This document shows positions 1-64,000 of a stretch of 64,000 bases of DNA, in pieces. A program made the position numbers and the translations under genes. How positions within the stretch are numbered: position 1 is the first letter of the stretch; every line of letters starts with the position of its first letter. The DNA is from Dialister pneumosintes (lineage in GTDB: Bacteria > Bacillota > Negativicutes > Veillonellales > Dialisteraceae): positions 969,001 to 1,033,000 of the forward strand of contig NZ_CP017037.1 of the NCBI RefSeq assembly GCF_001717505.1, written 5' to 3'. The notes below the pieces were generated by a model. The model was not told the DNA's origin. It saw only the letters and a program-made list of their open reading frames with translations, and did not search any database.

Positions 1-384
1 TTCAAATTCATTTTGATTATCTTGATTTCTCCCACTTGTAACAATAGAAAATCTAACAGCTCCTGCCTGTTTGGATTTATATGCAGCAGCTATAATTTCA
101 TTTTCCGGTAAAAGTTTATATACATTAGCACCGGTCTTCCACCACCCGGACTGTGCACAAAATTTACAATCTTCAGGACAATGTCCACTTCTCGCATTAA
201 TAATGGCACAAAAATCAACCCCTTCTCCACTAAATTTTTGTCTGATTTTATCCGCCATAGCTAGCAAAAGCATAGTATCTTTATCCGAAGTATTTATTAA
301 ATCGATGGCTTCTTTCCGGCTAATGGTATATCCATCAATCACTTTTTCTGCCAATTCTATAATTTGATGATAACCTACCTCCAT
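1..384 (-). CDS. bioB: Biotin synthase, 5' part (runs off window start)
   Basis: Radical SAM enzyme that inserts sulfur into dethiobiotin, the last step of biotin synthesis. The 128 codons present encode the N-terminal part, with the cluster-binding motif C-P-E-D-C-K-F-C (CxxxCxxC) inside the segment ARSGHCPEDCKFCAQSG, which is diagnostic of BioB. The start at 384 is preceded by a GGGAGG ribosome site; an in-frame ATG at 408 lacks one. The 3' part lies outside the window. A sigma-A promoter and a BirA-like dyad lie directly upstream, which fits biotin repression. No other biotin gene is visible here. Confidence 0.95.
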   Translation of the reverse strand, partial: MEVGYHQIIELAEKVIDGYTISRKEAIDLINTSDKDTMLLLAMADKIRQKFSGEGVDFCAIINARSGHCPEDCKFCAQSGWWKTGANVYKLLPENEIIAAAYKSKQAGAVRFSIVTSGRNQDNQNEFE

Positions 385-435
385 CTTATATGTTTCCTCC
401 CTATTCATCTGTATAATTAAATTTCTTATACTTCA

Positions 436-464
436 AGAATACTTATCCTCTAAAAATAAGTCAA
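436..464 (-). promoter_or_regulatory. bioB promoter
   Basis: Read on the minus strand: TTGACT at 464-459, a 17-base spacer, then TATTCT at 441-436, about 50 bases upstream of the bioB start. This is a near-consensus sigma-A promoter. Its -35 hexamer lies inside the left arm of the BirA-like dyad at 458-489. Confidence 0.7.
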
Positions 465-489
465 CTTTTTATTTTATTTAAGTTGACTA
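458..489. promoter_or_regulatory. BirA-like operator
   Basis: Arms AAGTCAAC (458-465) and GTTGACTA (482-489) are separated by 16 bases; the perfectly complementary core is AGTCAACTT (459-467) and AAGTTGACT (480-488). BirA operators of Firmicutes have arms like TTGTTAAC and GTTAACAA separated by 14-16 bases, so arm sequence and spacing both fit loosely. It covers the -35 of the bioB promoter. The BirA assignment is inferred from context. Confidence 0.55.
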
Positions 490-495
490 TTTATT

Positions 496-538
496 CAAAA
501 AAAGAGTGCTGTCTACAAAACATAGTACATCACTCTTT
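496..538 (-). terminator. Terminator of znuA
   Basis: Arms AAAGAGTG (501-508) and CACTCTTT (531-538) form a hairpin with further pairing inside the loop. A run of A on the plus strand (497-503) gives the U tract for minus-strand transcription. It lies just downstream of the znuA stop. Confidence 0.7.
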
Positions 539-549
539 CCTCATGTTGA

Positions 550-1470
550 TTACATTAATGCTTCTGCAATCTTATTAAGGTTATCTTTCATACGTGCAAG
601 ATAAGTCATTCCATCTTCAGCTGATTCTATAGTATGAATAGCTTCTGCTTTAGCACCAGCTTCCTTTGCTAAAGTTTCAGACACAGCAGGACTTACTAAA
701 TCTTCTGTAAAAATAACTTTAACATTATGTGCCTTACAGAAGTCAGTCAATTCCGCCAATTTCTGTGCAGAAGGTTCTCCTGATGCAAATACATCTTCTA
801 CACTTTCTTGAGAAATTCCTAAATCACGACAAAGATACCCAAATGCTGCATGTCCGGTTACAATTTCCTTGCGAGTTGCATTAGCAACTTTCTTCATATA
901 TTCTTCTTGCATCTTATCGATTTCATCAGCAAACGCCATATAATTTTTTTCAAAATATTCTTTGTCTTCCGGAGAAATCTTAATCAATGCATCTTTTACT
1001 GCAGAAGCTTCTTCCTTAGCAGAAGTAAGTCCTAACCAAGCATGAGGATCATACGCACCATGTTCTTCAATTTCTTCCGGATCGGTTAATTCGATAGGCT
1101 GTACATGTTCTGCTAATGCAACAGACATGAGATTATCTGCACTAGCTGTCTGTATTGCTTTATCAGCCCATGCTTCCATTCCTAAACCATTATATACAAA
1201 TAATTTAGCTTCCTGTAATTTTTGTACATCGCTAGTTTTTAATTCATAATCATGTGGTTCAATGCCTTCCGGAATAATGGTGGTCACATCCACCTTATTG
1301 CCACCGATAGCTTGTGTAATTTCTTTCATAGCATCAAAAGAAGCTACTACTTTAATCTTTTCTGTAGTATCTTGTTTTGCCGGGGTTTGACTCCCACAAC
1401 CTGAAAAAGCTAATGCAATAGATGCGCCTAAAGCAAGAGCTGCTACACTTCTAGTAAATACTTTCTTCAT
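550..1470 (-). CDS. znuA: Zn/Mn ABC transporter substrate-binding lipoprotein
   Basis: Binds a transition metal, probably zinc, outside the cytoplasmic membrane and delivers it to the ZnuBC importer. The N-terminus is a lipoprotein signal with a lipobox ending in FSGC (Cys about residue 25). Cluster A-I metal-binding family hallmarks are present: EPHDYEL, DPHAWL and TGHAAFGYL supply three His ligands, and TEDLVS a carboxylate. The His-rich loop typical of many zinc proteins is short (EEIEEHGAYD), so manganese remains possible. Length 306 aa is normal. It is transcribed divergently from znuC-znuB, with a shared Fur-family box between them. The start is preceded by GGAGGG. Confidence 0.9.
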   Translation of the reverse strand: MKKVFTRSVAALALGASIALAFSGCGSQTPAKQDTTEKIKVVASFDAMKEITQAIGGNKVDVTTIIPEGIEPHDYELKTSDVQKLQEAKLFVYNGLGMEAWADKAIQTASADNLMSVALAEHVQPIELTDPEEIEEHGAYDPHAWLGLTSAKEEASAVKDALIKISPEDKEYFEKNYMAFADEIDKMQEEYMKKVANATRKEIVTGHAAFGYLCRDLGISQESVEDVFASGEPSAQKLAELTDFCKAHNVKVIFTEDLVSPAVSETLAKEAGAKAEAIHTIESAEDGMTYLARMKDNLNKIAEALM

Positions 1471-1483
1471 TTACTTTCCCTCC

Positions 1484-1501
1484 AACTGATAAATATCAGT
1501 T
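1484..1501. repeat. 18-bp palindrome next to the znuA ribosome site
   Basis: Perfect inverted repeat AACTGATA-AA-TATCAGTT in the znuA leader, touching the CCCTCC (minus-strand GGAGGG) ribosome site. It could be a second operator or a small RNA hairpin. No regulator is assigned. Confidence 0.5.
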
Positions 1502-1541
1502 CACAATTACCTTATACATAGGTATAATAAAAACATAAATT

Positions 1542-1556
1542 TAAGAATGATTCTTA
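1542..1556. promoter_or_regulatory. Fur/Zur/PerR-type 7-1-7 box
   Basis: TAAGAAT-G-ATTCTTA is a perfect 7-1-7 inverted repeat, the architecture bound by Fur-family repressors (for example TGATAATnATTATCA for Fur). It sits between the divergent znuA and znuCB genes, so it could control both. Zur is the most natural candidate given the transporter type, but this is inference. Confidence 0.6.
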
Positions 1557-1660
1557 TATTTATATGATCTCTTAAAATATGAAAAACGTCAAGTTATTTT
1601 TATTTTATTATTAAAAACAAGATATTCTATGCTATGATGATACAAAAATGAGGTTATTTT

Positions 1661-2326
1661 ATGATTATTATAGAAAATTTATTTTTTAAATATACTGGGC
1701 AAACACCTTATACTCTTTCAGGTGTTAATTTGCTAGTCCCTAAAGATTCTTATATTTCAATAGTGGGAAATAACGGCTGTGGAAAATCCACACTTTTAAA
1801 ACTTATTTTAGGCTTCCTTTCTCCCACAACAGGTACTATTCAAATAAAAACTAATAAAATCGGATATGTACCCCAAAGACAAGAGTTTAACAGTGCTTTT
1901 CCTATTACAGTACAAGAAGTAATTTATTCTTATGGAAAATTGCTTCATATGAAAAATATTAATGTATGCGAAATATTATCTATTACTCAAATGCAAGACT
2001 TTAAAAATCAATTAGTAGGAGATTTATCCGGAGGTCAATATCAACGTATGCTGATTGCAAGAGCACTTATGGGCACCCCGGATTTATTAGTATTAGATGA
2101 ACCATCTACCGGAGTAGATATATCCAGCCAAAAAGAAATTTATAAAATATTACGTGAATTAAATAAAAACAAAAAACTTACTATTCTTTCTGTAGAGCAT
2201 AACTTATATGCAGCAACAGAAAGTTCATCCATGATTTATCATCTATCCGATGGCAAAGGACATCTTTGTACCCCACAAAACTATTTGAAAGAGTATATAG
2301 CAAAGGAGGGATTCCCTCATGCTTAG
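1661..2326 (+). CDS. znuC: Zn/Mn ABC transporter ATP-binding protein
   Basis: ATPase subunit of the metal importer, energising uptake by hydrolysing ATP at the cytoplasmic face. Walker A is GNNGCGKST (about residues 36-44), the Q-loop contains VPQRQEF, the signature is LSGGQYQRM, and Walker B is LLVLDEPSTGVD, followed by the switch histidine in SVEHN. The 221-aa length is typical of AdcC/ZnuC proteins. The stop overlaps the start of the permease gene by 8 bases, indicating translational coupling. Confidence 0.9.
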   Translation: MIIIENLFFKYTGQTPYTLSGVNLLVPKDSYISIVGNNGCGKSTLLKLILGFLSPTTGTIQIKTNKIGYVPQRQEFNSAFPITVQEVIYSYGKLLHMKNINVCEILSITQMQDFKNQLVGDLSGGQYQRMLIARALMGTPDLLVLDEPSTGVDISSQKEIYKILRELNKNKKLTILSVEHNLYAATESSSMIYHLSDGKGHLCTPQNYLKEYIAKEGFPHA

Positions 2327-3125
2327 TTATACTTTTATGCAAAATGCATTGCTTATTTCCATATGCATTGCTATATTATGCCCATGTATAGGTATCTTTT
2401 TAGTATTAAAACGTTATTCAATGATTGGTGATACATTGGCACATGCATCTCTTGCGGGTGTTACCTTAGGACTTTTCTTTAACAAAAGTCCTATTATCTC
2501 CGCATTCTTATTTACCTCTTTTGGCGGACTCGCAATAGAATTTTTAAGACAATATTTTCGAAAATATACTGATCTTATTTTAGCTATTATTTTGTCTATG
2601 TCTGTAGGAATTGCTATTACACTGATTACATCAGGAGTTTTGCATGCGAATGCTAATATGTATTTGTTTGGAAGCATGCTCACCGTAAGTAAAACTGATT
2701 TAATAGTTACTGCATTGCTAAGTATAATAGCGGTAGCTACCTTAATTACTTTTTATCACCAACTACTATATTTAGCATATGATGAAACAGCAGCTAAAGT
2801 TGTAAATGTAAAGGTGAAAACAATTAATTATATCTTTGCAATTTTAGTGGCTGCTGCCATTTCTGTATCCATCCGTTCTGTAGGAATATTAGTAATATCT
2901 TCTATGGTGGCATTGCCGGTAGCATCTGCTTTGCAACTTAATAAAGGATTCCGTGCTACATTATTCACTTCTATTGCTTATAGCTTTTTGGATATTCTTT
3001 CCGGACTAATTATCTCTTATTATGCGGGAGCTGCTCCCGGCGGAATTACAGCTCTTATAGCAACAGGAACACTTTTGTTAACTATAGTAATTAAACAAAT
3101 TCAAAAAAAGCTTTTTACTTACTAA
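2319..3125 (+). CDS. znuB: Zn/Mn ABC transporter permease
   Basis: Membrane subunit of the metal importer (ABC-3 family). The 268-aa sequence is almost entirely hydrophobic helices, about eight by eye, with the family segment GDTLAHASLAGVTLGL near residues 37-52. A GGAGG ribosome site lies within the end of znuC. The last codons (KKLFTY) and the stop fall at a perfect 21-bp tandem duplication (3103-3144), followed by a terminator. Confidence 0.9.
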   Translation: MLSYTFMQNALLISICIAILCPCIGIFLVLKRYSMIGDTLAHASLAGVTLGLFFNKSPIISAFLFTSFGGLAIEFLRQYFRKYTDLILAIILSMSVGIAITLITSGVLHANANMYLFGSMLTVSKTDLIVTALLSIIAVATLITFYHQLLYLAYDETAAKVVNVKVKTINYIFAILVAAAISVSIRSVGILVISSMVALPVASALQLNKGFRATLFTSIAYSFLDILSGLIISYYAGAAPGGITALIATGTLLLTIVIKQIQKKLFTY

Positions 3126-3144
3126 AAAAAGCTTTTTACTTACT
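3103..3144 (+). repeat. 21-bp tandem duplication across the znuB stop
   Basis: Two perfect consecutive 21-base copies (3103-3123 and 3124-3144). Each starts with seven A and GCTTTTTACTTACT. The unit is seven codons long, and the znuB stop TAA is formed at the junction, so only the first copy is translated. It looks like a recent slippage duplication. Confidence 0.9.
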
Positions 3145-3148
3145 AAAA

Positions 3149-3180
3149 AATAGCATATAACAAAATATGCTATTCTTTTA
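3149..3180 (+). terminator. Terminator of znuCB
   Basis: Ten-base perfect stem AATAGCATAT (3149-3158) and ATATGCTATT (3165-3174) with a 6-base loop, followed by TCTTTTA. It ends the znuC-znuB unit before lpxC. Confidence 0.75.
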
Positions 3181-3281
3181 GCTTTATATCTTTTTGGTAA
3201 AGTTAAATTTGCACCCATGACTTAAAAATTGTAAAATAATATGATATGTTTTATAAATTCCATTAAGAAAGGGAGTTTCTT

Positions 3282-4124
3282 GTGAAACGCTTACAGCATT
3301 CAATAAAAAAAACCGTTGTATATAAAGGAAATGGGCTTCATTCCGGAATTCCTGTAACACTTACTATGCACCCTGCAGCTCCCGGCACAGGAATTATATT
3401 TCGACGAATCGATTTACCTAATCAGCCGGAAGTACCTGCACATATAAATTATGTAACGAATACACTTAGAGCAACCACCCTGGAACGCAACCTCGCTAAA
3501 GTGTTTACGGTAGAACATATTCTATCCGGACTTTATGCATTGCAGATTGATAATTGTATTATCGAAATGGACTCTCCGGAACCTCCGGTAGGAGACGGAA
3601 GTTCTAAGGTATTTGTAGATTTAATATTAGAAGCCGGTATTGAAACACAAAAGGAAGAGATAGAAGTATTTGAACTTCCCCACAGTGTTTCGGTATATGA
3701 GGAGGATAAATTTATTGCTGCACTCCCTTATAAAGGATTACGTGTAACTTTTACTTCTGTAAACCCACATCCTTTATTAGGAACTCAAGTAATGGATTTA
3801 GAAATAACCTCTAACTCCTATATAAAAGAAATTTCAAGTGCTCGTACTATTGGTTTTACCAAAGAAATTGAAACCATGCACAAGATGGGTCTTGGTTTAG
3901 GTGGAACACTAGAAAATGCAGTAGTGTATTCGGAAAAGGATTGCCTTTCAAAACCACGATGGAGTGATGAATTGGTACGTCATAAAATTCTTGATATTTT
4001 AGGTGATGTATCTCTCGTAGGACCATTTAACGCTCATATCATTGCAGTACTTGGAAGCCATAAATTAAACGCCGATTTATCAGCAAAACTCATTCAACTT
4101 CGAAATGAATATGAGTGTAAATAG
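3282..4124 (+). CDS. lpxC: UDP-3-O-acyl-N-acetylglucosamine deacetylase
   Basis: Zinc amidase for the committed step of lipid A synthesis in the cytoplasm. Zn ligands are visible as His79 in VEHILSG, His234 and Asp238 in RHKILDILGD, and the general His is His260 in LGSHK, at positions almost identical to E. coli LpxC. Length is 280 aa versus 305 in E. coli. It starts at GTG behind GGGAG. It is followed 12 bases later by fabZ and then lpxA, the classic lipid A order, and shows the organism has an LPS-bearing outer membrane. Confidence 0.96.
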   Translation: MKRLQHSIKKTVVYKGNGLHSGIPVTLTMHPAAPGTGIIFRRIDLPNQPEVPAHINYVTNTLRATTLERNLAKVFTVEHILSGLYALQIDNCIIEMDSPEPPVGDGSSKVFVDLILEAGIETQKEEIEVFELPHSVSVYEEDKFIAALPYKGLRVTFTSVNPHPLLGTQVMDLEITSNSYIKEISSARTIGFTKEIETMHKMGLGLGGTLENAVVYSEKDCLSKPRWSDELVRHKILDILGDVSLVGPFNAHIIAVLGSHKLNADLSAKLIQLRNEYECK

Positions 4125-4136
4125 AGGAGGATTCTC

Positions 4137-4589
4137 ATGCAATTAAATATCGATCAAATTTGTGAAATTTTACCACATCGTTATCCCATGCTTCTTGTTG
4201 ATAAAATTATTGAGTTGGTTCCCATGAAATACGCTATAGGAACTAAATGTGTATCCATGAATGAACCTTTTTTTCAAGGGCATTTCCCTAAACATCCGGT
4301 TATGCCTGGAGTTCTAATTTGTGAAGCCATGGCACAAGTCGGTGGAGTCGCTTTAATGTACCCTGAAGAAAATCGTAATTTAATTCCAATGTTTACCGGC
4401 ATGGATAAGGTCCGCTTCCGTACGCCCGTACGTCCAGGAGATGTGCTGACTACTAAAGCTACTATATTAAAAACAGTGGGACGCATGGGTAAGGTACATT
4501 GCGAAGGCACAGTAAACGGTGCTATTGCTGCAGAAGCAGATTTCCTCTTCTATTTAGCGGAAAGTACTACAGACAGTTCAAAAAAATAA
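4137..4589 (+). CDS. fabZ: 3-hydroxyacyl-ACP dehydratase
   Basis: Hot-dog fold dehydratase of type II fatty acid synthesis, acting on 3-hydroxyacyl-ACP, the same pool used by LpxA. Catalytic His14 lies in LPHRYPMLLVD and the catalytic Glu in GHFPKHPVMPGVLICEAMAQ. The 150-aa length is standard. A GGAGG site precedes the ATG, and it follows lpxC by 12 bases. The lpxC-fabZ-lpxA arrangement links acyl supply to lipid A assembly. Confidence 0.96.
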   Translation: MQLNIDQICEILPHRYPMLLVDKIIELVPMKYAIGTKCVSMNEPFFQGHFPKHPVMPGVLICEAMAQVGGVALMYPEENRNLIPMFTGMDKVRFRTPVRPGDVLTTKATILKTVGRMGKVHCEGTVNGAIAAEADFLFYLAESTTDSSKK

Positions 4590-4639
4590 AAATTCACTTA
4601 AATAAGTAAAAAAGCATAGAAAAAGAAAGATATTAACAG

Positions 4640-4674
4640 AAAATCAGTTAAAATAACTTTTTTTAACTGATTTT
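4640..4674. repeat. Inverted repeat between fabZ and lpxA
   Basis: Perfect 14-base arms (4640-4653 and 4661-4674, core AATCAGTTAAAA) with a 7-base spacer. There is no clean U tract beyond, so it may be a weak terminator, an mRNA stability hairpin or an operator. The 163-base fabZ-lpxA gap could also hold a promoter for lpxA. Confidence 0.6.
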
Positions 4675-4752
4675 AACTGTTTATAAATAAAAAGAAATGC
4701 AGATTATATTATAAGAATAAGATTGCTATTTTATTACGGAGGCAATAGGATT

Positions 4753-5565
4753 ATGGAGCTTAAAGTTATAAAAAGAGTGAATCCGGAGATTCACCCCTCT
4801 GCCATTGTAGATCCTACCGCCGTTCTTCACAAAAATGTTATTGTTGGACCATATGCTGTGATTGGACCTAACTGCGAAATAGGAGAAGGTTCTATCATAG
4901 ATGCACATGCGGTTATTGCTGCTCATACTAGAATGGGTAAAAACAACCATATTTTCCCTCATGCCGTTATTGGAGAAGAACCGCAGGATTTAAAATTTCA
5001 GGGAGAATTCAGTACAGTAGTAATTGGAGACTTTAATAGTATTCGTGAATATTGTACTATTCATCGTGCAACCGGAGAAAATCAAGAAACACGTATCGGT
5101 TCTTATAATATGTTTCAAGCCTATGTACATATAGCTCATAACTGTAACCTAGGAGATCATATTGTTATTTCCAGTTTTTCAGGTTTAGCGGGTCATGTCA
5201 CAATAGAAGACCGTGCTGTCATTGGTGGAATGTCCGGAATTCACCAATTTGTTAAAATTGGTGCCGGTTCTATGGTAGGCGGTGTATCTAAAATTGTTCA
5301 AGATGTTTGTCCTTTTGTAATTGTAGACGGAAATCCGGCTCGTGTTATCGGATTAAATAGTGTGGGACTTGCTAGAAACCATATCACAGCTGAAGTAAAG
5401 AAAGAGCTAAAACGTGCTTTTAAATTAATATTCCGTTCAGGATTAAAACTAGATGATGCTATTCATGAGATGGAACAAGAATTATCTTCTACTCCGGAAA
5501 TCGAACATCTTTTGGCTTTCTTAAGAAATTCTGATCGTGGACTTTGTCGTACACGTGAACGATAA
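4753..5565 (+). CDS. lpxA: UDP-N-acetylglucosamine acyltransferase
   Basis: First enzyme of lipid A synthesis; transfers a 3-hydroxyacyl chain from ACP to UDP-GlcNAc. The protein is a left-handed parallel beta helix of hexapeptide repeats (for example IHPSAIVDPTAVLHKNVIVG), with the catalytic His in YVHIAHNCNLG and the family segment SGIHQFVKIG. I chose the ATG at 4753 because GGAGG (4738-4742) precedes it at good spacing; an in-frame ATG at 4723 has no such site. That gives 270 aa, close to E. coli LpxA (262). lpxB and the intermediate hydrolase are not next to it. Confidence 0.95.
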   Translation: MELKVIKRVNPEIHPSAIVDPTAVLHKNVIVGPYAVIGPNCEIGEGSIIDAHAVIAAHTRMGKNNHIFPHAVIGEEPQDLKFQGEFSTVVIGDFNSIREYCTIHRATGENQETRIGSYNMFQAYVHIAHNCNLGDHIVISSFSGLAGHVTIEDRAVIGGMSGIHQFVKIGAGSMVGGVSKIVQDVCPFVIVDGNPARVIGLNSVGLARNHITAEVKKELKRAFKLIFRSGLKLDDAIHEMEQELSSTPEIEHLLAFLRNSDRGLCRTRER

Positions 5566-5572
5566 AAATAAT

Positions 5573-5605
5573 AAAAAACAGGTGTTTATAAAGCACCTGT
5601 TTTTT
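5573..5605. terminator. Bidirectional terminator lpxA/folA
   Basis: Stem AAAAAACAGGTG (5573-5584) with CACCTGTTTTTT (5594-5605). The U tract works in both directions between the convergent lpxA and folA genes. Confidence 0.85.
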
Positions 5606-5613
5606 ATTTGAAT

Positions 5614-6102
5614 TCAAATATCTTCTATTTTATTTTTATGATAAACCATAAATTGATGTGGAATATCTCCAATACCTTTAGTTGACTCTACTAAAGTCCA
5701 TTGTTTTTCATCAAATGTAGGAAAATAAGCATCTCCATCATAAGATATCCCCAATTTAGTTATATACATTTTATCTGCATAATCAAAGAGTAACTTGTAT
5801 ATATTAGCTCCACCAATAATAAAGTTTTCCCCTTCAGGTAAACTTTGCAATAATATATCTACATCTGAAAATAATTTAACACCTTCCGGAACTTTATAAC
5901 CGGTATTTTTTGATAAAACAAAATGTATTCTCCCCGGTAAAACTTTAGGTAAACTTTCAAAGGTTTTTCTTCCCATTATAATAGGACGTCCCATTGTGCA
6001 CTTTTTAAACCACTGTAAATCATCAGGTAAATGCCATAACAATTTATTATCGCCACCAATCACTCCATTGGAAGCTACTGCAACTATAATTGATAAACTC
6101 AT
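5614..6102 (-). CDS. folA: Dihydrofolate reductase
   Basis: Reduces dihydrofolate to tetrahydrofolate with NADPH, regenerating the cofactor oxidised by ThyA. DHFR signatures run in order: [30 protein letters not shown] at the N-terminus, [21 protein letters not shown] (NADPH binding), and [12 protein letters not shown]. The length, 162 aa, is typical. Its start overlaps the thyA stop by 4 bases, so the two are translationally coupled and work as one cycle. Confidence 0.96.
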
Positions 6103-6893
6103 ACTGACACCTTCATAGAAATTTTCCCTAAATGCTGATAGTTTTCTAAAATTATATCTTCCGGCTTAAATTCATAGAAATTCTTAATTTCCGGATTAAT
6201 AAGTAAATGAGGCGCCGCTAATGCTTGTTCTCTCCTATCCAGTTGAAGTTTTAACGGTTCTACATGGTTTTCATAAATATGTGCATTGTTTATCACATGT
6301 GTAAATAAACCGGGACGAAGATCAGAAACTTTTGCAACCATACAAGTTAATGCAGCATATTGGGCCATATTAAAAGGAATACCTAATCCCATATCACCGC
6401 TTCGTTGTACTAACATACAATTCAATCGTCCATCCGATGATACATCCCACATAGTCAAAAAAGCACATGGTTGCAATGCCATCTCCGGTAAATCTTCTAC
6501 ATTCCACATAGATACTACCATTCTGCGACTCTGTGGGTTTTCTCTTAATGTAGCAAGCAACGTGTCTACTTGATGGTATTTACCTAATTGATAACCATAC
6601 GCTTTACCAATAGTACCATCCTCTTTCATCCACTCATCCCAAATATGGCAATTCCACTCTTGTAATAAACGTACATCATTAGATTGTTTTTGCCAAATCC
6701 ATAAAATTTCTTTAATAGCTGTTTTAAACGCCACAAATTTGGTTGTCAAAATAGGAAATTCTCTCGCTAAATCAAACTGCATAATTTGATGCGGTAATTT
6801 ATATGCAGGCATACCGGTGCGATTCTGACCGAAAGTTCCTTGTTTTAGAATATTCTCAACGATATTCAAATATTGTATATCGGCACAACTCAT
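6099..6893 (-). CDS. thyA: Thymidylate synthase
   Basis: Makes dTMP from dUMP using methylene-tetrahydrofolate. The catalytic Cys143 is in [11 protein letters not shown]; the usual text here is PPCH, so His is replaced by Ala, a variant I believe also occurs in some Firmicutes ThyA. The [13 protein letters not shown] phosphate and dUMP-binding segment and NNAHIYENH near the C-terminus are intact. Length 264 aa equals the E. coli enzyme. AAAGGAG precedes the ATG. It is coupled to folA downstream and lies 56 bases from recQ upstream on the same strand. Confidence 0.95.
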
Positions 6894-6949
6894 TATAATC
6901 TCCTTTATATCTGAATCTTCTTCAAAAATATTATTAATTTTTTACATAC

Positions 6950-9058
6950 TCATGTTCTCGGTATTTTTATCTTATGCAAAACATCTTGAATAGCTGATAA
7001 AAATATATTTCCATACTTTTCCCATTTGACCGGTCCCACTCCATATATATTCATCATCTCGGTTTTATTCTTAGGTATATATTCTGCCATTTCTTCCAGT
7101 GTTCTATTCGAAAACACTCTAAATGGTTCAATCCCTTGTTGTCTTGAACAAGAAAGCCGAATAGAAGACAAATATTTATAAATCCACTCTTTTTGAACTT
7201 CTTGCTTTTTATTTTCTTGCTTCTGATTTAGTTTCTCTAATTTCTTTAAAGCAAAATCTTCTTTAAGTACCTTCAAAAAGGGACGTCCATATTTTTGTAG
7301 TTTAAAATCTCCTACACCATTAATTTTTCCTAACTGCTGAAAACTAGTAGGCACTTCTGTTGCCATTTCTTCTAAAGTCGCATCCGAAAATATAACAAAA
7401 GGAGGTACATGCTCTCGTTGTGCTATAGTACTACGCAATTGTAATAATTTCTCATACAATCTATCATGTGATAATGGTTTATAAAAATCGGTAACAGTTT
7501 GCTTAGCAATCATAGCATCCACTCCAGGTGCTAACCCCTTAACTTTCGCTTTCCCCAACAATACATGTTCAGCTTTATTTGTCAGTTGTACTATAGGGTA
7601 AGGCTCACCGACTTGCTGTAGATATCCATCTGCAATTAACGTATGTAATATACTTCGAATGGAATTTGTTTTTTCAAAAGAAAGTTTTCCATAAGTCAAT
7701 TGTTTATTTAGTTGGTGAGAAAGAATATATTGAGACCGACTTCCTTTTAATATATCAGCAATCACAGAACTGCCAAACCTTTCCCCAACATTTCGTATGG
7801 TACGAAATATTAATGTTGCCAAATCAGTAATATCTCGCTCGCTATGCATAGTTTCACAAGAAGAACAATGATTACATACTTGAGTAGGTTTCTCTCCAAA
7901 ATAAGTTAAAATTGTATTACGTAAACAAGAAGTTGTACCACAATAAGCAATCATTTTATGTAACCGACGATACTCTATTTGTTTCTGCTCTTCCGACAAG
8001 TCAGATTGTGATAATAAATACTTGTGTATGCCTACATCTTTAGCATTATAAAATAAAATACATTCTGCCTTAGCCCCGTCTCGCCCTGCACGTCCTGCTT
8101 CTTGATAATAGGCTTCTAAACTTTTAGGCATTTGATAATGAATTACATAACGAACATTACTTTTATCTATGCCCATACCAAAAGCATTAGTAGCAACCAT
8201 AACCATTTTTCTCTCATAAGAGAAATCATCTTGTGAATTATATCGTTCTTCATCAGCAAGCCCTGCATGATATTTCCCGACAGATACACCTTGTTGTTTT
8301 AATAATTCATATATAGAATCTACAGCTTTTCGTGTAGCGCAATAAATAATACCGCTCTCTCTACTATGCATTTTCACATACTTCAAAAGCAATTGATTCT
8401 GCTTCTCTTTAGGTAATCCACGAAAAACACGAAAAGATAAATTCGGACGATCTAAGCCAATACGTAAAAGCATAGCCTGCTCAAGACCTAAACTTTTTTT
8501 TATATCAGCTTCTACTAAGGGTGTTGCCGTAGCAGTAAAGGCTGACACTATAGGTTTAACAGTAAGAGAATCTATAAACTCTCTAATTTTTCTATAGCTG
8601 GGACGAAAATCATGTCCCCATTGAGATACACAATGAGCTTCATCAATAACAACCATAGATAAAGGAACTTGACTTAAGCAATCAGTAAAGTAAGAAGGTT
8701 CCAATTTTTCAGGAGCCATATATAATATTTTAATTTTACCTCTATACACATCTCGTAAGCACTCAATAGACTCATCAAAAGATATGGTGCTATTCACATA
8801 TGCAGCCTCAATCCCTTGTTCTTTTAATGCTTCCACTTGATCTTTCATAAGTGAAATTAAAGGAGAAATGACAACAACTCCATAAGGCATTAGTAAAGAA
8901 GGTATTTGAAAACAAATAGATTTTCCCGCTCCGGTAGGCATAATAGCTAATATATCTTTCTTCTCTAAAAGAGCTTGTACAACTTCTCGTTGTCCTTTGC
9001 GGAAATTATCATATCCAAAATACTTTTTTAATAATGATTCCGGTGATTGCACATCCAT
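6950..9058 (-). CDS. recQ: ATP-dependent DNA helicase RecQ with two HRDC domains
   Basis: 3'-5' DNA helicase for recombination and stalled-fork repair. Superfamily 2 motifs: MPTGAGKS (motif I, about residues 40-47), VIDEAHCVSQWGHDFRP (motif II), SAFTATATP (motif III) and YYQEAGRAGRDG (motif VI). The zinc-binding RecQ-Ct region carries Cys in CGTTSCLR and CNHCSSC. Two HRDC domains follow, each with a segment like F-x-[IV]-F-S-[DN]-x-T-L-E-E-M-A (roughly residues 510-600 and 625-700), whereas many RecQ proteins have one. AAAGGAG lies only about two bases from the ATG; a GTG two codons in is an alternative start. Confidence 0.94.
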   Translation of the reverse strand: MDVQSPESLLKKYFGYDNFRKGQREVVQALLEKKDILAIMPTGAGKSICFQIPSLLMPYGVVVISPLISLMKDQVEALKEQGIEAAYVNSTISFDESIECLRDVYRGKIKILYMAPEKLEPSYFTDCLSQVPLSMVVIDEAHCVSQWGHDFRPSYRKIREFIDSLTVKPIVSAFTATATPLVEADIKKSLGLEQAMLLRIGLDRPNLSFRVFRGLPKEKQNQLLLKYVKMHSRESGIIYCATRKAVDSIYELLKQQGVSVGKYHAGLADEERYNSQDDFSYERKMVMVATNAFGMGIDKSNVRYVIHYQMPKSLEAYYQEAGRAGRDGAKAECILFYNAKDVGIHKYLLSQSDLSEEQKQIEYRRLHKMIAYCGTTSCLRNTILTYFGEKPTQVCNHCSSCETMHSERDITDLATLIFRTIRNVGERFGSSVIADILKGSRSQYILSHQLNKQLTYGKLSFEKTNSIRSILHTLIADGYLQQVGEPYPIVQLTNKAEHVLLGKAKVKGLAPGVDAMIAKQTVTDFYKPLSHDRLYEKLLQLRSTIAQREHVPPFVIFSDATLEEMATEVPTSFQQLGKINGVGDFKLQKYGRPFLKVLKEDFALKKLEKLNQKQENKKQEVQKEWIYKYLSSIRLSCSRQQGIEPFRVFSNRTLEEMAEYIPKNKTEMMNIYGVGPVKWEKYGNIFLSAIQDVLHKIKIPRT

Positions 9059-9174
9059 CTCTCCTTTCTAATATGATTGCTTATTTATTTTACCACATAT
9101 ATAATCATTAAATTTTTCGAATTTTCAGAAAAAGTAATATAATAAAAACAGCCATACGATGGAGGGCATACTTA

Positions 9175-9657
9175 ATGAAAAAACACAAAAAAACAAATGT
9201 AATGAGAATGTTAGACCAAGCGCACATTCCTTATGAAACAAAGTCTTGTGAATATACAGAAGAAGATCTCTCAGGTATACATACAGCCAATATACTAGGA
9301 TATAGTCCCAATATGGTTTTTAAAACTATTGTTACACAAGGAGATAAAACCGGTCCGATTGTGTTTTGCTTACCATCTTGCTATGAATTGAATTTAAAAA
9401 CAGCTGCTAAAGTAAGTGGTAATAAAAAGGTGGAAATGATTCCTGTAAAAAATCTCCTTACATTAACAGGTTATGTAAGAGGAGGATGCTCTCCTATCGG
9501 TATGAAAAAAGAATTTCCAACTTATATCGATTCCCATTGCAAAAACCATACATTAATCAGTATCAGTGCCGGTCAAAGAGGGATGCAAGTACTTATTTCT
9601 CCACAAGCACTGATTCAGTTTATTCATGCTATTGTTGTAGAGATTACAAAAAAATAA
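9175..9657 (+). CDS. ybaK: YbaK/EbsC-type Cys-tRNA(Pro) deacylase
   Basis: Trans-editing hydrolase that clears mischarged aminoacyl-tRNA, in the family mainly Cys-tRNA(Pro). The 160-aa protein follows the YbaK pattern: TNVMRMLDQAHIPYE at the start, VFKTIVTQGD containing the conserved Lys, and GYVRGGCSPIGMKK in the substrate pocket. It is a monocistronic plus-strand unit with GGAGGG before the ATG and a bidirectional terminator after it. Exact tRNA specificity cannot be read from sequence. Confidence 0.9.
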   Translation: MKKHKKTNVMRMLDQAHIPYETKSCEYTEEDLSGIHTANILGYSPNMVFKTIVTQGDKTGPIVFCLPSCYELNLKTAAKVSGNKKVEMIPVKNLLTLTGYVRGGCSPIGMKKEFPTYIDSHCKNHTLISISAGQRGMQVLISPQALIQFIHAIVVEITKK

Positions 9658-9684
9658 AGCGGTCAAATGACTGCTTTATTTTTT
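9653..9684. terminator. Bidirectional terminator
   Basis: Stem AATAAAGC...GCTTTATT (9653-9660 with 9673-9680), extended by GTC/GAC around an AAAT loop, with T tracts on both strands. It separates the deacylase gene from the end of the convergent iron operon. Confidence 0.8.
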
Positions 9685-9688
9685 ATTA

Positions 9689-10207
9689 TTATAAGGACGC
9701 TTGTTCTAATGCACGTTGTGCCGCTTCGAAAAACTGTTTATAAGATACTGTCGCACCGGAAATTCCATCTACTTTATTTAACTCTTGTGTCTGTAAAAGT
9801 GCTTCCCCATAGGATTTAATAGCACTTACTGCTAATTGTGCTTTATTATAATAAATTTTATTTTCAATTTCTCCATTTGTCTTCCCATAGCTTTCGTCTT
9901 TAAGTGTTCCGTCTTTCTTATATCCTTCAAAAGTACTTGCTATAATTTGATGGTCTTTAATAGTAATAGAAATTTTCCCATAAGCCCCTCTGTCATCAGG
10001 GTCGCTTATTCCTGAAAAAGTACCATCCTTAGCTTTAGCAAGCAATTCTTTCGTATTAATTTGCGGCGGCATATATTCCATTTCATTAGATACTTTTTTA
10101 TCTGCCGGAGTAGTTACAGAACTCTCTGTACCACATCCCCCTATAAGTACAGAAGCTACTCCTGCTGCTACTAATACACCGTATTTTGTCATTTTATTTT
10201 GCTCCAT
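9689..10207 (-). CDS. FMN-binding lipoprotein, predicted flavinylated
   Basis: Predicted extracytoplasmic electron carrier. It has a lipoprotein signal (lipobox IGGC, Cys25), a linker, then an FMN-binding domain of about 110 residues (YGKISITIKDHQIIASTFEGY...). It contains the flavinylation motif D-G-I-S-G-A-T-V-S, whose Thr receives FMN through a phosphoester bond in proteins modified by ApbE. It is the last gene of the iron operon, starting 14 bases inside the ATPase gene with AAAGGAG upstream. Inference: it shuttles electrons to or from iron during uptake, perhaps with the DUF2318 protein. It is the only candidate ApbE substrate in the window. Confidence 0.85.
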   Translation of the reverse strand: MEQNKMTKYGVLVAAGVASVLIGGCGTESSVTTPADKKVSNEMEYMPPQINTKELLAKAKDGTFSGISDPDDRGAYGKISITIKDHQIIASTFEGYKKDGTLKDESYGKTNGEIENKIYYNKAQLAVSAIKSYGEALLQTQELNKVDGISGATVSYKQFFEAAQRALEQASL

Positions 10208-10871
10208 GTTCCTGCTCCTTTGTTTTTTCTATATGCCCATGGTTAATAATAATAATTCTTTTGGCAGCAGCACCAACTAAACCGGAATGCGTAACAGTAA
10301 TAATAGTATGTCCTTCTTTATTAAGCTGTCTAAAAATATCCATAACTAAGCGTTCATTCTTTTCATCTAAATTTCCCGTAGGTTCGTCTGCCAAAATAAG
10401 AACCGGATAGTTTATTAATGCACGAGCAATACAAACACGTTGCTGTTCTCCGCCTGAAAGTTCTCTAGGAAGGTGTTCGGCTCTATCAGCAAGTCCCACA
10501 CGATCCAAGGCTTCCATTGCCTCTTTTCTATCAGGAATACTATGGTAAAATTGTGCAACCATAATATTTTCTACTGCAGTTAAATAAGGAATTAAATGGA
10601 ATTGTTGAAAAACCATTCCCACTTTATCTCTTCGGATTTGTGTTAATTCTTCTTTTGATACATTATTTAAATTAATACCGTCTAAAATCACTTCTCCGGA
10701 AGTATGATTATCCATACAACCGATAATATTCATCAATGTGGTCTTTCCGGATCCGGATGGTCCCATAATTGCCAACCAATCACCTTTATCTACAGTCAAA
10801 TTAATCCCTTGTAATGCAGGAACACGGCCACCATAAAGCATACCTACATCTTTTAATTGTAATAAACTCAT
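10194..10871 (-). CDS. LolD/MacB-type ABC transporter ATPase
   Basis: ATPase partner of the two FtsX-like permeases next to it. Walker A GPSGSGKTT (about residues 40-48), Q-loop MVFQQFHLIPYLT, signature LSGGEQQRV, Walker B VLILADEPTGNLD and the switch His in VTHS. The LolD/MacB class usually drives mechanical work on periplasmic proteins rather than moving solutes through a pore. I placed the start at 10871 (MSLLQLKDVG) because GGAG precedes it; the in-frame extension to 10901 would reach into the permease gene. The product is 225 aa. The same ATPase plus two permeases accompany P19/FTR1 in Campylobacter. Confidence 0.88.
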   Translation of the reverse strand: MSLLQLKDVGMLYGGRVPALQGINLTVDKGDWLAIMGPSGSGKTTLMNIIGCMDNHTSGEVILDGINLNNVSKEELTQIRRDKVGMVFQQFHLIPYLTAVENIMVAQFYHSIPDRKEAMEALDRVGLADRAEHLPRELSGGEQQRVCIARALINYPVLILADEPTGNLDEKNERLVMDIFRQLNKEGHTIITVTHSGLVGAAAKRIIIINHGHIEKTKEQEHGAK

Positions 10872-10881
10872 AACATTCTCC

Positions 10882-12027
10882 TTATTCACCACGTAAAACA
10901 ACTGCCGGTTCTATCTTTACAGCTGTTTTTACAGGAAGCATTGTAGCCAGTGCCGTTACTACAATAGATAAGATAACTGTAATTGCTCCAACAAAGAATG
11001 GAACCCCTATCATTCGACCAAATACATGTACACCTACAGTATAAGCAAAAACATATCCGCCTCCGATACCTATTAAGCCTCCAATAAAGCCTAACATACA
11101 GCTTTCTCCAAAGAACTCTCCTGCAATATTAATATTGGTAGCCCCTAAAGCTTTCTTTAGTCCTATTTCTTTCCTACGCTCTTGTACAACTTCTGTCATA
11201 GTAGTTCCTACACAAATAAGTGTAAGCAAAAGTACTACTATCGTTACTAAAAGAACCAAAGCTTGTAATTTCCCCAGTACTGCTTGTTCTGATTTCACAA
11301 TCTGATTTACAGTTTGTGGTCTAACATGAGGTGTCTTGTTTTTCATTTCTTTTTCTAAAACAGTAAGCTCTTTTGAATCTGCTACTACACTTACTTGTAC
11401 CATACTAATCTGACCGGGTTTATCAATGAATTCTTGCATTTGCACTAAATCTATATACGCCAATTGTTCTTCTTTTCCACCAGTACGTACAATCCCCGAC
11501 ACGGTGTAGAAATCTTCTTTAGCCCCATCGCTAGACACCACTACGACTTGTGAGCCTATACTTGCTTGATATTTATCAACAAGTTCATGCCCAATAAGAA
11601 TTTCTTTAGAACCCTTTTTAGGCATATGCCCTTCAATTTGCCAATATGGTGCAACTTTTTTTACTTCATCAAAGTCTGTACCTCCTACTAAAACAGGAGA
11701 TTCATTAATTTTTAATCTTTCATATAAAAAAGGAGCTTTCCCTACAACTTCATGAGAATCAAGTAAGCTATATACAGGAGTAATACTATTCTCTGATAGT
11801 ATTGTATTCCCCTCTGCCGGAATCAACAATAAGTTAGCACCATAGGCACGAAATTCTCGTCCCATTTGTTCAGGAACTTCTTTATAAACAGTAATCATCC
11901 CTGAAATAATAGTTGCACCAATAGCTACAGCTAGAAGTGCTATAAACATCCTAAATTTTCTTCTAAGCAATGCATTGACAACCATAGTGAAGTACATGCG
12001 AACTTTTTTCATATTCATAATCATCAC
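10882..12027 (-). CDS. FtsX-like (MacB-type) ABC permease, distal
   Basis: A 381-aa membrane protein with the MacB/FtsX layout: one N-terminal helix (MFIALLAVAIGATIISGMITVY), a large extracytoplasmic domain (about residues 50-250), then three C-terminal helices with the family segment ERRKEIGLKKALGAT between them. It overlaps the upstream permease gene by 4 bases and is followed 10 bases later by its ATPase gene. Inference: with its partner it forms a heterodimeric machine acting on periplasmic components of the iron system. Several Met codons cluster at the start, so the exact start is uncertain by a few residues. Confidence 0.88.
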   Translation of the reverse strand: MMIMNMKKVRMYFTMVVNALLRRKFRMFIALLAVAIGATIISGMITVYKEVPEQMGREFRAYGANLLLIPAEGNTILSENSITPVYSLLDSHEVVGKAPFLYERLKINESPVLVGGTDFDEVKKVAPYWQIEGHMPKKGSKEILIGHELVDKYQASIGSQVVVVSSDGAKEDFYTVSGIVRTGGKEEQLAYIDLVQMQEFIDKPGQISMVQVSVVADSKELTVLEKEMKNKTPHVRPQTVNQIVKSEQAVLGKLQALVLLVTIVVLLLTLICVGTTMTEVVQERRKEIGLKKALGATNINIAGEFFGESCMLGFIGGLIGIGGGYVFAYTVGVHVFGRMIGVPFFVGAITVILSIVVTALATMLPVKTAVKIEPAVVLRGE

Positions 12028-13304
12028 CTACCATGAAGTACAATGCCGGGTCTCAGTTTTAATAACGATTTAATTGCCGGTAAACTGCCTATAAGAAGCA
12101 TAAAAACAAGTAAAACCACAAGAAGTGGAACAACCATCCAGTTAATAGCAATTGCTGAACCGAAAACGGCTTGCCCAATAAATTGTGCAAATCCGATTCC
12201 AGCTATATATCCGACAATGCCACCGATAATGCCTGCTATAAAAATTTCAGTAAGTACTAACATAACTACCGATAAGTCTGTCGCGCCCAGAGCTTTTAAT
12301 AATCCCAGCTCTTTGCTCCGTTCCATAACATTAGCACTGACAAGATTAGATACTCCCATAGTTGCGGATAAGAGAGACAGTGCTGTAATTAAAACCATAA
12401 GCATTTGTGTCTTATCTAAAATCTTTCCTTCTGATTCTGCAATTTGACGAACAGGTCTTGCTACAGATCCTTGTACAACTTCTTCAATTTGATATGCAAT
12501 AGAACTTACATAAGCAGTACAATACCAAACTTCGTACTCTTTCATTGAAAGACTTTTCGGATTTTTTGATGCACGACGTGCCAATTCATTTTCGGGTGTT
12601 GTAATGGCACTGACTGTAATATTATCTATTTTTCCCTGTAATCCTAAAATATCTTGTGCAGTGGATAATTGTGTAATTACTTTATTATCTTCTTCTCCAC
12701 CACTGGATAAAATACCTGCTACATATAGTGATTGTTCTTGATTATCTTTATCTTTAAAAGTTAAAGAATCGCCTTTATGAATCTGTAATCTATTCGCTAG
12801 TGCTGTTCCAACCAATGCATAACTTTGTTCATTATCTTTGGGCCATGCTCCATCAATTTGCCACCAAGACTTCATATAAGTTTCTCCCGTCGAAAAAATA
12901 TCTCCGGTAGGTAACTCAATTTCATGATCAAACCAAGTCCCCTCTAAAGGAATAACATAACCATTATCCAATGTAATTTTCCCTTCAAGATGGGGAGATA
13001 AAGCTACTATATTATTTGTCCAAAAAATAGTTTTAATTTTACCTAAATCTGATTCATTTAAATACTCTTTAGGCGTATCTGCATCACTAACTCCATAAAT
13101 ATCTTTTAATATAGATGCATTTTTTGAAGTAACTGTAATGTTTGCACCAAAAGCTTTAAGTTCCTTATTGACCTTATCACCAACATCAAACATTACATTA
13201 AGCATAGCTGCCGCTAATGATATTCCAAGTGCTACTACAAGTGCCACAAAAAGAAGCTGACGCCCCTGACGAAATATTGTACCTTTTATCATTTGCCAAA
13301 ACAC
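12024..13304 (-). CDS. FtsX-like (MacB-type) ABC permease, proximal
   Basis: A 426-aa paralogue of the next gene with the same topology: an N-terminal helix (LLFVALVVALGISLAAAML), a large external domain, and C-terminal helices with MERSKELGLLKALGATDLSV between them. The external domain contains a segment around ARRASKNPKSLSMKEYEVWYC that the partner lacks. Gene order and overlap (4 bases) show that the two permeases are made together. Two unequal FtsX-like subunits match the layout of the Campylobacter P19 locus (Cj1661-Cj1662). Confidence 0.88.
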   Translation of the reverse strand: MFWQMIKGTIFRQGRQLLFVALVVALGISLAAAMLNVMFDVGDKVNKELKAFGANITVTSKNASILKDIYGVSDADTPKEYLNESDLGKIKTIFWTNNIVALSPHLEGKITLDNGYVIPLEGTWFDHEIELPTGDIFSTGETYMKSWWQIDGAWPKDNEQSYALVGTALANRLQIHKGDSLTFKDKDNQEQSLYVAGILSSGGEEDNKVITQLSTAQDILGLQGKIDNITVSAITTPENELARRASKNPKSLSMKEYEVWYCTAYVSSIAYQIEEVVQGSVARPVRQIAESEGKILDKTQMLMVLITALSLLSATMGVSNLVSANVMERSKELGLLKALGATDLSVVMLVLTEIFIAGIIGGIVGYIAGIGFAQFIGQAVFGSAIAINWMVVPLLVVLLVFMLLIGSLPAIKSLLKLRPGIVLHGR

Positions 13305-13322
13305 GTATATCCCTCCTTTTTG

Positions 13323-14582
13323 TTATCTAAAATATTTTTCTGCTGCTTCTAAATCCTCTTGCTCAATATGAAGTTTTCCATCAGCAACTCCATAAGATAA
13401 AGGAATGGGATTACATCCCCCAGGCATTCCTATGGTTTGCTTATTCATAACTACATCACATAATTTACAAACTACTTGATCATCTCTTTCTATATATCCT
13501 GTAGGTCCACAAATCTCACAACAATCAAGCCCTACTCCATATGCCGATCCGCCTTTTCTTACAATAATAAAGCGGATAGAAGTTCCATTTTTAGTCCTAT
13601 ACGAAAAACGATGCAAATGTCCATCATCTACTTTTTCTATCTCCAAAGATACTTTATTATTTTCAGCAGTAACTGCAATGGCGGGAATCAATTCTTCTTC
13701 CTTAGTTGCATAAGTATATCCGAAAGTTGAGAAAAGAATCATAACCACCAAAATCCCAACCGATGCTTTCCCCCAACGTTTTTTATGCATATCTTTTGCA
13801 ACTACTTTCCTATATTGTGCCGGATTCTGTTCTACATGACGTACAGGACATTTTTGTGAAAATAATGCTAACGGTACTGTAAATAATACTAAAAACACAA
13901 CAAACACGACCCACCGCTGATGATCAATAATAGGCCCCATAATAACAAGTAATTGTCTGGTTGGTAAAATATGTCTTGCCATCAAAATTTGAATAATATA
14001 CACCAGTTGTTGCAAAAAAAGTGCGGTTAATTGAATTAAATATACAACTGTAAGTCTTTTATCATTCAAAGATCTTGCTGCATGATAAATTAGCCAACTG
14101 CCAACAAAAGCAAGAAATCCACCTGAAATAAAGCCCAGCATTCTTACTATCATGGTTATAGAAAACATTTCGTTAACATTCAACATGGTTGTAACAGGAA
14201 CTAACCAAATTTCCATTCCATAATACAATGAAAGTGAAATAATATTAAGGATAACACCACGTTTAAACCAAGAACTTCGTTGTTCTATTTTATTTTGATT
14301 ACCAATTAACATACTTGCTAAAACAATTTCACTAATAATAGCAAAAAATGCCATTATCCCTTCAAAGCCTTCACGACTTATTGCATTTTTTGTACCTTGC
14401 TTTACTGCAATAAAAAATAAAGAAAGCCAGAATCCCCAATAAGCTGTTTTTCTAAAAAGGCTACGGTATCTTCCATTATCATATTCAGTTAAAATCGCAA
14501 ACAATACCGATAAAGGCATCATTAATGCAATCCCAAATTCCATTGCAGGAATAAGCTGTTGTAAATAAAGTTGCATCTGCAT
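13323..14582 (-). CDS. DUF2318 membrane protein with Cys-rich C-terminal domain (FtrD-like)
   Basis: Probable membrane redox protein of the iron uptake system. The N-terminal part (to about residue 295) holds about eight hydrophobic helices. The C-terminal extracytoplasmic domain (about residues 305-419) carries a conserved Cys set: GLDCCEICGP, VVCKLCDVVM and GGCNPIP, as in Fe-S-containing DUF2318 proteins such as Campylobacter Cj1660 and FtrD. Inference: it passes electrons to or from the periplasmic iron carrier so that FTR1 receives the right oxidation state. AAAGGAATTC lies before the ATG. The 196-base gap upstream (towards p19) contains a large inverted-repeat structure. Confidence 0.85.
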   Translation of the reverse strand: MQMQLYLQQLIPAMEFGIALMMPLSVLFAILTEYDNGRYRSLFRKTAYWGFWLSLFFIAVKQGTKNAISREGFEGIMAFFAIISEIVLASMLIGNQNKIEQRSSWFKRGVILNIISLSLYYGMEIWLVPVTTMLNVNEMFSITMIVRMLGFISGGFLAFVGSWLIYHAARSLNDKRLTVVYLIQLTALFLQQLVYIIQILMARHILPTRQLLVIMGPIIDHQRWVVFVVFLVLFTVPLALFSQKCPVRHVEQNPAQYRKVVAKDMHKKRWGKASVGILVVMILFSTFGYTYATKEEELIPAIAVTAENNKVSLEIEKVDDGHLHRFSYRTKNGTSIRFIIVRKGGSAYGVGLDCCEICGPTGYIERDDQVVCKLCDVVMNKQTIGMPGGCNPIPLSYGVADGKLHIEQEDLEAAEKYFR

Positions 14583-14608
14583 GGAGAATTCCTTTCAAAA
14601 TGAAAAGA

Positions 14609-14730
14609 CTACATTATAGACAGAAATATACAAGATGAGCGTATTATAAAGAATAATCACGACTCTATATTGACCGAACTATACACTTATATAATCCGCT
14701 CATCTTATTATTCAAAAATCTATAATGTAG
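14609..14730. repeat. 122-bp nested inverted-repeat element between p19 and the DUF2318 gene
   Basis: The outer arms CTACATTATAGA (14609-14620) and TCTATAATGTAG (14719-14730) are perfectly complementary over 12 bases. The inner arms AGATGAGCG plus ATTATA (14633-14648) and TATAAT plus CGCTCATCT (14690-14705) pair over 15 positions with one mismatch. The two stems are coaxial in the same molecule and leave a central loop of about 41 bases. No ORF is evident. I see no second copy in the window. It could be a structured intergenic RNA or a small miniature-transposon-like insertion. Confidence 0.75.
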
Positions 14731-14739
14731 CACTCATCA

Positions 14740-14759
14740 AAGAAGAATCTATTCTTCTT
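14740..14759. repeat. Hairpin directly after p19
   Basis: Perfect arms AAGAAGAAT (14740-14748) and ATTCTTCTT (14751-14759) separated by CT, about 20 bases beyond the p19 stop. No U tract follows on the minus strand, so it is more likely a 3'-end stabilising hairpin than a terminator. Confidence 0.55.
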
Positions 14760-14778
14760 ATTATTTTATATCACCTTA

Positions 14779-15333
14779 TCACCAATTACGCGGAACGTAA
14801 TCAAAGGTCCATTTCATAACTACAGGTTCTTCCCAGAAATGTCCGGTTACACCGGTTTCTTTATCTACATGAAGGCTGTAGTTCTGACGAGCCGGGCTGT
14901 CAATAGAGAATTCACAGTCATAGGTACCTGCACCGAATAACTTCAAGTTAGCACCATAATGTGGACCATCATCAGCACTCATAGGCATAAATACACCTTC
15001 TAAAGTTTCGCCGGTCTGCTGTTTTGTCATTTTATAATGAACTGTCAAATAAGGAATCCATTCACCGACACCAAAACCGCATTCATTACCTTCTGTTGCA
15101 TGAATATCGGTTTCCATGTGAATATCAGCCTTATCAGCAGCAAGCATAGATCCTTCCGGTTCCATTTGTACAGGTTGGAAATACACCAATGCAACTTTAA
15201 AGTGATTTTCAAGATCTTCTTGTTCATCACCAATTGGATATTCTTGGAACCCGGCAGCAGATGCGGTAAAACCTCCTGCTAAAACTGCAAGTGTTGTTGC
15301 TCCCAAAAGCAACTTCTTTGAGAACTTATTCAT
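14779..15333 (-). CDS. P19/Tp34-type periplasmic iron-transport protein
   Basis: Periplasmic metal-binding protein partnering FTR1 permeases. It has a clear Sec signal (KKLLLGATTLAVLAGGFTASAAG, cleavage after about residue 27) and a 157-residue immunoglobulin-like domain. Metal-ligand residues of the family are visible: Met and Glu in PVQMEPEGS, Asp/His/Met in DIHMETDIHATEGNECGFG, and His in DGPHYGANL. The family binds copper and iron at a dimer interface (known for P19 and Tp34). GC and codon use are richer than in its neighbours, which suggests high expression. AGGAG precedes the ATG, and hairpins flank the gene on both sides. Confidence 0.92.
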   Translation of the reverse strand: MNKFSKKLLLGATTLAVLAGGFTASAAGFQEYPIGDEQEDLENHFKVALVYFQPVQMEPEGSMLAADKADIHMETDIHATEGNECGFGVGEWIPYLTVHYKMTKQQTGETLEGVFMPMSADDGPHYGANLKLFGAGTYDCEFSIDSPARQNYSLHVDKETGVTGHFWEEPVVMKWTFDYVPRNW

Positions 15334-15376
15334 CTCAGCACTCTCCTATAAAAAATAAATAAATAATATAAAGTGA

Positions 15377-15473
15377 GATAAAATAGCTTATATGCTTTTT
15401 ATCTTAATCAATAAGAGTACTCTTATTGACTATATCAATATTGGCAGCAGCAAATCCTGCAACTGCCAATATT
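15377..15473. repeat. Three inverted repeats between the FTR1 gene and p19
   Basis: The 138-base gap holds three successive dyads. The first is GATAAAATAGC...GCTTTTTATC (imperfect, about 15377-15403). The second is a perfect 22-bp palindrome (15408-15429, arms TCAATAAGAG and CTCTTATTGA). The third pairs AATATTGGCAG (15437-15447) with CTGCCAATATT (15463-15473) and overlaps the stop of the FTR1 gene. None has a strong U tract. They could be processing or stability hairpins that raise p19 mRNA above the rest of the operon. Confidence 0.65.
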
Positions 15474-16674
15474 ACAAACTAACCTTGTGATTCTTTCTTT
15501 TATAAATCCAAATAATAGCAGCAAAGGCAAGAAGAAGAAGTTGTATTCCTATAGTTTCATAAGTAGGATATAAGCCTAACCAATCAATATTAGGTAACCA
15601 ACTCCAAGGAATTACAGTCTGTGAAATGACTTGTGCTTCTTGTAGTTCACTCACTCCACTCCCCGCAAAGCTGACTGCCAATAAATACATAAAAGTACTG
15701 GTTACTACAAAAAATTGACGTAAAGGAATTCGAATAAGCCCCTTTTGAATAATAGCAAAAAGAATCGCAAGTATTATGCACGCAGCACCAAACCCTGCCC
15801 AAATCATATGGGTATCACCCGTTGCACTATTAAAGAGCGCTTGATAAAACAGAATCACTTCCGCCCCTTCTCTATATACAGCCAAAAATACTGCCAACCC
15901 TAAGGCCTTAGCTCGTCCGGTGGTCATACTGGACTGTACCATATCTTCAATATACTTTTTCCAGTTCTTTTCATTAGATTTTCCACCCATCCAAAAACTA
16001 ATAGATAAAAGAACTACAACTGCAATAAGAGCAGTAATTCCTTCAATTAATTCTTGATTGGCACCTGCTGCAAAAGTATCTAATACTTCACTAAAAATGT
16101 AAGCGGTGACAAAACTGGCAGCAATAGCTGATACTGCATAGTTGTAAACAGAAGAAAGATATTTTTGATTATTAGACTTAATTAAATAAGCCATAATAGC
16201 AACTACAACTAAAATAGCTTCCAAACCTTCTCGAAGCATAATTAAAAGCGCAGGAATAAAAGATGCCCATTTACCACCGGTTCCTCCTTTATTTTCAAGC
16301 TTCTGTACATCCTCTCGAATCATAGCAAGTAGCTCATCTGCTTCATTACGTACAGCTTCTTTCCCATAATCTTCACGGATAGCTTTTTTTAATTTGCTAT
16401 ATTGATATTCTGTAAGATTAGCATCCTTAGAAGCAATGGTCGTTCGTATTGCTTTTTCTAGCCCATCTTTCTCATATACCCCATAATAAGAATCATTAAT
16501 TGTTTTCTTGGCTGCCATTTGGTCGCCATTATTATATTGTTCTACACCTTGATTAACCATTTTTTCAATGTGAAGATATACTTGGTTCCATTCTTGTGCC
16601 GCATACGCAGGAGTCATAACACCTGTTATCAATAAAATAATCGTTACAATCATATGCATCATCTTTTTTCTCAT
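15472..16674 (-). CDS. FTR1-family high-affinity iron permease
   Basis: Moves iron across the cytoplasmic membrane. It has a signal peptide (MIVTIILLITGVMTPAYA), an extracytoplasmic domain of about 110 residues (with a YLHIEKMVNQGVEQYNNGD start), and then seven or so membrane helices. The two iron-binding REGxE motifs are LREGLEAILVV and YREGAEVILFY, as in yeast Ftr1p and bacterial EfeU/FetM homologues. I chose the ATG at 16674 because GGGAG lies 8 bases before it; an in-frame TTG at 16689 is possible. The protein is 400 aa. It sits between tonB and p19. Confidence 0.92.
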   Translation of the reverse strand: MRKKMMHMIVTIILLITGVMTPAYAAQEWNQVYLHIEKMVNQGVEQYNNGDQMAAKKTINDSYYGVYEKDGLEKAIRTTIASKDANLTEYQYSKLKKAIREDYGKEAVRNEADELLAMIREDVQKLENKGGTGGKWASFIPALLIMLREGLEAILVVVAIMAYLIKSNNQKYLSSVYNYAVSAIAASFVTAYIFSEVLDTFAAGANQELIEGITALIAVVVLLSISFWMGGKSNEKNWKKYIEDMVQSSMTTGRAKALGLAVFLAVYREGAEVILFYQALFNSATGDTHMIWAGFGAACIILAILFAIIQKGLIRIPLRQFFVVTSTFMYLLAVSFAGSGVSELQEAQVISQTVIPWSWLPNIDWLGLYPTYETIGIQLLLLAFAAIIWIYKRKNHKVSL

Positions 16675-16719
16675 AAGTACATCTCCCAATTATTTTAAGT
16701 ATCAATGGTTCAATATATA

Positions 16720-17523
16720 TTAAATGCCCAAATTCTTTTCTCTATAAATTTGTGAAAGTCTTGGAGAAACATTAAATGGAATCCCAATAATTTTATAACA
16801 TTCCATAGGTTCTCCATGAGAGTCCAAAGCCGGTTTAAAAGTCCATCTTCGGCAAGCAGACATTGCCAGTTCATCTACAGAGCGTTTACCTGAAGTAACC
16901 ACTACTGCGGCAGCAGTAACTTTACCATCAGTCCCAATGAGAACATTAACTTTAATAACACCATGGAAGTTTCCAATACCTTCTGTCGGATAAAAAGTTT
17001 CCAATACTTTAGGCGGCTGTCCCATCTGATGCCCGCCTCCACCTTTTCTTTTTACTACATTTTTATTAGAAATTTTATTATGTTTTGCTTCTTTCACACG
17101 CTCTTTATACTGCTGAATAGCTTCTTCCATATTAGTTGCCACAATGGGAGATTCATCATCTAAAACCTCCTCTGTCAATAAAGCCTCTTCTTGTGTCAAC
17201 GGCAATTCATCTATTTCATCAGTAATATCTGTTTCGGGAGCTGAAGCATTAGTATCTGTACTAATATCTTTATCACTAATAGCGGTTACACCTTGTCCTA
17301 TCTCTGCAAGACCTAATAAAGAACCATCTTCTGCCCCTTCTTTATATCCGATTTCGCCTATTCCCGATTCATCTTCTAAATCAATTAATCCACCTGAAAC
17401 TGTTTGTGGAGCAGTTTTATCAATTAAATCATTAAAAACCGAAGCTCCGATAAAAAGTAAACCATGAAAAGCAAGCGCCATCATAACAATAAATGTCCAA
17501 TTAGGTTTATATAGCTTTTTCAT
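16720..17523 (-). CDS. tonB: Energy transducer TonB
   Basis: Couples the proton motive force harvested by ExbBD to outer-membrane receptors. A single N-terminal anchor (WTFIVMMALAFHGLLFIGASVF) is followed by an acidic periplasmic spacer (about residues 40-165), unusual in being Asp/Glu-rich instead of Pro-Lys-rich. A C-terminal TonB fold runs from residue 185 (GVIKVNVLIGTDGKVTAAAVVVTSG, RRWTFKPA). It is 267 aa. The start overlaps the exbD stop by 4 bases. No TonB-dependent receptor is in the window, so its partner must lie elsewhere. Confidence 0.9.
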   Translation of the reverse strand: MKKLYKPNWTFIVMMALAFHGLLFIGASVFNDLIDKTAPQTVSGGLIDLEDESGIGEIGYKEGAEDGSLLGLAEIGQGVTAISDKDISTDTNASAPETDITDEIDELPLTQEEALLTEEVLDDESPIVATNMEEAIQQYKERVKEAKHNKISNKNVVKRKGGGGHQMGQPPKVLETFYPTEGIGNFHGVIKVNVLIGTDGKVTAAAVVVTSGKRSVDELAMSACRRWTFKPALDSHGEPMECYKIIGIPFNVSPRLSQIYREKNLGI

Positions 17524-17936
17524 TGTCGCCTCGATTCTGCAGCTAAAGAAATATGTGCTCCTCCTGCCGATTTAATAGAATCAATAGTGTCTGTTACATA
17601 AAAATAATTAACATTTCGATCAGCCCGAATTATAAAAATGGAATCAGGATTTTCTGCAATAGTCTTTTTTACCGCGCCTATAATTTCTATAGTGGGTTGT
17701 TTTTCCATATCATAAAAAACATGACCATCTTTATCTATAGTTACAGAAATAATATTAGATTTAGTTTCCGTCTTAGCATTCACTACAGAAGGAAGAGTAA
17801 TCTGCATAGTATTGACTTGTACCATATAAATTGTGCTTATCATAAAGAATACTAGTAAAAAAAGCATAATATCAATCATGGGAATAATGATGACACTTGG
17901 TTGCTTTAATATATGAAAATTACGTTTTCCTCTCAT
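17520..17936 (-). CDS. exbD: Biopolymer transport protein ExbD
   Basis: Component of the proton-driven ExbB-ExbD motor that energises TonB. A single N-terminal helix contains the key Asp in IIPMIDIMLFLLVFFMIST (protonatable Asp of the family), followed by a periplasmic domain with DKDGHVFYDMEKQP and IIRADRNVNYFYV. The 138-aa length is typical. It is coupled by overlap with exbB upstream and tonB downstream. Confidence 0.93.
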   Translation of the reverse strand: MRGKRNFHILKQPSVIIIPMIDIMLFLLVFFMISTIYMVQVNTMQITLPSVVNAKTETKSNIISVTIDKDGHVFYDMEKQPTIEIIGAVKKTIAENPDSIFIIRADRNVNYFYVTDTIDSIKSAGGAHISLAAESRRQ

Positions 17937-18547
17937 TAAAGCCCCCTCTGTTTAATTTCAGCTTCCACATGGGAACAAGCCCTTTCCATTACGGTTAACA
18001 AATGATCTACTTGTGCAGCAAACCATGTATGCACAACTAACGCAAAAATAGCTACGCAAAGACCTGTTGCCGTTGCAATAAGTGCTTCACCGATACCTCC
18101 GGTAATCGCTAACGGTTGTCCTGCTTGTAACGAAAAAACATTAAAAGAACTTATCATACCTGCAATAGTTCCTAATAAACCAAGCAATGGAGCTAAAGTA
18201 ACAATCATTGACAAATAAGACAAACGGGCACGTAAGCTTTCTGCACCCACACTATAAGCAGTATCAATAGCTACTGTCGTATTTTGCCCTTTTATAGCTG
18301 CCTGTATCCCTTCTTCTACAATCATAGCTGCTATATTGTTTTCTTCTTTTACTTCTAATAAAAGATCATTAAAATCTTTACCTTGCATTATTTCAGGCAA
18401 TTTAGAGACAAATGCATCTATATTTTTACCGGCACGTTTATAAAACATAATACGTTCAATCATGATAGAAGCAACACAAATAGAACAAATCAGTAAGATA
18501 TACATAACCGAACCGCCGGCTTTAAATGTCTCAATAATTCCCATCAT
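17936..18547 (-). CDS. exbB: Biopolymer transport protein ExbB (MotA/TolQ family)
   Basis: Proton channel scaffold around ExbD. A first helix (GSVMYILLICSICVASIMIERIMFY) is followed by a cytoplasmic loop, then two helices with the MotA/TolQ/ExbB signature LIVT-LAPLLGLLGTIAGMI and GGIGEALIATATGLCVAI. It is 203 aa. Two Met codons start the gene; AAAGGAG lies 3 bases before the first and 6 before the second (18544), which may be the real start. It is 33 bases after the ApbE-like gene. Confidence 0.93.
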   Translation of the reverse strand: MMGIIETFKAGGSVMYILLICSICVASIMIERIMFYKRAGKNIDAFVSKLPEIMQGKDFNDLLLEVKEENNIAAMIVEEGIQAAIKGQNTTVAIDTAYSVGAESLRARLSYLSMIVTLAPLLGLLGTIAGMISSFNVFSLQAGQPLAITGGIGEALIATATGLCVAIFALVVHTWFAAQVDHLLTVMERACSHVEAEIKQRGL

Positions 18548-18580
18548 AAACTCCTTTATATTTGATTAATCTAATAATTT

Positions 18581-19495
18581 TTATAACATTTGTAATTCTA
18601 TAGTGTCATCTAAAAAATGTATGTAATTTTGTACTCCTTTTGTTATAAAAGCTCTCCCATCATAAGTTATTAATACTGCCTCTATTTCAGGAACTTTTAC
18701 AAGCCACTGCTTTACTTTATTTAATCCACTGGCGAGACAAGCAGCTCCACCAAAAGGCGCTATTATTTTATTACGTTTAAAAATCAAAGTGGCACTAATT
18801 AACGGTATTTCATCTTTTACAGTATGAAAAATATGACTATAAAAAGTATCTTTATGCTTAATAAACCTTCGATAATCACCTGAAGTTTGAATCATATCCC
18901 AATTATCAAGCATAATAGTTGCAAGCAAGGTATTTCTTTTTCGCGGATGTTGGATTCCTATACACCATGGGCTGCCATCTGATTTATTACCAACAGTAGC
19001 TATATCTCCCCCCGCATCAATCAGCATTCCTTCGTGGTACTTTTCCTCTGCCAAACAAGCAGATTGAAAAAGTGCAAACTCTTTTGCTATTCCTCCTAAA
19101 TCAATAGACATTCCTTTTTTCTTTAAAAAAACAGAATGATTCTTAATTTCTAATGCTTCTATATCCACCAACTTCGTAGCTGCTTTAATTGCTTCTTCAC
19201 CAGGAAAACCGGCATTATCTTGACCTATATTCCACAGTGAACTTAGTACCCCTATAGTCGGATTAAATGCCCCTTCCGTAAATTTTGTTTCTTTCCAAGC
19301 TTCTAAACAAATTTCCTCACATAAAGGCGATACAGAAACAGGACCAACTCCTGCATTTCGGTTTATGCAAGAAATCTCACTATTCTCAAGAAATCGGCTA
19401 CATACATGTTCTATCTTTTGGAAATAATCAGAAACTTTATCTGCTACCTTTTTATGAGGTTTACCATATTGTGTAACTTTTAAAAAAGTCCCCAT
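18581..19495 (-). CDS. ApbE-family protein lacking the usual metal-binding residues
   Basis: First gene of the iron operon. The family transfers FMN from FAD to Thr in proteins such as the lipoprotein at the operon's other end. Conserved family elements are present: MGTFLKV, FTEGAFNPTIGVL, IDLGGIAKEFA (132-141), LIDAGGDI and SGDYRR (205-210). The segment normally reading H-I-I-D-P-x-T-G is HIFHTVKD, and the Mg-binding segment normally like A-D-A-x-x-T is APFGGAA (246-252), so both metal ligands are missing. There is no signal peptide. The start is uncertain: only GGTGG precedes it, and a further ORF in another frame (from about 19532) runs into it. It may be inactive, divergent, or use another chemistry. 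Confidence 0.8.
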   Translation of the reverse strand: MGTFLKVTQYGKPHKKVADKVSDYFQKIEHVCSRFLENSEISCINRNAGVGPVSVSPLCEEICLEAWKETKFTEGAFNPTIGVLSSLWNIGQDNAGFPGEEAIKAATKLVDIEALEIKNHSVFLKKKGMSIDLGGIAKEFALFQSACLAEEKYHEGMLIDAGGDIATVGNKSDGSPWCIGIQHPRKRNTLLATIMLDNWDMIQTSGDYRRFIKHKDTFYSHIFHTVKDEIPLISATLIFKRNKIIAPFGGAACLASGLNKVKQWLVKVPEIEAVLITYDGRAFITKGVQNYIHFLDDTIELQML

Positions 19496-19604
19496 AATGC
19501 CACCATATATGGTTGTAATTGATTATTTTTCATAAGTAAAACAAAACCTTGTTAACCAATAATATAGAATTTTCCTGATTTTATTATATCTTTAAGTTGC
19601 TAAT

Positions 19605-19633
19605 AGTATACTTGTTTTCTTTATTGAAGTCAA
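19605..19633 (-). promoter_or_regulatory. Promoter of the iron operon
   Basis: On the minus strand: TTGACT (19633-19628), a 17-base spacer, then TATACT (19610-19605), about 110 bases upstream of the first gene. It is near-consensus sigma-A with a Fur-type box abutting its -35. Confidence 0.8.
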
Positions 19634-19645
19634 TAATTATTATCA
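19631..19645. promoter_or_regulatory. Fur box of the iron operon
   Basis: On the minus strand TGATAAT-A-ATTATTG, matching the 7-1-7 Fur consensus TGATAATnATTATCA at all but the two last positions. It overlaps the -35 element, a placement that would let Fur with Fe(II) block transcription. A further GAGAATC-like hexamer follows upstream (about 19650-19656), so several Fur dimers could bind. The rest of 19496-19752 shows no gene. Confidence 0.75.
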
Positions 19646-19752
19646 ATTAGATTCTCATTTTAATTCATTTTTACTACATATAGTATATACATATTTAACC
19701 TTAATCTCTTTGCTATGTTTTTGTATATTAAACAATACCTATATATTCACAT

Positions 19753-19792
19753 ATTATAAAAGACGTAATTTGTAAGTTACGTCTTTTATAAT
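19753..19792 (-). terminator. Terminator of pepD
   Basis: Sixteen-base perfect arms (19753-19768 and 19777-19792, core AAAAGACGTAA and TTACGTCTTTT) with an 8-base loop, 20 bases past the pepD stop. The CTTTTATAA end serves as the tract. Confidence 0.8.
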
Positions 19793-19812
19793 TATCTTAA
19801 ATATTAAGGATG

Positions 19813-21264
19813 TCATCTAATATTAGCTAACGTTTCTGCCAACACACGAATCATAGTTGCAATACTATCTAATTCTACAGATTCATCAGCACTATGAATA
19901 TTATGCGTATTCGGTCCTATTGAAATAATGTCCGCTGAAGAGTTTAAATGGTAAAAATGTCCCGTCTCCAACCCCCCATGAACAGCCTCTTTACGAACTT
20001 TACGTCCCGTAACTTTTTCAAAAGCCTTTTCATATAAAGGTGCTAACCGACTAACAGCATTAACAGTCCAAGCCGGTTCCTGTTTTCCCTGCTCATAAGA
20101 AAACCCGGTAAGTTCCGCAAATAAAGGTAACTTTTGTAATAAATTGGATAACCTATCATCTGCTCCGGCTCGTGGGAAATATTCAAAAGTAACTATATCA
20201 TCTGTTGTTTTAATAGTACCAATATTAGAAGATAGTTCCGGTAATCTTGGCAAAGACTGATTCATAACAAAAGTACCACAATGCAATATACATAAGAGAT
20301 TAATTAACATTTCAGTGTCTTTTAATGAAAATGTATGAACAGGAACAGCAACTTCTTCCACATCCCATTTGGCTTTATCTTCAATGCCTTTATAGATTCG
20401 ATAGAATGCTTCTTTAACAGATGTAATTGTAGAATTAATGGCATCTATATCTTTTTTATTGCATACAACAACAGCCGAGCTATTAGCAGGAATTGCATTA
20501 GCTGCGTCACCACCATCAATAGCAGCTAACCTATAATCTATTCCTTTTTTTCGTATAGCCAATAAGGTTTCAGCCAACGCTTGTATTGCATTACTCTTTC
20601 CATGACTAATTGTTTCTCCGGAATGTCCCCCAATAAACTCATGCGTTTTAATGCAAACTGCATAATCATGAATCGTATTTTCCCACTGTATATGTCTTGT
20701 AAAGTGCGTGTGACAACTTCCGGCAGAACCTGTGCAAATAACATCCAAATTTTCAGAGTCACAATTAATAATATTTTGAGCATCACAAATATATTTTGGG
20801 TTTAGACGTGCTGCTCCGGTCATTCCTGTTTCTTCATCTGTGGTAAAAATAATACGAAGCGGCCCATGATCTACACCGAGTTTCAACAAGATTAATATAC
20901 TTGCTAAACCGGCCCCGTCATCCGCCCCTAAACTAGTTCTATCTGCACGTAAAATATTTCCTTCTCTAATTAATTTTATTTCACTAGTTAGAGGATCAAA
21001 AGGATATCCCGGTTTTGCTACACAAACCATATCCATATGTCCTTGTAATATAGTAAGAGGTGCCTTTTCATAACCTGTAGTCGCAGGAACTTCAGCAATA
21101 ATGTTATAAGCTTCATCTTGTACAACTTCTGTAACACCTAATGCCTGAAGTCGATTAACCAAATAATCACTAATTGCTTTTTCATGATGAGACGGTCTAG
21201 GATGTTTAGCAAATCCTTTAAATTCTTCCATGACTAATTCAATAAGTTCCTTATCTTGTACCAT
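19813..21264 (-). CDS. pepD: Aminoacyl-histidine dipeptidase (PepD, M20 family)
   Basis: Zinc dipeptidase cleaving Xaa-His and other dipeptides in the cytoplasm. Metal-site motifs appear in order: QGHMDMVC (about residue 78), GADDGAGLASIL with the bridging Asp, TTDEETGMTGA with the catalytic Glu, and NCDSENLD. A late His is in HGGLETGHF, and the dimerisation domain lies between. Length 483 aa equals E. coli PepD. AAGGAGG lies before the ATG. It stands alone between its terminator and a divergent AT-rich promoter region shared with the broken OPT gene. Confidence 0.93.
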   Translation of the reverse strand: MVQDKELIELVMEEFKGFAKHPRPSHHEKAISDYLVNRLQALGVTEVVQDEAYNIIAEVPATTGYEKAPLTILQGHMDMVCVAKPGYPFDPLTSEIKLIREGNILRADRTSLGADDGAGLASILILLKLGVDHGPLRIIFTTDEETGMTGAARLNPKYICDAQNIINCDSENLDVICTGSAGSCHTHFTRHIQWENTIHDYAVCIKTHEFIGGHSGETISHGKSNAIQALAETLLAIRKKGIDYRLAAIDGGDAANAIPANSSAVVVCNKKDIDAINSTITSVKEAFYRIYKGIEDKAKWDVEEVAVPVHTFSLKDTEMLINLLCILHCGTFVMNQSLPRLPELSSNIGTIKTTDDIVTFEYFPRAGADDRLSNLLQKLPLFAELTGFSYEQGKQEPAWTVNAVSRLAPLYEKAFEKVTGRKVRKEAVHGGLETGHFYHLNSSADIISIGPNTHNIHSADESVELDSIATMIRVLAETLANIR

Positions 21265-21516
21265 AAATCCTCCTTAATTATTAAATTATTCCTAATAAAG
21301 GCCATGCACGATACATCATGTTAAAATAAATTTTGAGCTACAATGATATTTATTTTCATTATAGCACAATAAACATATTAACTTATTTTATAATATCTAT
21401 ATATTCCTTCATATTTATATAACATAATCAGCATAACTACGTTAAATGATATATAATAAAAGAGTATATATTCTTTTATTTTTAATTCTATTATATTTTT
21501 GTAGGAGGAAACCTAT

Positions 21517-23328
21517 ATGACTGAAAAAAAAGACTTATCTGCAGAAAATGTAAGTTATCCAACTCTACCGGAACTTACATTTAGAGGTATGTTCTTGGGT
21601 ATGCTCATTACCATTATTTTTACAGCGTCCAATGTATATTTAGGATTAAAAGTAGGGTTAACTTTTTCTTCATCTATCCCTGCTGCTATTATTTCCATGG
21701 CTATACTGCGATTCTGCAAAAATTCTAATATTTTAGAAAATAATATGGTTCAAACACAAGCTTCTGCTGCAGGAACTCTTTCTGCTATTATCTTTATTTT
21801 GCCGGGATTGCTTATGCTTGGATACTGGCAAGGATTCCCCTTCTGGGAAACACTGTTACTCTGTGCTTGTGGCGGATCAATGGGTGTTTTATTTACCATT
21901 CCGCTTCGCCGTGCCATGGTGGTTAACAGTGATCTTCCTTATCCGGAAGGTCGTGCAGCTGCCGAAATATTAAAAGTAGGCAGTCAGCTTCGTAAAGAAA
22001 AAGAATCTCCTTCTAATGAAAAAAAAAAAAATCCAGTGGGATGAAAGATATTATCAACGGTATTCTTATATCCGGTATATTTTCTTTATTATCTAATGGA
22101 TTTCATGTGGCTTCTGCAGAAGTAAGTCATTGGATTAGCCTCGGTCGCACAGCTGCAACACAGCTTCCAATGGGTTTCTCCATGGCTTTGTTAGGTGCCG
22201 GATATCTGATAGGTATTGCCAGTGGTATGTCTATCTTTATAGGAACACTTTTGTCTTGGGGCGTGCTAGTTCCATATCTGACAAGTATTTTACCACCGGA
22301 GCAAGGACAAACTATTGCTGCTTTTGCACAATCAGTATGGGCTTCTAAAGTTCGATTTATCGGTGCAGGTTGTATTGGTACTGCAGCAGTTTGGACACTT
22401 ATTACTCTTACGAAACCGGTTATTGACGGAATAAAAATGTCTATTGCTGCGGTAAAGAATAACAACTCTGCTAAAGATAAAATTCTTCACCATACAGATA
22501 TTGATATGAGTCCTAAGTCTGTTATTCTTGTATTACTTACAATTATTGTAGGACTATTTATTGCATTTTATTCTTTTGTAAGTGGATTTGATTTATCACT
22601 TCTTGAAAACAGGACAATTAGTAGGTGCCACACCATGGAAACAACAGGTCGCATTAATTATTGGATCTATTGTTGGTGCATTTGCTATTGCTCCGGTATT
22701 AAATCTTTTATATCAAGCATACGGTTTTACAGGTGCATTACCTCGTGCCGGTATGGACCCATCACAAGCACTTGGTGCTCCACAAGCTACTTTAATGACC
22801 ACAATTGCCCAAGGAATTTTTAGCTCTACTTTGGACTGGAACTATATCCTTATTGGAATTGTTGTAGGTATTATTGCTATTATCACCGATAGACTACTTA
22901 AACATTTCTCCAAAGGTAAACTGTCCCTTCCTCCACTTGCTGTAGGAATGGGAATTTATTTACCGCCCACACTAGAGCTTCCTTTAGTAGTCGGCTCTAT
23001 AATGGGTTACTTTATTCATAAAAAATTAAAAGCAAGAGCTGCGACTAGAAGTCCCGGACATGAAGAACAAGATTTTGAATCATGCAACCAACGAGGAGTT
23101 TTATTTGCGTCCGGACTTATTGTCGGTGAAAGTCTTATGGGCGTATTAATTGCATTGCTTATTGTTATATCTGTGACTTCCGGTGGAAGCGAAAATCCAC
23201 TAGCACTTGTAAATGCAGATTTCCAAACCATAGCCGATTTAATTGGCAGTGCATGCTTTATTGGTACCATTCTTTACTTCATCCGTCATATTTTTAAAAC
23301 ACAATACACACCTGATGATTCAGAATAA
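21517..23328 (+). pseudogene. OPT-family oligopeptide transporter, broken by frameshift and deletion
   Basis: The gene reads as three fragments in successive frames. The first (21517-22044) gives the N-terminus (FRGMFLGMLITIIFTASNVYLGLKVG, NNMVQTQASAAGTLSAIIF). It loses frame at a 13-A tract (22019-22031). The second (from about 22032 to 22600) continues with SSGMKDIINGIL. The frame shifts again near 22590-22603, where the text jumps from FYSFVSGFDLS to LKTGQLVGATPWKQQ. About 100 residues expected in this family, including its central Pro-Ser-Gly helix region, seem to be missing at that point. The third part (to 23328) is a normal C-terminus. GGAGG still precedes the start. The poly-A shift could be a sequencing error; the deletion could not. 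Confidence 0.85.
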
Positions 23329-23330
23329 AC

Positions 23331-23363
23331 AAAAAAGAGTTCAGAATTTCTGGACTCTTTTTT
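23331..23363 (+). terminator. Terminator after the OPT pseudogene
   Basis: AAAAAAGAGTTCAGA (23331-23345) pairs with TTCTGGACTCTTTTTT (23348-23363) with one G-U pair, followed by TATT. Confidence 0.75.
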
Positions 23364-23430
23364 ATTGAGTTATCACTATTTTACAGTATATAATAAAAGA
23401 TATATAAAAATAATTTACAAGGAGGATTCT

Positions 23431-23799
23431 ATGAAAATTATTCACTCTGAACAAGCACCCGCTGCCATTGGACCTTATTCACAAGCATATGAAGCTAATG
23501 GATTTATATTCACTTCCGGTCAATTAGGAATTAACCCTTCTACCGGAAAAATGCCGGAAACCATAACTGAACAAACAGAACAGGCTTGTAAAAACATTGC
23601 AGCTATTTTAGCTGCTTCCGGACTTTCTATGATGAATGTAATAAAAACCACTTGTTTTTTAGCTGATATTAATGATTTTAAAGCATTTAACGAAGTGTAT
23701 GCAAAACATTTTGTAAGCAAGCCGGCAAGAAGCTGTTTTGCTGTAAAATCACTTCCTGCTAACGGCTTATGTGAAATTGAAGTAATTGCTGCTAAATAA
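23431..23799 (+). CDS. ridA: RidA family reactive imine/enamine deaminase
   Basis: Hydrolyses 2-aminoacrylate and related imines released by PLP enzymes such as threonine dehydratase. The 122-aa sequence follows the family: EQAPAAIGPYSQAYEANGFIFTSGQLGINP near the start, the catalytic Arg in KPARSCFAVKSLP, and CEIEVIA at the end. I chose ATG 23431 because AAGGAGG stands just before it; the longer frame from 23365 is not supported. It is followed 24 bases later by a nitroreductase-like gene. Confidence 0.95.
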   Translation: MKIIHSEQAPAAIGPYSQAYEANGFIFTSGQLGINPSTGKMPETITEQTEQACKNIAAILAASGLSMMNVIKTTCFLADINDFKAFNEVYAKHFVSKPARSCFAVKSLPANGLCEIEVIAAK

Positions 23800-23823
23800 T
23801 TTATTTTACTTACAGAAAAAGTT

Positions 23824-24405
23824 ATGATAAGTTTCTCTGATTTATGTAATACATGCCGTACTTTCCGCAGATTTAAACAAATACCAATTTCTAAAGAAAT
23901 TTTATATGACATTGTAAAAAACATGCGAGGTATTCCCTCTGCACGTAACAAACAACCACTCCGATATATTATTATACATAATCCTATTATAGTAGAAAAA
24001 GTTCAAGCATTTTTTCACTTTGCTGCAGCATTACCACCTGAACTTGGGCAACCCAAACAAGGAGAGCAGCCCACTGCATTTATCCTTATTTGTATTGAAA
24101 ATGAAAGTTTATCCAATAGTGCTATAGATATAGGAATTGCAGTACGAACATTACAATTAGGTGCATGGGAAAAACAGATAGGAAGCTGTATATTGGGAAA
24201 TGTAGAGTTTAATAAAGTCATGTCTACTATAGGTGAGATTTATACTTCATGGAAACCGACTTTAGCCCTCGCATTAGGATATCCGGCACACCAGAGTCAT
24301 ATAATAAATATCCCTAAAAACCAAAATATTGCATATACTATAGATGAAAATAAAAACTATTATGTCCCTAAAAGACTAGAATCAGATATTTTGCTGTGGA
24401 AATAA
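23824..24405 (+). CDS. Nitroreductase-family protein
   Basis: Probable FMN-dependent oxidoreductase. The start has the nitroreductase pattern of an Arg cluster and a Ser/Ala-Arg-Asn-x-Gln-Pro phosphate site (TFRRFKQIPISKEI, PSARNKQPLRYII). The end has ALALGYP, as in that family. At 193 aa it is a compact single-domain member. It probably shares a transcript with ridA. GTTATG with no clear GGAGG precedes it, so the start is less certain. The substrate is unknown. Confidence 0.8.
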   Translation: MISFSDLCNTCRTFRRFKQIPISKEILYDIVKNMRGIPSARNKQPLRYIIIHNPIIVEKVQAFFHFAAALPPELGQPKQGEQPTAFILICIENESLSNSAIDIGIAVRTLQLGAWEKQIGSCILGNVEFNKVMSTIGEIYTSWKPTLALALGYPAHQSHIINIPKNQNIAYTIDENKNYYVPKRLESDILLWK

Positions 24406-24432
24406 TAAAAGCTCCTAAAAGGAGCTTTTATT
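24404..24432. terminator. Bidirectional terminator
   Basis: Perfect 12-base arms AATAAAAGCTCC (24404-24415) and GGAGCTTTTATT (24421-24432), with T tracts on both sides, between convergent genes. Confidence 0.85.
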
Positions 24433-24448
24433 ATTATGCAGTTTTGTT

Positions 24449-25153
24449 TTACTGAATTTGGAACACAGCATTCACTGTAGTTTCCATTTCTTCTTTAGTT
24501 GCTTCTACCGGTGTAGTTTCTCTCATACCTACTGCCTTCAAATCCATCTCTGCTTCAAAAACAGGTGCATATACACTTCGGGAGGATTGACTAAGCGATA
24601 CAGTTCCTATCACTTTACTACCTACTGTTTCCGCCATAATTTCTGCTTTATGCAAAGCATTCTGCGTGGCAAGTCTAAGTACTCTATCACTATATTGAGA
24701 TCTATCCTTTACGCCAAAGTTAACAGAATGTACATTCATTGCACCTGCTTCTACAGCTGCATCCATAACTTTTCCTACTATCTTTACATTATCTACTACA
24801 ATTTTTAAAGAATTAGTAGCTTCGTATTCTTTAAAAACTCTCTTTCCGTTTTTATCATAAGTGTATTCCGGACTTACAGAATAACTGTCTGTTTCCAATT
24901 TAGATTCTATAGCACCTGCCAAGATAACAGCCTTCTTCACTTTATTCATAATCACAGCATTTTCACGAGAAGCAACTTTAGCGTCCGGAGAGTATGTTTC
25001 TACTGTTGCATAAAAAGTAGCTGTATCTGCAGGGATTAAAATACGTGCATTTCCTGTTACCGAAATAGTATGCTCTTCTGCGTTTGCTGATACCGTCATA
25101 AACGAACCGGCTATGAGTCCGGAAAGAAGTACAGCTATTAATTTCTTATTCAT
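24449..25153 (-). CDS. SIMPL-domain (DUF541) exported protein
   Basis: Secreted protein of unknown function; the family includes E. coli YggE and periplasmic oxidative-stress proteins. A Sec signal ends around SFMTVSANAEE. The SIMPL domain follows (ISVTGNARILIPADTATFYATVETYSPDAK... VNFGVKDRSQYSDRVLRLATQNALHKAEIMAE). The length, 234 aa, is typical. AGGAGGAATTGT precedes the ATG. It is transcribed divergently from the glycosyltransferase gene and ends at a shared terminator. Confidence 0.88.
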   Translation of the reverse strand: MNKKLIAVLLSGLIAGSFMTVSANAEEHTISVTGNARILIPADTATFYATVETYSPDAKVASRENAVIMNKVKKAVILAGAIESKLETDSYSVSPEYTYDKNGKRVFKEYEATNSLKIVVDNVKIVGKVMDAAVEAGAMNVHSVNFGVKDRSQYSDRVLRLATQNALHKAEIMAETVGSKVIGTVSLSQSSRSVYAPVFEAEMDLKAVGMRETTPVEATKEEMETTVNAVFQIQ

Positions 25154-25326
25154 ACAATTCCTCCTATTTAAATAAATTATCTACCATTGCTTACGATATC
25201 CTCAGTATATGTATACACAGAATATGAGTCAATACCATTTATTATAATTTAACATTTAAAATAATATTCTTTCTCTATTAGTTTAGTGTTATACTAAAGA
25301 ATAATAAATAGAGGAAGGTTATTTTT

Positions 25327-26295
25327 ATGATATCAATTGTTACCCCCGTTTATAACGAAGAAGAAAACATAACATTCTTTCATGCCGCCGTAACTAAGGT
25401 CATGGAAAAAATAGATGACGAATATGAGCTCATTTATGTAAATGACGGTTCTACCGATAATACAGAAATACTAATTAATGAATTAGCAAAAAAGGATTCT
25501 CATGTTCGTGCATTAACATTTGCTCGTAATTTTGGGCATCAAATAGCTATTACCTGTGGTATGGATTTTGCACGTGGTGATGCTATTATTACAATGGACG
25601 GAGATATGCAACATCCACCGGAACTGATTCCTCTTCTTTTAGAAAAATGGTATGACGGATATAACATTGTACAAACAATTCGTACATCCACAGAAGATTC
25701 AGGTTTCCTTAAAAAATCTACATCGGCAGGGTACTATGCTTTTATTAACTCTATTTCCAATACTCATATTGTACCCGGTGGATCTGATTTTCGTTTAATG
25801 GACAGAAAAGCATTGGAAGTATTTAAGCAGTTTAAAGAGCATAGTCGCTTTATTCGAGGCATTGTAGGCGGATTAGGCTTTAAACAAACTACTATAAAAT
25901 TTGCTGCACCCAGACGTCATGCAGGAAGCTCAAAATTTTCTCTAAGAAAAATGCTTCATTTTGCACTGGACGGAATTATCACTAATTCAACAATTCCACT
26001 TAGACTTTCTCTCTATATCGGGTTAATTGCCGCTCTAGCCGGTGTCTTATTAATATTCCATGTACTTTACTGTTATCTAACAGGTTCTGCAGCACCCGGT
26101 TGGGCAACCATGACTATTTTAATTTCTATTTTTGGCAGCGTCAATCTCATGGGGCTAGGTGTTATCGGTGAATATATAGGAAAAATCTTAGAGGAGTCAC
26201 GAAATCGTCCTTTATATTGGCTATCACATGACTCTGCTATATCATCTGATTCACTAGATAGTAGAAAAAAATCACTCCCCCCAAAAGGGCCTTAA
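25327..26295 (+). CDS. Family 2 glycosyltransferase, membrane-anchored (GtrB/DPM1-like)
   Basis: Likely transfers a sugar to undecaprenyl phosphate at the cytoplasmic face. The GT-A domain starts ISIVTPVYNEEENI and has YVNDGSTDNT, the DxD-type MDGDMQHPPE and SDFRLMDRKAL. Two C-terminal helices (about residues 228-285: YIGLIAALAGVLLIFHVLY, MTILISIFGSVNLMGLGVIGEYIGKI) are typical of the bactoprenol glucosyltransferase group. It is 322 aa. The stop codon lies inside its own terminator hairpin. No flippase gene is adjacent, so the acceptor pathway is unknown. Confidence 0.88.
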   Translation: MISIVTPVYNEEENITFFHAAVTKVMEKIDDEYELIYVNDGSTDNTEILINELAKKDSHVRALTFARNFGHQIAITCGMDFARGDAIITMDGDMQHPPELIPLLLEKWYDGYNIVQTIRTSTEDSGFLKKSTSAGYYAFINSISNTHIVPGGSDFRLMDRKALEVFKQFKEHSRFIRGIVGGLGFKQTTIKFAAPRRHAGSSKFSLRKMLHFALDGIITNSTIPLRLSLYIGLIAALAGVLLIFHVLYCYLTGSAAPGWATMTILISIFGSVNLMGLGVIGEYIGKILEESRNRPLYWLSHDSAISSDSLDSRKKSLPPKGP

Positions 26296-26310
26296 GGGCT
26301 CTTTTTTATT
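26284..26310 (+). terminator. Terminator overlapping the glycosyltransferase stop
   Basis: AAAAGGGCC (26284-26292) pairs with GGGCTCTTTT (about 26296-26306) around the TAA stop, followed by TTATT. Confidence 0.65.
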
Positions 26311-26313
26311 AAA

Positions 26314-26326
26314 GAAAGGTCCTTTC
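26314..26326 (+). promoter_or_regulatory. Ribosome site inside a small dyad before the RuBisCO-like gene
   Basis: GAAAGG-T-CCTTTC lies directly against the ATG at 26327, so the only Shine-Dalgarno-like sequence (AAAGG) can pair with CCTTT next to it. This could lower or gate translation. Such a short hairpin may be weak. Confidence 0.35.
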
Positions 26327-27511
26327 ATGAATACTGCTACAGCTGATATAAATCCATATCTTGGTATACTTTCAAAATATAAAACATCTGATCGTTTTCA
26401 AGTTATTTATCAAATTTACACTTCAGATTATAAAGAAGCTCTTGAGCGTGCAAAATCTATTGCTATTGAACAAACTATTGAGTGCCCCTATTCTTTAGTA
26501 GAAAATACATTTATTGCTGAAACTATTGTAGGTAAAATTGAAACTGTCACAAAAATGGATCCTACACATTACGTGGTATGTATTTCTTATGATACACAGG
26601 CTATCGGTAACGAATTTACCGCTTTTGTAAATACCTTATTCGGAAATAGCAGCCTTTCCTATGGAATTCGTCTTCTTGCTTTTTCTATTCCTAAACGTAT
26701 GTCTAATCAATTTAAAGGTCCCCGTCTAGGCATAAATAAGTTAAGAAATCTTGTACAAGTAAATAAAGAGCCTATTCTAATGTCTGCAATTAAACCACTA
26801 GGAACCTCTGTAGAAAAATTAGCTTCTATGGTGTATGAACTGGCCAGTGGCGGTTGCTCTATCATCAAAGACGATCATAACCTTATGAATCAATCTTATG
26901 CACCGTTTACGTCCAGAGTACAAGCATGTGTAAATGCTATACAAGCCGCCTATGAAGAAACAGGATACAAAGCTCTTTATATTGCAAACTGCAATGGAGA
27001 TGGAACGGAAGTATATAATAGAGCTTATGAAGCTAAAAAACTGGGAGCAGACGGTATTATGATTTCCCCTGGACTTGTTGGATTCGGTGCTATACACCAA
27101 TTATCGCAAGATCCTAATTTTAATTTACCAATCTTTGCACACCCAAGTTTTGCGGGACCATTGACAACAACAGAGCAATCCGGGATAAGCCCCTATTGCT
27201 ATTTTGGACAACTAACTCGTTTAGCAGGATGTGACGCTTCTATCTTTACAAGTTTTAATGGACGTTTCTCTTATACTAAAGAAACCTGTTTATCTATTTC
27301 CAAAGCGGCCACAGAACCTCTACATAATATTTCTCCCATGTTTCCTGTTCCCGCAGGTGGAATGAAATCGGAATTATTTTCCTCCATGTATCAAGTATAT
27401 GGAGCTGATGTAATTTTCCTTGTAGGAGGAGCACTTCTTACACATAGTAATAATCTTACACAAAGTACCAAATTCTTTAGAAAACAAATAAAAAACTTAA
27501 TGAATAACTAA
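26327..27511 (+). CDS. RuBisCO-like protein (form IV)
   Basis: A 394-aa relative of RuBisCO large subunit, unlikely to fix CO2. Core motifs align: SAIKPLGTS with the Lys equivalent to K175 (here K156), and GGCSIIKDDHNLMNQ with the carbamylated-Lys position K181 followed by D-D-H, so the metal ligand Glu204 of RuBisCO is His here. Also visible are NCNGDG, AHPSFAGP (His of the active site) and PVPAGGMKSE at loop 6. KDDH occurs in form IV proteins acting as sugar-phosphate isomerases or decarboxylases. No methionine salvage genes are near, so the substrate is open. It lies alone between two terminators. Confidence 0.88.
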   Translation: MNTATADINPYLGILSKYKTSDRFQVIYQIYTSDYKEALERAKSIAIEQTIECPYSLVENTFIAETIVGKIETVTKMDPTHYVVCISYDTQAIGNEFTAFVNTLFGNSSLSYGIRLLAFSIPKRMSNQFKGPRLGINKLRNLVQVNKEPILMSAIKPLGTSVEKLASMVYELASGGCSIIKDDHNLMNQSYAPFTSRVQACVNAIQAAYEETGYKALYIANCNGDGTEVYNRAYEAKKLGADGIMISPGLVGFGAIHQLSQDPNFNLPIFAHPSFAGPLTTTEQSGISPYCYFGQLTRLAGCDASIFTSFNGRFSYTKETCLSISKAATEPLHNISPMFPVPAGGMKSELFSSMYQVYGADVIFLVGGALLTHSNNLTQSTKFFRKQIKNLMNN

Positions 27512-27548
27512 AAAAAAGAGAGCTTATAAAGATAAGTTCTCTTTTTTT
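27511..27548. terminator. Bidirectional terminator
   Basis: Seventeen-base arms (27511-27527 and 27532-27548) with one G-U pair, core AAAGAGAGCTTAT and ATAAGTTCTCTTT, and seven-T tracts on both strands. It separates the RuBisCO-like gene from the convergent MFS gene. Confidence 0.85.
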
Positions 27549-27549
27549 G

Positions 27550-28776
27550 TTATTCATCTACTATTTCTCTATGTAATATAAGTGAAGTTAAAAAAGCAAT
27601 AAATAACATTCCTGCAAATAATTGCAATGTATACATATAACTTCCTGTAATTTCTTTCATAAAAGTTAATATTACAGGACCTACAATCCCTGCTATTCCC
27701 CATGCAGTTAAAATACTTCCATGAATGGAAGATAACTGCTTTACTCCAAAAATATCAGAAATGAAAGCCGGCATACAAGAAAATCCTCCACCATAACAGC
27801 TAATAATAATAAAAACCAAACTCTGAAAAAGGAATATGTTACGAGTAAATGATAGAAGAATAAAAGCTATAATCTGAAGTAAAAAGAAACATATATAAGT
27901 TCGACTTCTTCCTATCCAGTCTGAAATGCTAGACCAACCAATACGTCCTCCTCCATTAACTAATCCAATAACCCCTACCAAGGAAGCCGCTTCCATAGGT
28001 GACATTCCTACCAGTTCTTGTGCCATAGGTGATACTACGGCTAACAAACCGATTCCACAAGTAATATTAATAAAAAAAATACCCCATAAAGCATAAAATT
28101 GCCAAGTCCGAATAGCTTCCTTTCTAGTCATCTGCTTTCTTTCTGCCGAAAGTGGTAACCCTTCTTTAGGTTGTTTAATTACAGTAGTAAGTGTAGGAAT
28201 ACCATCTGCAATACGAGGTGCTCGTAAACAGGATGATGAACTATATATAATAAGGAAATAAAGAATTCCCATACTCATAAACATAGATTCTAAACTATAT
28301 ATTTCAATTAAGTATTGCATCACGGGACCTGCTATTAGAGAAGCAAATCCAAATCCCATAATCGCCAATCCCGTAGCAAAACCACGATGATTAGGAAACC
28401 ATTTAATCAGAGTGGATACCGGAGTAATGTATCCAACACCTAGACCAATTCCACCAATAAATCCATAAAAAATATAGAGTAACAGTAAGCTTTTAAAATA
28501 AATAGCTGCTGCCGTTCCTATCATTCCCAAGGAAAAACAATAAGCAGATAATCTTCCGGATTTTACCGGACCGATTTGTTCTACAAAACGACCAAGAATA
28601 CATGCAGACATTCCCAAAAAAAAGATAGCAATAGAAAATGATAATGTAGTTTGGCTAAAAGTAATGTGCATAGACTGCATAACCGGTTTAACTAATACAC
28701 TCCAAGCATATACACTGCCAATACAAATATGTATTCCTACGGCAGCCATAGCAATTAATATTCGATATTTTTTCAT
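27550..28776 (-). CDS. OFA-type (oxalate/formate antiporter-like) MFS transporter
   Basis: Twelve-helix major facilitator, 408 aa. The opening (IAMAAVGIHICIGSVYAWSVLVKPV) and the GFIGGIGLGVGYITPVSTLIKWFPNHRGFATGLAIMGFGF block are characteristic of the OFA subfamily, whose members exchange oxalate, formate or other small carboxylates. The real substrate cannot be read from sequence. GAGGAGGG precedes the ATG. A ZTP riboswitch and terminator stand directly upstream, suggesting the transporter is induced when one-carbon folate supply is short, which would fit a formate-related substrate. Confidence 0.88.
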   Translation of the reverse strand: MKKYRILIAMAAVGIHICIGSVYAWSVLVKPVMQSMHITFSQTTLSFSIAIFFLGMSACILGRFVEQIGPVKSGRLSAYCFSLGMIGTAAAIYFKSLLLLYIFYGFIGGIGLGVGYITPVSTLIKWFPNHRGFATGLAIMGFGFASLIAGPVMQYLIEIYSLESMFMSMGILYFLIIYSSSSCLRAPRIADGIPTLTTVIKQPKEGLPLSAERKQMTRKEAIRTWQFYALWGIFFINITCGIGLLAVVSPMAQELVGMSPMEAASLVGVIGLVNGGGRIGWSSISDWIGRSRTYICFFLLQIIAFILLSFTRNIFLFQSLVFIIISCYGGGFSCMPAFISDIFGVKQLSSIHGSILTAWGIAGIVGPVILTFMKEITGSYMYTLQLFAGMLFIAFLTSLILHREIVDE

Positions 28777-28793
28777 AACAATCCCTCCTCTAT

Positions 28794-28836
28794 AAAAAAG
28801 AGAAAAGAGCGTAAAAAAACGCCTGAGCTTTTCTCT
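28794..28836 (-). terminator. Expression-platform terminator of the ZTP riboswitch
   Basis: On the minus strand AGAGAAAAG and GCG (28836-28818 region) pair with CGC and CTTTTCTCT, followed by TTTTTT (28799-28794). It begins exactly where the aptamer's 3' pseudoknot segment ends, so ligand binding and terminator formation should be mutually exclusive. Confidence 0.8.
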
Positions 28837-28906
28837 GCCCAGACGGTCGACATCTTAATTTACAGTTCATGTGGTTTATTCCACCTTATCCGTCAGTCCT
28901 GTAAAT
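28836..28906 (-). promoter_or_regulatory. ZTP (pfl motif) riboswitch aptamer
   Basis: Minus-strand leader of the MFS gene. It carries the two conserved blocks of the ZTP/ZMP aptamer: GACTGACGG followed by GTGGA...CCACATGAA in the first hairpin domain, and GACCGTCTGGGCA in the second, closed by P1 arms TTTACAG (28905-28899) and CTGTAAA (28865-28859). The text is nearly the same as the Fusobacterium ulcerans ZTP aptamer as I remember it. ZTP riboswitches normally turn on purine and one-carbon folate genes when ZTP accumulates. Confidence 0.9.
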
Positions 28907-28920
28907 CTTATTATATGGTC

Positions 28921-28949
28921 ATAATAGCATCCCTATATAAAACCTGCAA
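28921..28949 (-). promoter_or_regulatory. Promoter of the ZTP riboswitch-MFS unit
   Basis: Minus strand TTGCAG (28949-28944), 17 bases, TATTAT (28926-28921), ending about 15 bases before the aptamer. Confidence 0.65.
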
Positions 28950-28968
28950 GTTATCCCTATATCAAAAA

Positions 28969-29340
28969 TTAAATTTTAAATTCAAAAACTCTTGATAATT
29001 TCTTGCTATATCCGGCTTTTTCTTTCGTTTGATTCCATAAAGAAGCTTCTTTCATTCTTTGTTCTCTTTCCAAACGAGTTACTGCGGTATCAGCCACCAC
29101 CATACAGATAGTGCATCCGCGATTTTTTAATCGAAGTAACGTAGAATCAGAAGGTGGTGGAAAAAATTCACTTTTTTCTTCCAACTCTAAAAGCATGCGA
29201 CATAAAGCCAATCTTGCACTATTCATCGCCTCTTCCATGGATTTCCCATTAGCACTACATCCTGCTATATCCGGAAAATCAGCAACATACACACCTTGAT
29301 TACGTTTATAAGTAAAAATAGCAGGATATATATATCTCAT
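28969..29340 (-). CDS. HicB-family antitoxin-like protein without hicA
   Basis: The N-terminal half is a HicB RNase-H-like fold: YIYPAIFTYKRNQGVYVADFPDIAGCSANGKSMEEAMNSARLAL. The C-terminal half (about residues 65-123) is charged and carries no recognisable DNA-binding domain. HicB normally pairs with the small RNase toxin HicA; I find no HicA-like ORF within 230 bases upstream or in the 200 bases downstream. It is 123 aa. GGGGG precedes the ATG. It may be a stand-alone regulator or the remnant of a toxin-antitoxin pair. Confidence 0.8.
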   Translation of the reverse strand: MRYIYPAIFTYKRNQGVYVADFPDIAGCSANGKSMEEAMNSARLALCRMLLELEEKSEFFPPPSDSTLLRLKNRGCTICMVVADTAVTRLEREQRMKEASLWNQTKEKAGYSKKLSRVFEFKI

Positions 29341-29584
29341 ACTATTTTACCCCCTTCATTTATATCATTATGATGAATAACTTATTTTTTACTGGTTATA
29401 TTATTATATTAATACATATTACAGTCTTATACAATAGCTAAATTAACATTTTTTATTCTGCTGCCCAAATTTATGCAAAGCATTTTTTGATAGATAGTTA
29501 TCCTCCCATATATTATGCTCGTGTATAATAAGAATATAATTATATTTTATAACTACCTATGAATCTATAATGCAGGAGAATACT

Positions 29585-32500
29585 ATGGGACTTCATTTTA
29601 TTTTTGGTCGTGCAGGATGTGGAAAAACAACTACTTGTTGTCAACAAATTGCCGATTATCTTTTACAAAATAAAGAAAATCATGCTATCTTCTTAGTCCC
29701 CGATCAAGGAACCTACAAAGCAGAATCAACCCTTGCATCAATCATGCCTCAAAAAGGATTTACAAATGCAACAGTATCTGGATTTTCTCGATTATCTTAT
29801 CGTATATTTCAAGAACTTCATACCAAAACAAGCGAAGCTCTTCCTCCGATTGGACAACAATTAGTAATCTCACGCCTTTTATCCGAATATAAAGATGAGT
29901 TTAAAGTTATTGGTCATGCTGCAGGAAAAAAACATTTTTCTGAAAATATAACCTCCTTTTTCCATGAATTGGATACGTATCTCATTACAGAAGAAAAGTT
30001 AGAAGAAATTACTCATATAGAAAGGTCCTCTCCTTTAGGATTAAAATTGCAGGATATGCTTCTATTATATAAATTATATCAGAAATATTTATCTGACCAT
30101 TTTGCATACAATGGTTCAACTTATGATCTTCTTTTACAGGAAATCCCCAAATCCGGAATTATTTCTGATTCAAAAATATGGATAGACGGATTTAACGGAA
30201 TGACACCTCAGGAAGTAGAAATTGTTTATGCCTTAATTACTCATGCCAAAGAAGTAACTATTTCTTTAACAATGGATACACCAAATGCATCTCAAAATAT
30301 ACCTGTATGGAACCGTCCTTATCGTTTATTTTCTCTATTAAACAAGAAATTTCCAAACTCTTCACAAACTATACTGTCCAATAATTATAGATTTAAAACT
30401 CCGGATATCACGGAAATGGTAAATCATTTTTTTACAACCCCTTTTGTATCCGCGTCTTTATCTCGTGTAACAAAAAAACACCCCTTTTATGGTATAAAAC
30501 TATTTTCTGCACCGGATTCTCAACAAGAAACAGATGAAATAGCACGACAAATTATAACATTAGTCAAACAAGGATCTCATCGTTATCGAGATATTTTAAT
30601 TTTATTGCGTCACCCAGAAAATTATATAGATGTATTAACTCGACGTTTTAATCATTACCATATACCTGCATTTTTTGATCGTAAAGAACCTATGAATAAT
30701 CACCCTTTGATTATTTTATTATCCAGTTTGCTACGATTTCTTACTGCTGAAACCGATGGACTTTATAAAGGTTGGACTCGTAATAATATTTTTCGTATTT
30801 TAAAAAATGACTTGCTCTCTTTATTACCCCCCCAGGAAATAAATATATTGGAGATTTTTACATTACGTTATGGTATTCGTCCTAATCAATGGCATACTCC
30901 ATGGAAATTTCATACAGCTCATTCTGTAGACACAGACACTGATGAATTGACTGAAGAAGAATTAAAAGAACAAATCGTAATGAACGAATTTCGAAATAAA
31001 ATACTTACTTCACTCGTTCCACTTACTATGCATTGGAAAAAAAGCACTTCCTCTAAGCAGAAATGCTCTATTTTATATGACTGGCTGATAAAACAACAAA
31101 TCCCGAAAAAATTAGCCGCTTGGGATGAAAAAGAATTTCAAGAAACACAACAACGTCCACATGCACAAGTTTGGAAAAAAGTAATTACTGTACTCGAAGA
31201 GATAGTTCATGTCAGTGAAAATGATAATATTCCTTCGGAAACTTTTTTAACAATAGTAGAAGATGCTTTTTCTACCTTGTCTTATTCTATGATTCCTTCT
31301 ACATTGGATCATGTTATGGTTACAAGTATTGAACGTGGTTACTCTATGGAAGGAAAAGTTGTATTTATCCCAGGTATTAATGAAGAGCAGTTCCCTGCAC
31401 GAATAGAAGATTCCGGTTTTATTACCGATATAGAAAAGCAACAAATTCGTAAAAAAACAGGAACTTCACTGGGACCCGATTTAATGCATCTTATTTATCA
31501 AGAACAATTCTATGTTTACTTAGCCATGACACGAGCTAAAGAATGTTTATTTCTCTCTTATACTTCTTTTAATACAGAAGGAAAAGAGTCTTCCCCGTCT
31601 TTCTTAATAAGAAATCTTAAGAGACTTGGTTATATTCAAGAAGAAATGTTCTCCACTCCCCCCACTCCTAATACAACTGACTTATCCTATCTTGCACATC
31701 CGAACCAGGCACTTTCATTATTCCCTTCTATACTAAGACAAGGAATACCCAGTGAAAATTCTATTTGGGTTCCCTTTAGAGATTGGATTATGTCCAATAA
31801 TAACCGTAAAAAATGCCTACATACATATATGAGTGCATTTTCTTACTCCAACCAAGCAGTTCCTTTGGGTTCTGAGCTTGCGAATAAACTATTTGCGCCA
31901 AAAGGTCATTTTATAGGTTCTATTTCTCAATTCGAATCTTATAGAAAATGTCCCTATCAATATTTTCTACAACGAGGGCTGCATTTAGAATCTGTAGATC
32001 AAGCGGAATTAGATGCCAGAGATTTTGGTAATTATTTACATGCAGGTCTTAATAATTTTGGAAAAGAACTTTCTCAAAGTATTAAACAATGGCGTGATGC
32101 AACAGATGAAGATATTGAGTCTTTATCTATTACTATTTCTAACACAATTGCACCTCGAATAAAATATGGAATTCTTCATAGTGATGCTGCACAAAAATAC
32201 ACAAAACGTTTATTAAACGAGACTTTTAAACAAACTCTATATCGACTACGTAATTGGAGTATGCATAGTTCTTTTGATACAGTGCAATTAGAGCAACAAT
32301 TTTACATGAATCTGGTCGATGAGTCCGGTAAATTATTTGCACTTACAGGAAAAATCGACCGTATAGACCAATCAGAAAATGCTATCGTTATTGCAGATTA
32401 CAAAACCGGTAATGTCAGTGCAGACTTACAATCTATGTTAACAGGCTATCATTTGCAATTAATCGTGTATTTGATGGCAGCACTTGAAAAAGATAAAGAA

Positions 32501-33007
32501 CATCTATTACCAGCCGCATTAGTATATATCTATTTATCCGGTGATGCTCTTATTTCTAAATCCATTCCGCCTAATGAAGACTATATTGCCAATAACAACA
32601 ATCAATATATAAATGGTTATTTTCTTCATGATGTAAATACGCTTGCAGAACTAGATCATTCATTTAACTCTGACAACATAAGTACTCCATATTTACCATT
32701 AACTAAACTTAACTCCGGCGGTGTAAAAAAATCACACAAATTATTGTCTAAAGAAGAGTTTAATGCTCTCATAACTAAAGTGAAAGAAGTGTTAGGTAAA
32801 ATTCATCATAAAATTTCCGAAGGACAAATACCCATCCAACCTGCCATTTATAATCATAAAAATCCATGTAATTATTGCATATATCGTAGTATTTGCCGAT
32901 TTGACAGAAAATTGGGAGATAAACCGGAATGGATTCCTAATAAAACAGACGCAAAAATAAAAGAAGAACTAACCAATCATAAGAGTGGAGGTGAATGCAA
33001 TGAGTAA
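29585..33007 (+). CDS. addB: AddB helicase-nuclease subunit
   Basis: Subunit of the AddAB complex that resects double-strand ends for RecA, the Firmicutes counterpart of RecBCD. The N-terminus has Walker A FGRAGCGKTTT; a degenerate UvrD-like helicase core follows. The C-terminal nuclease domain has IVIADYKTGN and an iron-sulfur cluster site from a Cys in FESYRKCPYQYF plus CNYCIYRSICRF. I chose ATG 29585 because CAGGAGAA precedes it, giving 1140 aa. It overlaps addA by 8 bases. The segment MTRAKECLFLSYTSFN is typical of the family. Confidence 0.94.
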   Translation: MGLHFIFGRAGCGKTTTCCQQIADYLLQNKENHAIFLVPDQGTYKAESTLASIMPQKGFTNATVSGFSRLSYRIFQELHTKTSEALPPIGQQLVISRLLSEYKDEFKVIGHAAGKKHFSENITSFFHELDTYLITEEKLEEITHIERSSPLGLKLQDMLLLYKLYQKYLSDHFAYNGSTYDLLLQEIPKSGIISDSKIWIDGFNGMTPQEVEIVYALITHAKEVTISLTMDTPNASQNIPVWNRPYRLFSLLNKKFPNSSQTILSNNYRFKTPDITEMVNHFFTTPFVSASLSRVTKKHPFYGIKLFSAPDSQQETDEIARQIITLVKQGSHRYRDILILLRHPENYIDVLTRRFNHYHIPAFFDRKEPMNNHPLIILLSSLLRFLTAETDGLYKGWTRNNIFRILKNDLLSLLPPQEINILEIFTLRYGIRPNQWHTPWKFHTAHSVDTDTDELTEEELKEQIVMNEFRNKILTSLVPLTMHWKKSTSSKQKCSILYDWLIKQQIPKKLAAWDEKEFQETQQRPHAQVWKKVITVLEEIVHVSENDNIPSETFLTIVEDAFSTLSYSMIPSTLDHVMVTSIERGYSMEGKVVFIPGINEEQFPARIEDSGFITDIEKQQIRKKTGTSLGPDLMHLIYQEQFYVYLAMTRAKECLFLSYTSFNTEGKESSPSFLIRNLKRLGYIQEEMFSTPPTPNTTDLSYLAHPNQALSLFPSILRQGIPSENSIWVPFRDWIMSNNNRKKCLHTYMSAFSYSNQAVPLGSELANKLFAPKGHFIGSISQFESYRKCPYQYFLQRGLHLESVDQAELDARDFGNYLHAGLNNFGKELSQSIKQWRDATDEDIESLSITISNTIAPRIKYGILHSDAAQKYTKRLLNETFKQTLYRLRNWSMHSSFDTVQLEQQFYMNLVDESGKLFALTGKIDRIDQSENAIVIADYKTGNVSADLQSMLTGYHLQLIVYLMAALEKDKEHLLPAALVYIYLSGDALISKSIPPNEDYIANNNNQYINGYFLHDVNTLAELDHSFNSDNISTPYLPLTKLNSGGVKKSHKLLSKEEFNALITKVKEVLGKIHHKISEGQIPIQPAIYNHKNPCNYCIYRSICRFDRKLGDKPEWIPNKTDAKIKEELTNHKSGGECNE

Positions 33008-36000
33008 TACAAACTGGACCAAGGAACAAACTGCTGCCATTATGAATCGTAATACCAATTTATTGTTATCTGCGGCTGCAGGAAGTGGAAAAACAGCCGT
33101 CTTAGTACAACGTATACTTACTTTAATTACAGACACTACACAACCGATAGATATAACCGATTTATTAGTGTTAACCTTTACAAAAGCAGCCGCAACAGAA
33201 ATGCGTACACGCATTACTTCTGAATTGCTACGTTTGTTAGAAAATGCTGAACAAGAAAAAAACACATTGCAAGCTGCACATATCAACCGTCAATTAGCGC
33301 TAATAGAAAGTGCACATATCTCAACAATTAATGCCTTTTGTCAATCTTTAATCAAACAGTATTTTTATCGAATTCCTTTAGATCCTAAATATAAAATCGT
33401 TAGTGACGAAAGCATATTATATCTGTTAAAACAAGAAGTATTATCGGAGGTACTTCTTGACTGGTATAGTAAAAAAGATTCTTATTTCATCAAATTGTCA
33501 GATATGTTGGCAAATCGATATCAAGATAGTCATCTAAGAAATACTATTTTGTCTTTACATGCATTTTCTCAGTCCATGGCATTTCCAAAAAAGTGGCTAA
33601 ATGCTTTACATGAACCTTATAAAATAGAAAGTGATAAAACATTATCTTCTTTATCATGGGTAAATGATATTCTTGAAAATTCACAACGGCAAATCAAATC
33701 ATGTCTTGATTCCTACAAAGTGATTTTAGATGTTCTTAATAAACATCAAGAAGACTTTTCTTCTTATAATGATTGCTTATCTACAGAATATGACATGCTT
33801 TGTAATATAGCTTCTTCACAAACATGGGAAGAGTGGCAACAAAATACAGTAACCTTTCCTTTTGCTGCCAGATTACCTGCTATCAGCAAAAAGAAAGCGT
33901 TATATCCTGAAAATGTAGATGAAGTAAAAAAACAAATAACCACACTACGTGACAAAGTAAAGAAGGATTTTAAAAAACTTTCCGAGTTTTTTAAAATCCC
34001 TCAAACTAATTGGATTACGCAAATGAATGAAACCGTTCCATTAATTCAAACATTAGTAAAAATTACAAATGAGTTTCATTCCGCTTATATGGAAAGAAAA
34101 CAAAAAGAAAATATTCTGGAATTCAGTGATACGGAACATTATGCATTAAATTTACTTTTAGATAAAAAGAATCCTGATTTTAATACAGAAAACGCACTGG
34201 AATATCCCTCTGATACAGCTATTGAATTACGTAAAATTTATAAAGAAGTAATGATTGATGAATATCAAGATACTAATAATGTACAAGAAATGATAACTGC
34301 ATTACTTAGTAGAAATAATAATCGTTTTATGGTAGGAGATATTAAGCAGAGTATCTATCGTTTCCGATTGGCCGATCCAACAATTTTTCAAGAAAAATAT
34401 AAACACTATGCAAATCCAAAAAATCCTTTTAATCTGCGAATTGACTTAAATCGAAATTTCAGAAGTGATGCATCTATACTCGCAGGAATCAATTTTATCT
34501 TTAAACAAATTATGAGTGAAAAAGCTCTGGAGTTAGATTATGGTGCAGCAGAAGCTTTATATCCCGGTAAATCAACTTGTACAGATAAGCAATACATCGG
34601 AGGAGCAATTGATATAGATATTATTGATAAAAAAGACATCTTACCCGAACAGGAACTACCGGAAGAAGTAAAGGATATTAAACGTATAGAGGTAGAAGGC
34701 ATTCATATTGCTAATCGTATTAAAGATATTTTAGCATCCGGAAAAACCATACTGACTAAAGATGGAAGTACCAGACCGGTAACCTATAATGATATTGCTA
34801 TTCTTATGCGTTCTATAAGTACTAAAGCAACTTATCTCGTACATACATTACAAACCGAAGGTATCCCCTGTATATGTGAACAAAAAGATGATTTTTTTGA
34901 AACTATAGAAGTACGTCAATTATGGTCATTACTGCAAATTCTTAATAATCCTCGATTAGATATTCCTTTAGTGGCTATATTACGCTCATCTTGGATAGGT
35001 CTTGATGAGCAAGAGTTAGCACATCTATATTTGATAAAAAAAGAATTAACCGATAGTATATCTCCTTGTCTTTATGATGCATTATTACAACCTCATTCTA
35101 TTGTTAATTCAAAGAAAAAAGAAAAGGTAAATTTCTTCTTTAACCTTTATAAAAAATGGAAGTCTTTAGCATATAAAGAAGGAGTTGCTGCATTAATTAG
35201 AACTATATTAGATGATACTCAATTTATATCTTATGTAGCATCATTACCGGAAGGCACTTATAGAAAACAACATGTAGAATCTTTTTATCAAAAAGCATTG
35301 GAATGGGATAAAGGTCGTACTACCGGTTTATATGGATTTATTTCAACTATTAATCAGCTAATAAAAAATAATCAAAAATTTACAACAACAACTACTATAT
35401 CTACCGAAAATAATGTAGTACGTATTATGACGATTCATAAGAGTAAAGGATTAGAATTTCCAATTGTTTTTATTGCTGATGCCGCTTGCCAGTTTAACAC
35501 TAAAGAGATGAGTCAAAATGCATTATTTCATAAAACTAAAGGCATAGGTTTTGATTACTTTAGTACCAAAAATAAAATGCGATGGAATACTTTGTATGGT
35601 TTTAATGTACAGCAAACTTTACAAAAAGAAATGCTTGCAGAAGAAGCACGACTTTTGTATGTTGCAATGACTAGAGCCCGTGATAAGTTAATTATTGTAG
35701 GAACTGTAAATGATGCTCTTTCCAGTATAAAAACATGGTCAATTACATCATTTGGACGTATCCCTGTAAAAAATAATGCATATCATCAATTACCGGTACA
35801 CGCAGTTACAAATGCAAAATGTTATCTTGATTGGATTATGCCTGCTGCTGCCACCAGTCGTTCTATGCAAGAGTTTTGGAACTTAGCGTCAGACATTCCC
35901 ATGTATGAAGAAGATGCTATAGAGAAAGACACTTCTTTTTCACTCCATGTTATAGCAAGAAACCATTTACTATCCTCATTTTTTAGTACGATAAATACAG

Positions 36001-36836
36001 AAGATTCTTCTGTACATGAAGAAAATCCTGTTATTGCAATTGATTCTTTTCTTAATTCTTACCAAACGCCTCCTACATGGATTGAAAACACCTTATTATG
36101 GTCATATTCTTATCCGGGATCCGTATGTACCCCATCAAAAATTAGTGCAACAATGGCCACTAAACTCCTATTAGAAACAAAGGAAGAAGAACACCCTTCC
36201 GTACTTTTAAAAGAAGAAATAAAACCAGATACGCTTCCATCCATTTTTTCTGAAAAACCGCTCTTTTTGCAAGAAAAGCATATTATAAAAGAAGGAAGTT
36301 CTTACGGAACTCTGATGCATAAAGTGATGCAATTTTTAGATTTTAAAACAATAGCAACTACTAAAGAATCTGTACAAAAAGCCATACAAATACTAACTGA
36401 CAAAGGTGTATTTACAGAAGAAGAGTATGATTCTCTTCTATACAATGCTAAACAGCATTCACCTATAAATGATATTCTCACTTTCTTACAAAGTCCTTTA
36501 TGTAACAGTATAAAAACAGCTCAAGTGGAAAAAGAACTGGCATTTTCCATCTTACTCCCTGCCTATTATTTTTATCCTGCATGTGAAAAAGAAGAAAAGG
36601 TTTTTATGCAAGGCGTTATTGATTGCATATGTGAAAAAAATTCTAAACTTATTATTATTGACTACAAAACGGACCATGTGAAGAACAAAAAACAGTTAAT
36701 AACTCACTACACACCGCAACTTAATTTATATGCTTATGCAGCTCAAAAATTATATCAGAAAAAAATAACTGATTTATATATCTGGTCATTTCATTTAGGA
36801 TGTGAAATTGCTGTTCCTCTCCAATTTTTTAATTAA
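33000..36836 (+). CDS. addA: AddA helicase-nuclease subunit
   Basis: Superfamily 1 helicase plus nuclease, partner of AddB. UvrD motifs in order: TKEQTAAI (Q motif), SAAAGSGKTAVLVQRI (motif I), VLTFTKAAATEMRTRI (Ia), MIDEYQDTNNVQ (II), VGDIKQSIYRFRLADP (III), VRIMTIHKSKGLEFPIVFIADA (V) and LLYVAMTRARDKL (VI). The C-terminal RecB-family nuclease motif is KLIIIDYKTDHV. The ATG at 33000 follows GGAGGTG and gives 1278 aa. It ends 4 bases inside a convergent hypothetical gene. Confidence 0.95.
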   Translation: MSNTNWTKEQTAAIMNRNTNLLLSAAAGSGKTAVLVQRILTLITDTTQPIDITDLLVLTFTKAAATEMRTRITSELLRLLENAEQEKNTLQAAHINRQLALIESAHISTINAFCQSLIKQYFYRIPLDPKYKIVSDESILYLLKQEVLSEVLLDWYSKKDSYFIKLSDMLANRYQDSHLRNTILSLHAFSQSMAFPKKWLNALHEPYKIESDKTLSSLSWVNDILENSQRQIKSCLDSYKVILDVLNKHQEDFSSYNDCLSTEYDMLCNIASSQTWEEWQQNTVTFPFAARLPAISKKKALYPENVDEVKKQITTLRDKVKKDFKKLSEFFKIPQTNWITQMNETVPLIQTLVKITNEFHSAYMERKQKENILEFSDTEHYALNLLLDKKNPDFNTENALEYPSDTAIELRKIYKEVMIDEYQDTNNVQEMITALLSRNNNRFMVGDIKQSIYRFRLADPTIFQEKYKHYANPKNPFNLRIDLNRNFRSDASILAGINFIFKQIMSEKALELDYGAAEALYPGKSTCTDKQYIGGAIDIDIIDKKDILPEQELPEEVKDIKRIEVEGIHIANRIKDILASGKTILTKDGSTRPVTYNDIAILMRSISTKATYLVHTLQTEGIPCICEQKDDFFETIEVRQLWSLLQILNNPRLDIPLVAILRSSWIGLDEQELAHLYLIKKELTDSISPCLYDALLQPHSIVNSKKKEKVNFFFNLYKKWKSLAYKEGVAALIRTILDDTQFISYVASLPEGTYRKQHVESFYQKALEWDKGRTTGLYGFISTINQLIKNNQKFTTTTTISTENNVVRIMTIHKSKGLEFPIVFIADAACQFNTKEMSQNALFHKTKGIGFDYFSTKNKMRWNTLYGFNVQQTLQKEMLAEEARLLYVAMTRARDKLIIVGTVNDALSSIKTWSITSFGRIPVKNNAYHQLPVHAVTNAKCYLDWIMPAAATSRSMQEFWNLASDIPMYEEDAIEKDTSFSLHVIARNHLLSSFFSTINTEDSSVHEENPVIAIDSFLNSYQTPPTWIENTLLWSYSYPGSVCTPSKISATMATKLLLETKEEEHPSVLLKEEIKPDTLPSIFSEKPLFLQEKHIIKEGSSYGTLMHKVMQFLDFKTIATTKESVQKAIQILTDKGVFTEEEYDSLLYNAKQHSPINDILTFLQSPLCNSIKTAQVEKELAFSILLPAYYFYPACEKEEKVFMQGVIDCICEKNSKLIIIDYKTDHVKNKKQLITHYTPQLNLYAYAAQKLYQKKITDLYIWSFHLGCEIAVPLQFFN

Positions 36837-37672
36837 CTTCCACAACGTAAATAATATACAGGAAAATCTTTCATACTGTCTGCTTTTTCTAACCCTTCAA
36901 AATATATAGAATCTCCCAAATCCTTACCATGTACCTGCTGATGCAATTTCATTAATATTTCTGACATTGTAAAACATTCTCCATTATCAGATTTTATAAA
37001 TGCACAAATTTCTACAAGAATTCCTTCCTGTCCATAATCTTCTATAACTTCTACTATCATTTCATTAGCAAATAATTTTTTTGAGTCATAGATAAAAGCT
37101 TCATATACACAGTAAAAAGCTGTGGAATTCAATACAATTTTTTGTGGTTTCCACTCTTTGGATGATCTTTTTATATAGACTTGATAATTCCAAACTTGAT
37201 TATTAAATACTTCTCTATTTAATTCTAATTCTTGATTAAAATCCCAAAAAATAGAATCCAGTAGATAATTAGGCATATAATCCATGGAACTCTTTAATTT
37301 TTGAAATTCTTCTTTTAATATTTTCTTTCTCCAAAAAAATGTTATGGCAATAGGTACTATAACAAATGGCATCCATAAAATAATCCCCAAAAGAGCAAGC
37401 CCTTTATAATTTCCGGAGGGTCTACTCCTATCAACATTATTAATCAAATTGGATATATTATTAAAAACCTCAAAAGTTGTATCCGGTATAAAAAGAAACA
37501 AAGCAGCCATTTCAAAAATCATAGAAAAAATAAATATCCATATAAGTTGTTTAGCTATCTTATTACAAATTTTTTTCTTTATTTCTATGTCTACTCCATT
37601 AGCTGCTTCAATGTTTTTACACCAATTTTTTGCTCTTTCAATTTGAATCGAATTACTATCAATCCCAAACAT
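36833..37672 (-). CDS. Hypothetical membrane protein
   Basis: No family recognised. The 279-aa protein has two clear membrane segments (about residues 45-68, LIWIFIFSMIFEMAALFLFIP, and 92-115, LALLGIILWMPFVIVPIAITFFW) separated by a short polar stretch. A soluble C-terminal domain of about 160 residues follows, rich in aromatic and acidic residues. The N-terminus is charged and predicted cytoplasmic. It overlaps the end of addA on the opposite strand by 4 bases and is followed by nothing on its own strand. AGGTGGTG lies upstream of the ATG. Codon use resembles its neighbours. Confidence 0.7.
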   Translation of the reverse strand: MFGIDSNSIQIERAKNWCKNIEAANGVDIEIKKKICNKIAKQLIWIFIFSMIFEMAALFLFIPDTTFEVFNNISNLINNVDRSRPSGNYKGLALLGIILWMPFVIVPIAITFFWRKKILKEEFQKLKSSMDYMPNYLLDSIFWDFNQELELNREVFNNQVWNYQVYIKRSSKEWKPQKIVLNSTAFYCVYEAFIYDSKKLFANEMIVEVIEDYGQEGILVEICAFIKSDNGECFTMSEILMKLHQQVHGKDLGDSIYFEGLEKADSMKDFPVYYLRCGS

Positions 37673-37758
37673 ATTTTTATTTCACCACCTATATAAATTA
37701 TCTTCTTTATTATAAGTGATGACTAAAATATATTACAATGATTGGTTTTAAAAACATC

Positions 37759-37793
37759 AAAAAAGAGACTGTGATTTCCACAGTCTCTTTTTT
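37759..37793 (-). terminator. Terminator of the first ornithine decarboxylase gene
   Basis: Perfect 15-base arms (37759-37773, AAAAAAGAGACTGTG; 37779-37793) with a 5-base loop and six-base U tracts on both strands. It ends the decarboxylase gene. Confidence 0.85.
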
Positions 37794-37841
37794 ATAAGGT
37801 GATATCCTTTATTCTGTAATAAGTAACACAAGTGTTAATTA

Positions 37842-40025
37842 TTATTTAAATGCCGGATCAAATTCCTTCTTCAATACATAGCCATAAGCCTGTTTGAGTC
37901 CGTTTTCACCTTCTTCAATGTATACACCCTGAATTTCCGGTTCGAATCCCGGCATCTTATTGATACCATCGGTCAAAATCTGGAAGTACTTGGTTACAGT
38001 TGGAGCCCAACGTTCACCTGGCTGGATACAAAGAAGTCCTGGTGGATATGGAAGTGCACCTTCAAGAGCAACTCTGCCTTCGATTTGATCGAGAGGAACG
38101 AGTTCACAATGGCGAGCAATGAGTTCCATATTAGCATCATGCGGATTCATTACATATTCCGGCAAGTAATCTCTTAAGAACAAGCGCTTCATAATTGTAG
38201 AAGTTTCATGTCCCTTGTAGAAATCATGCATGTATTGGCACAACTGACGAATTGTCCAACCAGCATAAATATCTTCGTTAGCATAGTAAATATTTGGAAG
38301 AACTTCAGACATTGGAGCATCTTCATCAACAAGTTTTTCGAACTTGATGAATTTAGCTACCAAGTCATCATACTTGGTCATATCTTCTGCCGGAGTCGGG
38401 AGGAAGAGAATATCATTCAAGTCGCACTTTTCAGGAATAATACCATTTCCACGGAGGAAGTTAGCCAAGATGGTTCCCGGAATACCGAAATCATCATAAG
38501 TACCGTCTTCCTTAATTCCACAGGTTACAAACTGAAGCTTCATTGGGTCAACGAAGTACTGACCTTCAGCATAGCCTTCGAATCCATGCCACTTAGCACC
38601 CGGTTCAAATGCCCAGTATGCCATATCTGTAGCCATCTTTTCAGTGTCGCCATCTTCCCACTTCTTGCCATGAACCATCGGCGGTACGAGTGGACGGAGG
38701 TAGTGACAAGTACGCATAACTTTCTTACGTACTTCAATAGAGTCCTTAACGCACTGCGCCCAGAGATAACGACCAGCTTCACCATCTTGCATCTTAGCGT
38801 TTACGTCAAGTGCTGCAAAGAGTGGATAGAATGGAGATGTAGATGCATGCATCATGAATGCGTTATTAACTACCTTGTGGTGTACATAACGATCCTGTCC
38901 CTTAATATGTTTATCCTTCTTATGAACCTGAGATGTCATAGAGAAGCCTGCTTGCTGCTTATGAACAGACTGGGTTACGAAAATTCCCGGATCATTTGGA
39001 CCAAGATCAAGGAGTAATGGACTGCAATCCTTCATCATTGGAATGAACTGTTCATAACCAACCCATGCAGAGTCAAAGAAAATATAGTCGCAAAGGTGAC
39101 CAATCTTATCTACTACCTGACGTGCATTATAGATACAGCCGTCATAAGTGCCGAGCTGAATAACTGCCAAACGAATTGGTCTTTCAGCTTTAGCCTTAAC
39201 CGGATCACGTTCTGCAATCAATTTACGAATGTAGTCTTCATCGAAACAGTGTGCCAAGATACCACCGATGGAACCGTAAGAGTTACGGGATGTTTCGAGG
39301 TAAACCGGAATACCACCCTGCTGAACGAGTGCACCGTGTGCGTTGGACTTATGGTTATTGCGGTCATAGAGAACAATATCTCCAGGAGCAACAACTGCAT
39401 TAAGAACAACCTTATTAGAGGAAGAAGTACCATTCAATACGAAGTAAGTCTTGTCTGCATTGTATACCTTAGCAGCATGTTGCTGAGCAGCTAAAGCAGG
39501 CCCCTGGTGAATTAACAAGTCGCCCAATGCAACGTCAGCGTTACAAAGGTCAGCTCTGAAAATATTTTCACCGAAGAAATCATAGAATGCACGACCAGCC
39601 GGATGCTTAGCGAAGTACGCACCACCCTGATGACCTGGGCAGTCAAACTGAGCATATCCCTGTTCTACATATGTAGCTAATCCTTTGAAGAATGGTGGCA
39701 ACATATCGCTTTCATATTTAGCTGCTGCACTTTCAATCTGGCGTTCATATAATCCACGGTTAACTTCTCTCAAGTCCATTACGCGGAATACTTTTTTGAG
39801 AACTTCATCACAAACAGAGGTTCCTTCTACAAGTACTAAGAATACCGGAATACCAAATGCTGCGATCTTTGCTTCTTCGTCCAAAATCGCAGTATCAGCA
39901 TCAGTAATAACAATAGCTGCTACATCGGTAAAATCGGTGTCATTAAGACCAACGATTTCACGTTCGGTAATTGGATTAAGAACGGAATAAGCTTTGTCTG
40001 AATAAGCAAGTTTAAAATGCTTCAT
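37842..40025 (-). CDS. Ornithine decarboxylase, large PLP type, copy 1
   Basis: Fold-type I PLP decarboxylase converting ornithine to putrescine (Orn/Lys/Arg group, SpeC/SpeF-like). N-terminal wing domain (LNDTDFTDVAAIVI), then CPGHQGG, GTSSSNKVVLNA and DRNNHKS in the PLP domain, DSAWVGYE, and the Schiff-base Lys356 in TQSVHKQQAGFS, the same position as in Lactobacillus 30a ODC. It is 727 aa. Compared with copy 2 (SVHKQLAGFSQAS), residues after the Lys differ (SVHKQQAGFSMTS). Codon use is GC-richer than flanking DNA, typical of highly expressed genes. AGGAGG precedes the ATG. Lysine or arginine as substrate is less likely but possible. Confidence 0.9.
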   Translation of the reverse strand: MKHFKLAYSDKAYSVLNPITEREIVGLNDTDFTDVAAIVITDADTAILDEEAKIAAFGIPVFLVLVEGTSVCDEVLKKVFRVMDLREVNRGLYERQIESAAAKYESDMLPPFFKGLATYVEQGYAQFDCPGHQGGAYFAKHPAGRAFYDFFGENIFRADLCNADVALGDLLIHQGPALAAQQHAAKVYNADKTYFVLNGTSSSNKVVLNAVVAPGDIVLYDRNNHKSNAHGALVQQGGIPVYLETSRNSYGSIGGILAHCFDEDYIRKLIAERDPVKAKAERPIRLAVIQLGTYDGCIYNARQVVDKIGHLCDYIFFDSAWVGYEQFIPMMKDCSPLLLDLGPNDPGIFVTQSVHKQQAGFSMTSQVHKKDKHIKGQDRYVHHKVVNNAFMMHASTSPFYPLFAALDVNAKMQDGEAGRYLWAQCVKDSIEVRKKVMRTCHYLRPLVPPMVHGKKWEDGDTEKMATDMAYWAFEPGAKWHGFEGYAEGQYFVDPMKLQFVTCGIKEDGTYDDFGIPGTILANFLRGNGIIPEKCDLNDILFLPTPAEDMTKYDDLVAKFIKFEKLVDEDAPMSEVLPNIYYANEDIYAGWTIRQLCQYMHDFYKGHETSTIMKRLFLRDYLPEYVMNPHDANMELIARHCELVPLDQIEGRVALEGALPYPPGLLCIQPGERWAPTVTKYFQILTDGINKMPGFEPEIQGVYIEEGENGLKQAYGYVLKKEFDPAFK

Positions 40026-40639
40026 TAATTAAGACCTCCTACTAAATTAGTGGACATATCTCACAACCGTGTGCACCCGATTGTAAAACATTTTATTCGT
40101 GTCAGCGATTACATAAATCACTTCACGTTTACATACCTATTTTAGTACAATCACCTCTCATAAACCAATATCATTTGCATTCTAATTCATTTTATATCTC
40201 ACATTTAATTAAATAAACTAATTATTCTCTATAATTATTATTAATTACTTTTACTTATTGTTATATCAGAATATATATATATCACAAATATTCTTTATGC
40301 TCTTTTTTTTTATAATAATTTAGAAACTCTTTTTTTTATATGAGATTTTTCAGCGATAAACACTGATTATTTTAAAAGTTATTTGTATTTATATCTTTTG
40401 TTTATAATTTCATTTTTCTGTATGTAAAATATTTTTTATTTCTATTTTATATACATTTTTTGATTACATGTAAGTTATATATTTTTTATTAATACTTTTT
40501 TTGTGTTTTTATTTTATTCATTAGTTTATATTCAGTTTATATAATAATTAAATTTATTTTATTATTTTTCTCAGCAAAACTTTACTATTTACTATCATCT
40601 TTTCCAATATAAAATATATAGCATTTTATACTTGTATAT
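40026..40639. other. 614-bp AT-rich gap, leader of decarboxylase copy 1
   Basis: About 80% A+T with no credible ORF. The 150 bases nearest the decarboxylase contain a possible minus-strand promoter (TTGGTT, 18 bases, TAAAAT). After it come a hairpin GTGAAGTGATT...AATCGCTGACAC and the GC-rich dyad ACAACCG...CGATTGT (40063-40084, centred on GTGCAC). The remainder shows only T/A runs. A TTTGATTACA copy (40459-40468) matches the dyad arm at 42772-42781. Confidence 0.5.
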
Positions 40640-41557
40640 TTAATAAATAACAGCTTTTGTTTTTGCGTAATCAGCAAAATATCTTATAATGTAATCTTTT
40701 AAAAGAACAGCAGGTCTTGATAGAGGAACGCTTCCATCCCAAGTTAAAGTAATATACCTATAGCACCTTGGAGATGTAATAGGAATTAAAGTGACTTGTT
40801 CCCCGCAGGAAATGTCACTCCAAGTAATTTGCGGTACTAAAGATATCCCCATTCCCGCTCTGATAAACTCTCTTACCGTAAGTAAACTATCACTTTCTAA
40901 ATCTACACGAGGTGTAAATCCTGCTTTTCTACAATAGTATTCAATAATTTTACGTAAACTTTGTCCTTTATGTAAACAAATAAAACCGTCTTCCGCAAAA
41001 TCATTTAAATTTACACTAATCATTTTTGATCGAGGATCTGATTGCGGTAATGCCATCAATAATTCTTCTCTAAATAAAGTAACCGAATGATCATTAGTCA
41101 TAGGTTTAATATCACTGGTCAACTCTAAATCAGTATTCAATCCTCCAATACTACTAGGTCTTTCATTAGCACCTCGTAATAATAATTCAAAATTTACTTC
41201 CGGATACTCTTTCTTAAATCCGGCAAGAAATACAGGTAACAACTTAGAAGCAGCTGATATAGAAAGACGTACCGTTTGTTGTTCTTGTTGCTTAGCCGTA
41301 TCTAATTCTCGTTTAGTTAATTCTACTTCTTCCAAAATACGATTAGTATGCTTAAGTAATATTTCTCCAAAAGGTGTTAGCGTAATATTTCTTCCTTTTC
41401 TTGTGAACAAAGGAACATTAAAATCTTTTTCTATAGAATTAATCACCCTACTCACAGTCGGTTGTGCAACCTGAAGTGCTTCCGCAGTTTTAGTTACATG
41501 TTGAAGTTCTGCTACTTTCTGAAAGTAAGTCATAACCATTAATGTAAGTTTCAACAT
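40640..41557 (-). CDS. LysR-family transcriptional regulator 1
   Basis: A 305-aa LysR regulator with an N-terminal helix-turn-helix (MTYFQKVAELQHVTKTAEALQVAQPTVSRVINSIEKDF), a linker helix, and an effector domain from about residue 95. It is a close paralogue of the next gene: the same FxC-LHxGQSLR and MGISLVPQITW segments occur in both. AAAGGAG precedes the ATG. Located between the two regulators' shared palindrome and decarboxylase copy 1, it may regulate the decarboxylases, PotE or the MATE exporter. The effector is unknown. Confidence 0.88.
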   Translation of the reverse strand: MLKLTLMVMTYFQKVAELQHVTKTAEALQVAQPTVSRVINSIEKDFNVPLFTRKGRNITLTPFGEILLKHTNRILEEVELTKRELDTAKQQEQQTVRLSISAASKLLPVFLAGFKKEYPEVNFELLLRGANERPSSIGGLNTDLELTSDIKPMTNDHSVTLFREELLMALPQSDPRSKMISVNLNDFAEDGFICLHKGQSLRKIIEYYCRKAGFTPRVDLESDSLLTVREFIRAGMGISLVPQITWSDISCGEQVTLIPITSPRCYRYITLTWDGSVPLSRPAVLLKDYIIRYFADYAKTKAVIY

Positions 41558-41595
41558 TAACTCCTTTCCATATTATAATAAATTATTTATATCAG

Positions 41596-41657
41596 TAATA
41601 AACATTAATTATAGAAGAGGGGATATATATCCCCTCTTCTATAATTAATGTTTATTA
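41596..41657. repeat. 62-bp perfect palindrome between the two lysR genes
   Basis: Every base from 41596 to 41657 is mirrored around the centre (GGGGATAT and ATATCCCC at the middle), giving 31-base arms with no loop. It includes the stop codon of lysR2 (41645-41647). As RNA it would be a very long terminator-like hairpin ending in TTTATTA. Perfect dyads this long tend to be unstable in DNA. Confidence 0.9.
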
Positions 41658-42574
41658 AATTGACTAAAACGTTTTGCAGCATAACTTTTAGCAAAATCAG
41701 CAAAATGATCAATAATAAATTTCTTTAATTCTGCGGCCGGAGCCGGCAATTCTCTATTTTTATCCCAAGTTAAACTAATGTAACGATAACACCGAGGAGA
41801 TGCAATAGGCACTAAAACTACATTTTCTCCACCAACACCCCCCCAAGTGATTTGAGGAACAAAGGAAATTCCTAACCCGGTTCTTATAAATTCTTGTACC
41901 GTTTCAGGACTATCACTTTCTAATGCCACTTTAGGCATAAACCCGGCCTCTCGGCAATAATAATCTGTTACAGTACGAAGACTTTGTCCTGTATGAAGAC
42001 AAATAAAGCTGGATTCAGAAAAATCACTTAAATTTACAGAAGGCATATTAGCATGTGGATCAGTGTCTGGAACAGCCAACATAATCTCTTCCTTAAACAG
42101 AGTAACAGAATGTCCATCATCTAAAGGATGAATATTTGAGCAAAGTGCTAAGTCACATCCTTTATAGCCCACATGATGCTCGGTTTGCAATCCTTGCAAT
42201 AAAATTTCTAAACGAATATCGGGATGTCTCTTTCTAAATTCCATAAGGAAAGAGGGTACTAACTTAGATGCTGCATATAAAGATAATTTTACAGTTTTAT
42301 GTGCAGCTTCTTCTGCTTCTTTTAATTCTTTTTTTGCCGCTTCCATCTCTTTCATAATTAAATTAACATGAGCAAGTAATATTTCTCCATATTTAGTTAA
42401 TACAATATTTCTTCCTCGATGATCAAAAAGCGGCACATCTAATTCTTCTTCCAAGGACTTGATAGTTCGGCTTAAAGACGGCTGTGCAACATGAAGTGCC
42501 GCTGCTGCTCTAGTCATATGTTGCAATTCTGCAATCTTCTGAAAATATGATAACGAAGTAAATGTAATCTTCAT
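41645..42574 (-). CDS. LysR-family transcriptional regulator 2
   Basis: A 309-aa LysR regulator, tandem paralogue of LysR 1. Helix-turn-helix: SYFQKIAELQHMTRAAAALHVAQPSLSRTIKSLEEEL. The effector domain starts near residue 93 and has ICLHTGQSLRTVTDYYC and GLGISFVPQITWGG. GGGAGG precedes the ATG. Its stop lies inside the 62-bp palindrome. Palindromes and a 10-bp dyad upstream (42607-42781) are candidate self-binding sites. Confidence 0.88.
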   Translation of the reverse strand: MKITFTSLSYFQKIAELQHMTRAAAALHVAQPSLSRTIKSLEEELDVPLFDHRGRNIVLTKYGEILLAHVNLIMKEMEAAKKELKEAEEAAHKTVKLSLYAASKLVPSFLMEFRKRHPDIRLEILLQGLQTEHHVGYKGCDLALCSNIHPLDDGHSVTLFKEEIMLAVPDTDPHANMPSVNLSDFSESSFICLHTGQSLRTVTDYYCREAGFMPKVALESDSPETVQEFIRTGLGISFVPQITWGGVGGENVVLVPIASPRCYRYISLTWDKNRELPAPAAELKKFIIDHFADFAKSYAAKRFSQFNKH

Positions 42575-42606
42575 ACTGCCTCCCTTTCAAAAATTCCCAC
42601 AAAAAA

Positions 42607-42632
42607 GATAAATATTATTAATAATATTTATC
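42607..42632. repeat. 26-bp perfect palindrome in the lysR2 leader
   Basis: Arms GATAAATATTATT and AATAATATTTATC meet with no spacer. It lies about 33 bases upstream of the lysR2 start. Directly next to it is an imperfect dyad TCAACTCACGTGAAGTTGA (42641-42659). Confidence 0.7.
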
Positions 42633-42750
42633 TCCTCACCTCAACTCACGTGAAGTTGAATCATTTACAAAAGATGCGTGGTTTAGTATCAAACTCTCTT
42701 TATATATACATCTGACATTAATTATATAACAATTATATCATAGAAAACAA

Positions 42751-42781
42751 TGTAATCAAAACTTATTAGTATTTGATTACA
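42751..42781. promoter_or_regulatory. Candidate LysR binding dyad
   Basis: TGTAATCAAA (42751-42760) and TTTGATTACA (42772-42781) are perfect inverted arms separated by 11 bases. This fits the T-N11-A logic of LysR boxes in an extended form. It lies about 180 bases upstream of lysR2 and 220 upstream of the small ORF. The right arm recurs at 40459-40468. Confidence 0.5.
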
Positions 42782-43001
42782 ATTAATTATTTCTCATATA
42801 TATTATTGCCTTTTTATCAATTAATAAAAAAGTAATAAAAACTGTACACGTTATCATAATAAAGACCGGTTATTGTATTTTTCTTTCAAAACAAAATAAA
42901 CTATGTTATCATATATATAAGTACTTTTAATACATAACAATTACATGAATTTACTACAAGCACAAATAAGTAAAATAAATATTATAAGGAGGTGGATGGC
43001 A

Positions 43002-43115
43002 ATGTATATAAGCAGAACTACTTTTGTAGCAAAGATTAATAACATTGAATCCAGTGTATCCACTCTTATAACTAAAAGAGTTATTCCTCCCATCCAAGGC
43101 GCTTTTATATATTAG
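43002..43115 (+). CDS. Small ORF, 37 aa, possible leader peptide
   Basis: Encodes MYISRTTFVAKINNIESSVS... ending QGAFIY, preceded by a near-perfect AAGGAGGTGG ribosome site 9 bases before the ATG. It has no hydrophobic segment and resembles no family I know. A hairpin with a T-rich tail follows 3 bases after the stop, so it could form a self-contained unit or be the translated part of the MATE leader. The stretch CCTCCCATCC near its 3' end is complementary in parts to its own ribosome site (GGAGG, GGATGG). An alternative start two codons earlier (42996) is too close to the ribosome site. Confidence 0.45.
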   Translation: MYISRTTFVAKINNIESSVSTLITKRVIPPIQGAFIY

Positions 43116-43118
43116 TGT

Positions 43119-43150
43119 GAACAGCGGATTTGCTGTTCTATTTTTAATTT
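43119..43150 (+). terminator. Terminator after the small ORF
   Basis: GAACAGC (43119-43125) and GCTGTTC (43132-43138) with a 6-base loop, followed by TATTTTTAATTT. Confidence 0.7.
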
Positions 43151-43158
43151 ACATTGTT

Positions 43159-43273
43159 GTAAGCGTCTCTATTTTTATATTGAAAAAGTTTCTCTACAGC
43201 TATATGCTTTTAGAGGGTTACTATATCTTTTTATAAGATAAGAATGAATAGACGCTTACCGGCGTCTTTTTTT
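43159..43273 (+). promoter_or_regulatory. Attenuator or riboswitch-like leader of the MATE gene
   Basis: GTAAGCGTCT (43159-43168) and AGACGCTTAC (43250-43259) are perfectly complementary over 10 bases and enclose two hairpins: CTCTA..AGC-GCT..TAGAG (43192-43215) and TATCTT-AAGATA (43224-43240). The second strand's AGACGC can instead pair with GCGTCT (43262-43267) to make a terminator followed by TTTTTT (to 43273). The two foldings exclude each other, the signature of a transcription attenuator. It fits no riboswitch class I can name. Confidence 0.65.
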
Positions 43274-43294
43274 ATTTCTATAGGTGATTACATT

Positions 43295-44635
43295 ATGTTT
43301 ACTCAAATACATCGTCATATAAAACAACTCATGACAGTAATGATTCCTATACTTATTGCACAAATCTCTGTTGTAGGAATGAACTTTATTAACACTGCGA
43401 TGAGTGGACATGCAGGACCAAATGATCTGGCCGGTGTATCTGTTGGAGCGGGTCTTTGTTATCCTCCATTAGCATCCATTGTAGGGTTATTAATGGCAGG
43501 AACACCTATGCTAGCTCAATTAAAAGGACGACGAGATAAAAAAAATATTCCTATCGTAGTCCGTACAGGACTATTTTTAGCTATAATTATAGGAGTTATT
43601 TTTATAACTTCTTATTTCCTGTTTATTGATACACTCATGAATTCCTTGCAATTAACTCCACCGGTAGAAAAAATTGCACGTGGATATTTACTGGCTATGA
43701 TGGGCTCTGTATTCTTTGAAGCATTAGTTATTCCACTTCGTGCTCTAACTGATACAATAGGAAATACTTCCATATCTATGAAACTATTCTTGATTGCTCT
43801 TCCAATCAATGCCTTGTTTAATTATCTTTTAATTTATGGGAATTTTGGATTCCCCCAATTAGGTGGAATCGGATCCGGAATCTCAAGCATGATTACCTAT
43901 ATTATATTATTTTTATTGTTTTTATACATTACCTGGTCTGATTCTCGTTTTATGGGGAAAAAAATATTTTCCCAGATTACAACTACGAAAAAAATTTGGA
44001 AAGAGTATCTTTCATTAGGTTTGCCAAATGGCTTAGGTATATTTATGGAAACCTCTCTATTTGGACTCATTATTATATTTATTGCAAAATTTGGAACAAC
44101 AGTACTGGCTGCTTATCAAGTTGCTAATAATTTTTCAACACTTGCTTATATGTTTCCGCTCTCGTGTTCTATGGCATTAACAATTCTGGTAGGCACAGCA
44201 GTTGGTGGAGAAAATTATGACAAAGCACGAACTTTTCGTTCTGCCGGACTATTTTTATCTATTATAGGTTCTTTTATTACATTTATTTTAACCATTACAC
44301 TTAGAGAAGAAATTGCCTCCATTTACTCTGCTGACCTTACTGTTATAAAAGAAGCCGGACACTTTTTAATTTATGCAGCGGCTTGGCAAATGTTTGATGC
44401 TATTGCTGCTCCAATACAAGGAATCCTACGTGGATATAAAGATGCACAAATACCATTCTTCCTTATGTTAATCGCTTACTGGGGTATTTGCTTCCCGTCT
44501 TGTTTATTCTTAGATCATACATTAGGAAATGGCGCCTTTGCTTACTGGCAAGGTATAGATTTTGGAATTGCCTGCTCTGCAATTCTAGTAACTCTTCGAT
44601 TAATTTATGTAGAGAAAAAACACAAAATAAATTAA
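43295..44635 (+). CDS. MATE-family efflux transporter 1
   Basis: Twelve-helix multidrug/toxin exporter of the NorM/MdtK branch, driven by Na+ or H+. Both halves show repeats typical of MATE: MNFINTAMSGHAGPNDLAGVSVG in helix 1-2, and PLSCSMALTILVGTAVGGENYDKAR and DAIAAPIQGILRGYKD in the second half. The ATG at 43295 (AGGTGATTAC upstream) gives 446 aa; an in-frame ATG at 43244 lies inside the attenuator stem and has no ribosome site. A paralogue of almost equal length lies at 52953-54296. Position amid polyamine genes suggests, but does not prove, polyamine-related export. Confidence 0.9.
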   Translation: MFTQIHRHIKQLMTVMIPILIAQISVVGMNFINTAMSGHAGPNDLAGVSVGAGLCYPPLASIVGLLMAGTPMLAQLKGRRDKKNIPIVVRTGLFLAIIIGVIFITSYFLFIDTLMNSLQLTPPVEKIARGYLLAMMGSVFFEALVIPLRALTDTIGNTSISMKLFLIALPINALFNYLLIYGNFGFPQLGGIGSGISSMITYIILFLLFLYITWSDSRFMGKKIFSQITTTKKIWKEYLSLGLPNGLGIFMETSLFGLIIIFIAKFGTTVLAAYQVANNFSTLAYMFPLSCSMALTILVGTAVGGENYDKARTFRSAGLFLSIIGSFITFILTITLREEIASIYSADLTVIKEAGHFLIYAAAWQMFDAIAAPIQGILRGYKDAQIPFFLMLIAYWGICFPSCLFLDHTLGNGAFAYWQGIDFGIACSAILVTLRLIYVEKKHKIN

Positions 44636-44671
44636 TTTATTAAGAAACTCCTTTTATAAAAAATATAGAGA

Positions 44672-44707
44672 CTAAAAAAAGACGAACGCTTTGTTCGTCT
44701 TTTTTAG
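44672..44707. terminator. Bidirectional terminator MATE/potE
   Basis: CTAAAAAAAGACGAAC (44672-44687) pairs with GTTCGTCTTTTTTAG (44693-44707) around a GCTTT loop, with T tracts on both strands. Confidence 0.85.
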
Positions 44708-44739
44708 TGATTGGGTCTTAGCGGATATAATTAAATTTC

Positions 44740-46065
44740 TTATGCAGCTTTGTGAACTTCCATATTTCTTTCGTAGTCGTAACGTGGAGAAATATAGCCG
44801 TAGAACATCCAGCCAGCGAATGTTACCAATGCACCGTAGGTGCAGGCATCCATTCCGCATGCGTAGCATGCGTACAAGCTGTATGCAGTGCCAAGAGTTG
44901 CTGCAATCATTGGCATACCGGTTTCATCACCCTTGCCACCGCAGATCATAATAATCTTAACAGCAGCCATGCAGAGGATGTATGGAACGAGGTTTGTAAT
45001 TGTTGCAAGGTTTACCAATACTTCGAACTGTTCGTTCAAGCTTGGGCTAATTGCAGAAAGACCAAGTAATGTCTGGATACCGCCGAGAATAAGCATTCCC
45101 ATGTATGGAGCACCCTTACCATTAACCTTAGCGAATACTTCCGGAATAAATCCTTCATCAGCCATTGCCTTGAAGATATTCGGAACAGTAAACTGCCAGC
45201 CCAACAAGGAACCGAGACAAGCTAAGGTCATGAGACCCATTACCAACTTACCTACTGCCGGTCCGAACATATGAGCATATGCAAGTCCGAATGGAGCAGA
45301 GCTCTGTACGATTTCTTCAGCAGAAAGCATACCAAACATTACGTTGGTAGAAGCAATGTATACTACTGCGCAAAGAGCGGTAGCAAACAATACTGCCTTC
45401 GGAACAGCTTCTTCCGGATTTTCAACTGCGTCAGCGTTAGCACAAGCAGATTCCAATCCGAGGAAGGACCACAAAGTCATGGTAATAGCATTGGTTGCAG
45501 CTTCGCCGAATGGCATATCATGTACGTTCCAGTTTGCAGCGTACATATCACCGGAGAAGAAGAACCAACCAGCGGTAGAGATAATCAGAATTGGAGCAAT
45601 TACACCCCAAACTGTTACAGAACCGATCTTACCAGTAATGGATGGGCCACCGAAGTTTGGTAATGTGGTGATCCACAATACTGCAATAGTTGCAGCACAA
45701 GACATAATTGGGCTAAGTTCCGCATCAAAGAATACCACACCATAACCTACAGCAGAGGTAGCAATAGCAACGTTCGCAATAACAAGAGATACGCCATAGG
45801 TATAGCCGCAAAGGAAGTTTCCGCCCTTGCCGAATGGATATTCTGCATAACCACTCATGCCGCCCGGTCTCTTGCTGTACATACCACACTTAGCAAATGC
45901 ATAAGCGAGGAGCATAGAGCCTACTGCTGTAACTAACCAAGATACGATGGAAAGTCCACCTACCTGAGCAAGCTTTGCAGGGAGCATGATGATGCCGGAA
46001 CCCATCATGTTAACAGCTGTAATAATAATAAGCTGTGTCACACTCATCTTCTTAGAGTTTTCCAT
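44740..46065 (-). CDS. potE: Putrescine-ornithine antiporter (PotE-like APC transporter)
   Basis: Amino acid-polyamine-organocation carrier, 441 aa (E. coli PotE 439), about twelve helices. It begins MSVTQLIIITAVNMMGSGIIMLPAKLAQVGG, the PotE/CadB signature with GSGI in the unwound helix 1, and has the SLLGWQFTVPNIFKAMADEGFIPEVFAKVNGKGAP segment of that branch. Together with an ornithine decarboxylase it exchanges internal putrescine for external ornithine, giving acid resistance and proton motive force. I chose ATG 46065 because AAAGGAG lies before it. GC-rich codon use matches the decarboxylases. Other basic amino acid-amine pairs are possible. Confidence 0.88.
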   Translation of the reverse strand: MENSKKMSVTQLIIITAVNMMGSGIIMLPAKLAQVGGLSIVSWLVTAVGSMLLAYAFAKCGMYSKRPGGMSGYAEYPFGKGGNFLCGYTYGVSLVIANVAIATSAVGYGVVFFDAELSPIMSCAATIAVLWITTLPNFGGPSITGKIGSVTVWGVIAPILIISTAGWFFFSGDMYAANWNVHDMPFGEAATNAITMTLWSFLGLESACANADAVENPEEAVPKAVLFATALCAVVYIASTNVMFGMLSAEEIVQSSAPFGLAYAHMFGPAVGKLVMGLMTLACLGSLLGWQFTVPNIFKAMADEGFIPEVFAKVNGKGAPYMGMLILGGIQTLLGLSAISPSLNEQFEVLVNLATITNLVPYILCMAAVKIIMICGGKGDETGMPMIAATLGTAYSLYACYACGMDACTYGALVTFAGWMFYGYISPRYDYERNMEVHKAA

Positions 46066-46434
46066 TATAACACTCCTTTGGATATATGTATAAAACAATA
46101 TACCCAACAAATAATAATCCTTAAAAAGATTATGGATTGTTTAACTACACTGAAATGAACCTTTCAGTGCTCCGCTATGGACCCTATCAGATGAAACACG
46201 TACTCACACGTGCAACTAAATTATACACTAATTTTACAAAAATCTCCATAGTTTATTTATACCAAATTCTTCTTGTTTATTAAGTTATTTATTTATGTCT
46301 ATAAACAAATAAATAACTTAATGTTATATTATTTTTACTACTTATTAACTACAGTATTATACATATAATAAATCGCAATGTATAAATTAGATAGTCATAT
46401 TCTTCTTTCTTGGAGTTCAAGTTTATATAAAATG
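46066..46434. other. Leader and gap between potE and decarboxylase copy 2
   Basis: No ORF. The potE leader on the minus strand holds hairpins CACGT...ACGTG (46197-46212) and CACTGAAA...TTTCAGTG (46148-46169), and a TATAAT-like -10 near 46220. Further on is a perfect 16-base inverted repeat (46279-46294 and 46307-46322, core AAGTTATTTATTT), which may stop read-through from copy 2 or act as an operator. Confidence 0.5.
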
Positions 46435-46463
46435 AAAAAGGCGAAGAAAATCTTCGCCTTTTT
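46435..46463 (-). terminator. Terminator of ornithine decarboxylase copy 2
   Basis: AAAAAGGCGAAGA (46435-46447) and TCTTCGCCTTTTT (46451-46463) with a 3-base loop, 33 bases past the stop. Confidence 0.85.
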
Positions 46464-46495
46464 ATTAACACAAACTTGTTGTTTGTATTTGCAAA

Positions 46496-48733
46496 TTATC
46501 TTGCATCAGCATCACGTAATGCTTTACGTTCTGCAGCAGTCTTGATGTATCTTTCTTCTGTTTCTTTATCGAGACAGTATGCAAATGCACGAACAGATCC
46601 ATCTTCAACCGGCTGGAAGTATACACCCTGAATTTCCGGTGTAAATCCTGGCAACTGGTTAATACCTTCTTCTAATGCGAGGAAGTAGTCAACGCAAGTG
46701 TCAGACCAACGTTCACCCGGTTGCATGGTCAAGATTCCTGGTGGGTATGGAAGTGCACCTTCAAGACCTACACGACCTCTAGCTTCAGAAAGTTTTACCA
46801 ATTCACAGTGACCACGAACGAGTTCATAGTTAGCATCCTGTGGAGCCATGAAGTATTCAGGCAAGAAGTCCTTCATGAACAAGCGCTGCTGTAAACGGTT
46901 AACCTTACGAGCGGAGTAGAAGTCTTGCATCTTCTGAGCAAGATCTCTAATGGTAAAGCCCTTATAAGTATCTTCGTTAGCATAATAAATAGCTGGAAGT
47001 ACTTCAGACATTGGAGCATTTTCATCTACAAGTCTTTCGAATTCGCAGAGCTTAGCAACAAGGTCAGCAACCTTAGTCATATCGGTTCCCGGGGTGAGCA
47101 AGAACAAGATAGCATTCAAGTCATTCTTTTCAGGAATGAGGTTGTTAGCCTGGAGATACTTGGACAAAATAGCACCGTGGATACCGAATTCAGTATACTC
47201 ACCGGTCTTCAAATCAATACCTGGTGTCATTAACTGAAGTTTGCATGGATCCAATAAGAACTGGCCTTCGCCGTATCCTTCAAACCCGTGCCATTCAGCA
47301 CCTGGAGTAAGTGTCCAGTATGCCATGTCATTAGCCATCTTTTCAGTATCGCCATCTTCCCATGGTTTGCCATGAACAGTTGCAGGAAGCATTGGACGGA
47401 GGTAATGGCAGTTACGGATAATTGCCTTACGTAATTCGATACCAGCCTTAACTACCTGCTTCCAGAGATATCTACCTGCTTTACCTTCTTGCATCTTAGC
47501 GTTTACGTCAAGAGATGCGAAGATGGAATAAATTGGAGATGTAGATTCATGAAGCATGAATGTGTTGTTCAAACGCTTGTGGTTTACATAACGAGCCTGT
47601 CCCTTAACATGTTTATCTTTCTTGAGAATCTGAGATGCCTGGGAGAAACCAGCTAACTGTTTATGAACAGACTGAGTTACGAAGATACCCGGATCTTCCG
47701 GCTTGAGGTCGAGAAGCAATGGACTGCAGTCCTTCATCATTGGAATGAACTGTTCATAACCAACCCATGCAGAGTCGAACAAGATATAGTCGCAAAGATG
47801 ACCAATCTTATCTACTACCTGACGTGCACTGTAGATACAACCGTCATAAGTACCGAGCTGAATAACTGCTAAACGAACCGGTCTTTCAGCCTTAGCTCTT
47901 ACAGGATCACGTTCTGCAATTGCATTACGAATATATTCTTCAGTGAAACAGTGATTCTTAATACCACCGATGGATCCGAATGGGTTACGAGCATCTTCCA
48001 TGTATACCGGAATAGCACCTGCCTGAATCAAAGCCCCCTGAGAAATAGACTTGTGATTATTTCTATCATAAAGAACAATATCACCTGGAGCTAAAACAGC
48101 ATTGAGAACCATCTTGTTTGCTGTAGAAGTACCGTTCAATACGAAATAAGCTTTGTCTGCATCAAATACTTCTGCTGCATGACGTTCTGCATCCAATGGA
48201 GCACCTTCATGGAGAAGTAAATCACCCATACCTGCATCAGAGCAAGAGCAGTCAGACAAGAACATATTCTTTCCAAAGAATTCATAGAACCGACGTCCTG
48301 CCGGGTGCTGTAAGAAAGATTCACCGCCATGGTGACCTGGTGTTGTCCAGGAGTTACGACCGCTGTCTGCATAATCAGATAATGCTTTGAAGAATGGCGG
48401 AATAAGTCCAGCTTCATAATTCTTAGCAGCTTTTTCGATCTGATATACGAAGACTTCATGCTTAGATTCACCAATGTTAATTGCACCTTTAATCTTGCCC
48501 TGGAGACAATCCGGGAGAGTTTCGTTTTCAACGAGAACTGCAAATACCGGAATACCAAAAGCTGCAATAGCTTCATTAGCATCTAAGAATTTAATGTCAT
48601 CTTCTGCATCAGTAATAATAACTGCAGATACGTCAGTGTAATCTGTTTTCTTAAGACAAGCTAATTCACGACCTTCAATCGCACCGAATGCAGCCAATGC
48701 TTTTTCGGTATAAGCAAACTTGAGTTGTTTCAT
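46496..48733 (-). CDS. Ornithine decarboxylase, large PLP type, copy 2
   Basis: A 745-aa paralogue of copy 1, roughly two-thirds identical by eye over the catalytic core. Wing domain LKKTDYTDVSAVIITDAED, PLP domain with TPGHHGG, GTSTANKMVLNA and DRNNHKS, and the PLP Lys in TQSVHKQLAGFSQAS, which is closer to the standard SpeC/SpeF text than copy 1. The C-terminus is extended by about 20 charged residues (TAAERKALRDADAR). TGGAGG precedes the ATG. Same strand as potE, as in speF-potE pairs, though here potE lies downstream with separate leaders. Substrate split between the two copies (for example ornithine versus lysine) is possible. Confidence 0.9.
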   Translation of the reverse strand: MKQLKFAYTEKALAAFGAIEGRELACLKKTDYTDVSAVIITDAEDDIKFLDANEAIAAFGIPVFAVLVENETLPDCLQGKIKGAINIGESKHEVFVYQIEKAAKNYEAGLIPPFFKALSDYADSGRNSWTTPGHHGGESFLQHPAGRRFYEFFGKNMFLSDCSCSDAGMGDLLLHEGAPLDAERHAAEVFDADKAYFVLNGTSTANKMVLNAVLAPGDIVLYDRNNHKSISQGALIQAGAIPVYMEDARNPFGSIGGIKNHCFTEEYIRNAIAERDPVRAKAERPVRLAVIQLGTYDGCIYSARQVVDKIGHLCDYILFDSAWVGYEQFIPMMKDCSPLLLDLKPEDPGIFVTQSVHKQLAGFSQASQILKKDKHVKGQARYVNHKRLNNTFMLHESTSPIYSIFASLDVNAKMQEGKAGRYLWKQVVKAGIELRKAIIRNCHYLRPMLPATVHGKPWEDGDTEKMANDMAYWTLTPGAEWHGFEGYGEGQFLLDPCKLQLMTPGIDLKTGEYTEFGIHGAILSKYLQANNLIPEKNDLNAILFLLTPGTDMTKVADLVAKLCEFERLVDENAPMSEVLPAIYYANEDTYKGFTIRDLAQKMQDFYSARKVNRLQQRLFMKDFLPEYFMAPQDANYELVRGHCELVKLSEARGRVGLEGALPYPPGILTMQPGERWSDTCVDYFLALEEGINQLPGFTPEIQGVYFQPVEDGSVRAFAYCLDKETEERYIKTAAERKALRDADAR

Positions 48734-49320
48734 ACATGACCTCCATTAACAATTATGAAATTGCCAAAGCTTATATAACTGTGCGCACATAAAATAGCTT
48801 TTAGCCTTTACAACTCTACTTTACCACCCCACAAGTAACCTTGACTAATACTTTATAACGCAAAAATAAATTTTATGTAACAATTTATATGATAATATAT
48901 TATAAAAACCGTATATTTAGTTAAATATAGCTAAATTGATTATATTTTAATAAATTTTATCTTTTTATATAACTTTTGTATTATATATTTGTACTGTAAT
49001 TAAATCATAATTTAAGTTATAGTTTATTTATTTTATCAAAAGTTGTAATATTTTATTTATTATAATAAGCAACTCTCGGTTTATGCTGCATACATTTAAC
49101 TACGAATATTTTATATTTTGTTTATTTTGAATATATACATATTTAAAATAATTTAATATACATATTTTGTTTTTTATCATTTTGCTATATAATAAAGGTA
49201 TATATGTTAATTTAATTTGTTACTCATTTACCATTTTATTAACTTGTAATTATACATTTTTGTATAACATGGACTTTTATCTTTCTACATATCTAAGCGT
49301 TTTAATAGAGGAGAAATGTT
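48734..49320. other. 587-bp AT-rich gap, leader of decarboxylase copy 2
   Basis: The 110 bases next to the decarboxylase hold a probable minus-strand promoter (TTACAT, 17 bases, TATAAA) and a hairpin (48763-48806, GCCAAAGC with GCTTTTAGCC) capped by the palindrome TGTGCGCACA (48780-48789). The remaining roughly 450 bases are extremely AT-rich with no credible gene. The ribosome site GAGGAG for the aminotransferase lies at the far end. Confidence 0.5.
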
Positions 49321-50484
49321 ATGCATATTGAACCTTTTAAACTTGAGGAATGGTTAAAAAAACGGGAATCTAATACAAAATATAATTTAGCAGAAAACTG
49401 CGTTTATGCAGTAACACTTGATGACTTTATACAAATCACTAAAATCGATAAAAAACAATTTCTGTCAAAATTATGTCAAGTAAAATTGGATTATGGAAAT
49501 ATTGATGGTGGAACGCCCATACTAAAACAAGCAATTTCAGAGCTATATACAGAAATATTGCCGGAAAACATATTAGCAACACATGGTGCTACTTTTGCTA
49601 ATAGCCATCTTATTTGGTCCTTAATTGAACCTAATGATAATGTAATTGCGATTTATCCGGATTATCAACAATTTATTTCTCTCCCAAAATCTTTCGGTGC
49701 GGAAGTACGTATTCTTCATAGAGACCCTAAAAAAGGATATTCCATTTGTAAAGAAGAATTAGATGCACTTTGTGACAACAATACTAAATTAATTACACTT
49801 TCCAACCCCAATAATCCGACCGGAGCACTCTTAAGCCTCCATGAACTAAAAGAGCTTATTGAAGTGGCTCGCAAATATAATACTTATATCATTTGTGATG
49901 AGGTATATCGTCATGTGTTGCAAGATGATCAAGTATGCCCTTCTATTGCAGACCTTTATGAAAAAGGCATTTCTGTCGGTTCTATGTCAAAAGCTTGCTC
50001 CATGGCAGGTATTAGATTGGGATGGATTGCTACTAAAGATAAACAAGCTATGCAAAATATCAAATATCACATCGGTTATGATATGAGTAGTGTCGGTGGT
50101 ATAAAAGAATATATTGCAGCTATAGCATTAAAATATAAAAAAGCTTTAATTGATAGAAACATGAGTCTTCTCCGTGTAAATCTTATTACACTTGACGGAT
50201 GGTTACGGCAAAATAAAAATCACCTTTCCTATGTCTATCCTAAAGCAGGCTCTACTGTATTAGTTTTTTATGATTATGATGTACCATCTGAAAAGTTATG
50301 TAGTTATCTCTATAATACAACGGGAACTTTAATTACACCGGGAGATATCTTTAATGTTCCTCACAGTTTTCGAATTAGTTATGCATGTGATCATCGTCAA
50401 TTATTATCCGGTTTAGTTTGTTTAAGTGAAGTCTGTGAAAAATTAAATAATAATCCTCATTTTTTTGATGATATAAATCCATAA
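49321..50484 (+). CDS. Class I/II PLP aminotransferase
   Basis: Fold-type I aminotransferase, 387 aa. Visible hallmarks: LDYGNIDGGTPILKQAI (substrate-loop region), ATHGATFANSHL, SNPNNPTGALL (PLP-phosphate and ring contacts), CDEVYRH with the pyridine-N Asp, and the Schiff-base Lys in SVGSMSKACSMAGIRLGW. The C-terminal Arg for substrate carboxylate is likely in HSFRISYA. Specificity is not evident. GAGGAG lies before the ATG, and a terminator follows the stop. Its place beside the decarboxylase region could mean an amino acid or diamine substrate, but there is no direct evidence. Confidence 0.85.
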   Translation: MHIEPFKLEEWLKKRESNTKYNLAENCVYAVTLDDFIQITKIDKKQFLSKLCQVKLDYGNIDGGTPILKQAISELYTEILPENILATHGATFANSHLIWSLIEPNDNVIAIYPDYQQFISLPKSFGAEVRILHRDPKKGYSICKEELDALCDNNTKLITLSNPNNPTGALLSLHELKELIEVARKYNTYIICDEVYRHVLQDDQVCPSIADLYEKGISVGSMSKACSMAGIRLGWIATKDKQAMQNIKYHIGYDMSSVGGIKEYIAAIALKYKKALIDRNMSLLRVNLITLDGWLRQNKNHLSYVYPKAGSTVLVFYDYDVPSEKLCSYLYNTTGTLITPGDIFNVPHSFRISYACDHRQLLSGLVCLSEVCEKLNNNPHFFDDINP

Positions 50485-50517
50485 AAAGCAAGCGGCATAA
50501 TGCTGCTTGCTTTTTTT
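50483..50517 (+). terminator. Terminator of the aminotransferase gene
   Basis: AAAAAGCAAGC (50483-50493) with GCTTGCTTTTT (50505-50515) and a longer T run. Confidence 0.85.
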
Positions 50518-50524
50518 ATAAACA

Positions 50525-50555
50525 AAAAAGCATAATCACTAGGATTATGCTTTTT
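50525..50555 (-). terminator. Terminator of lysS
   Basis: Arms AAAAAGCATAATC and GATTATGCTTTTT (about 50525-50537 and 50543-50555) around ACTAG, 20 bases past the lysS stop. Confidence 0.85.
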
Positions 50556-50574
50556 ATTATGTACTTACTATGAA

Positions 50575-52077
50575 TTAGTCATCTTCACCTTCCGGAGCCG
50601 GTCTCATCATCGGGAATAGAATGATATCACGAATAGAATGTGCTCCTGTCATAAACATGAACAATCTATCTAAACCTATTCCTAATCCGGCTGTTGGTGG
50701 CATACCATATTCCAATGCCTTCATGAAATCTTCATCTACCGGATGTGCTTCATCATCACCATGATCTCTTTCAGCCTGCTGTAATTCAAATCTCTTACGC
50801 TGATCTAAAGGATCATTTAATTCAGAGAACCCATTAGCTAATTCACGAGTAAACATATAAGATTCAAATCTATCTGTAAGACGTGGGTTTTCTCCATTCA
50901 ACTTAGACAATGGAGATACTTCAATTGGATGCATAGTAATATGACATGGTTGAACAAGCTTATCTTCAACATATTCATCAAATACATTAGCAAGAATCTT
51001 ACCTGCCCCATCAAATTCACCATATTCTACATTAAGTCGATCTGCAATTTCACGTGCTCTTGTGATATCAGACAAATCACCAAAGTCTTCTCCGGTGTAC
51101 TTGAGTACGGCACCTGCCATAGTCATACGTGGCCATGGAGGAGTTACATCTAATTCTATACCTTCATACATGAAACGAGTGCTGCCGTGTGCAATCTGTG
51201 CACAAAGAGCTACTACATCTTCAGTCTGCTTGATAGCATCTTCAATATCACCATATGCTTGATAACTTTCCATTGCAGTAAATTCCGGATTATGCTTAGC
51301 ATCCATACCTTCATTTCTAAAGTTACGGGTAATTTCAAAGTTACGATCAACACCGCCAACTAACAATCTCTTTAAATAAAGTTCTGGCGCAATACGTAAA
51401 TACATGGTCATATCTAATGCATTTAAATGACTGATAAACGGACGTGCATTCGCACCACCATACAACGGTTGAAGAACCGGAGTTTCTACTTCAAGGAATC
51501 CTCGTTCGGTATAGTACTGTCTGATAGCTGCAAGCATCTTAGTACGAGTCACGAATGCCTTTCTTACTTCCGGATTCATAATAAGGTCAACGTATCTCAT
51601 TCGATAACGCTGTTCCTTATCAGTAAGTCCATGCCACTTATCCGGTAAGGGGCGCAATGCCTTTGTAAGAATAGTATATGTTTCTACACGAACAGTTACC
51701 TCTCCGGAGTGTGTACGGAATACTACGCCTTCAACACCGAGAATATCTCCTCTATCTAACAAATGGAACAACTGCCATTCCTTTTCACTTACAGTGTCTT
51801 GACGGATATAAAGCTGAATATCCCCTACAGAATCACGAATAGTCAAAAAGGCAGTCTTACCGTGATCACGAACAATCATGATACGACCTGTTAATCTTAC
51901 GTGCTCTTCCGACTGTTCCAGTGTATCTGCGTTTTCAATAATCTGTCCGGATGTATGATCCCATTCAAAACGATTTCCAAAGGGTTCATAACCAAGAGCA
52001 CGGATTTGATCCAACTTGCTAATTCTAATTTCTCTTTGTTCGTTAGTATGCTGTCTAGTTGTTTGTTCTGTTGTCAT
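50575..52077 (-). CDS. lysS: Lysyl-tRNA synthetase, class II
   Basis: Charges tRNA(Lys). An N-terminal OB-fold anticodon domain (VRLTGRIMIVRDHGKTAFLTIRD) is followed by the class II core: motif 1 with YTERGFLEVETPVLQP, motif 2 with FEITRNFRNEGMDAKHNPEFTAMESYQAY, and motif 3 with GLGIGLDRLFMF. I chose ATG 52077 (GAGAAG upstream), giving 500 aa, the usual size; a TTG in frame at 52098 would add seven residues. It follows greA, a common gene order. Highly expressed codon pattern. Confidence 0.96.
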   Translation of the reverse strand: MTTEQTTRQHTNEQREIRISKLDQIRALGYEPFGNRFEWDHTSGQIIENADTLEQSEEHVRLTGRIMIVRDHGKTAFLTIRDSVGDIQLYIRQDTVSEKEWQLFHLLDRGDILGVEGVVFRTHSGEVTVRVETYTILTKALRPLPDKWHGLTDKEQRYRMRYVDLIMNPEVRKAFVTRTKMLAAIRQYYTERGFLEVETPVLQPLYGGANARPFISHLNALDMTMYLRIAPELYLKRLLVGGVDRNFEITRNFRNEGMDAKHNPEFTAMESYQAYGDIEDAIKQTEDVVALCAQIAHGSTRFMYEGIELDVTPPWPRMTMAGAVLKYTGEDFGDLSDITRAREIADRLNVEYGEFDGAGKILANVFDEYVEDKLVQPCHITMHPIEVSPLSKLNGENPRLTDRFESYMFTRELANGFSELNDPLDQRKRFELQQAERDHGDDEAHPVDEDFMKALEYGMPPTAGLGIGLDRLFMFMTGAHSIRDIILFPMMRPAPEGEDD

Positions 52078-52192
52078 AATGATTCTTCTCGCTTTCAATC
52101 AATAATAGTGTGGATAATAATAAGCAAAAGCCCCTCTATAAGAAGCTTTTTATTTTTCTTCTGAGGTATTACTTATCTATGAGCCGTAAGGC

Positions 52193-52678
52193 TCATTTAT
52201 CTTCACTACCACGTATTTCAAGTACCTTATACTTGATTACGCCTTGTGGTGTATCCACTTCTACTATATCTCCAGCCTTTGTCCCGAGTAATGCTCTCCC
52301 TACGGGAGAATCATTGGAAATCTTTCCTTCAAAAGGATCTGCTTCTGTACTGCCTACAATAGTTACGGTTTCTTCTTCGCCCGTCTTGTTATTAGCAATA
52401 AGGACAGTAGAAGCCATAGCCACATGATTACTCTTAGTAGTTTGAATAACTACTGCAGTACGAATCTGTGTCTCTAATTCAAGAATTCTACCTTCAACAA
52501 ATGATTGTTCATTCTTAGCATCATCGTATTCAGAGTTTTCAGAAAGATCGCCCATTGCAATTGCTTCCTTAAGTCTCTGTGCTACTTCTGCACGCTTCTT
52601 AGTCTTAAGTTGTGCAAGTTCATTCTTCATCTTTTCTAAGAATTCTTGTGTTACATACGTACGCTGTGGTTCTGCCAT
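52193..52678 (-). CDS. greA: Transcription elongation factor GreA
   Basis: Rescues backtracked RNA polymerase by stimulating transcript cleavage. A coiled-coil N-terminal domain with the acidic tip (AIAMGDLSENSEYDDAKNEQ) is followed by the FKBP-like C-terminal domain (SNDSPVGRALLGTKAGDIVEVDTPQGVIKYKVLEI). It is 161 aa with AAAGGAGC before the ATG. It is upstream of lysS on the same strand. A GC-rich hairpin (ATGAGCC with GGCTCAT) lies at its end and may attenuate read-through into lysS. Confidence 0.96.
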   Translation of the reverse strand: MAEPQRTYVTQEFLEKMKNELAQLKTKKRAEVAQRLKEAIAMGDLSENSEYDDAKNEQSFVEGRILELETQIRTAVVIQTTKSNHVAMASTVLIANNKTGEEETVTIVGSTEADPFEGKISNDSPVGRALLGTKAGDIVEVDTPQGVIKYKVLEIRGSEDK

Positions 52679-52766
52679 GTGTCTGCTCCTTTCTTTTTAA
52701 GATACTATCTTTTGATAGTTTGTGTTTTTAGTATAATCGTATTCGCAAAATATGTCAATTACCTTT

Positions 52767-52825
52767 ATGAATTAAAAATCATTCATTTTTGTTATTAAAA
52801 ACACATTTTTTAATTTTTAATTCAT
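52767..52825. repeat. 13-bp inverted repeat upstream of greA
   Basis: ATGAATTAAAAAT (52767-52779) and ATTTTTAATTCAT (52813-52825), perfect arms, in the 274-base AT-rich gap between greA and the second MATE gene. No other structure is evident in the gap. Confidence 0.5.
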
Positions 52826-52952
52826 AATCATTGATTTTATGAAATTAATGATTTTAATGTCTTTTTTGCATATTTTGAGTTTATACGCTTATAGTAAACA
52901 TATATTTTATCATATAAAAAATATTTGTCTATAATAAATTTTATTTAAAAAA

Positions 52953-54296
52953 TCATATTATTTTATATCGTTTTTCTATAATATAAAGGCGTATTAATAA
53001 TAAAATAGCAGATGTTCCTACTCCACAATCCAAACCTCGCCAATAAGAAATAGCTCCTTGTCCCATGACATGATCTAAAAATAAACCTACAGGCAAAGCC
53101 ACACCCCAATAAGCAATTAACATCATAATAAAAGGAATGGTTGTATCCTTATATCCTCTTAAAATTCCTTGAATAGGAGCAGCAACCGCATCAAACAACT
53201 GCCACCCTGCTCCATATAATAAAAATCGTCCGGCTAATAATAATACTTCTGTACTTTCTGTATAAAGACCTGCAATAAGAAATCTTCCCATCACTGTTGA
53301 TAAAGCGGTAATCATAGCACAAGTTAACGTTAATCTTATCCCCATACGACTTAACATTTTTGCCCTATTAAAATTTTGCGCCCCTACCTCATAGCCTACT
53401 AAAATAGTCATCGCCATAGAGCAACTCATTGGCAATACATAAATTAAATTACAGAAACTAAGTGCTGATTGATGAGCGCCAATAGAAACCGTACCAAAAG
53501 GAGCAATAAAAATAATTATAAAGCCAAATACACCTGCTTCCATCAGTATGGAAAGACCATTAGGAACTCCAATGGAAATATATTCTCTCCATTCTGTTTT
53601 TCGCATCTCAAAACGTTCAAAAATTTCAGAAGCTCTATATTTTTTATCCCTAAAAACTACAAATAAGAATAACAAGAGCATAAATAAAGAGGTACATACA
53701 GTCGCAACCCCTGCACCAATTCCTCCCAAACGAGGAACTCCCCACTTACCAAAAATAAGTAAATAATTTAACAGTCCGTTAATTGGTAATGCCAATAAAA
53801 CTAATCGCATCGATGTTGCTGTAGATCCCACCGTATCAATTAAAGCACGAAGAGGGAATAATAATGTTTGAAAAAGTAAATTTATAATCATCAACAAAAG
53901 ATACGTTCTTGCAATATGTTCTACACCAGGTTCCAAATTCAAGTAAATCATTATAGGACTAATCCCTAAAAAATAACCTATTGCAAAAAATAATGTTAAT
54001 ATAATTCCTAACACTAATCCGGTTCTGACTACATAAGGAATATATACTTCACGTCTTCTTCCAAGCAATTGTGCAATCATAGGTGTAGCTGCCGCTAATA
54101 TTCCGGTAAACGAAGCAATTATAGGCATAAATAAACTAGTCCCCATAGAAACCCCTGCTAATTCAACAGCTCCGGCATGTCCACTCATCGTAGCATCCAT
54201 AACATTCATTCCCATAAGTGATAATTGAGATAGTACTAAAGGAATCATCGTTTTAAGCAGTTCATTAAAATCATTGTTTTTCGTACAAAACATCAT
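52953..54296 (-). CDS. MATE-family efflux transporter 2
   Basis: A 447-aa paralogue of the MATE at 43295-44635, with the same hallmarks: MNVMDATMSGHAGAVELAGVSMG, LRALIDTVGSTATSMRLVLLALPINGLLNYLL, PMSCSMAMTILVGYEVGAQNFNRAK and DAVAAPIQGILRGYKDTTIPF. Twelve helices are expected. Two Met codons start it, and AGAGG lies upstream. Unlike copy 1 it has no attenuator-like leader; it follows the transaldolase gene after a strong hairpin. The substrate is unknown. Confidence 0.9.
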   Translation of the reverse strand: MMFCTKNNDFNELLKTMIPLVLSQLSLMGMNVMDATMSGHAGAVELAGVSMGTSLFMPIIASFTGILAAATPMIAQLLGRRREVYIPYVVRTGLVLGIILTLFFAIGYFLGISPIMIYLNLEPGVEHIARTYLLLMIINLLFQTLLFPLRALIDTVGSTATSMRLVLLALPINGLLNYLLIFGKWGVPRLGGIGAGVATVCTSLFMLLLFLFVVFRDKKYRASEIFERFEMRKTEWREYISIGVPNGLSILMEAGVFGFIIIFIAPFGTVSIGAHQSALSFCNLIYVLPMSCSMAMTILVGYEVGAQNFNRAKMLSRMGIRLTLTCAMITALSTVMGRFLIAGLYTESTEVLLLAGRFLLYGAGWQLFDAVAAPIQGILRGYKDTTIPFIMMLIAYWGVALPVGLFLDHVMGQGAISYWRGLDCGVGTSAILLLIRLYIIEKRYKII

Positions 54297-54318
54297 TCTT
54301 TAAACCTCTATCCACCTA

Positions 54319-54340
54319 AAAAGGCGCAGCTGCGCCTTTT
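54319..54340 (-). terminator. Hairpin terminator after the transaldolase gene
   Basis: A 22-bp perfect palindrome (arms AAAAGGCGCAG and CTGCGCCTTTT) directly after the transaldolase stop, with TTTT at the end on the minus strand. Confidence 0.75.
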
Positions 54341-54344
54341 ATAA

Positions 54345-54992
54345 TTATTCATGCTGTGTTTTTTTCCAATCAGATTTAAATTTTGCAATCCCTGCCGTAG
54401 TGAGCGGATGATTAATAGATTCCATTAACACCTTAAAAGGTACTGTCACTACATCAGCACCTGCTAATGCACATTGCCTAATATGTTGCGTTTTTCTAAT
54501 GGATGCTGCAATAATTTTTGTTTCAATATGATGTAATTTGAAAATAGTAGAAATATTGTCAATCAGTGCAATACCATCCCCACCAACATCTTCAATTCTC
54601 CCCACAAAAGGGCTCACAAAAAAAGCTCCTGCCCTTGCTGCTATCAATGCTTGGGTTGCAGAAAAAATTAAGGTCACATTAGTACGAATCCCCATTTCTT
54701 TAAGAATAGAAACCGCTTTTAGTCCTTCCGCAGTAATAGGTATTTTTATAACTACTTGAGGAGCTATTTTCGACAATTCTATACCTTGTTGCACCATACC
54801 TTCTGTATCATCAGCAAGCACTTCTGCACTAATAGGTCCTTCTATAACGGAAGCAATTTCTTTGACCGTTTCATGAAAATCTCCTCCTGCTGCTGCGATT
54901 AAAGACGGATTCGTTGTTACCCCTGAAATAATTCCCATCTCATTTGCTTTCTTTATATCTTCAATTTTTGCTGTATCAATAAAGAAATACAT
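54345..54992 (-). CDS. Fructose-6-phosphate aldolase/transaldolase (short FSA type)
   Basis: TIM-barrel aldolase. It begins MYFFIDTAKIEDIKKANEMGIISGVTTNPSLIA, the hallmark of the 215-aa FSA/TalC group. The catalytic Schiff-base Lys is in VVIKIPIT (about residue 84) and the phosphate-binding Arg in ASIRKTQH. Whether it works as transaldolase in the pentose phosphate route or as fructose-6-phosphate aldolase is not settled by sequence. I chose ATG 54992, which gives exactly 215 aa; a GTG at 55007 is in frame. Confidence 0.9.
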   Translation of the reverse strand: MYFFIDTAKIEDIKKANEMGIISGVTTNPSLIAAAGGDFHETVKEIASVIEGPISAEVLADDTEGMVQQGIELSKIAPQVVIKIPITAEGLKAVSILKEMGIRTNVTLIFSATQALIAARAGAFFVSPFVGRIEDVGGDGIALIDNISTIFKLHHIETKIIAASIRKTQHIRQCALAGADVVTVPFKVLMESINHPLTTAGIAKFKSDWKKTQHE

Positions 54993-55112
54993 AATTCTTA
55001 TGCTCACTTTCCCTATATTCGATTCTTCATAAACTCATAAATAAACTGTGCTCATTATGGTACACTTTATTTTACTTGTCAATGTAAATTCTTTTTATAT
55101 GTTATATAATAC

Positions 55113-56006
55113 TTATTCTACTTCAATAATCTCTTTGTTATCTATAAGTTCTTTTACACATTCTAAGAAATGTGTCGTTGCCGGAGATACTTCCAACAAA
55201 GAAGGAACTGCTATTCCAAGTGAAATATGCTGTGGAGGATCGAAAGGTATTTCACTTACATGTCCATTCCATTCTTTAGAAATTAACCGTTGATTAAAAC
55301 TAATTCCCAATCCTGCTGAAACCATATTATAAGTAGAAAAAGCGTCTCTAGTAGTAAATCTTGTATTCGGCTTTAACTGGTTCCTTTTAATGAGTCGATC
55401 TAAGTCCGTATCTTGGTTAGGTGAAGTTTGGATAAAAGGTTCTTTTTCTAAATCCGTTAATGGAAAAGATTTGTTTTCAGCTTTTGGATGGTTGGATGGC
55501 AACCAAACAACTAATTCATCCTTAAATATAGGAATCCAATCACAAATAGTCGTTCTATCCGGTTTAGCACAAAAACAGCAATCTACTGACTTCTCGTTTA
55601 ACCAACGAGCCATATCTTGATTTCCGCCTTCTTGAATTCGAATGCTAACTTTCGGATATTGTTTTTCAAATGCAGATAATATACGAGGCATCCATAAAGC
55701 AGAAATACTAAAGTAGCTGCCTATAGTAATAACACCGGTCGATACATGCCTAACTTCAGCACCTAACTGTTCGATTAATTCGGCTGCATTTACCAATTTT
55801 CGAATAGCAGGTAACATAATACGTCCATTTGCAGTTAATTTTACACCTGCTTTGCCTCTACTAAGAAGTTGGAACCCAATCTCATCTTCCAAAGAAGATA
55901 TCATTCGTGTAATTCCTGATTGTGTATATCCTAAAGATTCTGCTGCAGCTGTCATACTCCCCAAATCAATAGCTGTAAGAAGAGCTTTACACTTTACCGT
56001 TTCCAT
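55113..56006 (-). CDS. LysR-family transcriptional regulator 3
   Basis: A 297-aa LysR regulator. Helix-turn-helix: CKALLTAIDLGSMTAAAESLGYTQSGITRMISSLEDEIGF. The effector domain starts near residue 90 (GVITIGSYFSISALWMP). It is only distantly related to the tandem pair at 40640-42574. GGAGGGG precedes the ATG. It is divergent from the threonine aldolase-like gene with a 141-base gap, the usual layout for a LysR protein controlling its neighbour. Confidence 0.88.
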   Translation of the reverse strand: METVKCKALLTAIDLGSMTAAAESLGYTQSGITRMISSLEDEIGFQLLSRGKAGVKLTANGRIMLPAIRKLVNAAELIEQLGAEVRHVSTGVITIGSYFSISALWMPRILSAFEKQYPKVSIRIQEGGNQDMARWLNEKSVDCCFCAKPDRTTICDWIPIFKDELVVWLPSNHPKAENKSFPLTDLEKEPFIQTSPNQDTDLDRLIKRNQLKPNTRFTTRDAFSTYNMVSAGLGISFNQRLISKEWNGHVSEIPFDPPQHISLGIAVPSLLEVSPATTHFLECVKELIDNKEIIEVE

Positions 56007-56147
56007 TTCTCACCCCTCCATCATTTGAAATATATACTTGTTTCTGTAATGTACAGAATATACATTATAAAAATATTAGAGAAATATAATTATTTATGTT
56101 ATCCTTTATAATATCATAACAAACAGTATCTACAGAAAGGATTATGT

Positions 56148-57203
56148 ATGACTACACCGATAGAAAAACTTCACTTTACATCCGATTATATGACAGGAGC
56201 ACATCCTCGAATTATACAAAAATTAATGGATACCAATATGTATGCAACGCAAGGCTATGGTGATGACGAATTTACAACCTCTGCTGAACAAAAAATTCTA
56301 AAAGCATGCACCTGTCCGAATGGAGAAGTAAAATTTCTAGTCGGTGGTACACAAACCAATGCAACCGTTATAGATTGCATATTAAAACCTTATCAAGGAG
56401 TAATTGCCGCCAATACCGGTCACATCGCAACCCATGAAGCCGGAGCCATTGAGTACGGTGGGCATAAAGTATTATCCGTTCCTCATCAACAAGGAAAAAT
56501 CTCCGCAACTGATATTGAAAGTATAATGCAAGAATATCAGTCAGATTTAAATAAAAATCATACAGTCATGCCCGGAATGGTTTATATTTCCCATCCGACC
56601 GAGTTCGGTACACTCTATACAAAAAAAGAACTCCTATCATTAAGTACCGTTTGCCATAAATACCACTTACCTTTATATGTAGATGGTGCAAGATTAGCTT
56701 ATGCGCTCGGCTCTCCGGATAATGAGATTACCTTGTCGGATTTGTCTAAATTAGCTGATATATTTTATATTGGAGGTACTAAATGCGGCACGCTTTTCGG
56801 AGAAGCGGTAGTTCTTACTCAAAAAAACATGATTCCTCATTTTTTCACAATGATTAAACAACATGGTGCACTCCTTGCTAAAGGCCGTTTATTAGGCATT
56901 CAATTTGATACATTATTTACCAATAATTTATATGAAACTATTGGACAAAATGCTGTTTCATATGGACAACAGATAAAAGAAACTTTAATTAATTCTCAAT
57001 TTACAGTTCCTTTTGATTCTCCAACTAATCAAATCTTTTTTGTAATTGAAAATAATTTATTAGCTCATCTTGCAGAACAAGTAGAATTTGGTTTTATGCA
57101 AAAATGGAGTGATTCAGAATCTCTAATTCGCCTATGTACTTCTTGGTCAACAACAGAAGAAGATACTAATAAACTTTTACAAATTATTCGAAATTTAAAG
57201 TAA
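56148..57203 (+). CDS. ltaE: Low-specificity L-threonine aldolase (beta-eliminating lyase family)
   Basis: PLP enzyme splitting threonine or allo-threonine to glycine and acetaldehyde. Family text: FTSDYMTGAHPRIIQKLMDTN, LVGGTQTNATVID, NTGHIATHEAGAIEYGGHKV, YVDGARLAYAL with the Asp pairing the pyridine N, and the Schiff-base Lys in IGGTKCGTLFGEAVV. It is 351 aa. AAAGGA lies upstream. It is divergent from LysR 3, which probably regulates it. Other amino acid beta-lyase activities are possible in this family. Confidence 0.88.
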   Translation: MTTPIEKLHFTSDYMTGAHPRIIQKLMDTNMYATQGYGDDEFTTSAEQKILKACTCPNGEVKFLVGGTQTNATVIDCILKPYQGVIAANTGHIATHEAGAIEYGGHKVLSVPHQQGKISATDIESIMQEYQSDLNKNHTVMPGMVYISHPTEFGTLYTKKELLSLSTVCHKYHLPLYVDGARLAYALGSPDNEITLSDLSKLADIFYIGGTKCGTLFGEAVVLTQKNMIPHFFTMIKQHGALLAKGRLLGIQFDTLFTNNLYETIGQNAVSYGQQIKETLINSQFTVPFDSPTNQIFFVIENNLLAHLAEQVEFGFMQKWSDSESLIRLCTSWSTTEEDTNKLLQIIRNLK

Positions 57204-57205
57204 GA

Positions 57206-57229
57206 AAAAGAGCCCTTAGAGGCTCTTTT
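57206..57229. terminator. Bidirectional terminator ltaE/speE
   Basis: AAAAGAGCC (57206-57214) and GGCTCTTTT (57221-57229) with a 6-base loop and T runs on both strands. Confidence 0.85.
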
Positions 57230-57235
57230 CATTTT

Positions 57236-58093
57236 TCAAAAAGAATATTTTCCTTCATATAAACAAGCTTTTATAAAGTTTGGTAATACAAAAGCACTCT
57301 TCTGTATTTTTTTATTATAATACTTCATATCCGGTAGAAGTTCTACACGTGCTTCATCCGTAAGAGGATCATATTTTTTAGATGCCAACATGAAAGAATG
57401 TAAACATGCCGGATAAATAGCTACATGAGAATAATACATTCTCACAATAGGAAATACGGTATTCATGGCATTAAAGATTTCATGCACTAATGATTGTTGT
57501 ACAATAGGAGATTCACTTTGTTGTACTAATACACCATCTTTTCTAAGAGCTTTAAATGCACTTTGGTAAAATTCTTTTGTAAATAAACCTTCTCCAGGCC
57601 CAATAGGATCAGAGCAGTCAATTATAATTACATCATAAAAATCAGCATGTTTGCCGGCAAAAGCAATGCCGTCCCCCGTATGAATATGTAATTTTTGTGG
57701 TGGATGTAACAATACTTCTGCAATAGAGGGAAAATATTCTTTTGATAAATCATAAACTCTTTGATCGATATCACAAAGGTCTACTTGTTTCACGCAATCA
57801 TGTTTACATACTTCCCTTGCACAACCGCCGTCACCGCCACCAATAATGAGAACTCTTTCCGGACAAGGATGAAGCATTAACGGTATATGTGCTATCATCT
57901 CATGATACATCCATTCATCTTTAACAGAAGTTTGAAATACATCATCTAAAATCATCATACGTCCATACTGTAATGTATCTACAATCTTAATATTCTGAAA
58001 TGGCGTTTGTTCTTCATGAATAATATGATTTACACGAAGAGAAAGCCCTGTATCCGGATTTCCCCATTCTGTAATTATCTTTTTATCAGTCAT
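57236..58093 (-). CDS. speE: Spermidine synthase
   Basis: Aminopropyltransferase making spermidine from putrescine and decarboxylated SAM. Motifs: FQNIKIVDTLQYGRMMILDDVFQTS, YHEMIAHIPL, VLIIGGGDGGCAREVCKH (nucleotide loop), GDGIAFAGKHADFYDVIIIDCSDPIGPGEGLFT with the catalytic Asp. It is 285 aa. It overlaps the divIVA end by 8 bases and closes the cell-division operon, an unexpected partner. It links to the two ornithine decarboxylases that would supply putrescine. No SAM decarboxylase (speD) is in the window. Confidence 0.93.
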   Translation of the reverse strand: MTDKKIITEWGNPDTGLSLRVNHIIHEEQTPFQNIKIVDTLQYGRMMILDDVFQTSVKDEWMYHEMIAHIPLMLHPCPERVLIIGGGDGGCAREVCKHDCVKQVDLCDIDQRVYDLSKEYFPSIAEVLLHPPQKLHIHTGDGIAFAGKHADFYDVIIIDCSDPIGPGEGLFTKEFYQSAFKALRKDGVLVQQSESPIVQQSLVHEIFNAMNTVFPIVRMYYSHVAIYPACLHSFMLASKKYDPLTDEARVELLPDMKYYNKKIQKSAFVLPNFIKACLYEGKYSF

Positions 58094-58679
58094 TTGTTTC
58101 TTCAGTTTCCATAGAATTCAAATCTTCTTCCACATCTATAGCAGAATCTTCTACAGTATTTTCAGCAATGATTTGTACCGGTTCAGAAATACTTTGCACC
58201 GATGTTGCCTCATCATTAATAACATGTGGAGCTCTAGCTGCTTTTGCTGCTTGAATTAAACTCAATGCAGAGTTAAAGTTTGCCAGAAGTTTTTCAATGT
58301 AAAGATTCATGTCCCCTTCTGTTTTCACAACATCAGCATTCATCTTGCGACGCGCTACTTCTGCATCTGAAACAATTCTTGCTGCACGATTCTGTGCTTC
58401 TCTTACAATTACTTCCGCTTCTTTTTTAGCTGTAGTTTTCACATTTTCAGCTGTTTCCTGTGCCATAACTAAAGTAGAAGACATAGTTGCTTCCATTTTT
58501 TCATAATTAGCTAATTTCGCCTTTAAAGTGTCCATCTGTTCTTCCATTTCACGATGTTCACGATAAATTCTTTCATAATCGCTTGCTACTTCATCAAGAA
58601 AACTATTTACTTCATCATCTGCATAACCGCGAAGTTTTTTAGAAAATGTTTTATTGTGAATATCCATTGGTGTAATCAT
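58086..58679 (-). CDS. divIVA: DivIVA/GpsB-type cell-pole and division protein
   Basis: Membrane-curvature-sensing coiled-coil scaffold that organises division and cell-wall synthesis. The N-terminal lipid-binding domain starts MITPMDIHNKTFSKKLRGYADDEVNSFLDEVASDYERIY, the DivIVA signature. A coiled coil follows (about residues 40-130), then an acidic tail of about 60 residues. It is 197 aa. AAAGGAG is just upstream. It is next to ylmH and followed by speE with overlap. Confidence 0.93.
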   Translation of the reverse strand: MITPMDIHNKTFSKKLRGYADDEVNSFLDEVASDYERIYREHREMEEQMDTLKAKLANYEKMEATMSSTLVMAQETAENVKTTAKKEAEVIVREAQNRAARIVSDAEVARRKMNADVVKTEGDMNLYIEKLLANFNSALSLIQAAKAARAPHVINDEATSVQSISEPVQIIAENTVEDSAIDVEEDLNSMETEETND

Positions 58680-58727
58680 GATGTTCTCCTTTAATACTAA
58701 AATCAGCTTTATATAACTGTATATCTA

Positions 58728-59519
58728 TTATCTATATCGATGAATACAAACTCCGGTACGTCCTTTACGACTTTTACCGGTCAGTTCTATAATCTCTATT
58801 CTACCTCTTCCACGGAAACTAATTATGTCTCCCGGATTCACTGTTTGTGCCGGACCTTTTACCGGTCCCCAATTAATTTGTACCTTATCTCCGGAAATAG
58901 CAGATACCATTTTTGAACGAGATACGCCAAAACCTGCCGCACCTACCGCATCTAAACGTAAAGAAGCTACAGTTGCTTTTATCTCTTTAGGTGTTTGTTT
59001 CGGTAAAGAAAGATCCTCAAAAGAAATTTCTTCTACTGTTACCGGTACCATAGCTACTTTTATAAAATTTTGTTTTATCCATTCCACCATTTTAGATTCA
59101 ACAAGAACTTGTGCAGAGGCACCTTGCATAAGTATATCGCCCAGAACTTCTCGCTTGATACCAAGTCCCATGAGAGAACCTAAAATATCCCGATGCCCTA
59201 TAAGTCGATATCGATCATCCCAAGTAACCTTAAGTAAAGCAATACTAAAATCTACATTCCCTTGAAATGCTGCGTCTATAAATGTAATTTTTACTCGTTC
59301 CGCCTCATTATATCCGCCCCATGCTTTTGCAGTAACCGTTTTCATATGTGCAGAAATAGTCCTTGCGATCTGCACTGCATAAGGTGACATAAACGTTCCT
59401 ACAGAAAAAGGCTTACCTTTTTCTATGGATTCTGCTAAATCCACTAATCGAACAGCAATTTCTTCCGCTTCTTCGCCGGAGCTCTTAAAGAAATTAATTA
59501 TTTTTTCTCTATCTTTCAT
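58728..59519 (-). CDS. ylmH: YlmH-type S4-domain RNA-binding protein
   Basis: A 263-aa protein of the YlmH family, found beside sepF and divIVA in Firmicutes and reported to help clear stalled ribosome complexes. The N-terminal region is DREKIINFFKSSGEEAEEIAVRLVDLAE. A central domain (LIGHRDILGSLMGLGIKREVLGDIL) is followed by a C-terminal S4 RNA-binding domain (LRLDAVGAAGFGVSRSKMVSAISGDKVQINW). It overlaps the proC end by 11 bases. Confidence 0.9.
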   Translation of the reverse strand: MKDREKIINFFKSSGEEAEEIAVRLVDLAESIEKGKPFSVGTFMSPYAVQIARTISAHMKTVTAKAWGGYNEAERVKITFIDAAFQGNVDFSIALLKVTWDDRYRLIGHRDILGSLMGLGIKREVLGDILMQGASAQVLVESKMVEWIKQNFIKVAMVPVTVEEISFEDLSLPKQTPKEIKATVASLRLDAVGAAGFGVSRSKMVSAISGDKVQINWGPVKGPAQTVNPGDIISFRGRGRIEIIELTGKSRKGRTGVCIHRYR

Positions 59520-60315
59520 AAATCTTACTCATTTCATCAGACTTAGCCATGCAAGCTTTTACACCATCCATTAAAGATGCGCGAATACCGCCTTGTTCCA
59601 TCGCATGAATTCCTGCAATAGTAGTTCCCCCCGGACTAGTAACGCCGTCACGGAGTATAGCAGGATGTGCCCCTGTATCGAGTACCATTTTAGCTGCACC
59701 ATATAAAGTCTGAGCGGCAGCAATTATTGCTAAATCGCGGGGAAGTCCTACCATAACCCCTGCATCTGCTAAAGCATCTATAATTACAAATGCATAACCG
59801 GGTCCAGCACCTGCCAAAGCACCTAATGCATCCAATTGCTTTTCTGTAACAACCACGGCTTTCCCTAAAGAAGAAAAAATAAGTTGTGCTTGTTGAATAA
59901 ATGCTTCCGAACTAGTATTTCCCGGAGCAATAGCCGTCATTCCTTCACCTATAGAGCATGGTGTATTAGGCATAACACGAATAACTTCTGTCCCTTCCAT
60001 AAGTAAGCTTTCTAGGAATGAAATAGGAATAGCTGCCGCTACCGAAAGAACTCTCTTAGGTTTATAAGGTGCAATCATAGATAACACAGACTCCACCACA
60101 TTCGGTTTAACTGCAATAAGCACCATATCCACCTGACCGGCTTCATGCCCATCAAGAGAAAAATCTACTCCTAACTCTTCCGCAATGATACGAGAAGATT
60201 CTTCATTGCGCCCCTTAATTATTATTTCATCTTTATTCCAAATCTGATTTTTGATACATCCGGATAAAATAGCTTTCCCCATAGAACCTGCACCAACTAA
60301 AAGGACTCGTTTCAT
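59509..60315 (-). CDS. proC: Pyrroline-5-carboxylate reductase
   Basis: Last step of proline synthesis, NAD(P)H-dependent. The Rossmann start is KRVLLVGAGSMGKAIL. The conserved VIRVMPNTPCSIGEGMTAI and ALAGAGPGYAFVIIDALADAGVMVGLPRDLAI segments follow, then LRDGVTSPGGTTIAGIHAME near the end. ATG 60315 follows GGTGGAGGAA, giving 268 aa. It sits between the second sepF gene and ylmH, where some Firmicutes have ylmG; in related clusters proC is a frequent neighbour. Confidence 0.95.
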   Translation of the reverse strand: MKRVLLVGAGSMGKAILSGCIKNQIWNKDEIIIKGRNEESSRIIAEELGVDFSLDGHEAGQVDMVLIAVKPNVVESVLSMIAPYKPKRVLSVAAAIPISFLESLLMEGTEVIRVMPNTPCSIGEGMTAIAPGNTSSEAFIQQAQLIFSSLGKAVVVTEKQLDALGALAGAGPGYAFVIIDALADAGVMVGLPRDLAIIAAAQTLYGAAKMVLDTGAHPAILRDGVTSPGGTTIAGIHAMEQGGIRASLMDGVKACMAKSDEMSKIYER

Positions 60316-60740
60316 AAAGTATTCCTCCACCGAGAAATTCCATCATCCGGATTTAAATCATCAGTAATAAGACTTACAGACGGAGGTGTTACTAAAAGAA
60401 TTTCTTCATTTAGCAATTGCATAGAAGCATTTAAAAGATATACTGCTCCACCTATAAAATCAACAATACGAGCAGCAGTAACTTTTTCTACATCTTTTAA
60501 TAAAACTATAACTACCATTCCATTATGCAAAGCATTAACTATTGCTTTTGCATCTGAATAATAGTTTGGTTTAGCGATAAGTAATTCATGAGGTCGAATC
60601 GTTCTGGCAGGAAGCGCGCCAACCTGTAAACGAGGATTATTCTCTTGAAATTTCTCATCTATGGTTTCATCATAAAATTCATCAGATTCATCAATGAATT
60701 GATTACGAAACCATTCTAACTTTTCTTTAAGAAAAGTCAT
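60312..60740 (-). CDS. SepF-like division protein, second copy
   Basis: A 142-aa SepF homologue. The C-terminal SepF core is recognisable: HELLIAKPNYYSDAKAIVNALHNGMVVIVLLKDVEKVTAARIVDFIGGAVYLL. The N-terminus (TFLKEKLEWFRNQF) is a predicted amphipathic membrane anchor. It diverges from the upstream copy in the core (A-R-I-V-D-F versus Q-R-V-V-D-Y). Its ATG follows the stop of the first copy with no gap, and its end overlaps the proC frame. It could modify or antagonise the main SepF. Confidence 0.85.
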   Translation of the reverse strand: MTFLKEKLEWFRNQFIDESDEFYDETIDEKFQENNPRLQVGALPARTIRPHELLIAKPNYYSDAKAIVNALHNGMVVIVLLKDVEKVTAARIVDFIGGAVYLLNASMQLLNEEILLVTPPSVSLITDDLNPDDGISRWRNTL

Positions 60741-61238
60741 TTACGCCTGCGGCGGAGCTTGCCAACGCGGTTCATCTACGGTAGAAGTTGTCGTTTCTTT
60801 AACTTCTTCGTAATTTTCACGTGACACGCTCATGTTGTTCGGCGCGCAAAGATATATACTTTCACTTACACGATCAATATTTCCATCCAATGCATACATA
60901 ACACCTTGCACATAATCAACAACTCTTTGTGCAATGTCTTGATCAGTCTGTTCCATATTCATGACAACAGGACGAGACTGCTTAAGATGATCGGCAATCT
61001 TTTCACAATCATTAAATACTTTCGGGTTTACAACAACCATAGTATAAGGTTTAGCTTGACGAGTAGTTACTGCACCACGACCAATATTTCTTGCTGCTAC
61101 AGAACGAGGTGCTACAGAAGCTGCACTTCTTACTGTCGATGAATCCTCATCTTCATCCAACATTTCATCCTCATACATTTCATCTTCATATTCTTCGTGA
61201 TCAATAAATTGTTCCTTTAATTTGCTAAACATACCCAT
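60741..61238 (-). CDS. sepF: Cell division protein SepF, first copy
   Basis: FtsZ-bundling and membrane-tethering protein of the divisome. The amphipathic N-terminal helix (MGMFSKLKEQFI) is followed by an acidic linker (DHEEYEDEMYEDEMLDEDED) and the SepF core YTMVVVNPKVFNDCEKIADHLKQSRPVVMNMEQTDQDIAQRVVDYVQGVMYALDG. The core ends with the dimer segment IYLCAPNNMSV. It is 165 aa. GGGAGGAT precedes the ATG. Located between yggS and the second SepF, as in the ylm cluster of Firmicutes. Confidence 0.94.
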   Translation of the reverse strand: MGMFSKLKEQFIDHEEYEDEMYEDEMLDEDEDSSTVRSAASVAPRSVAARNIGRGAVTTRQAKPYTMVVVNPKVFNDCEKIADHLKQSRPVVMNMEQTDQDIAQRVVDYVQGVMYALDGNIDRVSESIYLCAPNNMSVSRENYEEVKETTTSTVDEPRWQAPPQA

Positions 61239-61258
61239 ATTTTTATCCTCCCAATACT

Positions 61259-61948
61259 TTACCTATAAACTCTTTCACCAAAAATAGATGTTCCTACTCT
61301 AACCATAGTAGCCCCCTCTTCAATAGCGATTTCAAAATCATGACTCATCCCCATTGAAAGAATGGAAACCTGACCTTCAGGGAATCGTTGTTTTAATTTT
61401 TCAAACAACTGACGCCCTTCTTTAAATACCGGTCGAGTCTGTTCTAAATCTCCAAATTCAGGTGCCATACACATAAGTCCTACTACCTTAATATGAGGCA
61501 ATGTTTTGGCAACCTCCACTGCTTCTTCAAAATCATGTGGAGAAATCCCTGTTTTGGTTTCCTCTCCCGATATGTTAAATTCTAGCAGGATATCTTGCAC
61601 TTTATCAATCTGTCCTGCTCTTTTATCTATTTCTTTAAGAATATCAATAGAGTCTCCTGATTGAATAAGATCTGCCATTGCTACTGCTTTTTTTACCTTA
61701 TTTCTCTGCAAATGTCCTTGCAAATTCCAAGTTACTTTTTCTGTTAAAAGTTCAAACTTTTCTTCCATTTCTTGAACTCTATTTTCACCAATTTGAGTAA
61801 TACCTTGGGCAATGACTTCTTTCATCTCAGAAATTGGATGAAATTTTGTTACTGCTACTAAAGTCACATCTTGATGATAAGGTGAACGCTCTCTAGCTAA
61901 TGCAATTCGCTTTTGAATCGCTTCTAACCTTGTAGTTATTTCTGACAT
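61259..61948 (-). CDS. yggS: YggS/YlmE-family PLP-homeostasis protein
   Basis: PLP-binding protein that buffers free pyridoxal phosphate; no enzyme activity is known for the family. TIM-barrel text: LVAVTKFHPISEMKEVIAQGITQIGENRVQE with the PLP Lys (in VTKFHP), WNLQGHLQRNK, and LSMGMSHDFEIAIEEGATMVRVGTSIFG at the phosphate site. I chose ATG 61948 because GAGG lies 8 bases before it; the longer frame from 61987 is not supported. It is 229 aa and the first gene of the cell-division operon. Confidence 0.94.
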   Translation of the reverse strand: MSEITTRLEAIQKRIALARERSPYHQDVTLVAVTKFHPISEMKEVIAQGITQIGENRVQEMEEKFELLTEKVTWNLQGHLQRNKVKKAVAMADLIQSGDSIDILKEIDKRAGQIDKVQDILLEFNISGEETKTGISPHDFEEAVEVAKTLPHIKVVGLMCMAPEFGDLEQTRPVFKEGRQLFEKLKQRFPEGQVSILSMGMSHDFEIAIEEGATMVRVGTSIFGERVYR

Positions 61949-62119
61949 AAGTAAAGCCTCGTTATCTATTATTTTATTATTTAACATAAGTATCTTTTAA
62001 GCAGTCATTTCCATAAAAACAACAGCTATACTTACGCTTTATTATAGCACACTTATTCTTATCGATAAATGCACGAATTTTATGTGTTAAATGTGACTTA
62101 AACAGTACTATATTTTCAT

Positions 62120-62182
62120 AAAATAAAACGCTTATATGGAATATTTCTCTTTCTTAAAATATCCATATAAGCGTTTTATTTT
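62120..62182 (-). terminator. Terminator of the cupin gene
   Basis: Perfect 21-base arms (62120-62140 and 62162-62182, core AACGCTTATATGGA and TCCATATAAGCGTT) with a 21-base loop and a T-rich end, 10 bases past the cupin stop. Confidence 0.8.
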
Positions 62183-62192
62183 ACTTACAAAT

Positions 62193-62636
62193 TCATTTAT
62201 TTCCCATAAAAGCAGCTATGCCGGAATTCTTTAAAAAATTCTCCATATCTTGACGTGTAGGATATACCGGTGTATCCCGTTTTGTATTCACAATACAAAA
62301 GAAACCTAATTTTTCACCCATATCTGCTCTAAATTGATGAAATTTCCAGGGCTCAATAACAATAAAATCACCTACAGACACTTCTTGTATCGAGTCACCT
62401 AAAAGAGCATGTCCTTTCCCTTTAAAAATAACAACAATATGCATATGCTTATGATGCTCTAAAGAAGAATATCCGCCATTTTCCACCTCGAAATAACGAA
62501 ATTGTATAGGTAAATCCCCCTGATTATCAAAAAGAATTTGTTTTGTTACATTAGAAAATGTACCGGAATTTTCCTTATAAACATGAGATTCAACACCATC
62601 CCAACCGGTAGGATTGGATTGAAATTTTCTAATCAT
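62193..62636 (-). CDS. Cupin-domain protein
   Basis: A small (147 aa) single-domain cupin with the metal-site motifs: EHHKHMHIVVIFKGKGHALLGD (His pair and Glu region) and GDFIVIEPWKFHQFRAD (third His). Such proteins are dioxygenases, isomerases or ligand sensors; no specific activity can be assigned. ATG 62636 follows GGGAGGG. An upstream in-frame extension to 62669 is not supported. It lies alone between the M18 peptidase gene and a strong terminator. Confidence 0.85.
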   Translation of the reverse strand: MIRKFQSNPTGWDGVESHVYKENSGTFSNVTKQILFDNQGDLPIQFRYFEVENGGYSSLEHHKHMHIVVIFKGKGHALLGDSIQEVSVGDFIVIEPWKFHQFRADMGEKLGFFCIVNTKRDTPVYPTRQDMENFLKNSGIAAFMGNK

Positions 62637-62700
62637 ACGCCCTCCCATTAGTTTTATTCCTTTGAACAATCACAACATTCCGCTACGGGATATGTTTTAA

Positions 62701-64000
62701 TTATTCACTTTCAAAGAAAGCTTTATATGCTAAAAAAGTTTGATAAGCATCTGCTTTTGAAAGAAGATCATAAGGAGAGTGCATAGATAACATCGAAGTA
62801 CCGCAGTCTACAACTTCACAACCCCAATTAGCCATCATAAATGCAATAGTTCCACCGCCGCCCTGATCAACTTTTCCAAGTTCACCAATCTGCCATGCAA
62901 CGCCTGCTTTATTAAAAATATTTCTTACTTTATTCATAAATTCTGCATTAGCATCATTACTCCCTGATTTACCACGAGAACCGGTATATTTAGTAAGTGC
63001 AATTCCATGACCGAGTAGAGAAGAATTATCTTTTTCTGTCACTTCAGGAAACATGGGATCTAAACAACTATTAACATCAGCAGAAAGCATTTCACTATTT
63101 TCCATAGCTTCATAAAAATCCAACAAAGAGGTATGTCCCTGGAGAGCCAACATCTTCATAATTACTTTTACAAAATAAGAAGATTCCATCCCTGTGTTCC
63201 CATAAGATCCGATTTCCTCCTTATCAGTAAGAAGTGCTGCCTGTGTATACATACCCGGTTTAGCTTCTAAAATAGCCCTTAAATTAGCATAGGAACACAC
63301 ACGATCATCCTGCCCGTAAGAAGCAATCAAAGAACGATCAAATCCTACATCACGACTTTTCATAGCCGGAACTAATTCCAATTCTGCCGTAGCAAAATCT
63401 TCATCTTCAATATCATAAGTATCTTTAAAGAACTTCAGTAACACTTCTTTAGCTTGCATATTTTCTTCTGAATGCGTTGCACAAATAGCCTGTAACTGCT
63501 CACCGGTAATACCTTGTGCTAAAGTTTTCTTCATTTGATCCTGAGCCATATGAATCAACAAATCAGAAATATAGAATATAGGATCTTCATCCTTCATACC
63601 TATATTAATTTCCACTTTTTTGCCACTCTTTGTATAGATAACACCAATTAAAGCAAGTGGCACACAAGTCCATTGATACTTTTTAATTCCTCCATAGTAA
63701 TGAGTACGGAAATAAACAATTCCGTCACTTTCTCTTACAGGATTCCCCTTTAAGTCTAAACGTGGAGTATCTAAATGAGAGCCTACAATTTTAATGCCGT
63801 CATGAACAGGTTTCTCCCCAATAACAGCCATAACTACAGACTTTCCTTTTTGATTCCAATATACCTTATCTCCCGCTTTCAATTCCTTGCAATCATATAA
63901 CGGTATAAAACCGGCGGCTTCTGCCTGTTTCACAATTTCAGTTACTGCTAAACGTTCTGTACGTGCTATATCTAAAAACTCTTTATAATCTTCACCATAT
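62701..64000 (-). CDS. M18-family aminopeptidase, 5' end outside the window
   Basis: Zinc aminopeptidase of the M18 (aspartyl aminopeptidase/ApeA) family. The reading frame runs to the window edge: upstream of the first internal Met it continues YGEDYKEFLDIARTERLAVTEIVKQAEAAGF, the usual M18 opening, so the true start is beyond 64000. Visible metal-site segments: IVGSHLDTPRLDL, GQDDRVCSYANLRAI, TDKEEIGSYGNTGM and, at the C-terminus, GCEVVDCGTSMLSMHSPYDLLSKAD. At least 433 residues are present. The likely job is final peptide degradation. Confidence 0.92.
   Translation of the reverse strand, partial: YGEDYKEFLDIARTERLAVTEIVKQAEAAGFIPLYDCKELKAGDKVYWNQKGKSVVMAVIGEKPVHDGIKIVGSHLDTPRLDLKGNPVRESDGIVYFRTHYYGGIKKYQWTCVPLALIGVIYTKSGKKVEINIGMKDEDPIFYISDLLIHMAQDQMKKTLAQGITGEQLQAICATHSEENMQAKEVLLKFFKDTYDIEDEDFATAELELVPAMKSRDVGFDRSLIASYGQDDRVCSYANLRAILEAKPGMYTQAALLTDKEEIGSYGNTGMESSYFVKVIMKMLALQGHTSLLDFYEAMENSEMLSADVNSCLDPMFPEVTEKDNSSLLGHGIALTKYTGSRGKSGSNDANAEFMNKVRNIFNKAGVAWQIGELGKVDQGGGGTIAFMMANWGCEVVDCGTSMLSMHSPYDLLSKADAYQTFLAYKAFFESE

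Follow-up and report, generated by a model that had tools for sequence, protein, structure and literature searches.

The analysed window is a stretch of 64,000 nucleotides from the genome of Dialister pneumosintes. A complete ZMP/ZTP riboswitch aptamer was found on its minus strand at positions 28830–28910. By its coordinates, the aptamer lies in the 5′ untranslated region of a minus-strand gene (27550–28776) for a 408 aa transporter of the major facilitator superfamily (MFS), which is an SfMCT/OFA-type monocarboxylate carrier and a predicted formate importer. The transporter gene is the next gene on the minus strand and starts 53 nt 3′ of the aptamer. Convergent with it, the plus strand encodes a RuBisCO-like protein (26327–27511; RuBisCO_large 99.8 bits), which scores 240.7 bits against the MtnW-type enolase model, below the cut-off of 409, and would be an enolase without an evident pathway in this 1.27-Mb genome. 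A gene for a HicB-like antitoxin (28969–29340) precedes the riboswitch at a short distance on the minus strand, and no HicA was noticed adjacent to it. The second genome of the genus (G001) has the antitoxin gene at the corresponding position (L005 1728–2099).

Structure of the riboswitch leader

Comparison of the full window with all Rfam families by cmscan yielded RF01750 as the sole match, with 58.6 bits (gathering cut-off 39, E 6e-07) and complete coverage of model positions 1–86. A search of all 1,274,073 bases of the genome with the same model found no second ZTP aptamer (E 2.8e-9 for the single match). The sequence-only reading had described a full ZTP aptamer with a closed P1 helix and had named an Infernal search as a check. 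The score is above the cut-off rather than low, the motifs GACUGACGG, CCACAUGAA and GACCGUCUGGGCA are present, and nine of the ten P1 pairs are standard, while one pair is broken. The pseudoknot is formed by GACGG (28890–28894) and CCGUC (28842–28846), which is a compensated change compared to the Rfam consensus GGCGG:CCGCC. In an alignment of 51 leaders, the pseudoknot is paired in every leader (100%) and both forms are represented, with the A-U/G-C double change in five of them. Across P1, P2, P3 and the pseudoknot, 84% of the cells are paired. Two-sided changes occur at 15 pairs of the whole structure, and the covariation score was reached by none of 500 shuffles. The moderate bit score and the broken P1 pair could be taken as signs of a decayed or chance match that stands before the transporter gene by accident. 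The 15 pairs with two-sided changes and the conservation of the aptamer ahead of this gene across about 120 genomes make this explanation negligible.

An intrinsic terminator hairpin, CGTCTGGGC / GCTCAGGCG, was found at 28845–28820 of the minus strand by a terminator scan and overlap analysis (−14.6 kcal/mol), followed by a tract of seven T residues (28813–28819). Since its 5′ arm consists of the pseudoknot strand and the 3′ strand of P3, aptamer and terminator are mutually exclusive, in agreement with the overlapping terminator described from the sequence. A strict version of the scan was adopted, which found such an overlapping terminator in 71 leaders; a looser version matched 35% of shuffled sequence. 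The overlapping-terminator ON arrangement has been published for the ZTP class (PMC2864571), so that the riboswitch class and the terminator logic are known. The promoter that had been assigned to the leader is plausible, yet weak. TTGCAG (28944–28949) and an extended −10 element, TGC TATTAT (28921–28926), were read from the minus strand as candidate elements with a spacing of 17 nt (28949–28921). The possible −35 element agrees with the consensus at 3 of 6 positions. Both hexamers together match at 8 of 12 positions, which is below the scanner threshold of 9 and explains the absence of this candidate from the promoter scan. The predicted transcription start is near 28914, 4 nt ahead of the aptamer.

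In leaders of the transporter gene, the bases just 3′ of P3 are complementary to a segment that follows soon after the T tract. In the D. pneumosintes leader, this helix, here designated P4, has 9 bp and is formed on the minus strand by the Shine-Dalgarno-like tail of the aptamer (AGAGAAAAG, 28828–28836) and by CUUUUCUCU (28799–28807). In 50 of 71 transporter leaders, the helix exceeds the 95% level obtained with shuffled sequences. Its sequence varies by lineage with the pairing kept, as in AGGGAAACC/GGTTTCCCT, TGAAGAGGC/GCCTCTTCA and AAGGATTTG/CAAATCCTT. P4 was absent from the seven fhs leaders examined, nothing clear was seen in three purH leaders, and the match in two pfl leaders has a different placement. 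On this basis, P4 was rejected as a general feature of ZTP leaders. The 3′ strand of P4 can in addition pair with the Shine-Dalgarno sequence in about one third of the leaders and in the own leader, where this region is AGAGGAGGG (28783–28791, minus strand). The duplex of the Shine-Dalgarno sequence with 28799–28807 has −10.1 kcal/mol, compared to −9.2 kcal/mol for P4, and the terminator/hairpin scan also found a hairpin at 28808–28782 on this strand. P4 cannot decide termination, because its 3′ strand is transcribed only after the terminator. It could instead lock the ligand-bound form or free the ribosome site, and this conserved extra helix may add translational control. In such a two-layer switch, the aptamer tail would mimic the Shine-Dalgarno sequence, and the ligand-bound P3 would both stop termination and allow P4 to capture the anti-Shine-Dalgarno strand.

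Conservation of the aptamer-transporter pairing

The pairing of aptamer and transporter was analysed in samples of the family (12 genomes), the order (61 genomes) and the class Negativicutes (300 genomes), and gene inventories were obtained by family searches of the genomes. In ten of the 12 family genomes, a single ZTP aptamer lies next to a single transporter gene; the remaining two have neither. In the order, 73 ZTP aptamers were found, and by their coordinates all of them lie upstream of four genes, namely the transporter gene (41), purH (15), fhs (14) and pfl (3). The aptamer lies 36–157 nt upstream of each of the 41 transporter genes, and the transporter is the sole ZTP target in 30 genomes, including that of D. 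pneumosintes. Six order genomes of one genus do not have purH. They possess fhs and pyruvate formate-lyase (PFL), and have neither a ZTP aptamer nor the transporter (Fisher p 0.0007 when the genomes, which represent a single lineage, are counted separately). In family f2 (G012–G028), purH is split. The AICAR formyltransferase part forms a gene of its own (about 390–450 codons) with ZTP control, and the short part for the cyclohydrolase is found at a separate place.

In the class sample, 133 places with at least 49% identity to the transporter were found. The aptamer is present at 123 of the 131 testable orthologues (119 above the cut-off), and two of the eight orthologues without it are second copies. 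The survey of related transporter genes for ZTP leaders that the sequence-only reading had suggested thus gave 41 of 41 in the order and the above majority in the class. Among named close relatives, which were taken from another collection with partial overlap with the class sample, 16 of 17 have the aptamer, including Phascolarctobacterium and Propionispira. No ZTP aptamer was found at a relative with 44% identity from Bifidobacteriaceae. Placed on the tree, the ZTP label requires 5 changes, compared to 27 for shuffled labels. Tandem aptamers occur in three of the named relatives. In the locus set, tandem ZTP aptamers before the transporter gene were observed at L053 (2725–2928), L055 (2713–2923), L056 (1777–1976), L171 (1301–1505) and L178 (1261–1460), and in the leaders that were read, each aptamer has its own terminator-like sequence after it.

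The genomic neighbourhood also connects related transporters with fhs, the gene for formate-tetrahydrofolate ligase. In 4 of 17 loci of distant paralogues (36–41% identical), fhs adjoins the transporter gene, in the orders ZTP-transporter-fhs (L222), transporter-ZTP-fhs (L220), fhs-transporter (L224) and folD-fhs-transporter (L225). Two orthologues (L227 and L228) are located by fhs as well. As a rough estimate that ignores relatedness, about 0.8 fhs neighbours within 5 kb are expected by chance per 150 loci. At seven further loci (L211, L212, L213, L215, L217, L221 and L223), the paralogue has genes for a Cache-domain protein and a LytS/LytTR two-component system beside it, and tRNA genes are often close by; the domains were identified in L211 and the other loci were assigned by matching gene sizes.

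Family searches found fhs and purH in the genome of D. pneumosintes, and neither PFL nor a FocA-type channel (PF01226). PFL is absent from all genomes of the family sample. Four other genomes (G003, G004, G031 and G032) have purH and fhs without PFL or the transporter, and two of these four have FocA; the transporter is therefore not indispensable. PFL and the transporter are not strict alternatives, since many genomes carry both. The presence of fhs (FTHFS) has no power as a predictor, as the gene is nearly universal in the order and the class, and FocA as an alternative to the transporter showed no clear pattern.

The transporter protein and its predicted substrate

The only NCBIfam cut-off passed by the transporter is that of NF049980 (SfMCT, 'L-lactate MFS transporter'; 369.8 compared to 320), and automatic annotation names a lactate carrier. 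The scores against the OFA model TIGR00890 (188.9) and the oxalate:formate antiporter model TIGR04259 (145.7) do not reach the respective cut-offs of 374.85 and 335. The best solved relatives are the L-lactate/proton symporter SfMCT of Syntrophobacter fumaroxidans (PDB 6G9X, 6HCL), which is the closest, and the oxalate:formate exchanger OxlT (PDB 8HPK) from the same superfamily branch. Pocket positions were mapped from both (PMC6573034, PMC10070484). Five of nine positions are identical to SfMCT, namely N274, R278, Y116, Y328 and F332 (N276, R280, Y119, Y331 and F335 in SfMCT). The other four are changed to V22, F142, L356 and W359 for L28, L145, F359 and C362. OxlT residues R272 (R278 here) and N268 are conserved, whereas K355, which is the other basic residue of OxlT, aligns to W359. 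From these positions it follows that one carboxylate can be held, while the basic pair of OxlT for a dicarboxylate is missing. The earlier designation as an oxalate/formate-type MFS gene is a loose one, given both model scores and the Trp in place of K355.

The pocket does not identify the substrate, because paralogues of the transporter share the same residues, and it was dropped as proof of formate for this reason. Every member of the ZTP-linked clade has His16 and His352, which are rarely found outside it; the corresponding residues of SfMCT are Thr and Tyr. NF049980 does not separate substrates either, since its cut-off is also passed by the paralogue in the fhs-folD cluster. All nine proteins with listed scores, paralogues included, are above this cut-off. 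As transporters in fhs/folD clusters or under ZTP control pass it, this L-lactate equivalog model probably mixes several substrates.

The case for formate builds on the computationally demonstrated aptamer, exclusive terminator, conserved pairing and limited regulon of the order. Genes of purine and one-carbon metabolism are known targets of ZTP riboswitches (PMC2864571, PMC7266159). PurH acts on ZMP and requires 10-formyl-tetrahydrofolate (10-formyl-THF), and rising ZMP/ZTP indicates that this cofactor is short (PMC7266159). The sharing of a regulon with purH, fhs and pfl would tie the transporter to purine and one-carbon metabolism, and the limitation to these four targets points to a regulon of formate supply and use. 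The one-carbon reading of the earlier note is greatly strengthened by the class-wide occurrence of the pairing, by this limitation in the order and by the position of fhs next to related transporters. Formate import also fits a carboxylate carrier, since fhs uses formate and pfl makes it, with purH as the remaining target. With fhs present, no FocA in the genome and no PFL in the family, formate from outside would be useful, and imported pyruvate would be no source of it via PFL. Formate is thus the best call for the predicted carrier and the probable substrate, although SfMCT as the best model counts against it and the pocket changes do not point to it. Of the substrates originally considered, formate is favoured by the regulon and the fhs neighbours. 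A folate or purine precursor is unsupported, as the protein is homologous to SfMCT and OxlT with conserved carboxylate-binding Arg, Asn and Tyr.

The remaining substrates and directions are less probable to different degrees. Pyruvate, or a related C2–C3 acid such as glyoxylate or glycolate, as an indirect source of one-carbon units is unlikely. It is kept as a rival mainly because the LytS/LytTR-Cache loci of some paralogues with the same pocket resemble the YpdAB/YhjX or BtsSR arrangement, in which BtsSR and YpdAB respond to pyruvate and YhjX is a transporter of E. coli (PMC7730263). The whole family lacks PFL, so that pyruvate would not yield formate in this way, and the ZTP-bearing paralogue is followed by fhs. 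Transport of L-lactate as in SfMCT, with the ZTP switch coupling lactate traffic to purine status, is quite unlikely, even though SfMCT is the best curated model, its cut-off is passed by all nine proteins with listed scores, and its Arg, Asn and Tyr are conserved (PMC6573034). The remaining ZTP targets in the order all function in producing or consuming formate or 10-formyl-THF, the gene found by relatives is fhs and not a lactate gene, and four pocket residues differ from those of SfMCT. The aptamer-transporter pairing is also present in Phascolarctobacterium, which depends on succinate and is not known to live on lactate. Export of formate, or its exchange for another acid, is very improbable: OxlT does release formate in exchange for oxalate (PMC10070484), but an ON switch triggered by lack of 10-formyl-THF would then worsen the shortage, and K355, required by OxlT for the dicarboxylate, is W359 here. 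The ON logic thus suggests import as the direction of the carrier.

Taken together, we propose that expression of an MFS monocarboxylate carrier is switched on at the level of transcription by the ZTP (pfl) riboswitch in its leader. When 10-formyl-THF is scarce, ZMP/ZTP from purine synthesis would rise and occupy the aptamer. The predicted ligand response would stabilise P3 and the pseudoknot, block the terminator and allow expression of the transporter. Imported formate would then be converted by fhs to 10-formyl-THF, relieving the block at PurH. We estimate the probability of this whole explanation at about 0.7.

Relation to known systems and biological meaning

The leader resembles the ZTP class RF01750 in its full consensus, pseudoknot, overlapping terminator and ON logic, and the other targets in the order, purH, fhs and pfl, are the textbook ones. 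Unlike the usual members, its target is a transporter, which in this and 29 other order genomes is the only one, and unlike the fhs and purH leaders examined, transporter leaders contain the added P4 helix with possible control at the Shine-Dalgarno sequence. The carrier differs from SfMCT in regulation and neighbourhood in addition to the pocket. FocA/FNT formate channels would serve the same need, formate across the membrane, but belong to an unrelated fold family. More tentatively, and with considerable doubt, the transporter may be a dedicated, class-wide MFS formate importer distinct from FocA that forms the main and often sole ZTP output in Negativicutes and is governed by a two-layer switch. 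Our literature search, which extended neither to Kim et al. 2015 nor to the gene lists in the supplement of Weinberg 2010, found neither ZTP control of an OFA-type transporter nor a class-wide formate-import regulon with this substrate assignment.

The analysis provides a testable substrate for a transporter that is found in more than 120 of 300 sampled Negativicutes genomes and is named an L-lactate transporter by the model. The fixed regulon of transporter, fhs, purH and pfl is strong natural support for the view that ZTP signals a lack of 10-formyl-THF. If the proposed explanation is true, these bacteria would respond to a one-carbon shortage with the uptake of formate that neighbouring organisms release by fermentation, and purine synthesis would be tied to cross-feeding.
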